Below, piece by piece: positions 1 through 64,000 of a stretch of 64,000 bases of DNA. Every line of letters starts with the position of its first letter. Position 1 is the stretch's first letter. The notes beneath the pieces are model-generated. The model made no database searches and was not told where the DNA came from. It saw nothing but the letters and a program-made list of their open reading frames with translations. The stretch lies in the NCBI GenBank assembly GCA_903813345.2, contig CAIIXF020000011.1, positions 24,730,166-24,794,165 on the forward strand, written 5' to 3'. This DNA is from Owenia fusiformis. Its lineage: Eukaryota; Annelida; Polychaeta; Sabellida; Oweniidae. Position numbers and translations under genes: made by a program.

Positions 1-234
1 TATGACTCAATTTAATGAAATAAAATGCTCAATTTCAGCCTTGTGACGTCACTATGACATCATTATTTTTGCATAATTTATGCAAATTAGGTAAAAATGA
101 GAAATATGGGTAATTCTCTTCATTTTGATATATGACAGTCATATATTTATATAATATTAAATAAAAAGCATTTAAATTAATATTTAATGCACATTTCACC
201 AATTTTAACCACTTTAAGGATCAGGCGTTAAGGA

Positions 235-415
235 GAAATCAAATATAACAATAGATTCAGACGGGGATGTGAGCTGATGTTCTTCAAATCTATACATAGA
301 GGTATATTTCATATTATTATGCCATATTTACTGTGCGTGTGACACAATGATTTACAATACAGTATTTATAATACCAAGACAGCTCAATCTTTCTACTCAA
401 AGCCAGAATACAGAG
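235..415 (+). repeat. Dispersed repeat, copy 1 (inverted copy at 27001-27176)
   Basis: This stretch matches the reverse complement of 27001-27176 over about 175 bp with few differences, for example the shared GACGGGGATGTGAGCTGATG and TGTGCGTGTGACACAATGA. Similarity stops sharply at both ends. No terminal inverted repeats or coding potential were recognised, so the family is unassigned. Confidence 0.85.
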
Positions 416-1171
416 ACACGCCTAACCATCGCGTAAGCAGGCGTCACCGTACAGCGTCAAAAAATACAGTAGTACAGGTTTCTGTACGGTGACGAAATTA
501 ACTGAGTTGAAGCAAAAACTATAATGAGGGTTTTAAAAAAATTAATTAGATGAAAATAAATACGATTTCGGGTGTAATAAAAACAGCATTCTCTTAGAAG
601 TGGTTTTAACTTTCTAATTATGATAAAAGTTTTTCGACCACTGCTCGGATTTTTTCTAACTGGATCGGCCCACAATTGTTTTTTCGCTTTTTGTTTGGTT
701 ATTATTTTTCAAAACTTGCGAAAAGCGCGAAATATAGTAGCGCGCAAAAATTACCGGGAGTACATTAGTATCAAGGTTACTAGAGGTCATTCACCAAAAT
801 GGTTTTGAGTAAACAGTAAAACTTGTAAAATCCGAATGCCCAAGTTCACTCAAGCCATTATAACCAGTTACCAAATGATATTGTTACTACGTCAATTGAA
901 ATACTCAATTCTGATTAGTTGATGATGTACTGTTGACCGCTACTAGGTACTGTTGACCGCTACTTTTGAAAAAATGTTTTTTTAAATGTTTTTAAAAAAT
1001 TGAAAAAATAAGTTGGGAAAAAAATTACAAATATTCGACAGTTTGGGGATTTTTTTGCTAAAATATGAGACCTACACTTATCAATATTATGTTCATGTGA
1101 TATTCAATGATATAACCTTCCATTTATTATATTCTTCAGACTAACAAAACAATTGTTTTACTTCTCTATTC

Positions 1172-1261
1172 GGTCAACTGGCAAAAGTGTATACCTGAAC
1201 AGTAAACCTTGAGAGTACTTTCAAGGTTTACAGTATCAGTGTACAATTTTGCCAGTTGACC
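1172..1261. repeat. 90-bp hairpin, miniature inverted-repeat element
   Basis: The sequence starts GGTCAACTGGCAAAA and ends with the inverse, TTTTGCCAGTTGACC. The arms continue inward through an inner CAGTAAACCTTGA / TCAAGGTTTAC pair, so nearly the whole unit folds back on itself. It looks like a non-autonomous DNA transposon remnant. No clear target duplication is visible. Confidence 0.7.
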
Positions 1262-1535
1262 TCAAGAAAGGTCTACAATTGTATAATGTTAACTGATATG
1301 CTTCTTGGATACATGAAAGAAGTTTTACAATTGTATGTACTACTTCAGAATGTACTACTTAAAAATACTAATCCAAGATTCTTGAAAAATGGTATTTTAA
1401 AGAAATGTTGAAAATATTTGAAAGGATATGTAATAAAGTATTGTATACAGGCACCATTGTTTATTGAAAAAACAACAATTTGAACAAGACAGAAATCTAT
1501 AACTACTGTGAATAATAAAAGTCTCTCTGTTGCAG

Positions 1536-4500
1536 GTATCTGATGATGAGGATGATATTCATCCGAACATCGATACCCCAAGCTTGTTTAGATGGCGCCA
1601 CCAAGCACGAGTTGAACGCATGGAGAAAGATAAAAAAGAAAAAGAGGAGTTTGAAGGAGGTTACACAAAGTAAGTGTTTAATCAATCTAGTGTGGCTAAA
1701 AAATGTAGTAGTTCAATATATTCTCTGTTGAAATTCCAGGCTATTTAAATTATATAAAAAATTGACCATTTTGAAACTTCTTTGTTTATCCCTTAGTTTA
1801 AAAATCTCTGTGATAACTAGAGTAAGAGATATACGTGGAATGTAGAAAATAAAAGATAAAATATTAAGATTAAAACTCAGGCCATTGTGCTGTGACAGAA
1901 ATTGCATTTACTTTAGTTATTATTGATACGAAGAAAAGAATTCAGGGAAAGGTATCTCTCAACATTGTTTACTTATTCCTTTCCTAAGAAAAAGATGATT
2001 GTTGATTATCACAGATTCAAAAAACAAAATTGCGGAAAATATAAATAGCTCAGAATTATATCTTGGTTTATTATAGAGATCCATAAAATGTTTTCCTAAC
2101 ATCTATTGTCATTGATTAGATGCGTATGATCAACAAAGTTCCATTTATCAGCGCAAAATATGATATACCCAGGACAGCAAAACATTTCATGAAGAATGTA
2201 TTCCATCGCTAACTCAAATACCAGTTGAGAGATTTGGTCCAAAATTGAAAATTTATATGCTGATGCCTTGGGACCATGGGACCTCTGCTAAGGAAAATTT
2301 TCAAAATATCTGCTGAATTAAATTGGCCACAATTGCTGCTACTAATCATGCTGTGTTTTTACCTGTACATGACAACCACTAATGAGGCTTTTTATTTTTT
2401 TATTTCTTTATACTTCAGCTATCAAAGGAAGATGAATGAAATGAGGAAAAAGATCAGAGAGGCCGAACAAATGGATGTGAGTAACACACAAATTACAAAT
2501 CAATATCTCATTTCAACATGTCGGAAACCAGGATATATATTGGATTTATGCCACTTTTCACCATTTACCCTCAAAATATACAAAATGTGATGTTTAATCT
2601 GGTTACTTTTTTCACTTAAACAGAAATTGTGTAAATTAGATTGAAATTAAAAATCTTAATTTCTTGTCATCACTTTAAGGTATTCAAGAGGTAAAAAAAT
2701 TACCTCACAGAGGTTACCAATTTTATGACAATGTACTGTACATGTGAATATTTCAATTATAAGACCTGTGAAAGTATTTTCCATCCTTTTAATTAACACA
2801 TAATTGGTTAATTAAAGCGTACCTCACAGTGTTTCTTGTAATACTCAAGTTTTATTGATTAGTTCTTTTATATTGAATACCTATTACTACTGGAAAGAAA
2901 AGGAGTGAAAACATGGGAAAATGTAAAAGTAATGCTGTTTTCATAATTATGAAGTGCTATCCCCACGATTTTTTATGGGGAGGATTTTGCTATTTTTTGC
3001 TTTTTTCATTTTTTGTTTTTGCACATTTTAGAATTTTAAATATTGTGTTACCTTTTAAGATATTTGAACAGAGTCTCAATGAATAATTGAGGGGAGATCT
3101 GGAAATAAAGAATTAATTGCAGGTAGACTGGTTGTGATTTATGCATGTTAATCTGGAAGACAGACCAAGGAACCCCTTCTTAAATGAGCCCTGTATTATT
3201 TTAAGTGTACCCATCCATGGAAATACAAGTACACACCGTGGCCTTTTGTACGAGTCATGTTGTATTTCGTTTCTAGGAAATGACAGGTGACCTTCAAAAG
3301 ATGAAGATGGAATTTGCAGAATTGGAAAAACATGAGAAAGAATGGAAAGAGAAAGAAGAAGAACTAAAGAAAAAAGAGAGAGTAAGTTGTATATTGTGTT
3401 ATATTGACAGCCATATTTAATCAGTTTATGCTTCAGTTAATGTGTTTTCTATTGAGATTCATCTCACATTTGTTCATAATTTGAACTCATAAAGCAATGT
3501 TTATAATTCATCATTATGGTTCATCATTTCCTTTGTTTCATCAAGCCTGCATTTTCATTACCAGGTAAACATGATACCAAAATACACAAACTTGCACATA
3601 CAATACTAATTTATTTGGTATTTTGATTTCAGCTGGCACCACAGAATATAGACACACTTTGTAAGGAAGGCAAAAGTAAAACAGTAAGTGTTACGATTTT
3701 CTAAATTTTACTAATATGAGGAATGTAGATGAGCTTTGTCAAACTACCTTACACTGTAATTCAGTCTATGTGTACATATCCATGTATTCTTGCACCAAGT
3801 CCTTGTAGGTCCTGCCTACATATACAATTTGTACAACTCAAATTTCAGAAATACTAAGCTTTAACTTTAACCAGAAATGAAATATTCAGAAGATTCTTAA
3901 TTTACAATGAAGTGCAGAGCCCAACTAAAAAACTTGATGATCTACTGATTGACCTAAAAGTCTGTTTACATTTACAGATTGTTTAATAACCGTAAACATA
4001 TTTTTGGATCACCCTGTATATTTGTTTTCAGATTATAAACAAAGTTGAGAAGCCAAAGGAACTTACAGAAGATGAGAAGCTTGATAAGCAGGTAACTAAA
4101 GAGAAAAATGCTTTACAGCATATTGATGAAATTTGGATGTGGGGAATGCCAAGTACTGTCCCCACAGGTGTTTCTGCCATCACAATTCATTTCCTCAAAA
4201 TCAGGTGTATTGCTAAATAGTAATAAAATTCTCTAAAAATCTGTGACCAAATTGTAGTAAAAAATAAGTCTATTTTCTGTTTTTTATAAGAAAGAAAAAT
4301 GTGAGCCAAAAATGTAAAGTATATATTTAAGAAAGGTCTCTGATACTTATTCCCTATTGTTCTTGTTTTTAGGTTGAAATGCAGAAAAAACATGAAAAAG
4401 ACATGAAAAAATATGGAATGTTACGTAAATATGAAGACAGTCAAACTTTCTTGGTAGAAAACCCACATCTAGTTTGTGAGGAGACAGCTAACTATTTGGT

Positions 4501-7176
4501 GGTCTGGTGTATTAATCTAGAGATGGAACAGGTATAAGTACAGTACAGATAGTAGTCCATAGTAGTTGAAATAGTAGTCGACCCTCAAGTCAATTTATAT
4601 CAGTTCTTGATGATGTTAGGTCATGCTACAGTTGATAAGTTAATGGGGAATTAAAAGAAAAGTGAAATTACATGTGAGATGAGCAGAAATGTTCTCCTGA
4701 TAATTCCCATACTTTCTTTTTATGATTTTATTTAGAGTGAGACATACTGACATAACTAACATTTAGTCACTAAGCTTGTATGCCCATTATGGGCAGATTA
4801 GAATTAGTCATCTGGAGCAATATCTCTAAAACATTGTGCATAACCTTTTATAAAATTCTGAATTTATTTGCATTTTAATATTAAATTTTGGCAGAATTTT
4901 TAGCAATTGTAATTAACAATATTTATGAGAGAGGGGCCATTGACTAATAAACTTCGACCTTGAACACTACATAGACTTATACAAACATGCTAAAACAGGT
5001 CTTACAGTTGTCCCCAAATTAAACACTTCAACTAACTTCACATTTTTCAATCTCAAGTCATCTCACCATGCCTTCCCTTGTGAGTGCAGTTTTGTTCACA
5101 TTTTCTTGTTATATTGCAGAAACATGATCTCATGAACCATGTTGCCCATCAGACCATTGTAATGCAGTTCATCCTGGAGTTGGGAAGACAGACAGAGGTT
5201 GACCCCAGAGGTTGTATCCGACCATTCTTCTCTAGGTACAGAGATCACGATAGTTGAAAAAACTTGTTAGCCATTGTGGCTAAATCTTCCAAAAAATTTT
5301 TCGCCAACCAAAATATGAATTAGCCATTTTGAAAAACCGTAAAAAAGGGAACATTAAAATGATCCAATGTCTGATGATGACAGTTTCACTTTCAGTTTCA
5401 CTTTTCAAAATCATATTCAGAAATAAAAAAACGTCAATTAAAATTGAATGTAAAGCATCTGCCGCGAATGTGATCGGCATTTCACATAGTCTGCACGGTG
5501 TAATATCACCAATTCGTTTATCTTGTGATATCGGAGTCCCAAAATACTTCCAAACTGCCGACTTTTTCGACTTAGATGCCGGCTCGATTTTTCAATTTCT
5601 TTCCTACATCCGGCATACTGATAATGCACTCGATTTGCGAACGACGATGAAGAAATTTACGAACAAGTATTACCATCTACCTGAAATCGCGGGTCCGTTA
5701 ATAACACTTTTCAATGCAAAGAAGTGTAATCTAGGTACGAGGTAAGTGAAAATATTTAATTTTTCAGAACGAAATAGGAGGTGTTCCTCGCTATTTATAC
5801 ACGTTTTTATGCATTTTGGGGAAGGAATGTATGTACCGATATTAACCCTTTCTGTCCCATGTCCCGAACCGAAGCATCCGGACCGAAATTCGGTCCAATA
5901 TCGGGAAACCGTGACACTCCTAATTCGCCATAACTGCGAAATACCTTTACATATTTTTCGCCACCTCTTTCGAAAATTCGCGATTGGCGAATGGCGAACG
6001 TCTACCGTGATCTCTGCTAGGTATGAATGTAACGCACATTAGATATATATTTCATCACAATAGACCTTTCCAATATACCTTTTGATACATCAAAAAAGTT
6101 AATACATTGAGTAGATTGTATGCAGCAATCTGCAAGCAAAGAATAAGATTACCTTATTATTAATTTAGAAAATTTTCAAATTTCAAAAGGTGGCAGGATT
6201 AATTGAAAAGAACGATTAGAAGGGGTCTTAGTTAGCTTCAATTTTCTCCACTAGATGGCTAACTTTGGTCTGATAACCTTTTGAATTTAATTGTATAAAC
6301 CTTTACTCTGGCTTTTATTTCATAATCAAACAGGTAGAAAACATATCTTAAGAGTCATGTGACTTGATCTAACAAGTCATATCAGTCAAATATGGTCACA
6401 TGATCACTCAGATGCATGATGGGAACATAAATCCAAGTGCATAACTGTGTTTAAATAATTGTTTACTTCAGAATCAAGCTGGCAGAGCAGACATATCTTG
6501 ATGCATTCAATGATGAGTTGAATAGCTTTAAAGAGAGGATCCGTAAGAGAGCTAAGGAAAAGCTTGACAAAGCCATGAAGGAACTAGAGGAAGAAGAGAG
6601 GGAAAAGAGACTGGGACCAGGTGGTCTTGACCCTGTTGAGGTCATGGACTCACTGCCTGAGGTATGAAATTAAAGCAACATGTTTTGATACTTTTAAGTC
6701 ATAGTGTTGAAGGAGGCATAATTAATGTAAAAATTGGAAAAAAATCAATAAGCATTTGGTGGCCAATTGTTCAATGTTGCCCTTTTTCCAAATGCAAACT
6801 AATATTATTGAGAATGGAGATGGCATGTTACAAATGAACTGCTTTAAACATTAGATAGGTTTTAATGACAGAATAGCCTGATTCTATCCCCTTCTGAAAA
6901 ACCTGATGATGTAGATAAGGGGTTGAAGCAAGACTGTAGTAGTGCATATTTTGCAAGTTTGTCTATTTGATATTGCAGGTTTTACAAAAGTGCTTTGAGA
7001 GCAAAGATATTCAGCAACTACAAGATGCCCTGCTTGCAATGCCTAAAGAAGAGGCAGAGCTTCATTTAAAACGCTGCATAGACTCAGGACTTTGGGTCCC
7101 CAATGCCAGGGAAGCTGATGAGGCTGCATCAGGGGAGGGGGGACAACAAGAATCTGAGGAAGGAAGAGGACAATAA
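1536..7176 (+). CDS. CDC37: Hsp90 co-chaperone Cdc37 (5' partial, nine exons)
   Basis: Cdc37 loads protein kinases onto Hsp90 in the cytosol. Exons: 1536-1669, 2419-2476, 3277-3381, 3633-3683, 4032-4091, 4373-4531, 5120-5235, 6472-6661, 6979-7176 (TAA). All introns are GT-AG and all joins keep frame, giving 356 codons; with about 11 missing N-terminal residues the total is near 367, against 378 in human. Diagnostic stretches are [13 protein letters not shown] (the family CK2-target serine) with [13 protein letters not shown], then a charged coiled coil (exons 3-6), [25 protein letters not shown] and [15 protein letters not shown] (Hsp90-binding middle domain), [18 protein letters not shown], and [11 protein letters not shown] near the C terminus. 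The Leu of HDLM matches the known Hsp90-contact leucine in human. The first exon (about MVDYS...) is not in the window. Exon 8 ends exactly where a transposon is inserted. Identity is secure; the exact donor used at exon 8 is the only doubtful border. Confidence 0.96.
5239..6016. mobile_element. CAG-ended DNA transposon inserted at the CDC37 exon 8 donor
   Basis: The element begins CAGAGATCACGATAG and ends with the inverse CTACCGTGATCTCTG, a 15-bp terminal inverted repeat with one mismatch. It is flanked by a perfect 7-bp target duplication, CTAGGTA, at 5232-5238 and 6017-6023. Length is 778 bp. It is less AT-rich than its surroundings and holds open frames of 138 and 98 codons (5329-5745 and 5746-6042, plus strand), which resemble no transposase I know. 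It is probably a non-autonomous or decayed element. The CAG ends recall hAT elements, but hAT normally makes 8-bp duplications, so the superfamily is unsettled. Confidence 0.85.
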
Positions 7177-7796
7177 ATCCTGGGACTTTTTATGTTGAAA
7201 ATGTGAACTGTATTGTTCTAAAGTCTGTATTTTGTAGTCTAATATACAGGCTCAAAAGATGGACCTCGTGGGTTCAGTGTTTCTTAGAGTCTGCAGTGGA
7301 CTAAATGCATATTCTATAGATAGGCCTTTGTACATTATGAACTGAAATGAAAGTTAAGCCAAAGTTAATGCTGCCACATATAGAATTTAAGGTGATAGGA
7401 GACCATCGATCTGCTATTTTCTGTTATGATTTTTTATTTCAAACAAAATTGTACGCCATTTATGACAAATTGTGGAACTCAACGCTTTATCTAATGTGTA
7501 CTCTTTAAAACTGGCTTCTTTGTTGGAATAACTAACTTGAAGGGTCTGGGTGCTTTTATAAGATAATTTCAATGCACATGAGTAAACTGAAAACTTATAA
7601 TTTGTCAAAGCATGTTTTGTTATTATTATTACAATATAAGAATGGATGTGAATAGTTGTTGATATTCAACAATTTTTTACTTTTAACTCAAAAATATTTC
7701 AGCTTTCCATGTTCAGGTTATGTATAAATTATGTACAGTATGTGTATTACAATGAAATTCCTGTTTCTATAGAAATACAATTTAAAAGAATATAAC

Positions 7797-7802
7797 AATA
7801 AA
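7797..7802 (+). terminator. Candidate CDC37 polyadenylation signal AATAAA
   Basis: AATAAA lies about 620 bp after the CDC37 stop codon in non-coding, AT-rich sequence, and a T/G-rich stretch follows (GTTTCTGTTAGTTCTGCTTG). It is the clearest signal in the 3' region, though others could be used. Confidence 0.5.
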
Positions 7803-7920
7803 TAAGTTTCTGTTAGTTCTGCTTGATGTTGATATTCATGTCACCACCAAAATATTAAACATTTTTAGCACCCCTTGTTCTCTATTGGCATCTGTGCAAT
7901 GTATCAACGTGTAACATTTT

Positions 7921-8050
7921 TTATGCCACCACAAGAAGTGGTGACATATTGTTAAAGTCCCAACTGTTTGTGGACAGTATTTTTGTAGTTGGTGTCTCTA
8001 ACAAATGGCAGGTGGTGACAATTGTAGAGGTTATGTCACTTTCGTAGACC
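7921..8050 (+). repeat. TATGTCACC-family repeat, copy 1
   Basis: It starts TATGCCACCACAAGAAGTGG TGACATATTGTTA and then carries a TTTGTGGACAGT block and a TCTAACAAATGGCAGGTGGTG block. The same ordered blocks recur near 43078, 48548, 58180 and 60149. The 5' part folds on itself (CACCAC / GTGGTGA). The family is unassigned. Confidence 0.6.
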
Positions 8051-11000
8051 TTGGACATATATACCCAAGGTTCTCAGTAATATGACCCGACCTTGGGAGG
8101 GCCATTGATCTCTAAGAATGAGGGCATATGTGCCACATGAGTGACAAATGATTTCCAACATACCTATGATGATGTAGACTTGTCAGAGAATGTTTTCTTA
8201 TCTAATTGACTAACACATGGGGAATTTGGTGGCTACTTTATCTGGTGGACAAACAATTTGGCAGATCCATCAAATTAAAACAGCCACAAAAACCTGTGTA
8301 GTAGTCCCAGCACCTTGACCAATCAGAAAGTAAGCAGCTACAGCTTTTCAAAACTTAATTTTAGCCCAGTTTCCATACATCATTATGTGTATGTTATAAT
8401 GCATGATAATGTCTTGTACTATACAATGCACCAATTATTCCCTTAGATGATTAGTCAGTGTTCATAATACCTTTGTCATGTATTATTCAGAAGTCATTCA
8501 GGCCAGCTTGTTTGAGCAGCACTGGGAATAATTCTTGATTCAGTAATACTATTTCAATCTGACTGAACATCTGCTCTGCATAACATATTCAACCTTTATT
8601 ATAGTAATCACTAAACAATACACATTATTTATATTTTATATACATTCTATTTATTAGTAGTTTATTTCCATGATTGTAAGGCAGTATGAGGTATATTTGG
8701 TATGCTTCTAAAGCAGGGACAATATCTTTGTAAACCACAACTCTTATTAACAAACTCAGGAAGTCTTGTATCAATCCCTTTTTCACCTGTTTACACACTG
8801 CAAAGATCACATGCATGTTTTGTTCTATTGTCAAGGCAACTTAGTATTCATAAATGATGCGATTGTTTGTTACTTCATTGTTCTATAACAAAAACAACCA
8901 ATCACAACAGTTGTATAATTGCCCATTTCCTAATATGGCCCAAGAGATTTTTCTCAGGTATTGTGATTGGTCTATAATATATCATATCTCCTATCACAAG
9001 AGTATTGATCACAATACCCCCAAAGGGTGCTAAAAAACATAAACGGACAAAGGGTATACTGGGATATTATATGAAGATTTTGTATAACATTTGTGAACCT
9101 TTAGCACAATGATGGAAAATAATACAGATTCAGATGTGTCAGGTTAAGAAATGTTATACAAAACCTCTTAGAAAAGGATTTCTTAAGCACTACCATGGTT
9201 ACAAGTCATCTCATAAAATGAAACACTACTGTACACGCATAAATTATAATGTGGATAATTACAAGGAGTACATGTCATTTATGTACAATGATTTTCTGCT
9301 AAATATTTACTATTTATTTACAAGTAAGTAAAAGAAAACACCCATTGATGTTTGGAGAAATGCTTAACTTTAAAACAATGAAAATAAATTATGTTTTACC
9401 TAAAAGGTGATCCAAGGAATGACAACATTTATGTAGCAATTCAAACAGTACTTATATGCTGCCATTTCTAAGATGCATTTAAAAATGTTATGTCGTCACT
9501 CCCGCATGTTTTATGCATTTAAAATGTACAATTTTGTATTTCCATAGTTCTGAAACCCAAACTTTGTCTGAATTTATGCATAATTTTCATTTAGTGTCAT
9601 TAATACAATAACAATTGATGTGAAATTAAATTCCCATTATATAAAACTATTTAAATATTATCAAAAATAACATCACATTCAAGTAAAATTTAAGCACAGG
9701 TGGAGCTTCCCGATTTTCACATTTTGGGATTTTGTGTACTTTATCATAGAATCCGACACTTCATATTGTCATAAATGAAACCAAACGTCATTTTGAGAGA
9801 TGATTTACAAGATCTAGAAAATAATCTTTATATACTAGAGGAAAGGACTGCTCCTCCATTCACCTCACATATTATGTTCTTCATTGGGGACTATAAGATT
9901 CAAATAAAGGCGAGTCATTTAACCAATCTATTGACTTCATCTAGGCTCTAAGCTTCCATATTCCCAAACGCCTCAATATTCCTATTTCAACCACCAAAAT
10001 ACATTGGTATTTTGACAATTTCAAATGTAAAAGTAATCATACGACATGTAGGTCATTTATCGCCTGATCACTAGGCCTTTTAGCACTAGATTTCTCATTT
10101 AGTTCATTGTATTGCACTCAGAGTGAGACTGTCCTCACCAATTGTATTAGGCAATGGTATTAACTTTCCAATATATCACCACTTAGCAAATCAAAAATGA
10201 CAATTTGACTATAATCTTATCAAAAGTTGTTGTGGTATTATGTCAAAAATAGAATACATATTTTATTGTGACATTTTCAATAGAATGTGACATCAAGAAA
10301 AATTAATTCATAAAAATATATAATTACTTATGACTCGTCATTAAGATTTGTTGACTGTGTTGAACTTGAAGAGTACAACTGCCCTGGAACTCTGTATCAT
10401 CCAACTATAATTACATACAGTAAAACATATCTCCAGTGAACACTGTTTGGACCAGCTAAAATTATTCACATTTGGCAGTTATCCCGTTAAGAAATCCACT
10501 GAAGTAAGATTTAATGTGATGTTCCAAATACACATACTGGACATTGAGTGTTCACAATTTGTCATGTTCACTTTTAGAGATGTGTTCATCTGTATTTATA
10601 CAGGTTTTGACTTTCTTATGTATGTCTAACATAAACAACAAAAATGACATGCTCCATATAAAGCACACTAGATATCACTCACATGTTTCCTCCCTTCCAG
10701 AGGTACATGGTCTGAATTTGGAGAGTGAAAAAATATAATATTGATGTGTCCAGAAATACAGCCGGAAATTTCATTCTAATTGAAGATATACCAATTACAT
10801 TACACCCAAATGTACAGTGTCTAATAATGATGACCACATCAATTTAAATAGCATTGTGCATAACTCATTATATTATATATGGCTTATGTAGTATTGTACA
10901 GTATATGTATGCATGTATGATATAATGCACATTTCAAAATTCAAAATTATTTTCATAAATATCACTGATAACTCATAAATTCACCTCTAATACATGGCAT

Positions 11001-12180
11001 TTTTGTGTCACCCTGTAGTTAGTCAGCTCATAGACTTACAAAAACATACTAAAGAGACACATTTCTTAAAATATTGTATAAAATAGTTGTCTTGTTTTTT
11101 TTTACCATGGAAACCATACACTTGATATTCTAATGATTATATTATATCAGGATCTTCTTCCATCTATCACATAACTTGAACTGTCTAGGCTTACTCTGTG
11201 TACTAGACCACAATTTGTGATTTACTGCATATTTAAAGAATAGATGAACCTTAACCCAAATAACCAACTACTTATATGGTGTATTCACTTATAATTTTAT
11301 AGAATTTTTTCAACCGGATGTTGAAAAACTAGGAAGTTAAGCTACATGTTTTTAAAGATTTCTACTTAAACATATACAATTATGGTTCTCTATAGATCAA
11401 CTCTCCCCTTTGTAGTATTTACTTACCCTAGCTGATTTAGGATAAAGGTTGAAAGAAATTTGTTAAACTTAGGTCCCTAAAAACCCAATTAATAGAACAG
11501 TGTACTAGAATAAAGTAGCACTTTTTTTTTACTGCTTAGCTATCATGTCTGCTCAAAACAGGTAAGCATTTATTAAAGATCCTAAATTGTATCAGGCTAT
11601 TGATGGTGCAGGTTTTAGATCATTTAAAACAGTTTGAAAAGATTTAGGATCAGTATTACAGACTAAGTAGAGATAACCTTTTTAAGTCCTTCCTTGACTT
11701 ACAATTGTATAGATCTCCCTGGATCACTTGTCTCAATATCTAGTAATCATAATAATTTCTGGATCTCTAGTGTTGTGGATCTTTTGTGCTGATCAAATTG
11801 TTGATCCAATCCCCTGAATCTCTTGTGCTGGTTCAGCCTCCTGGATCATTTGCCTTAATCCCCATATATCTCTTGTGTTGATCAATTCCACTGACTCTAT
11901 TTGTATTGATCCCCTTGAATCTCATGTCTCGATCCCCTTGGATCTCTTTAGCAACTCCCTCTTAATTACCAGTGTTTATCCTCATATTTTTAAATTGCAC
12001 AATTGAGCCATTGTAATATAATTGCTTTCCACAGGTTCAAGCTTTCATAGATTTAGGCAATCACAAAAGTGAATACAGCACATGAGCAATATTGTAGGAT
12101 ATTTTCAAGAATTCAATATTCAATTCAATATCAGATTTTTATCCAGACTTCCAACAAATCACATCTCAACAAGAGTTATT

Positions 12181-12186
12181 TTTATT
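12181..12186 (-). terminator. AATAAA just after the membrane-protein stop codon
   Basis: On the minus strand an AATAAA hexamer lies only 3 bp after the stop codon at 12190-12192. If functional it would give an extremely short 3' UTR, so it may be fortuitous and a more distal signal may be used. Confidence 0.25.
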
Positions 12187-12189
12187 GGT

Positions 12190-15100
12190 TCACTTCACAT
12201 CATTTTGCGATGCATTCTGGATACTTGAGTGCTCCTCTGAGATTGGCAACAATGAAGCTGTACGATGAAGTCCAGGACCAGGGGGGCTGATGGTCGGACT
12301 CCTCCCTTGGGCAGCCATTGAGGGCATTGAGGCTGTTCGCCGCACACCAGCAGGGGGAGGGAGAGCAGCAGATTGAACAGTGTAGTCGGAGGTAGGGTTG
12401 TACATCTGGCGATATTTATTGCGCTCATTCCGAGGTGGACTGAACACGGATGTGTAAGTCTGGAACAAAAAATAAAATAGAGTTGAAAATAATTAGGTTA
12501 AAGGCATCAGGTTAATATATGAATTCTGTCCTAAAACATTATTTACATGGCTGTTTCCCAAAATGGATTGAACTGAGAGGGTGCTTCCATCCTTTCAGAA
12601 ATTGATGTACGAGGGGGGATTCATAAGTAGTGAGACAAATGCTATAACTTCACTTATATCAACCAGATTTTATTCAAACTTGGAACACAGAACCACAAAC
12701 ATGTGATAATCATTGTGTGAAAATTTCAAAAAGTTACACCCAACTTTAGTAAAGTGAGAGTTCCAATCATGACGTCACAACAGGGTCCACGGAGCACATT
12801 GTTTGTCACTAATTGCTAGTTAAATATAAAAGTCTCAACTGATATTCAGGACATGATCTAATCCGTGATTTTTAGCGAGTCCTTTTGAGGAGCACATCAA
12901 TTCTATGCAAGACTTTTGATTTCTTATCCTTCTGGTGCAGTCTCACTCTTTCTCAAAGTATTCACCATGACAATCAATGCATTTTTGGCATCTCCTCAAC
13001 CATTCTAGGTATGCACCCTCAAAACCATATTTTCCAAGATTAGTCATCTCGGCTCTCACAGCATATTCAGAATACATATACAGAATACCACCTATATACT
13101 GTAGATTTTTTTACTTCTTGTTTCCCATAGATTTCCAACAAACCTCTATAGGTCTCTAATACTGAAAACTTCTTCAAAGCATCAAATTTAATCACAACAC
13201 GGATGTTTATACGTGATTCTTGCCTTTTTATTGCTATTTTAATCAAATTTTGCTCCATCCAAGAAGGACTGAAAATGGCAGTGTCCTGATGTCAATGCTT
13301 TGTGTGACATGATGTGTAGCATGATGATGTAATATATGTTACAGTTGTCATGACTACAAGGCTTGAGACAATATGAAACCAAATATTTGAAAATAACTGT
13401 CATTTTGAGATATTTATGAGCATATTTATGTTGATCAAGCCCTTCATTTTTTAACTGCTCCGTTAACCCCTACTTTTGGTTACCATAGCAACCGTTGTTG
13501 CTAGGGAACAAAATGAATTAAATTGAAATTTCACAAAACAATGCCTTATATTCTAGTCCGTTCATGTGCCAAATTTGGTTGAGATATGTACACAGGGACT
13601 TGCTGCCTCAGAAAAGTCCCACTACTTATGAATCCCCCCTCGTACGTATGCTGAGAAGTCATGAGGAAGTTTTACTCAATCCAAAATCTTATTCATTAAG
13701 ATCTCGTAAGCAGCAAAACAATATATATTTCTTTTTCCTATTCAAAGGGTGTCGGAGGGTCTATGTGTCTCAGAGTACAGTGTACTTCATATAATACAAT
13801 TTGATTTGCTTGGTTATTTACTTTTGCATCTTAATTATACACTAAATATATCATGAGTGGGAAATAACCTACCCCATCCTGACTACGAGGTAACAAGTCC
13901 TCCTGGTCCTGCGGGGATGACTCTATTGGGTGAAATATGACCAGCATGACACCTATTGGCAGGAGGAACTTAATCACCATAAACGTCCCAAACACTGGTG
14001 AGTAGATTTCCTGCATGTGATTCTGAAATGGTTAATATATCAGTTGAGTATTGGCAGATTCCAGCATTATTCATCATTATGGATATTACCGTTGTCTCAT
14101 ACCGCAACTTTGATTTCTTTTGTATTCATTTCTTCATAATCTAGTGGGCATCACTGCATGACACAAATTGCATGCAATTCTTTAATGCAAAGAGGTATAT
14201 CTAGCAATTTAATTTCCTACTCATTTCACCTCTGTACAATTTTGTATTGATGATATTTATCTTTAATTTTGACATAATTTGGGTTTTATACATGTTATCA
14301 TTGAAGCTATCAAAAACTGCATCAAAAGAATAATTAAATAAAAGCAAAATTGAATAAAAAAAATAAGATTTTATCGAGATTCTTAAGAAAATGTTCCTTT
14401 ACTTACAAATATACCACTGCAACCTTTTGTTTCATCCCCCACTGCAAATAAAATATTTACAAATAAATGATCATTCACTTTAATCTAACACAAAATGATT
14501 TGTATCATTATGATTATTATACTTCACTCACATGATATCAACTTGCCTATATTTACATAAGTTCTTATACTTTGAGTTTGAAAATATAAATTAGGAATCA
14601 TACTACTGTTTTGAACAATTTCTTTCGTTCAATGTTAAAAAGATTCCATTCAAAACTGACCAAAATATCTGAATATTATATGATGTCAAAATCATTCTCA
14701 ACTGAGTGCAAAAAGCTCTGCTTTAATGCCTGGAAGATGAAAACTATATCTTTTGACTTCATTCCTTACTACAATCGTATAATAATGATATCTGCATTTC
14801 ACTTACATGCTTGGAGAACTATATCATAGACCATCCCAAACAATGCAGACAGCTCAAATGCCCCAATTATGCTGCAAAAGAAACATAATGCAATTATGAA
14901 TACGCACAGCCCTGGTCAGAAGTGACAAAGGTTGGCCAGGGCCCTCGTATGGGGGCCATATTGAACTCGGCATAGCCCTTGATTAATACTGTAGAAATAA
15001 GATGCTTCGTGCACAAAAAAGTTATAAAGTTGTCACAGTTTTGCTCTGATTTGGCACTTCCTGAACATAACTATCCATTAATTTCACTCTAGTTTTTTCT

Positions 15101-18100
15101 TACCTCCACAAGTCACGTTTCTGTGCCCTTCGTACAGATTCCAGCGTGCTTATCTCATTGAGTCGACGTGTTATGTAGAATCCAGCTAACATAAACACCT
15201 GGACAAGAGCAAACTCTGCTGCCGACATCATAATCCAATATGGCTCTAGAATAATGTAAAATTAAAGACTGTCATGTAATAATGAACTGATATAATAAAA
15301 TAGTTTTCTCTGAAAAAATGAATAAAGCTGTTTAAAACTATTATATAAACAGAGAGATGAACTTACATAGGACTGTCAGGAAGTTTTCATTGATCTTATA
15401 TACAGTGGTAAAGAATTCCTAGGACAAATTAGGTAAATAATTTCAAACAGTTATACCTTGTAATGTGAAGATTTTCTGACTTTTGATCTAAAATTACTCG
15501 AAGTTTAGGTTGCATGACGACAGGACTCTTCCTCAAATCATCTCATTTCTAGTAATTATATTGTCCTTTCAATGCCTCATGGGCAAGAAGCTTGTAATAC
15601 AAAAATATAAAATAAAAGTAAACAGAGAGAAATTTAAATCTCACCTAAGCACTCTACAAATGTTGTCTTAACTTGTGTGATACCCAGTAGAGCTACAACA
15701 GTGAAGTATATATAGGCCACTGTCAGACATGGCAGTAACACCCTGGAAAACATAAGCATCATAATAGATCATACAGGGTGCTTAATAAGGATTGCAGGCC
15801 AACTGATCAAAACTGAAATTGATTGGAAACTGGGGCTTTCTCAACAAGACAAAAGGAATTAAATTGTATGTGATGTTTAGAAGAAAGTATTTCATGAAGT
15901 GTAAACAACTAAAGGCAGCCAGGGCCTAAAGACCTGTTTAAGACACGATTGTCAATAAATTATAAAATAAAAAAAATATATATATACAGTAGAACCTCCT
16001 AAGTGGAACACCTCTGTAAGTGGAACACCTTACAAGTGGAACAGTGTTTTTAAAGTCCCATGGCAAATTTATTCCCATAAGTGAAATACCTCACAAGTGG
16101 AAGACATTTCTGTGGTCCCAAGGGTGTTCCACTTAGACAGGTTCTACTGTAGGTCTTACTCTTTAAACTCCTTACCAATTAGTGAGCCTCTCGCGCTTTA
16201 GCACTCTTGTGGCAAGCATCCAGTAGAAGTGAGATACAACAAGAAACTGTGTCAACTTCAAATGCTGCATGACAAAATCCATCTGAGCAAACTTTCCAAG
16301 CATCCAGTGTACACCACTGCAATTGAAAATTCAAATTCAGATTTTCTGAGATAAGACAATTGTTTATTTTCAATCACCTTTGCAATCTTTTTACATATGC
16401 AATCTAGCCTACAAATCATGATTCCTTTGGTTTCTTTATTATAATTTTATACTGTTTAGGTGGATGAATTTTACAAGCGAGAAGTCAATTTTTCTAGTTG
16501 ATAATACAAAGGGGGTTTGATAGATTAAAAATGGAGGAACATTACAGTATAGAGAATAAAATAGACAAATCTAAACAAAAAACCTCGTGAATAGTGTTTA
16601 GAGATGATGTCACACATGATGTTTGTATGAATATTTATATTAAATAAAAATGTTGTAAGTCAACCTAACCTAATATTTTCTTCAGACTAACAAAACAGGT
16701 ATAACTGCATTCAGTTGAATGTCGAAACTAAACCCATTTTGTGTAAACCTCAACATGCAGTCTCAGTTTACATTGTCAGAAAATAATTGTGTACCGTATA
16801 CTCACCAAATAGCACACTCGACTGCGGCACAATAGAATATAATATACTGGTGTAGTGTAGGATGGCGGTTCATATGCAATGTATACTCACCAAACTGCAC
16901 ACTCGACAGCAGCACAATAGAATACAATATACTGATGTAGTGTAGGATGGCGGTTCATATGCAATATATACTCACCAAACAGCACACTCGACTGCGGCAC
17001 AATAGAATATAATATACTGGTGTAGTATAGGATGGCGGTTCATATGCAATTGTATACTCACCAAACAGCACACTCGACTGCGGCACAATAGAATATAATA
17101 TACTGGTGTAGTGTAGGATGGCAGTTCATATGCAATTGTATACTCACCAAACAGCACACTCTACAGCGGCACAATAGAATATAATATACTGGTGTAGTGT
17201 AGGATGGCAGTTCATATGCAATTGTATACTCACCAAACAGCACACTCTACAGCGGCACAATAGAATATAATATACTGGTGTAGTGTAGGATGGCGGTTCA
17301 TATGCAATGTATACTCACCAAACAGCACACTCGACAGCGGCACAATAGAATATAATATACTGGTGTAGTGTAGGATGGCAGTTCATATGCAATTGTATAC
17401 TCACCAAACAGCACACTCGACTGCGGCACAATAGAATATAATATACTGGTGTAGTGTAGGATGGCGGTTCATATGCAATGTATACTCATCAAACTGCACA
17501 CTCGACTGCGGCACAATAGAATATAATATACTGGTGTAGTGTAGGATGGCGGTTCATATGCAACGTATACTCACCAAACAGCACACTCGACTGCGGCACA
17601 ATAGAATATAATATACTGGTGTAGTGTAGGATGGCGGTTCATATGCAATGTATACTCACCAAACTGCACACTCGACTGCGGCACAATAGAATATAATATA
17701 CTGGTGTAGTGTAGGATGGCGGTTCATATGCAAGGTATACTCACCAAACTGCACACTCGACTGCGGCTCAATAGAATATAATATACTGGTGTAGTGTAGG
17801 ATGGCGGTTCATATGCAATGTATACTCACCAAACTGCACACTCGACTGCGGCACAATAGAATATAATATACTGGTGTAGTGTAGGATGGCGGTTCATATG
17901 CAACGTATACTCACCAAACAGCACACTCGACAGCGGCACAATAGAATATAATATACTGGTGTAGTGTAGGATGGCGGTTCATATGCAACGTATACTCACC
18001 AAACAGCACACTCGACAGCGGCACAATAGAATATAATATACTGGTGTAGTGTAGGATGGCGGTTCATATGCAACGTATACTCACCAAACAGCACACTCGA

Positions 18101-20099
18101 CTGCGGCACAATAGAATATAATATACTGGTGTAGTGTAGGATGGCGGTTCATATGCAATGTATACTCATCAAACTGCACACTCGACAGCGGCACAATAGA
18201 ATATAATATACTGGTGTAGTGTAGGATGGCGGTTCATATGCAATGTATATACTCACCAAACAGCACATTCGACTGCGGCACAATAGAATACAATATACTG
18301 GTGTAGTGTAGGATGGCGGTTCATATGCAATGTATACTCACCAAACTGCACACTCGACTGCGGCACAATAGAATATAATATACTGGTGTAGTGTAGGATG
18401 GCGGTTCATATGCAATATACTCACCAAACAGCACACTCGACTGCGGCACAATAGAATATAATATACTGGTGTAGTGTAGGATGGCGGTTCATATGCAACG
18501 TATACTCATCAAACTGCACACTCGACTGCGGCACAATAGAATATAATATACTGGTGTAGTGTAGGATGGCGGTTCATATGCAACGTATACTCACCAAACA
18601 GCACACTCGACAGCGGCACAATAGAATATAATATACTGGTGTAGTGTAGGATGGCGGTTCATATGCAGCTTGATGATCTTCAGTACGCAGAACAGACCGA
18701 TTACAGTTACAAATAAAGTCATTACACCATTCCTGGAAGATAAGATCCAAATAACATAAAATAAGAGTTTGGGACAAAAACTTTGAATTTTCATCAGAGA
18801 CATAATGGGGGTTCTGAATAAGAAATAATATGATCTGAAATTATCCTGATTTGTGGCATCTTTTTGAATTTTAAATTAATTTTTTCTTAAACACAGAACA
18901 AGCTACAGAAAGTAAATAAGAGACAACTGGGTACAAAGCAACTTCAGAGTAGCGAATCCCACCAAACAAAACATTTTCTATCAAATCACTCCTCTTTTAA
19001 ACTTTTCATGATAGTAAAAAAATAATATACAAAGGAACAATGGAAACAGTGAGACTTTTTCGATGTTATAAGTTCTTGGAAGTCGAAGATGATCCGTACC
19101 CTAGTGATAACATCTTAACATTTCGCTCCAATTCTGACATTTACATGACACTTTCACAACAATATTTTTGACATGACATTTATTTGCAACATATGTGACC
19201 TTAAATTAGGGTTTAGATACAAGATTATTTCACAAAAGAAAACGTATCTACAGATGCTTAATACATACTTTACTTAAGGCTAAGCTGAGGTTGCCATGAC
19301 AAAAACACCAATAAAAACAGTTTCATATTACTTACTAAAATTATAGAAATTTGGTAAAACTTGTCAAATAAAACCTGTTCAATTCAACATCTGATCTATT
19401 CAGTCTGTTAACAAAATATCTGAATAGTTGGAATTTGATGTTACTAATATTTTCAATATAGCCATTTACAAACTTACAACTTTTGAAAATTGTGGCTCGA
19501 CAAGCTGATCTTGTGAAAGTTCAATTTAAAGTTCATTATGTTCATTACTAAAGCAAAATGATGGCACAGTGATTTTCAATGAAGTCTCACGACCTCTGTG
19601 CTCACATAATAATCTCTATATGCAGGGGTTACACTAGAATTTCTCACAACAGGCTAAATAAATGAAAACAACAAGTCCATCAAAACAGGTCCTGTAGCCA
19701 GGGGGTTCGACCCCCCGCCCCCTCCCGACAAAATATCCTTCCAGAATCATGCAGTTTTTCACCATTCTGAGCTCTTTTTAAGTGATTTTTGCCATTTTGG
19801 ACCAAAATTGTCAAAAGGTGAACCCCCTGGAATTTTTCAAAAAGTGAACACCCCTTTGGCAAATCCTGGCTATGGGCCTGAACACACTGACAGCCATATC
19901 AAGAATCAACCTGGACCCAGAAGATCTTTGAATAAAAAGTGTATGTATATGTATACCTGATGCATGCAATTGTATGAAAGTTGTCAAAGCAGCCCTGTCC
20001 CATGATGTCAGCTGTATTGTTGTTGATGGGTGATAGGTTCCTTGCAGTGACAGCATCCTTCCCAGGAGCCGATGTAACATGGGATAGCAGCACGTCCAT
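12190..20099 (-). CDS. Seven-pass membrane protein, unassigned family (nine exons)
   Basis: Exons in transcript order: 20099-19957, 18732-18595, 16316-16176, 15742-15645, 15245-15104, 14871-14807, 14441-14407, 14022-13873, 12459-12190. Every join is GT-AG and in frame, giving 393 residues. An in-frame TAA lies just before the ATG, fixing the start. Predicted membrane segments are at about 50-70, 79-100, 113-132, 142-162, 176-197, 222-241 and 262-284. The N terminus has NLS and NNT sequons, which suits an outside N terminus. The last 110 residues are polar, with RRTASMP and HRTASLLP, resembling basophilic-kinase/14-3-3 motifs. The layout recalls GPR137/TOM1-type seven-pass proteins, but I do not recognise the family. 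Exon 2's 3' end is amplified in the next intron, and a mariner sits in the last intron. A 5' UTR exon is likely, since an acceptor-like TATTTAG precedes the start exon at 20112. Confidence 0.85.
12610..13642 (-). mobile_element. Deleted mariner transposon
   Basis: The 1033-bp element is flanked by TA dinucleotides (12608-12609 and 13643-13644). Its inverted repeats begin CGAGGGGGGATTCATAAGTA and are nearly perfect over 27 bp, typical of the mariner group. It lies in the last intron of the membrane-protein gene, and its transposase remnant is in the same orientation as that gene. Confidence 0.92.
12943..13258 (-). pseudogene. Mariner transposase remnant (N- and C-terminal pieces only)
   Basis: The N-terminal piece (13258-13067) starts MEQNLIKIAIKRQ and shows the helix-turn-helix region of mariner transposases with KKSTVYRWY. 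After a stop and frame change, the C-terminal piece (to the stop at 12943) ends CQKCIDCHGEYFEKE, close to the usual mariner C terminus. The catalytic DDD core is missing, so the copy cannot make an active enzyme. Confidence 0.85.
15987..16149. mobile_element. Pogo/Tigger-like miniature element
   Basis: 163 bp with inverted ends CAGTAGAACCTCCTAAGTGG and CCACTTAGACAGGTTCTACTG and a TA dinucleotide on each side. The interior repeats AAGTGGAACACC-like blocks. It has no coding capacity. A relative with an internal expansion is at 56628-57018. Confidence 0.8.
16796..18668 (-). repeat. 22-copy, 85-86-bp tandem array carrying exon 2 ends and splice donors
   Basis: Read on the minus strand, each unit contains about 72 nt identical or nearly identical to the 3' end of exon 2 of the membrane-protein gene (encoding HMNRHPTLHQYIIFYCAAVE), followed by its donor, TTTG/GTGAGTATAC. 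The unit next to the true exon is copy 22 and ends at 18595; the last is at 16806. Three copies (near 17480, 18165 and 18510) change the donor GT to AT. The array contains no acceptor. Splicing at any donor other than the first would run into TGG TGA directly after the exon and truncate the protein after the second membrane segment. Confidence 0.95.
18669..19685. other. Exon 2 start and intron 1 of the membrane-protein gene
   Basis: The unique 5' part of exon 2 runs to 18732 with acceptor TATCTTCCAG just beyond. The rest is AT-rich intron in which I see no other feature. Confidence 0.6.
19686..19880 (-). mobile_element. GGCCCGTAGCCAGG-family miniature element, copy 1
   Basis: The ends are CAGGTCCTGTAGCCAGG and the inverse CCTGGCTATGGGCCTG. 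The interior on the minus strand holds CAGAATGGTGAAAAACTGCA followed by TGATT, shared with copies at 30625-30811 and 45683-45872. It has no coding capacity and lies in intron 1 of the membrane-protein gene. Confidence 0.8.
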
Positions 20100-21605
20100 T
20101 TTTTAGTTAATCTAAATACAAAAATTGCAGTCTCACAACATGTAATACTATGTGTGGCCAAAAATGCTGCTTCATGAGAAGTTAGAGGCAATTTCATGCA
20201 AAAGATTAGGACATTGGTTTATTTTTCATGTTTGTATGTTTACTGCAAATAAATGAGCTAAAAATATAAACCAAAAGTTCAGTAAACATCTAATAGATTT
20301 AAAACTGTCTTCGGAAAGCTTGGGTCCTGTGATGTCTTTAGCCTAAAGCTCAGTGATACTCCATTATTGGAATATCAAATATTAGTGTACAAGAGAAGTT
20401 ATTAGAGATTTCTTAATATTTTGATATTTTTATGTACTTTGTATGTCTTTTTTATAGTCTAAATTTGATAATTGTTATTGTATTGGAAAAAAGAGAAAAT
20501 ACTTCTTGCAGAGGACCTTCTAATAATAATAGAGAGGTTTTACACAAGTAACATTTAAACGTATCTGCAACTGCATCTTACTTTAAATGAACTGTTACGC
20601 AAAATCTTGTGAAGGCTTCACGGATTCTAGATACCTTTGAGCTAAAAACGTTATGTGAAACCTCTCTAATAGCATATTATTTAGTGCTGATAAAATAGAA
20701 ATGTCTTCATTCCTACCATCATGCCTGTCAAGTCATTTTGAACTGAATGCATACCTTAAACTGTTAACGTCAAAGAGGATTCTTTATCTCGATATCATCT
20801 TCAGCTATTTGTCTGTTAAACCATACCTGTAAATATATAATTTTATACTTCAATTTTACGTCAACTCGATCATTTTATGCCAATTATGGGATGGACCCGC
20901 AAGGAGAATGCATTTAATTACTTGCTCTTTTTTCGAGGAAAATAATAACTTCAGTTTTCTCTCAGCATTATTGCCCGATGACATTTTTGTTTCCAACTTT
21001 TTTGTGAATTTGTAGAACTACCTTAAGGATAGATCATTACCAGACCAAACTGCATCTAGTCTGTCCTAAAATAAATTGCTTAAAATAGCATCTACAGTGA
21101 TATAGTACTCAGAGATTATTAATAGTCATTTTGCTAAAATTGTAAAGAAAATGTTACAATTATCTCAATTACTTTTTCTTCTACACCAAAATCCCATAAC
21201 ACATGATAGTGTTTGCTCAGTAATTACTGATTCATTGATTCCTTAAAAAACATAGACATTTTTATGAGTATTTACTAAATGACTCTGTATATGTGTGATG
21301 CCCCTTAATGCCAATCGGTGCCTCATTGTAGATAGGCCAGTTAAATCCAGTATTTCCTTAGCATTGATACAAGCAGGCGATGAATACTATTGGTATTCAC
21401 ATTATTTTTGAAAATAGACTCACATCAATTTGAAAACCTTTGTGCCAACTTGTAATTTTTTACTAAAATCAAAATCATATGGCACATTCTAACCAATTAA
21501 ATTGAGTTTGAAAAGAACAATTTTCTCTCATCTACCTACAAAAGTCCTGTAGCGTGGGCCTATCTCAAGTCATGCTAAGCCCTCCTACGCCTTTCTCCAA
21601 ATCTA

Positions 21606-21826
21606 CTGTACTTCTACTTAATATGGCGCTACTTATTTTGGTGGATTTATTTTGCTGTTTTGAACATTTGGTGGCTACTTAATTTGGCGGACTTGGAATA
21701 TTACAATGTACTAATGTTACCAAGTTACACTAGAATTACAGGGGAATTTGTCAGCGACTTAATTTAGTGGACTTTAACAATTTGGCGGATCTGCCAAATT
21801 AAAACGGAAATTAAGTAGAAGTACAG
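21606..21826. mobile_element. TA-flanked miniature inverted-repeat element
   Basis: The ends are CTGTACTTCTACTTAAT and the inverse ATTAAGTAGAAGTACAG, flanked by TA on both sides, with length 221 bp. The interior repeats ACTTAATTTGGCGGA-like blocks in both directions. TA duplication and short length suit a Tc1/mariner-dependent miniature element. Confidence 0.8.
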
Positions 21827-24349
21827 TAACTGAGAAAATAATGCTTGTGATTATTTGCCATCGTTTATAAATTGGTAACACAAGCTGAGCTATTTAGGAT
21901 AATAGGTAGGAGGTTATTTCTAACTGAAAACAAAAAATGAGTATGAGAAATCTTGCATCCCACGTAAACATTTTAACTCTTATTACCCCACCCACCCCCC
22001 TTGAGACAGTAACCAAGAAATATATCCTACTGTGAGATTTTCTGATCAGCTTGTAATTTAATAATAAAATCGTCCAGACGAAATAATTTTGATCAAAATA
22101 ATTATGCCTGTTAGGAAAGTTTAAGTGTTATTCTAGGAGTCAATGACTGATCCTCCATGATTCCTAGAATATGTGAAATAGGTGTAATAGAATCAAATTC
22201 CAAATTTTGCTACCTTATGACGTTCCCCATATTTCCCTAGTATGTCTGAGGAGAGAATGATGTGAATGGGATGATATCATACTTGGACAAGTGTGAATCT
22301 TGCAAAAACAAAACACAGTACATGTAATATAGTCATTGTTTATCCGATTAACATTCACCTGACTTAGCTTGCAAAACTAAATTCTATATGAAAGTGAAAA
22401 TGACTTGTTTTCAATATGTTATGCCACTTTGTGGGAAGAACCACCTACACATTTGCAAGTAAATACACACAGTTGACATGCATTTTCCGAACTGATGGAA
22501 ATAAAATGAAGATCACATGACATGGGAGCAATTGGGAATGATAACAACAACCCCTACATAATATATGTTTCATCTTTATATAGAAAATTAGATTTCCAAA
22601 TGTTTTTCTGACCTTATATAGACATCATTTACATTTCTGATCTCATTTGCCCTATAGCAGAGAGCCTAATACAAATTGTCAAAATATACATTAAGATCTC
22701 TGTTAAAGAAATACAAGGCACAAACATGCAAAATACCACCACATACCATTTGTTACACATGCAAACCACCAAACATCAACTGCCAAACACCATCAATAAC
22801 AGAATAGGAGACTATAACCACTGGCTGATCTGGGGGGGGGAAACAAGATGAAGTTGTAATAAAAATCTGGGGATTGTCATTTATAGGTAGAATACTTAGA
22901 ACTCATGAAGGAAGTCAATTTGGAAACCTGCCAATATAGTAAATATCCCTACTTTTAAGTTGCATTCAGATGATGCAAAATCTTGAAAACAAAACATTTC
23001 TCAAACATATTTTCACATATTTAGTATGAGTATGATAAATCAACACAGAGGTCAAGTACACAACCTTAACACCAAATACGGATACGAAAACGTTTAGCGT
23101 GAAAAGAAAGCATCAAACCAGACAAATATTACCATTTAGAAAAATGTCACGGTGACACTGCCAGTGCTATACACTTAATTTACTCTCTTATATTTGAAAC
23201 AAATGCCTGATTTTCTCACATTTCAGTGTTAAATGCATAATTGTTTATATATCATTACACATCATTACTCTACTCATCATACTCACTTACTCAACTTTCT
23301 ACTCAATTTTCAATCATAAAAACAGACGCACCATGATTTTTTTTTATCTTTACTGGTATAAACAGAGGTCCTCAAATAACCCTGAATAATACACAAACCA
23401 ATAACATAGGAATGTTTCATGTTTATATATGCTATAAAAAGAACTAATAATGAAATGCCAGGATCAACTCATTTGAACCTGTGTGATGTTTTGAAACACA
23501 GTGTGAGATGAAAATAGCAGAAAAAGCAAGAAATAAAATATACTGGCTTGGGGATAAGGTAGTTCTGAATGGTTAGATATTTTAATGGCTTCTTGATTGT
23601 TGAGTCCCAGGTTATTTTCAGGAACACATAACTACAATTGTCAGTTTTGCACAGAGTGCACAAATATACCTAGATTTTTAGTTAATAATTTGGAAAAAGA
23701 AATGAAAATATCAATGACCCCACATTTTGTTACCTTAGAAATGACACAAAATTACAAAGAACATATATATAGACTTTTCTTTATTTGACAGGAACAAGAG
23801 GTAACATCTCAGAATATTTTGAGCTGCGTAAATAACTCAGGTTTGATTTTGTATAACATGTTAATCCTAACTGGGTTCTATTCCCAGCACCGACAAAAAG
23901 CCAATATTGGCAATAACTACAGTTGTACAATTCTTATTCAATGTCAATACAATGTGCTTCTCAAGTAGCTATTATAAACTATAAATACCTATATATTTTG
24001 TGTATGTCAAACAAATACATGTATATAATAAACCATCAAATCACATAAGCACATCTATATGGCTTTTTACTCCCTCATCACAGCGAGACATTGAAATTGA
24101 TTTTGATTAAATTCAAAATAATAAATACAGGTATAAGCATTATAGTAATAAAAATACCTGTATTTATAAAGAACTTAGAGGATGTGAGAAATAAAATCTT
24201 TTTTTTTATTTTGCATGTTACTGAGCATAATTTATGTCACAAGAAATAAAGGGCATGGTGACCCTCAACCATGACTATCAGATCAAATCTATCTTACATC
24301 ACTAATTAAATAACCATCACTTAAAATATGCCTTTTTGAATCTTATTTG

Positions 24350-24507
24350 CAATCACTGGCTTCATGGCTTCACTTTTTGAGAAAATTTGCCTTTTGAAAA
24401 ATAGGCCTCTAATTTCAAAAACCTCATTTTTAGATCATTCTAATTCTTGAAATTCCCCCATTTTTTAACCGAACCCTTCCATCTGGAAAATTCTGGCTAC
24501 GGACCTG
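24350..24507 (-). mobile_element. GGCCCGTAGCCAGG-family element, degraded copy
   Basis: Only the right end, TTCTGGCTACGGACCTG, is clear. The left part with TTTGAGAAAATTTGCC and CCGAACCCTTCC resembles the family interior. The left border is uncertain. Confidence 0.5.
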
Positions 24508-25142
24508 ACACTTGTTCACAATTTGATAATTCCCGATGTTTCCAGCCAGTTCAGTAGCTGTCATAACCAACATAGGAAAACATAATTTAGCACATAAGCC
24601 AGTCTGCCAGATAATGCCTAACAGCGACAAGATAATACTGAAACAGGATATTATAATTTACATTGTATCAGTTATAAACCAAATTATTATAATGATTAAT
24701 CAATAACTTGTCAATTATATTAAACATCTACCCTAAAGCCCCACTTGGTTACTTAGTATTAATTAATGTAGACAAGGCTCTCAAGAACTCAAATTCTTGA
24801 AAAGGGTATCAGACTTCAAAAAATGTAATAATATAAAAACAATACACGTAATTGTTTATGTTAATGTCATTCTCTTTTTTATATATTACATATAATTACA
24901 CTTTTTGTAAAGTTGATATAAATAGGTTATATGCAAAATGCTGGTACTAGATTATTGTTTTTTTACAACGTCATAATAAGGATTATGATAAAGGTAAACA
25001 ATAAGATGTAATATGTATAACATGTAATTTATTGTATATAAACCATCTGCAACCGTTACTCTATTAGTTTGAATAACATTTAAACAGTTGGGAAGCTGAT
25101 AGTTGACAAGGGGGCCAAAAAATTTATTCATTCTATTTTTGC

Positions 25143-26279
25143 AAAGGACTGGTGTCGATATGGTGATCTGAATTCAACAATGTTTTTCTCTTAAATCAAT
25201 TATTGAAAACATTCTGTAAAGAAACACGGTCGTTTATGTAATGTTGACTGATTGACAACAATTTAATACAAAAATAATTTATATAAATTTTATTTAACTG
25301 TTTTTGTTAACATTTTTTGTTTTTTAGTGCAATCGTTTTTTGTTCCTTTTTACATATTCTTGTGAATGAAATAAGATATCTTTCCGAAGCTTGTTAGCAT
25401 ATACATCATTTTCTTAGACCTCTCAATATTATAGTTATACAAATGACATTTTGGTTGATTTAACAAAAAATATTCAAAAATTAAAACAAAAAAAAACAAA
25501 AATAGATAAAAACTAAGATAAACCTTTTATTTCACTAACATAAAAAGTATCTTAGATACTTTTTTCAAATCAACCAAACTTTCCTTTGTACAATTACAAA
25601 ATTGAGAGACCTAAACACATTGTGTTTATGTCATTTTATTCCAATGAGGTTCGGATAGACGTTTCATTTCATTCAGAACATATGATACCAAGAACAAAAG
25701 AAGTATCTGATGTGTTTTCTAAAACAATATAGAAAAAAGTATATATATTTATTTCAACATGTTTTGTTACCATTCAAAAGATGACCATTAAACTGACAAT
25801 GTGTAAAAGTTTCAGAATTTTTTTATGACTGGTTTAAGAGGAACGTTACCCTGCGTGCAGAGTCTAGTTAAACTACACTCTGCCTAGTAGAGACCATATT
25901 ACAGTGTAGTAGCCCCGCCCCCACGACGGGTACCAGTGACAGTTTGGGAAATAAATCACTTCAGACCTACGCGCTGACCTTTCTTCCACTTATCAGCGAG
26001 CTTGAAGAAACATACGCCAAATGCGTTCTTATTAAATATGCGCATGTCATTGGTCAATTCCGGGCTCAACGATGACGTCAGTTCTAAGGAATGACGTCAC
26101 CATATATAGAACGTCGGTCAAATTTGGCTGACGAACACTGATTGGCGCGGTGAGTTCACAGGTTTATTTTAGTTTGAAAGAGTGAAGACGAAACTCTCTT
26201 TTAAGAAGTGAAGTCAAACGAATGCAAAGGGTAGAGAAACGTGTGTTCAAAAAGTGCACCATATCGATACCCATCCTTT
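25143..26279. mobile_element. Fold-back element candidate with 23-bp inverted ends
   Basis: The left end AAAGGACTGGTGTCGATATG and the right end, read inverted as AAAGGATGGGTATCGATATG, match at 20 of 23 positions. Inside, 25375-25470 and 25565-25690 are imperfect inverted copies of each other (GTTAAATCAACCAAAATGTC against TCAAATCAACCAAACTTTCC). A second copy of the left half, inverted, is at 54530-54963 and ends at the same 23-bp motif. No target duplication is evident. The promoter-like cluster at 25913-26149 lies inside these borders. Confidence 0.55.
25913..26149 (+). promoter_or_regulatory. Core promoter with GC box, CCAAT box, two CREs and TATA box
   Basis: In order: CCCCGCCCCC (25913-25922), an inverted CCAAT box ATTGG (26049-26053), two perfect cAMP-response elements TGACGTCA (26073-26080 and 26092-26099) and TATATAG (26103-26109). 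Transcription would begin near 26130-26135. A donor-like GCG/GTGAGT follows at 26149/26150. The region is clearly more GC-rich than its surroundings. No coding exon is seen downstream, so the product may be a non-coding RNA, or this may be a leader exon spliced to distant coding exons. Confidence 0.65.
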
Positions 26280-26815
26280 GGCCAACTTCTCAAAGATTTA
26301 GGCTTGAATTTTCAAAAAAATCTACCTTACCTCCATTTAAAAGGGTAAATTTTTGAAATTTATATTATATAGCCCATTTTTTGGCAATACCCCAACCCCG
26401 GCAATGTCATTCTACTCCTTGCATTATTAAAGTAAGATTTGCCATGTAACCCTGCATCATAACATGACCAACCTTCAGAATGTGGGCCTCATAAAAAGTG
26501 GTATCTCTGACAGCTTTCTTATGATAGGTCATACACTTTATATATTGCTTAGAAATGAAACAAAACATCTCCGGATATGGCTTATCTCTTCCTGCAAGTA
26601 AAAACAGCTTTTGACTTCTTATCACCACAGTATTGCTTGTATACAGTGGTAACCAGGATTAGAAAAACAACACATTATCCATGTCGCATTCGTTTATTCA
26701 AGTACTGATTCAACATTTTGAAAATCGAACATTTTATAGGTTTCTCTAAGTCTTCTCAGTTATTATTGAGGTACTGACACTAGAGAAAGAGACAGCACAT
26801 TCACTTGAAAGCCAA

Positions 26816-26880
26816 TCATAGGCATAGCCAGGGGGATGTGACGGGTGCGAACCCCCCCCCCCTCCCCTAATCCATAAAAA
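26816..26880 (+). repeat. GTAGCCAGG-family end, truncated copy
   Basis: CATAGGCATAGCCAGGGGGA followed by a C run resembles one end of the GGCCCGTAGCCAGG family. The rest of the element is not evident. Confidence 0.4.
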
Positions 26881-27000
26881 TTCAATCTTGAGAAAGAAGA
26901 AAAGAGCTTAAAATGTTTTTTATTTGAAGCTTCTAGCTCTATAATGAAGGAAGTTGCATTCATTTCTAGACTATACCCATTTACTTCGGTCCAAAGCCTT

Positions 27001-27176
27001 CTCTATATTCCGGCTTTGAGGAGGAAGATTGAGCTGCCTTAGTATTATAAATATTGTAAATCATTGTGTCACACGCACAGTAAATATGGCATAATAATAT
27101 GAAATATACCTTTATGTATAGATTTGAAGAACATCAGCTCACATCCCCGTCTGAATCTATTGTTATATTTGATTTC
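27001..27176 (-). repeat. Dispersed repeat, copy 2 (inverse of 235-415)
   Basis: Read in reverse this matches 235-415 almost throughout. A 78-codon frame (27124-27360) begins inside the repeat and is not supported as a gene. Confidence 0.85.
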
Positions 27177-28708
27177 TTTAAGCGAGAATAATTTCAAATG
27201 TTATTCACGTCCAGAACCGGAAGCCATTTTTAGCTACAGCGAGAAAATTTCACGTTGTGTCAAACTCCGAAATGAAATTTTGAAATATCTAAATCCAGAC
27301 AAGCAACGCTTCATCCTAAATATGATTAATATTCTTAAAAATATTTATAAAATTTATTAAAAATGAGTTCTAGGTGCGTGTAGGTGCGTGTAGCACAGTA
27401 CATACGAAATCAATGAGCTAGAGACTCGAGTAAATACCCATGATTAATCATTTGTTGTTGTCATGTTCTATCCAAAAACACAGCGACATACTACGTGTAA
27501 CACATGTTCCGTAAGACTTGCACTGTACAAGAGAGTAACACAGACAAAACTTTATGTCAACAAAACACTATTTTCTCCTGTAGACACAATGACCCTCTTC
27601 CAGACACAATGTCCCAGTTAGCTTGACCTTCAAAAACAGAAAAATGAAACAGAAAAATGCCATGCTTTCTCACATCCAGTTCTGTGAAAGTGCTAGATCC
27701 ACTCCGAAAATAAATCAAGATTGAGTAAATGGACTATACTACAATGAAATTAATTCAATTGTCTAAAGTCTTACCTTCAGTTGATTTATGGTTGCCTTGT
27801 TTATGGGAGTTCACTCGCATTTGTTTTTGATAATTTTCCAAAATATGTTTGGCTAGACATATACGATAGATGGCAGCAGGTGCTTCTGTGACACGACCCA
27901 AGTTTATTTACGGATTCCTTTAGTCTCACACCACAGTTCAAGAATAATCCCGGGAAGACATGATCATTATTGTTTATTGTTGAATTATTGTCTGAATATG
28001 GCAATACATTTGCATTTCTTCATCTGATCGATAAGGACTTTGAATTTGTGAAGATATTTGTTCTATTTTCGTAATTAAGAACTACTATCTATCAAATTAT
28101 GTCACTTTGCACCACACGAAATCTATATTTTATAACGCTAAAGCGAGTAAATTTCTAGATAACATGTGCTTGATATTCTTATTAGAAAATATAATTTTGC
28201 AGACACCAACTTTCAAAAGTTTGTTCAGCGTTATCGATTATCCAAATTAGTGTTTTCACGCTATGAAATAGGTAAGTAAAATCCTCATGCTTTGTTTTAC
28301 ACCAATTTGAAAGCTGAACAAATTATTTATTTGGGCTTTAAGTATGATTTTGCCTGACTAAATTGAAAATGTAAAAAATGACGGATGAAATTCGGCCACT
28401 CAGAATGCGAGTCACATGCAAGTTCTATTGATTCAATAATACAGTTTATGATCCATCAGTCCAGGGTTCATTAATTTATTATAGGATTTACTTAGATCTA
28501 CCAATCTTGACCTCAGTGTTGACTTTGTCTATGCTTTGGCCGGCTTTGTATGAGCGCCCATGCCTCTGTACTTGACGCCAATCTTAACAAACTTCCCATA
28601 ATTGATCAGTAATGTCTCAAAAATCTTAGCCAATGATAATTTCATATGTCAACTTTATTCTCTACAGATCTCATCTAGGCCACTGATTAGTCTGGTAGCG
28701 ACATCTAT
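27177..28708. other. No supported gene; possible minus-strand 5' leader exon
   Basis: A good donor, AACTGAAG/GTAAGACT, reads on the minus strand with its last exon base at 27775. It could end a 5' UTR exon of the membrane-protein gene whose acceptor-like site is near 20112, but nothing else supports this. Confidence 0.2.
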
Positions 28709-28907
28709 TCATAGGCGTAGCGCCCGGTACGCTGTGTACGCACAGGAGGCGTACCAGATGCTTGCAAATTCAATCCAGATACAAGCAAATTTTAAAATTT
28801 TCCTGGGGGGAGAACCCTCCCAGACCCCCCTAAATGCTTGTATTTTGCTTCGATTAACTCTTGTTACCGCGGTGGCGTACTACTTAGAAATATAGCGCCA
28901 TGCCCAT
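28709..28907 (+). mobile_element. TAGCGCCC-family miniature element, copy 1
   Basis: The ends are ATAGGCGTAGCGCCCGGTAC and ATAGCGCCATGCCCAT, imperfect inverted repeats. The interior includes GGCGTACCAGATG, AAATTTTCCTGGGGGGAGAA and GGCGTACTACTTAGAAA, all shared with the inverted copy at 29567-29758. Confidence 0.75.
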
Positions 28908-29566
28908 GCTATAAGTATTGTTCTGAGTCTGAAAGTATCAATGGAGAATAGTGAATTTAATGACAACCAAAAACACCTCCTGAAAAGAAAAAGAAAACAA
29001 TGTTTTAGTATAATCAGAAATTGCTCATCTTTCATTAAATTCCTTTCACTACTCTCTATAGTGGAGCATTTCAGATTCAGAACAGTACTAATAGATGTCA
29101 CTACTTGTTTCTGTGAGCAAGGCAGATCTCAGCGTCAAGCTGGGAATAAGTAGCTTACATTATTCCATAATACTACTGTTTTCCCAGGGAAATATGAAAG
29201 AATAAAAATTGTATCGGATCGTACTACATCATATTACACACACATTACACTACATCATATTACCCTTCAGTCAATATCATATTTTCCCTCGGAATAAACC
29301 CCAGATACAATCCCTCCCAGTAAATAACCTATATATACTGAATTTCGTTGTAATACAAATGTAATATAACCTTGCTTCTAGACCCCCTCCCTCTTCCCCC
29401 AACAGTAGAAATAGTAGTTGAAGGGATGGTCCAGAGTCTTGCAGCAATAATGTAATGTGGTTCAAGCTCAAATGCATCTGTCAGTTTACAGTTTGGTGCA
29501 GTGTCATCATCTCAACATTATCCGAAGTAGGTCAAAGACTTAAAGAAGGCCTAATGTTGTATCACC

Positions 29567-29758
29567 ATGGGTGTAGCGCTATTTTTCTTAGTAGTACGCC
29601 ATCACCACAGGAACAAAAGTCAAGAATAAAAAACGAGCATTCAGGGGGGTCTGTGGGTTCTCCCCCAGGAAAATTTTGAAATTTGGTTGTATTTATATCG
29701 AATTTGCAACCATCTGGTACGCCTGTGTGTACCCAGCGTACCGGGTGCTACGCCCATG
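29567..29758 (-). mobile_element. TAGCGCCC-family miniature element, copy 2 (inverted)
   Basis: The reverse complement carries the same blocks as 28709-28907, including CGTAGCACCCGGTACGCTG and GGCGTACTACTAAGAAAAAT. The two copies face each other about 660 bp apart. Confidence 0.75.
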
Positions 29759-29813
29759 ATCACTTTTTAGACGGCATAGACCTAAAGTTTTTAGAAATGG
29801 TGAGATGGAAGGG

Positions 29814-30329
29814 ATGTAATGGCCTAGTCACATAGCCCGACCGATGAGGTTACAATGAGCCAGCGATGCAATTTTCACCGAACTCGGCCGAACACCGGCC
29901 GGATACCGGCCGGACATCCGTGGCGTTTGTTGCTTAAAACCGCATCGGTGGTAGCTCGGTGAAATTTTAACTTCGGAGTTAAATTTCACCGGGCTCTCAC
30001 CGAGCTCCCTCATCATGTCATCGCAGCCCCATCGTAACCACATCGGAAAACACGTCGGCCGGTGCACGGTCGAGTATCGGTCGGTGTCCCGTACATCTGA
30101 GACAACCAGAGGACGAGGTTTTTTAACGGACAGCGGCCGAGCTCCGACCGAGATCCGGCTCTGTACGGTCACCGGCCGGTGTTCGGTCGGTCGCCTGAAG
30201 ATGTCCGGACGGAGTCTGTTCACGTCACCGAGCTCTGCTTCCGATGAGGAGAGCTCGGTGGCACCAAAAAATCGACCAAGCTCTACCGATGCCGGACATC
30301 GGCCGGGCTATGTGACTAGGCCATTACAT
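29814..30329. mobile_element. GC-rich inverted-repeat element, 516 bp
   Basis: Both ends read inward as ATGTAATGGCCTAGTCACAT followed by AGCCCG. The interior is rich in CGGCCG and CCGG and has an internal hairpin around 29953-29993 (CTCGGTGAAATTT against AAATTTCACCG). Base composition is quite unlike the AT-rich flanks. The frames of about 107-131 codons are by-products of GC richness. The target duplication is unclear. Confidence 0.8.
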
Positions 30330-30624
30330 AAGATGTGATAAGTTTTTCAGGAAATTTTTTTTAACAATTGTGAAAAAAAAAATTAATTTTGTTATTGTTT
30401 ACCCGGCCTCTCTCTCCATATTGATATTCACCAAAATTTACAATCTTCATCCCCCTCAACAAAATGAACCTTGTTCTTAAACTAATGTTGACAGTCATGT
30501 TCCAACAATTTTTTAAACATACAGTACTTAAAACTAAACAATTGCACAAGCGTGATTTAATGATTTTTGGCCAAATGCCATTTTGCAATGTTTTTAGAAT
30601 AGAATTTTTTCTTACACACTATAC

Positions 30625-30811
30625 TTGCCCGTAGCCAGCTTTTACCAGGGGGAGCTTTTTTCCAGGGGGGGAGCTTTTTCACAATTTTGGCTAAAAATCA
30701 TGCGAAAAATTCTCAGAATGGTGAAAAACTGCATGATTTTGAAAGAATATCTGGCCGGGGGGGGGGGGGAGAGCTTCCGCTCCCCCAGCTCCCTCTCTGG
30801 CTACGGGCCTG
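30625..30811 (+). mobile_element. GGCCCGTAGCCAGG-family miniature element, copy 2
   Basis: The ends are TGCCCGTAGCCAGC and CTGGCTACGGGCCTG. The interior contains CAGAATGGTGAAAAACTGCA and a run of G. It is in the opposite orientation to the copy at 19686-19880. Confidence 0.8.
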
Positions 30812-33190
30812 CTATACTATACAGTATATCAAAAACACAACTCACAAGTCATAAAGTGGCTTTGCCTCGTCTAGTTTTTTTCCTCGGATAGATATTCTGG
30901 CATATCTACCTCATGGTCATCCAGTATTTGTTTAAATATTACTGATAATCTCAAAAGATAATTGACATTATTGAATCTTTTATCATATAAGAATAATATC
31001 GAAGAAACATGATAAATTTAAAAAGTTTAAAAACAAAAGAGTATATTTATTTTAGGAAATTTTAACTTTTTAGAATCAACCTGCTTGGTCATCCAAATTT
31101 CCCCTATGACATAAATATACACAAGTATGAAATAAAACATCAAAAATAGTTCTATTATTGAAGTCCTACTTTGTCAATAAAGTTTATATCAGCTCCATTT
31201 ATAAATAATTAAAACAAAATATCTCTTGAAAGCCCATATTTTAATCTATATAGGGTGATATATGCAACATCTATCAACTTTAGTAAAAAGCATAAATCAT
31301 CCAGTCAAACAGCTATTAGAAATGGAACGGCAAACGCTATCTCTAAATTGACTACAGGCAAACCAATTTTCTCCCAAATACTTTGTGACTATTGATTTTC
31401 TACCCTAGCTCTTTATCAGCTAGCCACACTCTCTATCCTCTGACTATGGCAAATGGTTACATAGATTTTATATTGCTAATGCAGAAAGTAGAAAAATGTA
31501 GTGTTATGCTCTAGGGACATACTAGATATAGTACCCAGGATTTTTCAAGGGAGGTGCGTTTACATCCCTGGGTCTACATCTATATCTCCACATCATTGTT
31601 CTTTCCTCCCAGTTTCTTTCTTTTCAGCACCTGAACAAAATTTCCAGGAATTGACTCAAAAGGGGGGGGGGGGGCACGGTTGCACCTAATGCCAATGTAC
31701 CTCCCACCTTTGGTACACCTACACCGCCAATCCACACACTAAAGTCACTGTACCATACAGTACATTGGTATACTGTTCAAGGTACTGTACAATACCATGT
31801 TAGTCTACGGTACCAAACGGTACCATGTTTTAAAGAGTCAAGAGAGAATAGAGTACTGGTATTTAGGTATTGATTTTTGCATCACTGTCCAGGATCCTCT
31901 TTTTCTAATAAGAAATCAAGTCTCAAAGGACCCATTGGGAATGAAATGTTTGGCTGAGATAAATGAGAACATGATTCTATTAAAGAAGGTCCTTTAGCAT
32001 TAGTTTATGTAGCTAAATGTCCCAACTGTTCTTATATTGCTATGCAGGTCTTCAAGGTTGTCAAGATCTAGGTTCAAACATCAAAAAATGCTTAAAGGGG
32101 CAACAAGGCCTGTAAAGAGAAAATGGAAAATTTTAACTTTTTCTGAGCTGAAATAATGTTTATCTAGGGGGTTTCTTTGTAGATAATAAGTCTTGATGAA
32201 ATATCCAAACTTAAATATATTTTGATACTGGTCCATGATCGTTGAATCATGAGTTGCACCCTGCACTAGTTGTTGCAACAATATTGCAACACAAAGACGT
32301 CAAGACGTCTCATAGTTAAAATATCAAAACTTATTTTACGAAATCAATTTACGGTATATTTATAAAAACAATTTCTTCATATGGTGTAGCCCTATGTAAC
32401 AGTAAATCTATGGGAGGGAAAAGAACATAACACTGATGAGGAAGAGAGTGAGTAATTCTAGTCATAAAAATCATAAAAAATGTTTGCTGAAAGAGACTGC
32501 AGAAGTAAATGCAGCCTAGGGCTCCCCCTTTTGTGGGCCCCAAACAAAATATTTACCCTGAAATGAGCCTTGAAAGTAGATACACTGTGATAAATATGTC
32601 ATCTCACAGACTCATAATTGCTTAGACAACAATACAGACATACTCAATCCCTATAGCTGTTTTACTTCATATAATGAAATTGGTACAGTCTGACCAAATA
32701 TTTTAAAGCAGTTAGCATTTTGTTTTATTATGTGGCTAGATTTAAAGTAAAATGTAATAGACCAATAGAACTTTCGGTCAACAGCCAGAAGGAAAATAAG
32801 TAATCAGTATAATAAGAAGCCCCATGAAATGTAACAAATAAATCACAATAAAATAATAGATCCTTTATATCATTTTTATAATTCTTATACTTCTCATACT
32901 TATTTATTTCAAGAGAATGTTTTTGAACTTTCTTGTTCCTTTATCAGCTCTTCTTTGAACTAAACTGAGAATAGGAACAAATCACTGTTGTGAAGAGACT
33001 TAAGAAATGCTACACATCCCTGTTATAAACATCCTTGGGAAATGCAAAAGATCACATTAATGAATAACCCCTGCAACAAATGCAACAAATCACTGTTATA
33101 ACAATCTCAAGGAAATATAACAAATCATTGTCATGAAATATTCCCAAAATGCAACAAATCACTGTCTCTGTAAGAAAGATCCACAAAAAT
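30812..33190. other. No gene seen
   Basis: AT-rich sequence with a long G run near 31665 and short repeats of GGTACC/TACGGTACCA near 31745-31830. From about 32975 degenerate AACAAATCACTGTTAT-like monomers lead into the tandem array at 33191. Confidence 0.5.
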
Positions 33191-33661
33191 ACAAGAAATC
33201 ACACTTGAGTAATAGACATGCCTTGGTAATGCAACAAATCTGAGTGTTATGAAATGCCCCCAAAATGCAAGAAATCACACTTGAGTAATAGACATGCCTT
33301 GGTAATGCAACAAATCTGAGTGTTATGAAATGCCCCCAAAATGCAAGAAATCACACTTGAGTAATAGACATGCCTTGGTAATGCAACAAATCTGAGTGTT
33401 ATGAAATGCCCCCAAAATGCAAGAAATCACACTTGAGTAATAGACATGCCTTGGTAATGCAACAAATCTGAGTGTTATGAAATGCCCCCAAAATGCAAGA
33501 AATCACACTTGAGTAATAGACATGCCTTGGTAATGCAACAAATCTGAGTTTTATGAAATGCCCCCAAAATGCAAGAAATCACACTTGAGAAATAGACATG
33601 CCTTGGTAATGCAACAAATCTGAGTGTTATGAAATGCCCCCAAAATGCAAGAAATCACTGT
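33191..33661. repeat. 76-bp tandem repeat, about six copies
   Basis: The motif ACACTTGAGTAATAGACATG starts at 33201, 33277, 33353, 33429, 33505 and 33581, giving an exact 76-bp period with very few differences. Each unit contains two related half-units (ATGCAACAAATC and ATGCAAGAAATC). Diverged half-unit copies extend from about 32975 to 33790, so this is a recent higher-order amplification of an older satellite. Confidence 0.93.
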
Positions 33662-33790
33662 CATAAACATCTCTAGGTTATGCAACACATATTTGTAATG
33701 AACAATGCAACAAATCACAGTAATAGACATCCCTAGTAAAAAAATGTAACAAATCAGTGTTACAAAGAAACCTTAGAAATGGAACTTGTC

Positions 33791-35067
33791 TAAAATGCTC
33801 AATTTTTGGTACTTCCTAAGAAAGGCATCGATGAGGGCTCAGAATGTAGAATGGCATCACAAGAATGATTATAATTATCTCAAGGAATGATGTTTTATAT
33901 GAATCATGTTTTGGAACCCTCCACCTGTCTGCCCTATCTCAGTTTTTTCATCATTTTTGGTGAGGGATTCCATCTAGATGATAGCACTTTTCACTCATCC
34001 CAGTTTTCTGCAAGTTGAATTGCATTGTGAATTGCATTGATGGATTCATTTTCAAAGTGATCATCATTCCAAAATTAAGTTTTTTATTCTGAGTTCATTT
34101 TCTTATTATTGGGAGACCATCTTATCGCTTTCACGCTTCTTGCTACTCTTTCAACCAAAAAGGAACATGCAAATGTTCATTTAATCACCTAATCAAAAAG
34201 TTTAATGATTTTTTGAGTTCAAACAAAAAATAGTAAATCATCTAGAATGATTCAACTATGCGATTCCCAATATAAAATCAGTATTCAAAGCAAGAAATCA
34301 CACTTCTCCACGCTTCTTGCTACCCTTTCAACCAAAAAAGGAATGAAAAAGGTTAATAATTTTTAAAGTTAAAAAAAAATGGTAAATCATCGAGAATGAT
34401 TCAACTTAGCAATTCACAATATTACATCAATATTCAAAGCATGAAATCAACCCTTGAGCATTGGAATGGCATTTCATTGTCCATAAAATTAACGTCCCAA
34501 ATGAAATGCAATTTCTGCTGGGATTCCGTGCATCGATTTGGCTTCTTGAAAGCAGCCATCAGAGAAATCTTTAGTGACAGTTCAATTTGGAGGCAGCATA
34601 ACACTGTAATTGCTCAATAAGACATACAGCTGTTGATTTGTTGATAGGATGTTCTTATACAAAAAATGTCTGCTTCATTACACGTACAAATACTTAAGCC
34701 AAAATATTCTTATAGCTTTTTGCTTTTATGGTTCTTTCCTTCATAATATGTTGACAGGGTGGGACCTATAAGCCAAAGTATTATTTCTGTACGCTACACA
34801 ATTTAGATATCATTAAGATGGCTCTCAGTTTGATAGAATGGAAAATCTCCATTCTGATTTATTTCTCTTTATCTAAAGCTTGGGAGAGTACTCATAAGTA
34901 TAGTACAGGTTGTGATCCCGAAATGGACTTTGACAGAGTCATGCAAATCCATTATTATTCTGAGGTCATAATCAAAATTTTCGTGATATCTGAATCTAAA
35001 AATATATGCCATTGAGGGACCACATTCCAGCATATATTGAAAAATAAAAACATAGAACCTGACCTAA
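33791..35067. other. No gene seen
   Basis: AT-rich, with a short duplicated block CGCTTCTTGCTACYCTTTCA at about 34133 and 34314. No exon or other element is supported. Confidence 0.4.
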
Positions 35068-35434
35068 CTTTAAACCACTTTGGCTTATATTATACATCAA
35101 GTCCTACCTAATATTATCAAAATGTAGAATGTGAAACATTTCAATTTAATTTTAAAGAGTTGATTTTAAGGACTTTTTATTCAAAACATTGTGATTTATT
35201 TCAAACAAAAGGAGCACGAAAGATATGGCAAGCCATTTTCAAAGGGCTATATCTTTAATTCTAAGAATACTTTAACCGCAAAAACAACTGGTTCTGTTAG
35301 ATCCATGTCTTGTCTTCAATAAATGACAGTAGGATAATAATCAAGTTGAATGGATTATCTCTTAAGCTGTTCCTAATCCAACCATCTTCACCAATTTTCC
35401 CTAATTCGGACGCAATTTTCACCAAAAATGCAGC
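35068..35434 (+). repeat. Fragments of dispersed repeats shared with 38555-38640 and 40506-40731
   Basis: 35068-35155 matches, in inverse, the right end of the element at 37825-38640 (AAACCACTTTGGCTTATATT). 35211-35434 matches the inverse of 40506-40731 (GGCAAGCCATTTTCAAAGGG, CTATATCTTTAATTC, ATCCATGTCTTGTCTTCAAT). Neither part is coding. Confidence 0.7.
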
Positions 35435-37824
35435 ATTTTATTTCAGCTTTTATGGCAAAATTACAATTTATTGTAAGGAATGATCTACCTCTAAAAAGGA
35501 AAACTTGATTACTTTGGGATTAGGATAATCCAAAAACAATAACTTTTTTAGGCCGAATTTTTTACCTAAAAGTAGCAATTTTTTAATGAGATTAACGCAC
35601 GAAAACATTGAGCTATGTCACATGATTGATTTCCAAAAAGAAAAAAAATGATCTAAATGAGATAAGCATTATCTGATAATCCATTTGTCATTTTTACCTC
35701 ATAGGCCATGACCTTAGTGTGAAGTGTATGAAAAGATGTCACTTAGAGCGACATTAAGATGTACCCTATTTTATGCAATCATGTTTATAGATAGAGTTAT
35801 ATATGTTCCATAGATGGCATGATATATTCTACATGGGTGAGTGCTAGATACTCTGTGTATTCATTGTTGCATAATTGCGTATTATAGAAATGAGCATGGA
35901 TATGTCAACATGACTGGGTCGTGTAAAGTATGTACAGTAAAACATAAATATGTTTAACACCTAGTAAAACACATAAGAGGAAATACTTGTTTATATATTT
36001 GAATTGTATAGCGTAAATGAATATTTGAAATGTTACACATTTGCGATGTTTCAACAAACATGATTCAATACCATCTTATTTGATTAACTCTTCCCATGTG
36101 TATCTTTCTTTATCATCAACCATATTGGGGGTTTCGAAAGTGCCTTATGTAAAGGAGTTTGCTGTAAATGATCTTTCGAATAGTGTTATATGTAGTAGGT
36201 ATTGATACAGGTACCACTGTATACAGAGTACATGCAAATAATAATTTTCTCCAATGGTTTGGCCAAACATTTGTTGCATCTTTTGTTCTTTTGTTCATTT
36301 TTGCTGATTGGAATTTTTAAGGAATAAACAGTTTAATGCGTTGGGTTTTACCCTTTGACAATATCACACTACTATACCTTGCATTTGGTGTTCATGAGCA
36401 ACCCATTTGGCTTATTAGTAATGATTATGTATTTGTTTTTATTTGTCTGTTCCTTATGAATGGTTTATCGGTTGAAAATTAGATGCTAGTAAGGCACTTT
36501 CAAAAATATATTAAACAATCCAATTAGACAAACAAAGTATCTTATGCATTTCTAGGTGTTAGGTATAGTAGTGTGAATATGTATATGGCCTTGTGTAATT
36601 ATGGCCTTGTGTAATTATGATATTGTCACGTACTCGATCACTCTATATTCTCAGTCAATACTTCGGGCTTTGTATGAAAAACCTTATACCGTGTACCCAC
36701 GTGCCGGCGTACTTGGGGCATGATACATTCTTTGAAGAGTTCAATTCTAACGTTTCAGATTATTCTGATCATATGAATTGTAGGTGCATTAATGCACTTG
36801 TAGACCTACGTGTATGTCTTATAGATCCAACATTTTTCTAGTCATAAATAAGGCCAGAATTGCAAAATTGTTTACCTTTGCTATTTCGATAAAAATTGCC
36901 TAATTGAAATGCTCGTTCACTATAGAACCAATGTACACTAAAACGTGAATTTACGATTCCTGAGACTACAATTATCTTTAATCATGCTGTGATTAAATAA
37001 AATGATACCCTGACATATTTAAAACTTATTTAGAATGGATTTTTCTCTATTGAAAAGTCCTTTGAATGGCGCTATTTTGACAATCAATGAAAAACAAAAA
37101 ATTAACAATTCTGGCTTTATTTTATGACTCTGTATCTATCTATCTTTCACTAGACGAAGTTCACATCTATGGATACTATGAATGTATTTATACCTCAGAT
37201 AGCATTAAAATTGAATAATCTTTTAAAACTTTAAAAATTGAACCCTTCAAAAACTGCATCACCACCCACGTACATGGGTATGAGGTACGAAGCCAATACT
37301 TCGTAAAGAAATCATGAAATAACAACATGTAGAACAAGGCATTGCCATTACAAAATGTCATCACCGTGTAGTTCAAGTCAAATCTTGAAAAGAAAATGAT
37401 TATATGAAGCAAGTTGAAAAATGCCTTTTTGAATTTTTTGAACTTGAGAGGTCAAATGTCAATTCAAAAGTCAAATTTGACTTCTGAGAACTTGTAGGTG
37501 ATTTTGAAAATTCGGTCAATTCGAAGCAAGTTGAAAAATACCTTTTAGACCCTCTTTACTTTGAGAAGGTCATTGAAGGTCAATTGTAAAATTTAAAGTC
37601 AGATTTGAATTTTTGAAATATTGGTCAATTTAAGACCGTTTTCACCTTAAAGAATATGAATGTACAGTAGTAAGAAAGAGGAGTGCATTCTTGTTGTATT
37701 GTTTTTGAAGAATGGACACTGCAGCTATCTAAAACCAGTGTGGCACAAAATATGATTGACAGTGTTTGGCTCAATATTTACACCTTGACTGTCACATGCA
37801 GTGCACCGAAGCTGTTCTTGTTAA
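35435..37824. other. No gene seen
   Basis: AT-rich. It contains a 19-bp direct duplication, GGCCTTGTGTAATTATG, near 36587-36618. At 37420-37640 blocks such as GAGAAGGTCATTGAAGGT are also found inverted at about 60670 within the TATGTCACC-type repeat. Confidence 0.4.
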
Positions 37825-38640
37825 AGTCCCCGTCTAAAGTTTGAAAATATTTTTTTATCATTCATTTACTATTTGTCAGGACTTAAAAAGTGATTTTAGA
37901 GATTTTTTTTGAAAAAAAAGTTGTGAGCATTTCATTTCTCATATATTCAAATTTCCCGCCATTTTTCAAAAAAAGTTGAAATTTCTTAATCATCAAATAT
38001 TTCTTAATGCATTTCAAAAAAGATTATATTTTTAACACAAATGCAAAGATTGAACAAAAGACACACTATTTCAATAATAAAATGTCATATTTAATGGGCC
38101 ACTTCAATGTTTTAGCTTATCAAAAATATTTTGAAACATTAGTGATGTCACTAAGGTAACAAAAACTTTTTGAAAAAAATTGAATTTTTTTTTTCGATGT
38201 CAATCTTTTCTAAATATGCTAGACTTTCATAAAAACCAATGTTGATTGTCTAACCAGGTTAAAAGGAAGAATAAATTATGTTTTAGATATCATTGTACCA
38301 TTGGTTTCAATGAGAACTAATATTTTGAAATTCATTTTTTTAAGAACCATTTTCATGCACTGATAAGTTCATTTCTCGCTTGTTTATCAACCGATTTTCT
38401 TAATTTTTTCGGCAAAAAACATGGGAGGATGTATGCTATGCATTGGTATGAATTGTGGCTTATTAGAAGATATGAGTGACCTCTAAAAGTTGGTTTTAAA
38501 TAAATTCACAAATTTTGGAACAAAAAATCTATCAAAAACCACTTTTTGAAATTAAAAAAAAAGTTTCACATATCACACTTTGATAACATTGGGTAAGACT
38601 ACAATATAAGCCAAAGTGGTTTAAACTTTACATGGGGCCT
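37825..38640. mobile_element. TTAA-flanked DNA transposon, 816 bp
   Basis: The ends are AGTCCCCGTCTAAAGTTT and, inverted, AGGCCCCATGTAAAGTTT, each directly bordered by TTAA (37821-37824 and 38641-38644). TTAA duplication is typical of piggyBac and Kolobok elements; these ends differ from the piggyBac-like ones at 41018. It has no coding capacity. An isolated related end (CATGGGGTCT then TTAA) lies at 41764-41777. Confidence 0.8.
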
Positions 38641-38644
38641 TTAA

Positions 38645-40505
38645 ACCATTTTCAATCACTCAATAGTTGAATTGTAAACACAAAATAAATACAATTTTCA
38701 ATGTACCTTGCCTGATACATGCAGTGCATTGAAGCTGAACCAATCAATCCAACCCACTTCTCTACACATTTACCACATAGTTAATACAAAAGAATTTTTC
38801 TAAACTTGGACCATGGGTCAATTACCCTTCATAAGAATCAGTGTGGAGTTTAAGTTAGATAAACTATTCGAAATGGGTCATATGAGAACTAATAGCCTCA
38901 GGCCAAGCCCCTCTGCTATTATTTTGCTATTATTTCTCATAAAACCCAGTACTCATAGTTTATCTGTAACTGAATGAACGATTAGAGGATTCAGTGACCT
39001 TCTATAAAATTACAAACTGAACATGTTGTTGTACCTTAGATGACTACCTGGTTGTTATTCACTAAATGGGGTCTCATTATAGGCTGGCACATAAAAATGC
39101 CTTTGGGTTCAATGACTGCCACTTGATTCGGGGTTGTTGCTTTTAGGGGCTGTAATTAGAAATAGAGGTTTTGGTTTTAATAAGAGATCCCAAACTTATC
39201 TTTAGGCCATAGGTCTATGTAAAAGTAGTAAAGAGTAAACTTATGCCTTCCTTCCTACTACTTTTCCCTAGGCCTATGCTGTAGGTCAATCGACGGAATT
39301 ATGATTACGCTTAGGGGTGCTGTGATTCCAGAAATCAATAAATGCTGCATCTAATATAACACCATTCTTGAGTCGATTTGACCTAGGATGAAGAAACTAC
39401 ATAGGTGACCATGGGCTTTGAAACCCCATTACAAGTAGTAATAGCGAATTCAACTAACAACTGCCAGATCAACCTACTATTTTATGGCTCATTAAATATA
39501 AATAGCACCTGCCACTATTTCATTCATATTAAAATGAATTTGCCATCAAAAGTAGGTTAAATCATCGCCTTTTACCCAACATATGACATCATAAATACTA
39601 TCAAAGTGCAGTCTAATACCGAGTGAGCCAAAAATGTAGCCCAAACTAATTCCGCATCTGTTAAAATGTTATTTCGCATAATAAAACCTTGTTTAATGTT
39701 CTTTCATTTTACTAAGTTTAATTGGCCCTGCCCCAATAGTCGGGATTTTATGGCTATAAAACGAAACATGGTCTAAAATGCCAGCCTCATCTCATGACTA
39801 CGGGCTATCTCTGAATTAATGTCAACCCCTACAACAAGTAGGAGAACAATTTCTGTGACGGTGAACTTACAACCTCAACCGACCAGTGCAGGTCTGCCTG
39901 AAGGGACGAGGCTGAAATTTGTAGAATGGCCATAGAATTGTGACCTTGAGGAATGGACCCATGAAACATGGTAAAATGCAAAAAAAGATTTTACATGGTA
40001 AAATTAACTAAATATGATTTCAACTCATACTGGATGAATGGGTTAATAACATTTCTTTGGATGACATTTTTGCCTCACCCTGTAATTCATTTTATTTTCA
40101 CACTTATTCATTTCAGCCTGCCCTAATATAACAAAGAATCTAGGTTGAATAGCCAAAACCAGGCACATGTAATTACAAAGAACTATTCAGTATATAAATA
40201 GCTATACGTGAATGACAACTGTTTTATACACAAACAATACAAGGTTAAATACAGGATTATAATCCATAACGCTGAGTAAGTCACTATCTGAGTGTTGTAA
40301 CAAACAAATTATTTATGGCACTTAGCTGCCCTCTATTTTGTAATTGTATAATATTAGTATGAAGCATTTTAAAATATCAGAAAAAATACGAAAAAATCAC
40401 GAAAAAAATATCAAAAAGTAGGTTTACAATTAACTTTTCCCCTTTACAGTTTAAATCATGTCTTAAAGTTCAATACAACTTTGCACTAAAAATTATTAAA
40501 AAGGC
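38645..40505. other. No gene seen
   Basis: Intergenic AT-rich sequence without a supported exon, promoter or element with readable ends. Confidence 0.4.
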
Positions 40506-40731
40506 CTGCACTTTTGGTGAAAATTGCATCTGAATTAGGGAAAATTGGTGAGGATGGGTGGATTAGGGACAGCTTAAGAGATAATTCAATCAACTTGATT
40601 ATCATCCTTATGTCATTTATTGAAGATAAGACATGGATCTAACAGAACCATTTGATTTTGTGGTTAACTTATTCTTCGAACTAAAGATATAGCCCTTTGA
40701 AAATGGCTTGCCATACCTTACGTGCCCTTTT
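40506..40731 (-). repeat. Dispersed repeat, inverse of 35211-35434
   Basis: The reverse complement aligns with 35211-35434 with scattered differences over about 225 bp. No ends or coding potential were recognised. Confidence 0.8.
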
Positions 40732-41017
40732 TAGTTATCACACACACATACAATGTTAAGTAATAATTCCTAACCTATTTTGTGTTGAAATTATTTTAAA
40801 TGCTACAAAAATTACAGAATACAGTATAGGTATAAGTTCACAGATTGAATGGTAATATGACTTTTTTCAGATCTAGTCACTAGAGTCCTATGTAGTGTTA
40901 TATGTTGCATTTGATGATCTGGAAATCAAAATTTCTCTTTCTAAAATGGGGGGAAATTCAAATATTTGAAAATCCTAAGAGGGACAACTTTTTTTCCTAA
41001 AGCAGTATTTTTTTTAA

Positions 41018-41717
41018 CCTTTACCATGCTGCCTTATTTCAGCAAATATATCCCACGCAACTGGCTTATTTTTCAAAGAGTGCAAAAAATGATATGCCTG
41101 GACTAAATAATTAATATCTCAATAACTAGCCTACTGAATGAATCTGGATAAAATTTTCACAAAGGGAAGATACAGTGGCCTGGCTCATGAAAAAAAATGT
41201 TGTCATGAATTTTTTCGTACATTAACACGACTGGGCATAAATATACCATGAATACTCCTCCGGAATCCGCCGCTTCGCCTCTTCGTCTGGTCAGAATCCA
41301 AATCTGAATTTGCAGCGATCGAATGTTCAATTTTTCAATTCAGAAAATATTCTAGTTTCTATTTTCGATGACCGTTATCGGCTTCCAAGAGCCTAAAGAG
41401 CTCGAAATCGTAATCCATTTCCTCCAAATTTTCGTTGTGATCGTATTTGTCCACCATTTTGTACGATTCGTTCACTAAAAACGACTAAAACACTGTTTAA
41501 ATTGTTGAATTGAGAATTATTTTTCGAAATATCGCCATTTCTAGGTCAACAGGAAGTCATGTTAGGCACTGAATAAATCGGGCAATCTAATTGGACAATA
41601 CGAATGGCGCGAAAAAGTAAAGTTTTTAAAAGTTTGAAATCGGGCGTACGGGTCCGCCGGCAGTTGTGAGAGACATTTTAGTCTCGGCGGACTCGTCCGC
41701 CGGCAGCACGCTAAAGG
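41018..41717 (-). mobile_element. piggyBac-type element remnant, 700 bp
   Basis: TTAA borders both ends (41014-41017 and 41718-41721). The ends read inward as CCTTTACCATGCTGCC and CCTTTAGCGTGCTGCC. Next to the right end lies the palindromic pair GCCGGCGGAC / GTCCGCCGGC, a sub-terminal hairpin. The element carries the beginning of a transposase-like frame on the minus strand, but the catalytic part is missing. Confidence 0.88.
41359..41457 (-). pseudogene. Truncated N terminus of a piggyBac transposase-like frame
   Basis: The 32-codon frame begins MVDKYDHNENLEEMDYDFEL and stops at TAG. Acidic, low-complexity N termini of this kind are common in piggyBac-derived transposases. After the stop, an acidic-basic stretch (DSDSDQTKRRSGG) continues in another frame. 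The assignment rests mainly on the TTAA-flanked ends. Confidence 0.5.
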
Positions 41718-43077
41718 TTAAAGATGCCTCCAAGTTATGATTAAACTATATTTTCAAACTTATCATGGGGTCTTTAAAAGTACTTTTCAGCATCAAAAGT
41801 CACTTGAGGCACTGAGGGTAAACACCCTGCTACCTATTCAGTGTCAGGGTAAACGATTGAAAGAATATAGACTTACAGCAAGATAGAACTAATTTTGATT
41901 TGTTTTGATTATGATTTTAATCTTCTGGGACCTTCTTTAACAATGAGAGATTTTTTTTCTTCGAAATTTTTATGCTCACCTCAGGCAGAATTAAGACCAA
42001 TTTTTAGGCAGTATTTTTTAGAAAATTTGCTTTTTTGTTGCAAGAGCCTTGAGATGTGTGTAAAGGGTTGGTTTGACCATATTCCCTTACCAGTTAGAAT
42101 TTCAATTTTATGAAACCTCCATTACCTTGGATTTCCAAAATGTGGGTTGACCTACATGTATTATATACACAAATATCAAGAAACAACTGAGTAGTAGAAA
42201 AACTTAGGGTTTAGTCTCAGGTCATAAGGATACATACCACTTATAGTGACTCTTACTAGAAGTATTCCTCATTTCGTCCCTGATGTTATAATATTGAGGT
42301 ATGTAAAGTGGACTAAAAGAGAATTTAGATATCTCTCAGGAAAGTCTGAAAGCATGAAATTCCCCTGCCATTGCAGATAGCATTTGTGGGTTATCTTAGA
42401 CCTATGTATACTACATTTGGCCCTTGTTGTAGAAAACATCAAATTCTGCATTGTTATATTCTGATGCTCTTTTGCATGGCTACTATTCAATGTGCTGATT
42501 ACCCAGTAAAGAAAGTTCCTGATGCATGTCAATGTTTTGCTTATGGATTTTTCTTCCCAAACATATGAGAACATTTTAGAAGGTTATCTCAAGGGCAAAA
42601 ATAACATAATCTGTGGAATAGCCTAAATAGTGCTAAAATAGAGCTTGGCTCCAGGCTAGATTCAATGAGGAACAGAAACATGGAGTACTAAAGAAACCAA
42701 AATTTGTTTCAGGAATTTGGGGGAGTTTCCATAATTGTAACTGTTTGTCCTTGCGGTGGAAGAGTAGGCAATCCAGTAGGATACTTTTGGTGAGTAATTT
42801 CTCATTGTATTAGTTAACTGTTGTAAGAAGCTGAAGCAGAATGATTTGGATTATAATTAGTTGATCTGTTCCATAAAGAAAGTGAATGTTTTTGATACCA
42901 GGAATTTCGGGGAGTTTTCAGAATTTGGGCAAATGTAATGATAGAGGAATACACATTAACATTAATTTTCTATTTATATTGTTTTGATATTGATATATCA
43001 GGCAGTTCTGCTGTAACTTGTATTTTCTAGATGGTAAATATTAATTGATAAATGATTCATTGAATTTTATAGTTTAG

Positions 43078-43230
43078 GTCACCGCCGTGAGTGGTGATTT
43101 ATTTTTTTAGTATCATACTTTTTTGGATGGTGTTTGACAGTTGATTTGGTGTTAAGCATTCAGCAGTCGGTGTTCAGGATTCAGCATCTGTAACAAATAG
43201 AAGGTGGTGACATTTTGCGTGCTAATGCCT
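43078..43230 (+). repeat. TATGTCACC-family repeat, copy 2
   Basis: GTCACCGCCGTGAGTGGTGA is followed by GGATGGTGTTTGACAG, CAGCAGTCGGTG, CTGTAACAAATAGAAGGTGG and TGCGTGCTAATGCCTTG, the same order as at 48548. Confidence 0.65.
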
Positions 43231-45682
43231 TGTCTAGTTCTGTTTTGGTTGGAATTTTTACATGGGCTAAGATGGGACTTTTGGTTCTTTTTGTTCTCAA
43301 AATATTTTTTGAGCAAATCAGCTCAAACTTTAAACAAAAGGGCCTCAAACAATTTTTGCCTCCCCTTCTTCTTTTTGAACAGATATCCCCTGTAACCTCC
43401 AAATATGGGATAATATATCATTCACAATTCTCCAGGGTCAACACATCAATTTCTATATCCATCATAGTTCCTGAGTTTGAAAAGCCTATAACTCCACTCC
43501 AAAATTTCTTTTATAGCATGATATCCTTATTAGTCATGGTTTTCTAATTCCATAAACATTGTTTTAGTAAATTGGCAAGGTCCCATGTACCAGAAGATCA
43601 CAATTGAATCAGGCATAGCTAATTTTCTCCATTAGAAATAATTGAAATTCATGGAAGTCATTAGTGTTCGTATTGATTGGTAACGAGAGATGAGAAGCCA
43701 TCTCTGAATTTTTGATCAATATGTCGTCTTCAATGAGATAATGCTTGATGAATATAGGTTGGACTTGTAGTATAGAGCATGCAATGTTTTACTTTCCTAA
43801 TATTTTTTAGTTTAGGATCATGAAATGCTGGCTTTATACATTTTCATTTTCTTTTTATAAATGCCTCCTGCACAAAAAGTTGAGTCCCTGTTTATGAATT
43901 AGGGCATTTTTTTCAAAATACATTCTTATTTTTCAAAATAGGTCAACTTTCTCACAAATTAGCCTTCTTTTGGAATGTGAGGCCTAAAAAGGCCCAAAAT
44001 GAAAGTGTCTAATATTCAATTTGCTATCATAAAATTGCAAGAAAAGGTAGAGATACATGTATTTTTGTACAGTATGTCAATCACAACAATGTCTGTTATT
44101 ATCCCACCAAATGAAGTTTGAGAGGGACATAAAAAGCCATCTGTCCATTGGTTCGTTGTCCGTCCTTTTGTACTGTGCTCAAGATCAATGGCTACTGAAT
44201 TAAAAAATAGCTGCCATTTTTCGTAAAAATAAAAAATATAGACGATAATTCACAAACCAGTGGACAGATTTGGTTCAAATTTTATATGCTGACCTGGGGA
44301 ATATAGGACTGCTCAAGAAGAAGGAATTTTATAAAAAAAAATATAAATAAGAATGAATGTCCTTTGAAAATGCAATATATTTGATAATTTTCAGTTCGTT
44401 TTTCTTAGTTGATACTAACATCGCAATTGGCAAATTCCTTTAAATTACCATAGCTTCTAACTCACTGCAATATTTCATATACTCAGAGGACAGGCATATT
44501 AGATTTGGTAATCAAGATGAGACGTCTCTCTGCATAATATGATGCTTGAATGTCCCTCATGAAATCAGGCAGCCATCTTGTAAAATGTTCCCTCAGCAAC
44601 CTGGCACTTTATGCGCCATTTTGAGAATTTGAAACTTATCTTGCACCCAGTTTGAAATAGTTTTGCACCCAGTTAAGAATTTTGATGATATTTTGAGAAT
44701 AGATGATTGCAGAATTTGTTTCTTTGTCAGCATATTATGCTCAGTTTAGAGTTGAGTTGCTCAGTCTTTTTTTTCAAGAAGTGTTGATCTGTGTTTCTTT
44801 TATCTATTTATGTTAAGCAAAATAGAGAAGAAAAAGAGTAAGGTAAAAGCCTACATTTTAAAAGTCTGTTTATTTTCAGAAGATGCAAGAATTATGTACT
44901 GTAATCTAATGGAAAAAGTAATTGGAATTCAAAACAGAGATCCATACTTTCCCCTTGAGTATGGTACCAAACCCACAGCTGTCTGACTGCCAATTACAAG
45001 CACTTGTCACTCTTGACAATGAACTTGGAAAAATGAGTTACCTTTTGGGCAATGAACTGAACATCAAAGTGTCAAATTTTGGCAATTTATTTTCAACCTT
45101 ATGGTTGTGAACCCTGCCTTTACATTAGATTGATTTTTCTAAGTTGCGATAAAATATGTTTGAATAATAGTTTATTGACAAAGTTCTTTCCAATCCAGGA
45201 GATCAAAAATTAAATCAAAGAAAGTATACAAAGGCTGCAATTTATCTCACATTTGTAACATTCAATATTCACAGTGTTTAACACTGTGTAAATGCCATGG
45301 ATGATGATAGGGAGAATAATTTGTGATGTACAGTTATAAGCGAATAAATTCACACTAATTTGGATTGTCCCATATGTTTCTATTGTGGTACCTTGCGTAA
45401 AACTTCACAATAATGACACTTATTCTTAGGTATTCCTCTGAAGTACAAATAAATTATTTGAGTTTTGATTTTCTATGAAGTGAAGAGTAATTATCTGTTT
45501 ATATATCATTCCTTTCTCTCCATCCCATCATACTCTATTCCATGCTTACAGACATATGCACTTCAATTTTTATACATGGGTATTGAGTTGTTGAGAAGAA
45601 TATAAAGTATCCCTATGTTTAGGCCAGGGTGAATAGTATAAAGGTTTAGGGTATCCTTGCTCATGTATTCCAAACAATATAA

Positions 45683-45872
45683 CTGGCCCATAGCCAGCTA
45701 AGGAGAGGGGGTCAGATTTTGTAAATCCAAGGGTATACTTTATGACAATTTTGGCCCAAAATCACCCGAAAAGTGCTCAAAATTATGAAAAACTGCATGA
45801 TTTTGAAAGAATTTTTGGCTAGTGGGAGTGAGATGTGGTTCATTCTGAACCCCTTTCCCTAGCCACGGGCCT
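45683..45872 (+). mobile_element. GGCCCGTAGCCAGG-family miniature element, copy 3
   Basis: The ends are CTGGCCCATAGCCAGC and CTAGCCACGGGCCTATAG. The interior holds GAAAAACTGCATGATTTTGA as in the 30625 copy. Confidence 0.75.
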
Positions 45873-48089
45873 ATAGAAATTAAGTCTATTTGAAAATTAA
45901 AATTTTAATTCCAGTCAATTTCATCTATTTCTAAAGAATCATTAGGCTTCGATGAAGACAAATAAATAAGGAAGGACATAAAAGATAAAAATTATCTTGT
46001 CATCCTCAAATCCACTTCTAAAAAATATTTAATTACAATGTACTAATATACAGTTGTAAATCATATATAATACTCATTATATACAATGATTAGGTTAGAT
46101 TTTAACTATTATTGAAGTAGAATGTCCAAAAGGTTAAATGATCATTTTGCGCCATATAAAATTATAACTGATAACTTGACTTTTATCCAATGACCTCAAA
46201 TAGGCACTTTGCTACTTTTAAATAAATAAAAAAGAATCATTTAAAGTAATTAAATTTTACTCAAGAGGATGCTGCACTAGGGATCAAAACATTTATTAAA
46301 TAATTATTTGACCCAATATTTTATTTTACAATATTATAAATGTAAATAAAGACTAAAACAAAATTATTTTTGTTATATATTCACTCATTAAAATGATGTA
46401 ATATGGAACAATTTATAAATGATTGATGTATTAACTAATTATGAGTAAAATAAAATACTTTAGAGATAATACTTTGAATGATTACCCCAGGAAATAGACC
46501 AACCACATAATTGTTGATCATTTATTTCCAGCCTAACTCTTGAAGAGAGCAAAGTCTATTATAGCTGGAACTATCAACACTCCCTCTTGGATGTACTTCC
46601 CTCATTAGCTGAACAATAGAAAGATGATGACTCGGATAACAAAGGGATTCGGAGGCAGAACCCAGCATTCACTTATAAGGATCTGGAATAGGAATAACAA
46701 GTTGATGTAACATATCTAAACAATGTGCCAGATTTCAAAGCAACATTCAATATTCCAGAGAAAGCTCAATCATAGAAAGTGAGAACAGAACCCTAGCTTG
46801 GGAATTGACCTTTTATACAGTACAGGGTGTCGCATTACATTAGAAACAGATTTGCTGGATTAACTGAAGTGAATGAACAGCATCACATAAGCAGTACTTT
46901 CCAAAAACAACACTTCAAGGATAGATTTACAAAATAGTTATTTATTCATTAATCAGTGAGATAAAAATGAAGGTACCATGTGAAAAAAAATTAGTAACAT
47001 CAAATATATCGGAAATATGAAACATGATTCAACCTTTGCACCTGCTTTCCTATATCACATTTAGGAAGTTACTTACTTTCTCTTATCTCCACAACACTGT
47101 GACCTCTGATGGATTATCAACTGGATTATCTCCAAATCATGGATTATCTTTTAATCTTGAAATTAACTGAGAGATTCCTTCACTGGAGATCGGGGTTCCT
47201 CAAGTTACAATTGTGAATTGATTAAAAACCATCTGGAAGAAAGTAATGCTTTTAACACCTCTTAATAGTTGAATTAAACTTTATCAATAAGGAATTTAAA
47301 ACAGATAAGTTCACAACAAATCCTTATCTCATTAGTTACCAAGGATATCTTATTTTTAGTAAGATTAGAGAACTTAGCTTTGACTTTACATTATGCACCC
47401 ATAATCAAAGATACAGAACACAAGAGACTAATCCAGAGGAACAGAGCTGTTTTGTCTGTGGAATAGACTTATGATCCAACACTTCTTATCCAAAAGTCTG
47501 TGTAGTAAACTAATAACCCAGAAGCAAAAGCAGTGATACAGAGAAGGGATTAGGTTTGCCTAATATCTGTTTGCAGAGTAACTTAATCAGGTTTATGTTC
47601 CCAGTTGGGATATCGGTCTGGAAGGATGCTTTTAAAACTCCTATAGTTTGCCAATAAAGTATGTACCAGGAGTTACAGACATACAATCTACAAGCTGAAA
47701 ATATTTGGAAAATGTATAAGAGATAATTCTTTAAAAATAGAGTGTTGGCTGATGGATAATACATAGAGAATTATGGATATTTAATATTAGGAAGAAATTG
47801 GATGTCTTATGAAGATTTGATTTAGACGGAGCACCAGGAAATCGAAAGCATAATTCGATTACAACTAAAGAACTTGTGGATATTTTAGTAATTTATATGC
47901 GTGCCAAATGTACTGTTAGAAGTATGACGTTTAGTGCCAAATGAACAATGAGTGCTAATGTGCTTGAATTTCGATTCCAAAGTACTCATAATGCAGTAAA
48001 CACTATATACAGTATTATGCGAAGTGCCAAAATGCAGAGCATACTATGGATCTAAATGTGACGGTTACATAATTTACTCATTTAGTGTC

Positions 48090-48097
48090 TATAAAAG
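48090..48097 (+). promoter_or_regulatory. TATA box upstream of the first galactosyltransferase-like exon
   Basis: TATAAAAG ends 25 bp before the ATG at 48123. A start site at the usual distance would fall almost on the ATG, leaving a leader of a few bases. Either the leader is extremely short or this motif is fortuitous. Confidence 0.4.
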
Positions 48098-48122
48098 GAG
48101 CTGATGTACATGCTTCTGCAAG

Positions 48123-48495
48123 ATGGGAAAGTTAAGTCAAACACGATTTAATCACAGGCAACAAAATGTTTGTTGTTTGTACAGGTTACTTCGAGAGAAT
48201 TTTTATAAATCTCTCATATCATTACTTTTAGTGTTTCTTATACTGCAGTATGGGATTAATATATTTATATACAAGAAACACTACTTACACCCATTCTTGG
48301 TGAGTGTGTCAAACTCAAGCAGTCGGACGTTATCTGGATTTTTACATGCAGATCACAGTCTTCTTATGTCTTCCATATTTGGGGTGCCATATAATGCCAG
48401 CGTCAATATTACACGTCGTTGGAATTCATCAGATTTCGCGCCAAAACCAAGGGACCCAACACAACCCCTCTGTCCTGTCATTCCATCACATTTAG
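48123..48495 (+). CDS. First exon, putative beta-1,4-galactosyltransferase-like type II membrane protein, copy 1
   Basis: The exon starts MGKLSQTRFN and ends at donor CATTTAG/GTGAGTATG in phase 1, encoding 124 residues plus one base. A short basic cytosolic part is followed by one signal-anchor helix at about 31-50 (SLISLLLVFLILQYGINIF), then a lumenal stem with four N-glycosylation sequons (NSS, NAS, NIT, NSS). The exon ends PLCPVIPSHL-Gly, like the CP..P.L.G motif that opens the catalytic domain of beta-1,4-galactosyltransferases, where human genes also have an exon border. No catalytic exon (metal-binding DVD, or WGWGGEDDD-like) was found after it in the window. The family call is therefore tentative; a Golgi type II membrane protein is the firmer part. 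Confidence 0.5.
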
Positions 48496-48547
48496 GTGAG
48501 TATGTATGTCTATTATGTTCCAGATTTCCAGAATTGTTTTGTAGTTT

Positions 48548-48690
48548 TTATGTCACCACCACAAGTAGTGACATATTGTTACAGTGTCCAACTTTTTTGT
48601 GGACGGTGTTTGGCAGGCGGCAGTCAGCAGGCAGTTTCTGTAACAAATGGAAGGTGGTGATATTCTGCATGTTAATGCCTTGTATTTGCT
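48548..48690 (+). repeat. TATGTCACC-family repeat, copy 3
   Basis: TATGTCACCACCACAAGTAG begins the unit, followed by TGACATATTGTTACAGTGTC, TGTGGACGGTGTTTGGCAGG, TCTGTAACAAATGGAAGGTG and CATGTTAATGCCTTG. It lies directly downstream of the exon at 48123-48495, and its sequence prolongs that open frame artificially to 48698. Confidence 0.7.
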
Positions 48691-51456
48691 TAATTTGAAT
48701 TCATTAATTATATTAATTAAAGATTGAGGCAAATGCTTATTTAATTTTTTGAAAAGGAAAATGTTTCAAGTTGTAATCCAGGGAGAAACAGTTTCTCTCC
48801 AGCCTTGTGTGAAGAAGTACATTTTACCTCAGAAAATTAAAGTAGAAATTCACTTTTGAATAAAGAAATTGTAAAATTTGGAAATATTGGTAAGGCCATC
48901 AGAAGTAGATACTTTGTTTTACGTCCTGCAAAATCGGGTTTTTCACCTTTTCCTGCTGTTTCAAGTTTTGTTGTTGTTATTGTAGCCAATCTGTAGTACC
49001 TTCATAGCGTTCGTCAGTCATTGCTTTCATACTGTGAATATTCATCAATGTACATTTTTATCATCTGCATGTTGGTACATTGCATGAAACCTTCATCATA
49101 GAATATACTCCTGGTAATTATTGAGCACTTTCTCCATGATGGATACATGTACTCCATCGTATAAATGCAGAATGAGATGAGGTGATGGGAATATACGATC
49201 ATCTTGATCGGTTATTATCTAATGAGAAAGCTAGAAACATTCCAATGGTATAATAACTTGTTTTATAAAGATGGATTACAGTCTTTTAGATCCTCATGGC
49301 TAAATATATTTATGATATTTGCTTGTTTGTGTTTTTGACTCAAAGTCGTACATGCATAGGGACATAACACAAAGAATCTACCTCTTAGCCTAACTATTTC
49401 TTAATGATTTTTGAGATTTTCATGACCAATTTTGTTGTATACTCATATGTTTTGTTGAATATATCATTTTAATTTGAATGATCATGTTTTGCAAGTGATT
49501 ATTTCAATAACCTAGCTATATTTTTGATTAAGTTGTCATTTATGATAATTATGATGTATTATTTTGCTCCATTAATGTCAAACTTCAGCATTTGTTCCTT
49601 TAATATAATACCCAATAAAATTGATATAATATTTATATAATTTGAGGGTAAGCCAAATCAGCAATTACAACCATGCAACAATTATTCTTCCATTCTAAAA
49701 AGAATAGTTTACTAGTCTAGCTACAAGCCCTTGTGCCCCCCCCCCAATTTACATTCCTGTGTGAGAAGGCTGTGTAGTCAAATAGAGGGAGGGGGGGGGT
49801 GTTATAGGGGCTTGTAACTAGACTATAAAAGAAGTAAGATCAAACATTCATATCAACCAAACTTAGAACTAAACTTATTTTGTTAATTTACTTTGGTTTA
49901 TTATGTTCAATAATTGCTGGTTAAAAGTAATTTTAACATGTTTTTTATGGAAGGGGAATTCATGTCATCTTGAACTACAGTTTTACAGCTTTACAGCCTA
50001 ATTTATGTATCATACTAGATAAATGTTTATGCTTGGGTTTAACATGTTTAAAGCCTTTCTGGGTTATGTTGTGATACTACAAGAGAGCTTAGATTTGTAC
50101 ATGTCAGAACTATTTAGTTATCCATACATATATCTGTTGGAATGATGTCTTAACAGTATGTAGATGGGTCAGGTTAACACTAATGATGATGTAATTTGGA
50201 AGGAATTTCAGAATATTGAGAAATTATCTTCACATGAGGTTATCTTTGGTTGGAGAAAAATTCATTGAAGTATTGAAAATGAAATGAGATGTGTGAATTT
50301 TGCAAATTATGCCTCTCTGTCACATTTGCTCTCCGGCGGGAGTATGGCGGCCATATTTTTCAAAAATCGAAACAAATATATAGTGCAAAGTTCAGGGCTA
50401 AGCAGTATGATGTAGATTTTCTATATCAATTTTATGAAGCTACTGCTGTCGTATGCCCATGCACCATAGAGCAAATGTGACTTTAAGGAAGTTATCATTA
50501 TAAACCATGACATCTTGTTTCTTTTTGATTATAGCCATGAGATCATATTTCTAATAGAAACAGAAAGATGTGACAAGTATCAGAAATCAGAACGACTTTT
50601 GCTGATCAGCTTTATATAATGACAGTCTTTTATATTAAGGAAGCTAGCTTATCATGTCTTGATATTTTATTGGTCTGAAATCCTAGATTTTAAGGAAGTT
50701 AGCTCAGTTTATTCCCAAGTCAGTTGATTGTGTAATATATCGTTATGAACTAAAAAATTATTTTTAGGTTATCTTAGATGAGCTATTTAAGCCATTTAAT
50801 ACTTCTTATCATTTGACCTTACAGGACTGCATTAGATTTAAAAGAGGCGGAAATTAATTATTCTCATTATTTTATCTTGTTCAGGAGATTGATAAAAGAA
50901 TATTTAATGGCTAATAATTATTACAAATGTTAAACAGTTGGTATTTTATGAGAGTATAGGTTCGGAGTTCAAGAACATTGAAATTAATAAATAACAACTG
51001 TATGAAGATGATTGTACGGGTCGCCCATTTTTAGTTTTGATTTTAAGTGGGTCACAGACTTCCTTAAATTACATGTGTGTAATATTGATGTTGGGATTTT
51101 CCTGTTCTGAATATTTTTCTCTTTTTTCCCTCCTCTTAAAGCCTTGTATAAAGCTCTATACATTTACCAACTTTGCCTGATTAAAACTTGAAGATAAAAG
51201 TATTTGATCATTTGAATCTGATATGAACATTCACAAGGGGTGATCATAAAGATTGCATATCTAAAAAATATTGGTTTTGGTATATTCCATTCAATTTTTC
51301 ACAGAATGTGTAACACACAATGACCTAGTTATCAAGTAAAAGATATTTAGCACAAGAGAAATATTTAAGTAGATATGGTGCCATGGCAACCCAAAATCAG
51401 GGGATCGAGGGGCAAAAAAATATCCCATTAACCATGTTTGATAATATAGTTACTTA
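48691..51456. other. No gene seen between the two first exons (part 1)
   Basis: No coding exon is supported. The only readable element is the miniature inverted repeat at 49713-49825. Confidence 0.45.
49713..49825. mobile_element. 113-bp miniature inverted-repeat element
   Basis: The ends are TAGTCTAGCTACAAGCCC and the inverse GGGCTTGTAACTAGACTA, with C and G runs next to them on the inside. A half copy (TTAACTACAAGCCCCTGTG plus a C run) occurs at about 55190-55228. Confidence 0.75.
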
Positions 51457-52631
51457 CAGAGCTGTCAAGTGTCCCGCGAATGGCGGGATTATCCCGCGAA
51501 TTTGACCAAAATTTGGCTTATTCGCGTGTCCCGCGAATTCCCGCAAATGACGGCTTTGACCTCCGCGAATTTTCAAAATTGTAACAATCCCCGAGGCTGA
51601 ATAATTGTGATTATATTGTGATATAAGAAGCTAAGCTTTTTGCACTTTTGAGGAGTCAAGTTTACCTAATTTGAAAAGTGCTGCCGAACTCCCAGTGCAT
51701 CAGATCATCGAAGACTGCTTTTGGAAGGAGCATATAGTACACTTATAAAACTATGATTTTGATCCAAATAACACCATAGTTGGCTTCTAGCATGCCGTTT
51801 GGTATCAAAATAAAGAGGAAGAGTGCAAATTTCATTTTAATTACGGAAATAGGGATGTATGTCACGATTAGTTCCAACGTTGGCCTTTTTACTACGCGTG
51901 TCACGGCCTTCATCTCAGAACTGAACAAATGTTAGCAAACGCGAGTTCCAATAAATGGACACTGATATCTCGAAAAGAAACCTGACTCCCCATAATTTGA
52001 TGTAGAATAATCGAACCCCTATACGAATAGGTACATTTTGATATATAACACTATGGGGGTAAATGTTTCATAGTTGGTCACGAACGCCATAAGTGCAAAG
52101 TATTTACAAGAATTTTTGAATTTCGTGTCGGATTACGGTACTCACAACTAAAGTTTGGTTTTTGATAGTTTAATAATAGTTCTATGCGTATTGTGTCTGT
52201 GTGTGGAATTGTGTTGACGTTTACTTAAGTTAAGTGCATGATATTTGATAAATCAGTATCTGAAAGTTTGATTCAAGAGCACTTTTACATTAAAAATCCC
52301 TTGAATGTCCTGCGACATCCCGCAAAAGTTGGATGTCCCGCAAAATCCCGCGAATTTAGGGCACTTTGTCTAGAAAAATTATCTCTCTCTGAAGTCTTTG
52401 GTGGTTACCCTGTTAATTGTCCCACAAGTAGCGTGTTTGTCCCTCGAATGGTCCCGCGAAATCCCGCAAATTTGATCAAAATTTGACCTTTTAGCGCAAT
52501 CACGCAAATCCCTTAAATGTCCCGCGAAATCCCACGAATTTAGGTGGATGTCCCGCAAAATCCCGCGAATTTTTGGAACTGGGTCTAAAAAATCTGTCCC
52601 GCGAGAAAATCTTTGGGGGTTGACAGTACTG
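51457..52631. mobile_element. CAG-ended DNA transposon rich in CCCGCGAAT motifs, 1175 bp
   Basis: The ends are CAGAGCTGTCAAGTG and, inverted, CAGTACTGTCAACCC (10 of the first 12 bases match), flanked by a perfect 6-bp duplication, TACTTA (51451-51456 and 52632-52637). Both ends carry many copies of TCCCGCGAATTT/CCCGCAAA within several hundred bases, a sub-terminal repeat array. The middle is not recognisably coding. It probably depends on a transposase made elsewhere; hAT-like by its CAG ends, with the same reservation about duplication length as at 5239. Confidence 0.85.
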
Positions 52632-52637
52632 TACTTA

Positions 52638-54529
52638 TCATATTCGCTATCAAACACATTAAAATGTTTAAGAGGAAAACCTATAATTCTCATTTAAATA
52701 TGGCAAATGACATCACAATAAAAAGAGTTTGTGGTCTGTATTATGTTTGAAACCTCTACGATTTATGGCAAACACAAGACATTTGATTTTATTCTGCCCA
52801 TTGCCAAAGACCTCGATCCGTTTACAAATTCAGTCTTCTAACAATGACCTGAAATTAACATTGGTCCTGATATTGCATCATAGATTCTAGAATCTTAATT
52901 ATTATAGGGATAAAACTTCTGTATACATCTGGTTAATTATATGGTTTGCTTCTTCCTTGCCTAATTTTCAAGCATATTTATTAGAATCGTGCTATAAAAC
53001 CTATCTATTTTTCCTCCTCATTCTGAGAAGCTCTGAGGAGCACTCACCCAGAGATGAAATATCACAGCATAAATGTTTTAAAATGTAAGAAATATGAAAA
53101 AATAAAGTCAGCCATGATTATGTCAACAATTATTGTATATAGGAATTATGAATATCAGCTACGTTTTAGTTTTGGATTTTAGATAGAAATTTTGTTGAAT
53201 TTCTGTAACTGGTGGTGGGCATTAAAGCAGGAGTGATTATTAAGTTTAAAAAAGTAAAACAAAATAAATTTTGAACAAAATATAATCATATATATACGAA
53301 TAAGTAAATTTCCTGTGAGTATGTCTTCTATTTTTGCATATCTTTTCATTTTCCTGTATTTGGGTACCGATGACCTTTACATCTGATGAGTAAGCACTAA
53401 AATATTTTGTGAGGGATACAATCTGTTTAAGTCACATCATATACAGCTGTGCACTGTAGCACAATCTTGATAAAAAGCTTGTGCAAAAAGTATAAAAAAT
53501 ATCATGAATGCACAAGAATTATCAAGCTCCTTTACCTAATTCCAAAAAATGAATACTTTTCGTAACTAACCAAGAGTTAATATTTGTCTGAAAAATATTC
53601 TAAAGATTATCATGTGTCTTGAAAATGTCTTTGATCCATAATCTAATATGACTAGGCCTATATCCTTTTTAGCAAGCAGAATAAATGCATGTATTGATTT
53701 TTGCCAAAAAATCTCATCGGTGATTTCAAGCAAGAAGTGCGGATTATTTTACAGTAGTGAAGAATATTAGCTGACTAACTGAGACTAGAGAGTTATTCAG
53801 CAAGTGTCATGGCTCTCTTGATCCAGAATTGAAATGAGATGGCATTTCAATAATTATTTCACTTCTCATTATAAGGCATCCAAGGGGACTTGGCCTTTGT
53901 AAAGCACTCAATCAGAATAACTAATTTTTCAATTCCAAATGGATTCAAAATATTTTTATCCCTCTTGAAGGGTGCTCTATTGTTGTCGTCTTGTGCTGAT
54001 TTGCAGGGATGTTTGGGCAGCTGACATTAGATATTTTGTCATCAAAATCGCAAGAAACTGATCATCTGTTGAACTTGAAATGTTTTCAGATGCAAAAGCA
54101 GATTTGTGCCAATATCTGAGGTCTTGAGCATGCTGGGTAATTTATAAGGTGGCCACTAGGAACTTCAAGTATGCGATATTTATCACTATATATATGTGTC
54201 TTGTTATCCCTAAATCAGAGATATATTTTATTTTTTCTCCTATCAATACCTAAAATATTTGGCAACTGGAATGTTCATAATCTGACTTAGCAGAGCCTTT
54301 CTGTTTCTTGCAATACAGCTGGAGAAAGGAGATGATTCCATGGGATAATAATGTCATCATGACATACTTGAATATCTGACATGGGGATTAATTTTGTCCC
54401 AAAAGCACTTATCTGTAGAAGGCTTCCTTGAAGTTCAAATGTCACCCTTTGCCTGTATTTTTGATACATTCTGCAAGGTCATCATGTACATGTATGTTTC
54501 TGGCTTTTCTCAATTTTTGATTTTAGTCA
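52638..54529. other. No gene seen
   Basis: AT-rich sequence without a supported exon or element. Confidence 0.4.
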
Positions 54530-54963
54530 AGTTTGGTTGATTTTTAAAAAAGTATCTTGTTAATGAAATAAAAGGTTTATCTTGATTTGATCTATTTTGG
54601 GGGGTTTTGTTTTAATTTTTTGCATACTTTTAGTTAAATCAACCAAAATTTCCTTTGTATAACTATAATATTGAGAGGTCGAAGAAAATGTTGCATATGC
54701 TATTTTGTTCCAACAAGGTTCGGAAAGACATTTTATTTAATTCTCAAGAATTGGTAGAAAGGAACAAAAAACAATTGCACTGATAAACTAAAAATGTTAG
54801 TACAGTTACGGTATATAAAATATATATAAATAATTTTTGCATTAAATTGTTGTCAATCAGTCAACATAATAAGGGGCCGTGTTTTTTTACAGAATGTTTT
54901 CAATAATTGGTTTTAGTGAAAAACATTATTGAATTTAATTCACCATATCGATACCTATCCTTT
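54530..54963 (-). repeat. Inverted half copy of the 25143 fold-back element
   Basis: Blocks such as AAATCAACCAAAATTTCCTT, AACTATAATATTGAGAGGTC, TTAAATTGTTGTCAATCAGT and CACCATATCGATACCTATCC match the inverse of 25143-25590 in order. The copy ends at the same terminal motif. Confidence 0.8.
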
Positions 54964-55648
54964 CAAATGTATGAGAAAGTTAACTCATTTTTTTGCTTGA
55001 AAAGTGCTCATATTTTCCAATATAGTGCTATTATCATAACTTAATGGACTTTCACCCTTCCTCCTTATTACTTAATTACATATGACTTGGGACTCATATA
55101 CATATGTTATTAATTAGTTAGTAAGGAATTAACTAATTATTCCTGCATATCCGCATTGCGGGTTTTGTACCCAGATATACAGCAATATAGCCTTAACTAC
55201 AAGCCCCTGTGAACCCCCCCCCCCCCTACTTGACTACACATCTTCTGACTGACTTGTTGCAATAAAGCTAGCAATAAAAGCAATGATTAACTTAAAAAAT
55301 TAGGTATACTGGCTTCTCTCTTATTCTACTATTTATAAATACAATATTACAGTTTATGATAAATGTGTTTATCATTCTAATTATCTAGTAGACTACTTGC
55401 AAATGACAAAAAATATTCTCAGAATTTTGGTGGGTGAACCATTTTCAGTTCTGCCAAGGAGTTGGTAATAAGACAATTTTTCACTTGACAGTTCCATGTC
55501 ATCTTCGGGAACAGCTAAGGGATGATTAAGTGTTATAGCATTGGACAAAGGATGATTGGTATTGGCAATATTGTTTCCAATCCCAGAAATGAAGTTCATT
55601 TTCTACTTAGCTGTCTGTAACACCATCTGAACATGATCTCTAATAGAT

Positions 55649-55889
55649 CAGTGCTCTCCCCACATTGAAATCTCTGAGGCCCAGCACCTCCATGTATTTT
55701 ACAAAACCGAAATGCTCCTCATTGCAATTAGATGCGCCTCCTTATGTTGCAATAGAGAATAAGAAAATTCTAAAATGTTGCACAAAAATTACAAAATTGT
55801 ACAATATTGCACAAAAAATTACAAAACCATAAACTGTTGCACAAAAAATTGCAAAATCCTCCACACAAAAAATCCTGGGGAGAGCACTG
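55649..55889. mobile_element. CAG-ended miniature element, 241 bp
   Basis: The ends are CAGTGCTCTCCCCA and, inverted, CAGTGCTCTCCCCA, perfect for 14 bp, flanked by TAGAT on both sides (55644-55648 and 55890-55894). The interior contains five to six copies of a TTGCACAAAAAATTACAAAA-like unit. No coding. Confidence 0.85.
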
Positions 55890-56627
55890 TAGATTCCTTA
55901 TTCTTCTGAGGTGTAGCTATTCTGAGGAGAATGAATCTAGTCAACTTTTCTCCTTATTGATCCATGTTATTTCATGGGTCATCAGGGTATAGACATGAAT
56001 ATGTGAATGTTATTAATAGGGAATGATTGCATTTCCAAAGACTGATGGTATTTTGGTATGGTACTATACACCCTAGGTAAAACCATGAAGTGGGTCATGG
56101 TTAACATTTGATTAAAATAGAGATGATATATCAGTGAGTTAGAGACATCTATTTTAAATAAAAAAATATCACTGAAATAAGTAAAATCATAAACCAGTCA
56201 GGCAAAGTTGACAGATGTAGAGAAAATAGTATGATGGAATTCAAATATATCACAGAACAGACACTTTAAGCTTGGGCGGCACTTAACAGATGTGTCTGTC
56301 CTAATTTGATTTGCTAATCCAGTTTGTATTTTCCAGATCTTCCTGATATTAATGCAGCATGGATTTCCATTCCTAATAACACATTCATTTGGATTTGAAG
56401 GAACACAATGTAAACATGCTATTAGCAAACACAGATAGTAAAATGCTTAGAATATTTTTAAACATTTTCACTGGAATCGGATATAGGCATGGGTACAAGA
56501 ATTATCTATGATTTAAAGAATGTTAGTGTAGCTCTTGCTAAGTGTAGCCTACATAAGGTAACACAACATAAATTACTGAAAGATCTCAATTAGAATTGGT
56601 CATTGTATTAATATTGAGGCACAATTA

Positions 56628-57018
56628 CAGCAGAAACTGCTAATATAAGAAAAACAGGTTTTAAAAGTCCTTTGGCCCATTGACTCATTGTTAATGATCT
56701 AGCTCCTGTATGTTGAACACCTCACAAGTGGAATAGGTTTTTAAAAATCCTATAGCCCATTGACTCCATGTTAATGATCTAGCTCCTGTGTGTGGAACAC
56801 CTCACAAGTGGAATAGGTTTTTAAAAATCCTATAGCCCATTGTCTCCATGTTAATGATCTAGATCCTGTATGTGGAACACCTCACAAGTGGAATAGGTTT
56901 TTAAAAATCCTATAGCCCATTGACTCCATGTTAATGATCTAGCTCCTGTATGTGGAACACCTCACAAATGGAACATTTTTTTGCAGTCCCAAGGGTGTTC
57001 CACTTACAGGTTTTACTG
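56628..57018. mobile_element. Pogo/Tigger-like miniature element with internal 80-bp tandem repeat
   Basis: The right end CCACTTACAGGTTTTACTG and the left end CAGCAGAAACTGCTAATATAAG-like border are each next to TA and resemble 15987-16149. The middle is a near-perfect 80-bp tandem: TGTRTGTKGAACACCTCACA starts at 56707, 56787, 56867 and 56947. The left end is less sure than the right. Confidence 0.7.
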
Positions 57019-57613
57019 TAGACAGTTTATGTTGTGCTCCCTGTTTCACATTGACAGGTAGAGACATCTAGAGCAGTTATAATTATGTGAACTATCAAAT
57101 ACACTAGTTTTTTTAATGAGCAGATTAATTAGAATTAATACTGTACACATATTTCACTTCTTTAACACTGTATTTTGACCCCAATGGAACAGTAACATAA
57201 TATGGTATTATCACCACCTTGCAAGGCCTGTTCTAAAGGTCTAGTTTAGTAAGCACTTAGTTTCCAATACGTTGCGATAATCACTGGTGATCCACTTGAT
57301 TACACTGGTTTCCGTTTCGGTAACAAAATGTCGGAACATCGAAGGTATGATTTTTCTTTTTTTTCCTTATTTCACTTGTTGTAGGCAGAATTCCCATGAC
57401 ATTTTTATCACAAACGTGTATCAGTATAATATGTTTAAGAAAATGAACATATTTGCGAATAAATATAGTTCAGAAGACAATAGAATCGTCGATTTAATTC
57501 CTCACTTATGTTACATGAATGGTATTTTGAAAAAACAGTTAAGATCTACACTTTTAACCCAAACTTTTATGTAACCCTGCAGCGTAATTGAGGGTATCAC
57601 CAGTGGATGATAA

Positions 57614-57680
57614 TAGTAAAACCTCATATCAGTGGGCAACATGGTGAAAAATGTTGCCCTCTGAAATGAGATTATTGCTA
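57614..57680. mobile_element. 67-bp hairpin miniature element
   Basis: TAGTAAAACCTCATATCAGT then GGGCAAC, and the imperfect inverse GTTGCCCTCTGAAATGAGAT, face each other around a short loop. The ends resemble pogo-like TAGTAAAACCTC termini. Confidence 0.6.
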
Positions 57681-58179
57681 TAATGATTTGCAATTGAAAG
57701 TTTTATTTGTCTACCATCTTACATTATTAAACAATCTAGTTCATAAGAAAGCAATATATATAAAAATGTATAATTTTTTTATTTTATTTATTTATTTATT
57801 TTCATCTCACAACAGATTTTCTTAAAAGATACATTTTAAAATGCCCCAGCCAGTGCGGCTTATGAGAGACGTAATATTTAGATGTAATGTTCATTAGTTC
57901 ATATATTTTAAAGATAATTTGGCTGTACTACTCAAACAACTTTTAATTACTTTATCAGCCATGTTTACAAGCCAGCATGCTTGTTTTTAAAAGATACTAC
58001 AATATGAAATATCAAATTGTTTATATACTCAAGTTACTTTAAAATAAACTGATGCCACTTCCAAGGAAGAATGATAATAAATCCCTTTAAACAATAAGTA
58101 ATCGGAATTCTAATTGATGTCAACAGATACATGTATAAAAATATGTCTTCATATTACAAGAACAATGCAAATCTATCAT

Positions 58180-58345
58180 TATGTCACCACCTATACATTT
58201 TTTGTGACAGCGATCGGTGGTTGGTCATTGGAGGGTGGCGATTGGTGGTTGGCGTCTGTAACAAATCCTTACAACTTCCAATAACTTCACAAGTAGTATT
58301 TAGACTGACTTCAATCTTTTTCAAAATCATCTGCATGTTCCCAAA
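58180..58345 (+). repeat. TATGTCACC-family repeat, copy 4
   Basis: TATGTCACCACCTATACATT is followed by a GGTGGTTGG-rich stretch, TCTGTAACAAATCCTTACAA and CAAAATCATCTGCATGTTCC, the last block also found in the 60149 copy. Confidence 0.6.
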
Positions 58346-58440
58346 AGTTCAAATCTGAAAAGGTAAAAAAAGTATTTTTACAAAGACCCCCCACGAAGTG
58401 CGGTTCTTTGTACCTTATTCCCGACATGGACCAGTAGATC

Positions 58441-58605
58441 GGTCACGTGACCTAAAGACCGCCTTTATTACCTTATATGGCAAATTGTCAAGGGAACTAC
58501 TAAGTCGTCATATGACGCGATTACGGATCGATTGTGTTTCCAAGTAATGTCGTCATGTGACGTAGAACGCATTGTCCGCCATTGCTCTCAATTTTGTCTG
58601 AACGG
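58441..58605 (+). promoter_or_regulatory. Promoter-like cluster with three palindromes, YY1-type site and a splice donor
   Basis: A perfect 12-bp palindrome GGTCACGTGACC (58441-58452, an E-box core) is followed by GTCGTCATATGACG (58504-58517) and GTCGTCATGTGACG (58549-58562). CCGCCATTG at 58576-58584 fits a YY1-type initiator. A good donor, TGAACGG/GTAAGC, follows at 58605/58606. CpG content is much higher than in the flanks. This suits a TATA-less promoter and a short leader exon. The partner exon is unknown: candidates are 59265 onward or the acceptor-like AG at 62752, just before the second galactosyltransferase-like exon. Confidence 0.55.
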
Positions 58606-59264
58606 GTAAGCGTATTTTAACATTTCTGTCATTTTAAAGCCTGATTTTCAGTATTTATAATCGAATTTCACTTCAAATTGATTGTAGAAATGAATAGAAT
58701 TGTAACTTCTTATTTTACTGAATCATTATTCGAGCCAGAAGTGGCTTAAAATCAATTTATGAACTTGAAGAAATTTAGTTAGGCCTACTCATGAGTCATG
58801 GTTCAACTAGTTTTTCGGATGGTTCAAATAGTCAACACTGATATATTTAATGTTCTGTAAATGGTTAGTATGATGCTATGGTGTTTGCAAGGAGAGGTAT
58901 CAAAAGTTCAATGTCTGATAGGAAACTAAATTAATCTAGTTTTGAGTTTGACCCCCTCCCCCAAAAAACGTGATCATCGCAGACTTTTCGCGTGTGGACT
59001 TTCGTGGATTTTCGATTTTCATTGGATGTAGGCTACAATGCAGAATTCTTAAAACATGTGACAACAACAGTAGGCACAGCATTTATTCACGATTTATTTA
59101 GTTTTATAGGCTTATCCCGGCCGTCGACATTGAACCTTAGATGCCTCCCGCGAGACTTATGTGACGAGACTGGCTATTACCATCTACATAAGAACGATAG
59201 TTTTCTAAACGTCAAGGTCGGAACTCAAATGAATATAGACTGCCCAAATTCATTTCTTTTTCAG

Positions 59265-59434
59265 AACAAGAACGCCAACAACAACAAGATCCTATGCATA
59301 GGCTTACGACCACGCACACCAACAACAAGTGCAACAACAAATAACGCAAACAATTATAAATGTTATGTCAACAAAGACATATATTACAAATCAGGTGTGA
59401 AATCGGCAAGACTTGGACTCAGTAGACAATAAAA
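59265..59434 (+). other. Candidate terminal exon of a short transcript
   Basis: A strong acceptor, CATTTCTTTTTCAG, is followed by an AAC/CAA-rich stretch and AATAAA at 59429-59434. With the donor at 58605 this could be a two-exon RNA. An open frame spans 58992-59432 without a convincing ATG start. No protein family is recognised, and coding is doubtful. Confidence 0.25.
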
Positions 59435-60148
59435 AAGTTTACTGTAGAAGTGTATTATATGCTAAGGTGTCAAGGTATGTATCAAATCAAGAGATCAAAA
59501 GACTAAAAGCTAAGGTATATTTTGTAACAATAGAGAGGTAAAGCAATACTATTTTTATTACGGTACATGAACCACAAACGTAAATCTATACATTACCGTT
59601 TTCATTCTATGAACGTGCTACTTTAAAAACGGAGGAAACGTTATTTGTATGTCTTAAACTTAAAACTGATTTATTTCTTTTCTCTGTTTTATTTTCTATT
59701 TATGACAAAGTAATAAGAGTGTTTCGACCCTTCTGAGCCGCGGTTAATGTTGCAAGAAGTACTAATACAATGATCATAATATTGTATTTAAAAAACTATT
59801 AGTATGAACTGTGTGAATACATGAAATATCTTCATTGTATAAATGTTGTACAAAGACAGGCAGGAAATGTATTGACTAAGGCCACACATATAAGATATGC
59901 TTTTATCTCATATTTCCAGGGCACGGTAATAATAACAAAGGTCAAGAAGGATGATGTACATTAGAACCTTCCACAGATTCCAAATGATGTCACGACAAGA
60001 TCCAATGAGTTTCTATCAGGGTCCAGACATGCCAGATGTCATTCACTAGGGATTTAATTGGACTTTTTGAGATTTGTTGTATATTTTTGGGCTATAAGAC
60101 GCCACAATAAACTGAAATATGTGCTTAAGTTACATGATTGTTTTATGT

Positions 60149-60830
60149 CACCATGTAGAGATGGTGACATAATGAAGTTTTGTTAGAGTTTATGCGTATA
60201 TTTAAACTTTTTCTTGGTAATGCAATACTGCATCAAAACACAAAAAAACAGATATAGAAATTGTGTTCAAAGTTTGAAAATCTGTTTTAATGAACCCCTT
60301 GCAAAATGTAACATAACGTAAAAGAGCACGAAGCGCTATCTATATTGTTCTTGGTAAAAAAGTCATTTACAAAAATAACAATAGAGTTCCTTAGAGCCCA
60401 TGTTGTAAGTAACCCTACCCCAACCAGAACAGTATACCAGTATAGCCTAATAGTATAAGTGGCGCTACATGCTTCTGTGACATATAACCATTAACTTAAA
60501 TAGATTCCACTAAAAGCAACATTTCACTATCACTCCATCTTTTCCGCCCCTTATACCTAACTTCGGGTCTTTGTAGTTTTTCAGTGATTTTTTCACTGGA
60601 TTATCTTGTTCCAAAATCATCTACGAGTTCTCAGAATATCAAACCTGACTTTAGATTTGAAATTTCACCTTCAATGACCTTCTCACTGTCAAAAAAAGTA
60701 TGTTTTAATTTTTTTTCAAAATCGTCTACAAGTTCTCAAAAATTCAAATATATGGCTTAAGATTGAACTCATAATATTGTGAGCAACTAGATAGTGATAT
60801 TTTGTCATGTTAATGGCTTGTTTTGCTTTA
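60149..60830 (+). repeat. TATGTCACC-family repeat, longest copy
   Basis: TATGTCACCATGTAGAGATGG TGACATAATG starts the unit, and GATATTTTGTCATGTTAATGG ends it as in other copies. In between are CAAAATCATCTACGAGTTCT and CAATGACCTTCTCACTGTC, which also occur at 58310 and, inverted, at 37570. It is probably close to the full-length form of this family. Confidence 0.55.
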
Positions 60831-61389
60831 CTCTTATGATATAAAAACATTCATTTTAGGCAGTTGTTTCATTTCTTTACTGATATTATTTTGCATGTAA
60901 ATATTACAATCATTGAAAAATAAACATGAATAAAGATTAGGCTTGGTCACATGATACATCAAAACATATAAATTTTTTACTAAATCTAAAGCAGTCCTAA
61001 AATAATTCTACAGCATTATCAAAATATGAATTTATCAATTTGTGGCTACAACAACACCTAAAGCTATCTTAACTTTTTATTTATTATTTATTAAGAAGTT
61101 CTACTATTACTTATTGTTACAATTATCAAATACTGTATTTGTATTGGTTTAGATCTTTAATTATGCAACAATGTATGCAATGCGTCTAGTGTGTTCTGCT
61201 CCATTGTATAATCATTCATCAAATGGAACAATAAAATTATATTTAAAAAGCCTCAGTAAATGCTCCCGTTGAAATACAATTTAGGCTGCCATATATTCAT
61301 TTATTGTGGATTGCTTTTATCCTTGCACTGCAGCTTAAGTTATCAAGTTAGGGTTCTGTGGGGTTAGAATATAAGTATTTGGTTTTATA

Positions 61390-62637
61390 CAGGGTGTGCC
61401 AAAAGCACTCTTAACTGTTAAACAGAAAATTATTTTTAACAAAAGGTTGTAGTGGAGAAATGAGAGATTCGTCACATTTTGGTATTGTAAAGTTAAACTG
61501 CAACATACTTATCATAGCATCTTTTTTCTTTAGGAATGTTACAAATCTGTATATCTCTATATTCTCATACACTGAATTTATGAGATAGCCTTTCCTCAGA
61601 TATTATTCATCTGAAGAAATTTTGCTTACCTTGCACTACGTTTTATTTAACACCGTCCTTACATTAGATGGGCCCAAAAAAATAATGTTAGACAGAAAAA
61701 TAAAAAACTCCTGAGTCCCTTGGACGCACTTTATTTCCACAGCAATTTCCAAAAATCTTACCTCTTAGAACACTCAAACAGAAGTAGAAACATTTTTACC
61801 CCAGAGCAGCTTATTTATCCTCTGAATGTATGTTTTATGAGAAGTTTTGTACAAAATTTAAAAATATTTGTTTCAAAATAATCCGCCAGCCATATTGATC
61901 TCCGCCATCTCGAGATCTAGCACGAAATCTCGTAATGGCCGCGCCTGTTTTGAAATGTGAATTTTTCGCTAATTTTTAAAACTAGTCTTTAGCAATTATC
62001 ATGGCTCAAAGAGTCCGTGGATATATTCCTAGATGGGAAAATGATTTCCCATGGCTACGAAGACCAGAGCAAAATCAAGGCATGAAGTGTGTAACATATG
62101 CATAACATCTGGAAAACGGAATATCTTCACGACAAATGGGTGCAAAGACTATCAATTTTCTAGTTTAACTCGTCATGCGAGATCAGGTGGGCACATTGAT
62201 ACCACGGCAAATAACCGTCAAGCTGCACGCTTTGAGAGCTGCAGGCAAAAAAGACAAAAATGCCTTATATTATTGACGTCCTTGTACAAATTAAAGCATG
62301 TCCAGTAAAAGAAAATATTATCTGTTTAATACAAGAAAAGATATTTCACTTTTTGTGATTTTTAATTAATAGATGTAATTTTACATAAAATTTCCAAATA
62401 TGATATCAGTTTGACTAACTTTTTAATGCCGTAAATCAAAATAATTTCTACTTGCATCTAGTCATTTAAATATGATATACTGTATATGATATCTCATGAC
62501 CTGCATTATGTAAAAGACATTTATTTTTATTTTTTCATTGTTCACATGGACACATTTGGGTTAGTTCCTGAGAGTACTCGCTGGCCAGCAATGCAGGGGA
62601 GCATAGAGGAGGCAGGACATTTTTTGGGTCCACCCTG
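61390..62637 (+). mobile_element. Candidate DNA transposon enclosing a zinc-finger remnant
   Basis: CAGGGTGTGCCAAAA at the left and, inverted, CAGGGTGGACCCAAAA at the right give imperfect inverted ends around 1.25 kb that contains the zinc-finger remnant at 62001-62308. No target duplication is seen, so the borders are provisional. Confidence 0.4.
62001..62308 (+). pseudogene. Frameshifted TTF-type zinc finger of transposase origin
   Basis: The first frame (ATG at 62001) encodes MAQRVRGYIPRWENDFPWLR and reaches GMKC before a stop at 62103. The second frame (62051-62308) continues with CNICITSGKRNIFTTNGCKD and SLTRHARSGGH. Together they match the layout of the TTF/BED-like finger found in hAT-type transposases and their domesticated relatives (FPWL, C..C, GC.DY, SLTRH, H). 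A GTGT at about 62088-62091, looking like a 2-bp duplication, explains the frame change. No catalytic domain follows. Confidence 0.65.
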
Positions 62638-62794
62638 TCTCACTGTTAATAAGTAATAAAAATGCAATTACTAGAATCGTTCAAATCTAGAAGTTCATTC
62701 AGTGTCAATGTTAATGATACTTGAGTCATGTTATGATTTTTGAATTGTGCAGAATATGGGACGTTAATCATGATTGACAATTAACAACAACATA

Positions 62795-62987
62795 ATGTTT
62801 CTTAATCTTTGTAAAATACTTTGGGAGAATTTTTACAAATCTCTACTCACCTTGTTGTTGGTGTTCCTTGTTCTCCAGTATGGAATTAACATATTTCTAT
62901 TCAACAAACACAGTGTTAGTATATTAAAAAGGGTACAGACAAGGAACTCAAGAAACATTTTCTGTCCAGTTGCTCCATTATTTGAAG
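62795..62987 (+). CDS. First exon, putative beta-1,4-galactosyltransferase-like type II membrane protein, copy 2
   Basis: The exon begins MFLNLCKILWENFYKSL and ends at donor TTTGAAG/GTAAGTTAG in phase 1, like the exon at 48123-48495. A signal-anchor helix at about 18-37 matches copy 1 closely (ENFYKSL, LLLVFL.LQYGINIF). The stem is much shorter and ends FCPVAPLFEG, aligning with CPVIPSHLG of copy 1. DNA similarity extends upstream of the ATG: the ATG used in copy 1 corresponds here to ATGGGACGTTAA, a three-codon upstream frame, and a second short upstream frame ATGATTGACAATTAA follows. The true start is therefore the later ATG. Downstream exons are beyond the window. Family assignment is tentative. 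Confidence 0.5.
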
Positions 62988-63043
62988 GTAAGTTAGTAAG
63001 GGTAAGTTCATAGTTGAAAATCTTGTGGGAGACCGTCTTGTTT

Positions 63044-63294
63044 GAACCCGCAATGTAGTAATCAGAAAATGATCGCATTGTAGTTATCAGAAAATAATCG
63101 CAATGTAGTAATTAGAAAGAGATCGCAATATAGTAATCAGAAAATTATCGCAATGTAGTAATCAGAAAGTGATCGCAATGTAGTAATCAGAAAATGATCG
63201 CAATGTAGTAATCAGAAAGTGATTGCAATATAGTAATCAGAAAATGATCACAATGTAGTAATCAGAAAATTATCACAATGTTGTAATCAGAAAG
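63044..63294. repeat. 25-bp tandem repeat, about ten copies
   Basis: The unit GCAATGTAGTAATCAGAAAA plus TGATC repeats with small changes (GATCGC/TATCGC/GATTGC, AATGTAG/AATATAG). It lies about 60 bp after the splice donor of the exon at 62795-62987, inside its intron. Confidence 0.92.
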
Positions 63295-64000
63295 CAGTGT
63301 TTTCAGTAGATTTGTCCAAGATTGTGTTCCCGGGACATAATGATTTTCAAAAAATGCGTCTCCCCTCAAAAAACTGCGTCCCTTGAAGAAATGTTCCCTG
63401 GAATTCAAAGTCATGCTTTTACACTAACTGAAATAAAATTGATGAAGTTTTGTATCGCTGTTGCTATTTATTGGTCTAAATCAGTGTTCTGGCGAGTCTA
63501 GATAATGTCATTGAATGATACAGATACCATCACTTGTGAGGTATAACTTATAATCAACCATTAGAAACACATTTTCTTTGCGTATTTCGAAGCAATAAGC
63601 TACTGATTTTGCTTTAGTTTAGGGGCAATCTGCGCGAGGTTCAATTTTTTGGTTCAGTTTCTTGCGCGTGCGCATGCGCATTCTTAAATAATAATCTTGT
63701 GATCGCACTTGAGCAATAGAAAATGGTTTAAAGTCTTCAGCTAACGGCCAATCATAAGACTTGTACTGATTACTGCTCAGATATCCAGTATTGGATAACT
63801 ATTTGTCCTATCACATGCCTCGTACTATTTCGATCAGAAATCAACTTCTGGGAAGGAAACTTCGAAAGAAAATTTTATTTCTTTTAAAGAAATTCAAATT
63901 GGGTCCCAAAAACGTAATTATTTTTTTAATTTCCATCTACCCAATCTTGATTTACGTCCTCTCCATTGAAGGATGCCGTTAATGAAATCAATGAAAAAGT
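63295..64000. other. Intron or intergenic end of the window
   Basis: No exon is supported. GCGCGTGCGCATGCGCA near 63664 is an alternating purine-pyrimidine CpG stretch, and the sequence around it is somewhat promoter-like, but no start site can be argued. Confidence 0.3.

Follow-up and report, generated by a model that had tools for sequence, protein, structure and literature searches.

A probably young donor-bearing minisatellite at the exon 2/intron 2 boundary of a probable membrane-protein gene in Owenia fusiformis

The host gene and its array

The window (64,000 nucleotides of Owenia fusiformis contig CAIIXF020000011.1) carries an intact host gene on the minus strand, since joining exons 1–9 in phase gives a 393-aa open frame followed by a stop. 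The exon boundaries were picked by eye and checked by this in-phase joining. The gene looks like an animal gene, and its product, in which a crude threshold marks six hydrophobic segments, is probably a membrane protein. The protein had no match in Pfam at E up to 1, and its best match in the PDB reached only E 0.38. RNA families and tRNAs numbered 0 in the window.

A tandem array begins inside coding exon 2 and extends into intron 2, each unit comprising the exon end and the first intron bases (Table 1). Tandem Repeats Finder placed it at 16796–18667, with a period of 85, 22.0 copies and 96% matches, and cutting the minus strand at GCATATGAAC gave 22 head-to-tail units of 83–87 bp, running from 18665 down to 16792. 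Furthermore, a 30-base unit probe with up to 3 mismatches found 22 matches in the window, all inside the array, and no match across 100 shuffles. These three lines confirm the 22 tandem copies of the exon 2 end and its donor that a preliminary description had noticed. Its span of 16796–18732 holds for the array but not at the upper end, as the repeat begins at 18665–18667, while position 18732 marks where exon 2 begins. By its 85-bp head-to-tail units, 22.0 copies and 96% matches, the array is a minisatellite, a class whose unit length is given as 15–100 bp (PMC3618361).

Table 1. Features of the host gene and the array (positions within the window)
Feature	Position	Strand	Remarks
Host gene, whole coding region	12190..20099	-	nine exons, 393 aa
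Coding exon 2, 138 nt	18595..18732	-	acceptor ...CTTCCAG before G; donor TTG before GTGAGTAT; frame continuous with exons 1 and 3; final 71–73 nt form unit 1
Intron 2, 2278 nt	16317..18594	-	contains 18 further intact donors
Coding exon 3	16176..16316	-	acceptor ...CAATTGCAG before T, top score among the gene's eight (small model)
Array of 22 units	16792..18665	-	71 exon-derived nt and a 12–16 nt tail per unit
Unit 1	18581..18665	-	true exon end and presumed functional donor; GT at 18594-18593
Unit 2	18496..18580	-	donor lost, ATGAGT (unit list)
Unit 6	18156..18240	-	donor lost, ATGAGT (unit list)
Unit 14	17476..17560	-	donor lost, ATGAGT (unit list)
Unit 11	17731..17815	-	TGT-to-TGA in exon frame (unit list)
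Unit 22, final unit	16792..16876	-	followed by single-copy intron, GTGAGTATACGGTACAC

The array was rejected as a coding region in its own right, because the stop-to-stop frames of at least 50 aa confined to it and its 3' flank span just 50–62 aa. Higher-order periodicity was also rejected, the only signals being weak ones at lags 2 and 8 (P=0.03 and P=0.048, respectively), uncorrected for the 12 lags tested. Exact-match scans of viral and genome contig collections with the unit returned 0 matches, an expected result for animal DNA and one that tells little.

The copy number of such tandem arrays is hard to assemble, and the true genome might have one or few copies, or many more. Identical units do exist, making up 7 of the 231 unit pairs, and pairs differ on average in 3.86 of 87 columns. 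However, the 22 units fall into 17 distinct types and units 15–19 have local variants in common, a pattern that assembly error would hardly create, although the exact count of 22 is not guaranteed. We consider an assembly artefact very improbable.

Splice sites within the units and the effect of their use

Intact donors are present in 19 of the 22 units, all reading TTGGTGAGTAT and identical over 11 nt; ATGAGT takes their place in the remaining three, through either spread of the loss or repeated mutation. The unit list thus bears out the 19 intact donors and three GT-to-AT changes counted earlier. Only the unit 1 donor keeps the 393-aa frame. From all 18 later intact donors the frame stops after codon 94, giving a common truncated product of 94 aa, which agrees with the immediate stop that had been claimed for any later donor. 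Their use would extend exon 2 by 170–1789 nt with a stop right at the old boundary, and therefore the transcripts should be unproductive. NMD is expected where a stop lies more than about 50–55 nt upstream of a junction; here the distance is 166–1785 nt, in line with a poison extension of the AS-NMD type, and the transcripts from later donors are predicted to be NMD targets.

Could the row of donors serve as a regulator of the host gene? A regulatory role of the array is possible: the 18 downstream donors would compete for U1 snRNP and the exon 3 acceptor, diverting a controlled share of transcripts to an NMD-targeted mRNA, with the copy number setting the share. Consistent with this, the identical 11-nt donor of the later copies ranks among the best 0.3% when 3253 GTs of the minus strand beyond the array are scored with a small model built from the gene's other seven donors, all later donors lead to the same truncated frame with its stop far upstream of the junction, and two downstream repeat units of human IFI6 are reported as donors (PMC4526556). 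On the other hand, the donor is not preferentially conserved, with 1 of 11 sites variable in its core (−3 to +8) vs 11 of 68 in the remaining exon part (P=0.45, a comparison that excludes the more variable tail beginning at +9), and three units have lost it. On balance, controlled diversion by competing donors appears distinctly unlikely. Selection on the donors was likewise unsupported, as their core is no better conserved than the exon part.

Predicted RNA structure made no distinction either. The fold of exon 2 together with unit 2 was no more stable than those of shuffled sequences, of which 167 of 200 were at least as stable (z=+0.94), and the predicted mean unpaired probability was 0.15 for the unit 1 donor, 0.10–0.35 for the other 18 GT units and 0.36–0.39 for the three AT units. 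Structural masking of the later donors was rejected on this fold and on the predicted accessibility of the unit 1 donor, which is within the range of the other GT units. Consequently, nothing tested favors the decoy, kinetic trap or splicing switch proposed earlier, given also the donor core and the three lost donors. It is a little less likely still that the exon 2 end and its donor evolve in concert with the intronic minisatellite while the donor copy number tunes pre-mRNA loss, as a VNTR splicing rheostat. If true, a VNTR would work through 5' splice sites, tuning the amount of pre-mRNA lost to stop-containing isoforms.

U1 telescripting was weighed only as an idea; intron 2 has two AATAAA motifs, at 16440 and 16368, both downstream (3') of the array.

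The preliminary description went too far in stating that there are no extra acceptors. A passable acceptor-like site, ...TTCTATTG(T or A)GCCGCAG before T, is present in 14 of the 22 units. Its scores of 1.6–4.4 lie between the lowest and highest values for the eight acceptors of the gene itself (−0.6 to 13.0), the only ones in the model and each left out when self-scored, and they are matched or exceeded by 3–8% of 3246 background AGs. These sites lie 67–70 nt from where the donor of the preceding unit begins, so that splicing within the intron could remove mini-introns of this length, leaving microexons or trimming the array ahead of the main splicing step. However, 3 of the 14 donor–acceptor pairs begin in units 2, 6 and 14, whose donor is lost, unit 1, the sole unit scanned, has no match to the simple branch-point consensus yTnAy, a 16-nt microexon would break the frame, and the scores derive from a model with only eight acceptors. 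We regard such internal splicing as the least probable of the readings considered here.

Variation among the units and origin of the array

The units show 11 changes in their 69 coding nt, comprising 6 synonymous changes (GCT/GCA at two codons; GTC/GTA in 2 units; GAG/GAA, CAC/CAT and GCC/GCT in 1 unit each), 4 replacements and one stop (TGT-to-TGA in unit 11). The synonymous excess of 6/11 (P=0.023–0.026) becomes 5/10 (P=0.07) when the two GCT/GCA sites are counted once. Similarly, 7 of 23 third codon positions are variable vs 4 of 46 other positions (P=0.027, or P=0.053 with the same two sites counted once). The third-position differences, the replacements, the stop and the exon frame were correctly noted before; the synonymous excess is weak and suggestive only (P 0.023 to 0.07).

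Units 1, 8 and 9 are identical, so identity extends to non-adjacent units. Among 7 informative characters, of which six are sites and the seventh is the tail class, 9 of the 21 pairs show every one of the four allele combinations. One of these 9 pairs consists of two sites 12 bp apart. Either sub-unit exchange or recurrent mutation would be expected to give this pattern. Non-adjacent identical units, local clusters such as that of units 15–19, and these four-combination pairs make up the variant mosaic of minisatellites, with recurrent mutation as the alternative for the pattern.

Units might also have been copied repeatedly from and into the selected exon end, in which case the array would be a record of past exon states. 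The identity of unit 1 to units 8 and 9 and a variant pattern that fits sub-unit exchange point this way, and such copying would account for the synonymous excess. However, similarity to unit 1 shows no gradient along the array (Spearman 0.09, P=0.71), and units 1, 8 and 9 may just retain the ancestral state. Furthermore, the lack of a private allele in unit 1 is little informative, as 17 of the 22 units have none (79 gap-free columns), and the synonymous bias comes from 11 sites. Exchange with the exon is thus rather unlikely, though the likeliest of the alternatives; it is compatible with a passenger minisatellite and is a refinement of that reading. Polar growth from the exon was rejected, as the gradient is missing.

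The best explanation, and one that we hold to be probable, is a young minisatellite born by an 85-bp tandem duplication, shuffled between units and tolerated via its first donor. This was the last alternative offered in the preliminary description, and it is the best supported, with the structure, gene context and donor count confirmed. As the junctions suggest, an 85-bp segment across the exon 2/intron 2 boundary would have been duplicated in tandem, and slippage or unequal exchange would then have expanded it to 22 units; the variant pattern suggests that tracts shorter than one unit were probably exchanged. Two of the three unit junctions inspected read GTGAGTATACG, a single T and TGCATATG; in the third, ACA replaces ACG. 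The array ends in GTGAGTATACGGTACAC, and AAGCTGCATATG is the exon sequence preceding unit 1. Because of these sequences, at most about 1 nt would have been added or shared at the founding junction if units 1 and 22, with their ACG tail, show the ancestral state there, and the founding breakpoint probably had little or no homology.

All extra units lie beyond the first donor, within intron 2. Splicing from unit 1 to the acceptor of exon 3 therefore leaves the coding sequence of the protein whole, and the unit 1 donor is presumably the one in use. Later-donor transcripts would be unproductive and probably cleared by NMD. With the first donor still usable and the later ones predicted to be unproductive, the gene probably tolerates the array as a largely neutral passenger, which may somewhat lower splicing efficiency.

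Against a neutral passenger, the third-position and synonymous excess is unexpected in a purely unconstrained array, 19 of 22 units keep intact donors, and donor competition could well reduce output, use of the first donor being presumed.

The window has four more arrays of period at least 25; with the donor array they make up 5 of 16 TRF rows and 2999 bp in total. The chance that one of the five covers a splice site of the host gene is roughly 0.07, a crude figure that assumes random founders, counts only the gene's 16 splice sites and is not strongly reassuring.

Significance and comparison with known systems

The locus offers a natural experiment on how a 5' splice site is chosen, with nineteen 11-nt-identical donors in line before one acceptor. 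As all but the first are predicted to be unproductive, RNA of the host gene could show whether first-transcribed, exon-defining or intron-proximal donors win. The array also exposes a coding exon end to minisatellite turnover and, if merely tolerated, is a clear example of a minisatellite that starts at a splice boundary and leaves the gene's reading frame open.

In the intron-gain model of Rogers (1989) and Hellsten (2011), a tandem duplicate with splice signals becomes an intron and the peptide is unaltered; 24-bp AGGT repeats in fission yeast and the potato RdRp are given as examples (PMC4974935). Here, too, coding sequence with splice signals was duplicated in tandem. However, an existing intron is lengthened, the copy number is 22, the donor presumably functioned beforehand, and the gene model can do without a new intron. 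Candidate acceptor-like CAG sites lie within the units. Earthworm metallothionein genes carry tandem repeats in intron 1, minisatellites by their length (PMC12783039). Their units also lie inside an intron, but the part of that account describing them mentions no exon end or donor.

A limited literature search on minisatellites or VNTRs with splice donors found human IFI6 (6-16) as the sole example. The IFI6 minisatellite has a 12-bp unit and is positioned at an exon end. Two of its downstream units are reported to be used as donors, which gives three mRNA species, and the splice variants are said to encode different protein isoforms (PMC4526556). In the present array, by contrast, the unit is 85 bp with 71–73 coding nt, and each later intact donor leads to an immediate stop, so the IFI6 type is not matched in full. 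The donor anatomy common to both is unaffected by this: minisatellite units bear splice donors in IFI6 and here, where they adjoin a real exon–intron boundary, with 19 of 22 donors intact and unit 1 providing the donor of exon 2.

Structure of the array and its host gene

Tandem Repeats Finder placed an 85-bp repeat of 22.0 copies and 96% matches on the minus strand at 16796–18667. When cut at GCATATGAAC, this array yielded 22 units of 83–87 bp each (18665 down to 16792). Furthermore, a 30-base probe with up to 3 mismatches had 22 matches in the window, all within the array, and none in 100 shuffles. The array structure is real, and the preliminary description was correct in reporting 22 tandem copies of an exon end plus its donor. 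It was equally correct about 19 intact and three mutated donors: TTG/GTGAGTAT was read in 19 of the 22 units and ATGAGT in its place in units 2, 6, and 14. The array donor scores 9.7 in a weight matrix built from the host gene's other seven donors, a rough matrix given seven sites, and is equalled by 0.3% of the 3253 minus-strand GTs outside the array.

Unit 1 is a coding exon end of the host gene, the nine exons of which (20099–12190; exon ends set by eye) join in phase into a complete 393-aa frame; each of the eight introns is bounded by GT...AG. Support for exon 1 and its start codon comes from the open frame alone, and the exon 1 donor, CAG/GTATACAT at 19957, scores lowest among the eight donors of the gene in this small model. 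The protein had been called a membrane protein; six stretches do exceed a crude hydropathy threshold, but Pfam gave no match at E up to 1 and PDB no significant relative (best E 0.38), and the label is therefore a reading of hydropathy. Cdc37, an Hsp90 co-chaperone, is probably encoded on the plus strand nearby, where an open frame at 6943–7173 matches its C-terminal part (PDB 2n5x, E 2.9e-16). This Cdc37-like frame and the structure of the host gene point to an animal source.

Other repeats in the window
Feature	Position	Remarks
Element of ~1 kb with 30-bp inverted ends (97% alike)	12607–13645	In host-gene intron 8
80-bp minisatellite	56659–56973	Overlaps sequence 70% like 16014–16152 in host-gene intron 3
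76-bp repeat, 6.2 copies, 98% matches	33186–33658	Tandem Repeats Finder
Intron 1 stretch	19714–19878	Matches 30660–30769 and 45685–45816 in opposite orientation, 71–73% identity

From its look, the element in intron 8 may be a mariner-like transposon. The intron 1 stretch and its two matches are probably an interspersed repeat, and the 80-bp array may have grown from another, given its likeness to the intron 3 stretch. Around the 76-bp repeat, reading by eye shows a longer region of degenerate repeats resembling ATGCAACAAATCAC. Five of the 16 Tandem Repeats Finder rows in the window have a period of at least 25 (2999 bp in total), and the chance that one of five founders would cover one of the host gene's 16 splice sites is roughly 0.07.

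Later donors and acceptor-like sites

Could the array be a regulatory donor array? Splicing to the exon 3 acceptor from any of the 18 intact donors beyond unit 1 would leave one and the same frame of 94 aa, as TGG TGA comes in frame after the exon; the immediate stop anticipated earlier thus holds for all of them. Transcripts with a stop farther than 50–55 nt upstream of a junction are targets of NMD. As the stop here lies 166–1785 nt upstream, the later-donor mRNAs would be such targets if the organism has this rule. Variable sites number 1/11 in the donor core and 11/68 in the remaining exon part (P = 0.45; the tail, the intron-derived end of each unit, was left out from +9 on), so the core does not stand out as better conserved, and three units have lost the donor. 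We regard a regulatory donor array as unlikely.

Exon 2 would measure 138 nt with the first donor vs 308 nt and more with the later ones. Exon definition offers a general basis for weighing exon length in donor choice, and on this ground the putative choice of the first donor likely reflects exon length and the order of transcription. Folding does not explain it, since the predicted fold of exon 2 joined to unit 2 is no more stable than those of shuffled sequences (z = +0.94) and the unit 1 donor has no greater predicted accessibility than the donors of other units.

The claim that the array holds no extra acceptors goes too far. The array has 90 AGs, and where one alanine codon reads GCA, as in 14 of the 22 units but not in unit 1, an acceptor-like site results (TTCTATTG, then T or A, then GCCGCAG/T). 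These sites score 1.6–4.4, and 3–8% of 3246 background AGs score at least as high; the host gene's own eight acceptors, each left out of its own model, score −0.6 to 13.0. A mini-intron from the preceding unit's donor to such a site would span 67–70 nt, and 3 of the 14 pairs start at a lost donor. A scan of unit 1 found no yTnAy motif. Judging from sequence, use of these sites is predicted to be unlikely.

Variation and origin of the units

The 11 variable sites of the exon part fall at codon positions 1, 2, and 3 in 3/23, 1/23, and 7/23 cases (Fisher P = 0.027). Synonymous changes make up 6 of the 11, compared with 23.5% expected (P = 0.026, or 0.023 with each change type dealt out among like bases). 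The third-position bias, to which the preliminary description had drawn attention before these tests were made, so that they were not blind, is seen as an excess, but it falls to 5/10 synonymous (P = 0.07) when two GCT/GCA sites are counted once because of their similar contexts. The bias is compatible with chance, or with array units and the selected exon end being copied into one another.

A pair of units has a mean of 3.86 differences over 87 columns. There are 17 distinct unit types, with 7 of 231 pairs identical (including unit 1 with units 8 and 9) and local variants common to units 15–19. Seven characters were informative (six sites plus the tail class), and 9 of their 21 pairs show all four allele combinations, one being a pair of sites just 12 bp apart. 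This pattern is expected from sub-unit exchange, though recurrent mutation could also generate it or contribute to it. Similarity to unit 1 shows no gradient along the array (Spearman 0.09, P = 0.71), and hence nothing points to growth that started at the exon.

Of three unit junctions read, two have intron GTGAGTATACG, then T and then exon TGCATATG; the remaining one has ACA instead of ACG. At the array end GTGAGTATACG continues into GTACAC, and the exon upstream of unit 1 reads AAGCTGCATATG. With ACG treated as ancestral, since units 1 and 22 carry it, these junctions suggest that the founding event would have been a tandem duplication in which no more than about 1 nt was added or shared. 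An original TTG in place of the leucine codon CTG would remove the need for any added nucleotide.

Comparison with known systems

We consider it quite probable that the array is a tolerated minisatellite. In one study, simultaneous occupancy of duplicated 3′ sites is tied to poor splicing (PMC5389562). By analogy, a splicing cost of the array is plausible. Turri, Cuin and Porter reportedly described, in 1995, a minisatellite that provides multiple donors in an interferon-induced transcript, that of human 6-16 (IFI6). According to a paper that cites this work, two downstream repeat units serve as donors and give three mRNA species (PMC4526556). A donor-bearing minisatellite is thus already in print, and the array shares such units; unlike IFI6, and new here, are a unit consisting largely of coding sequence, its 22 copies, and later intact donors that would all be unproductive.
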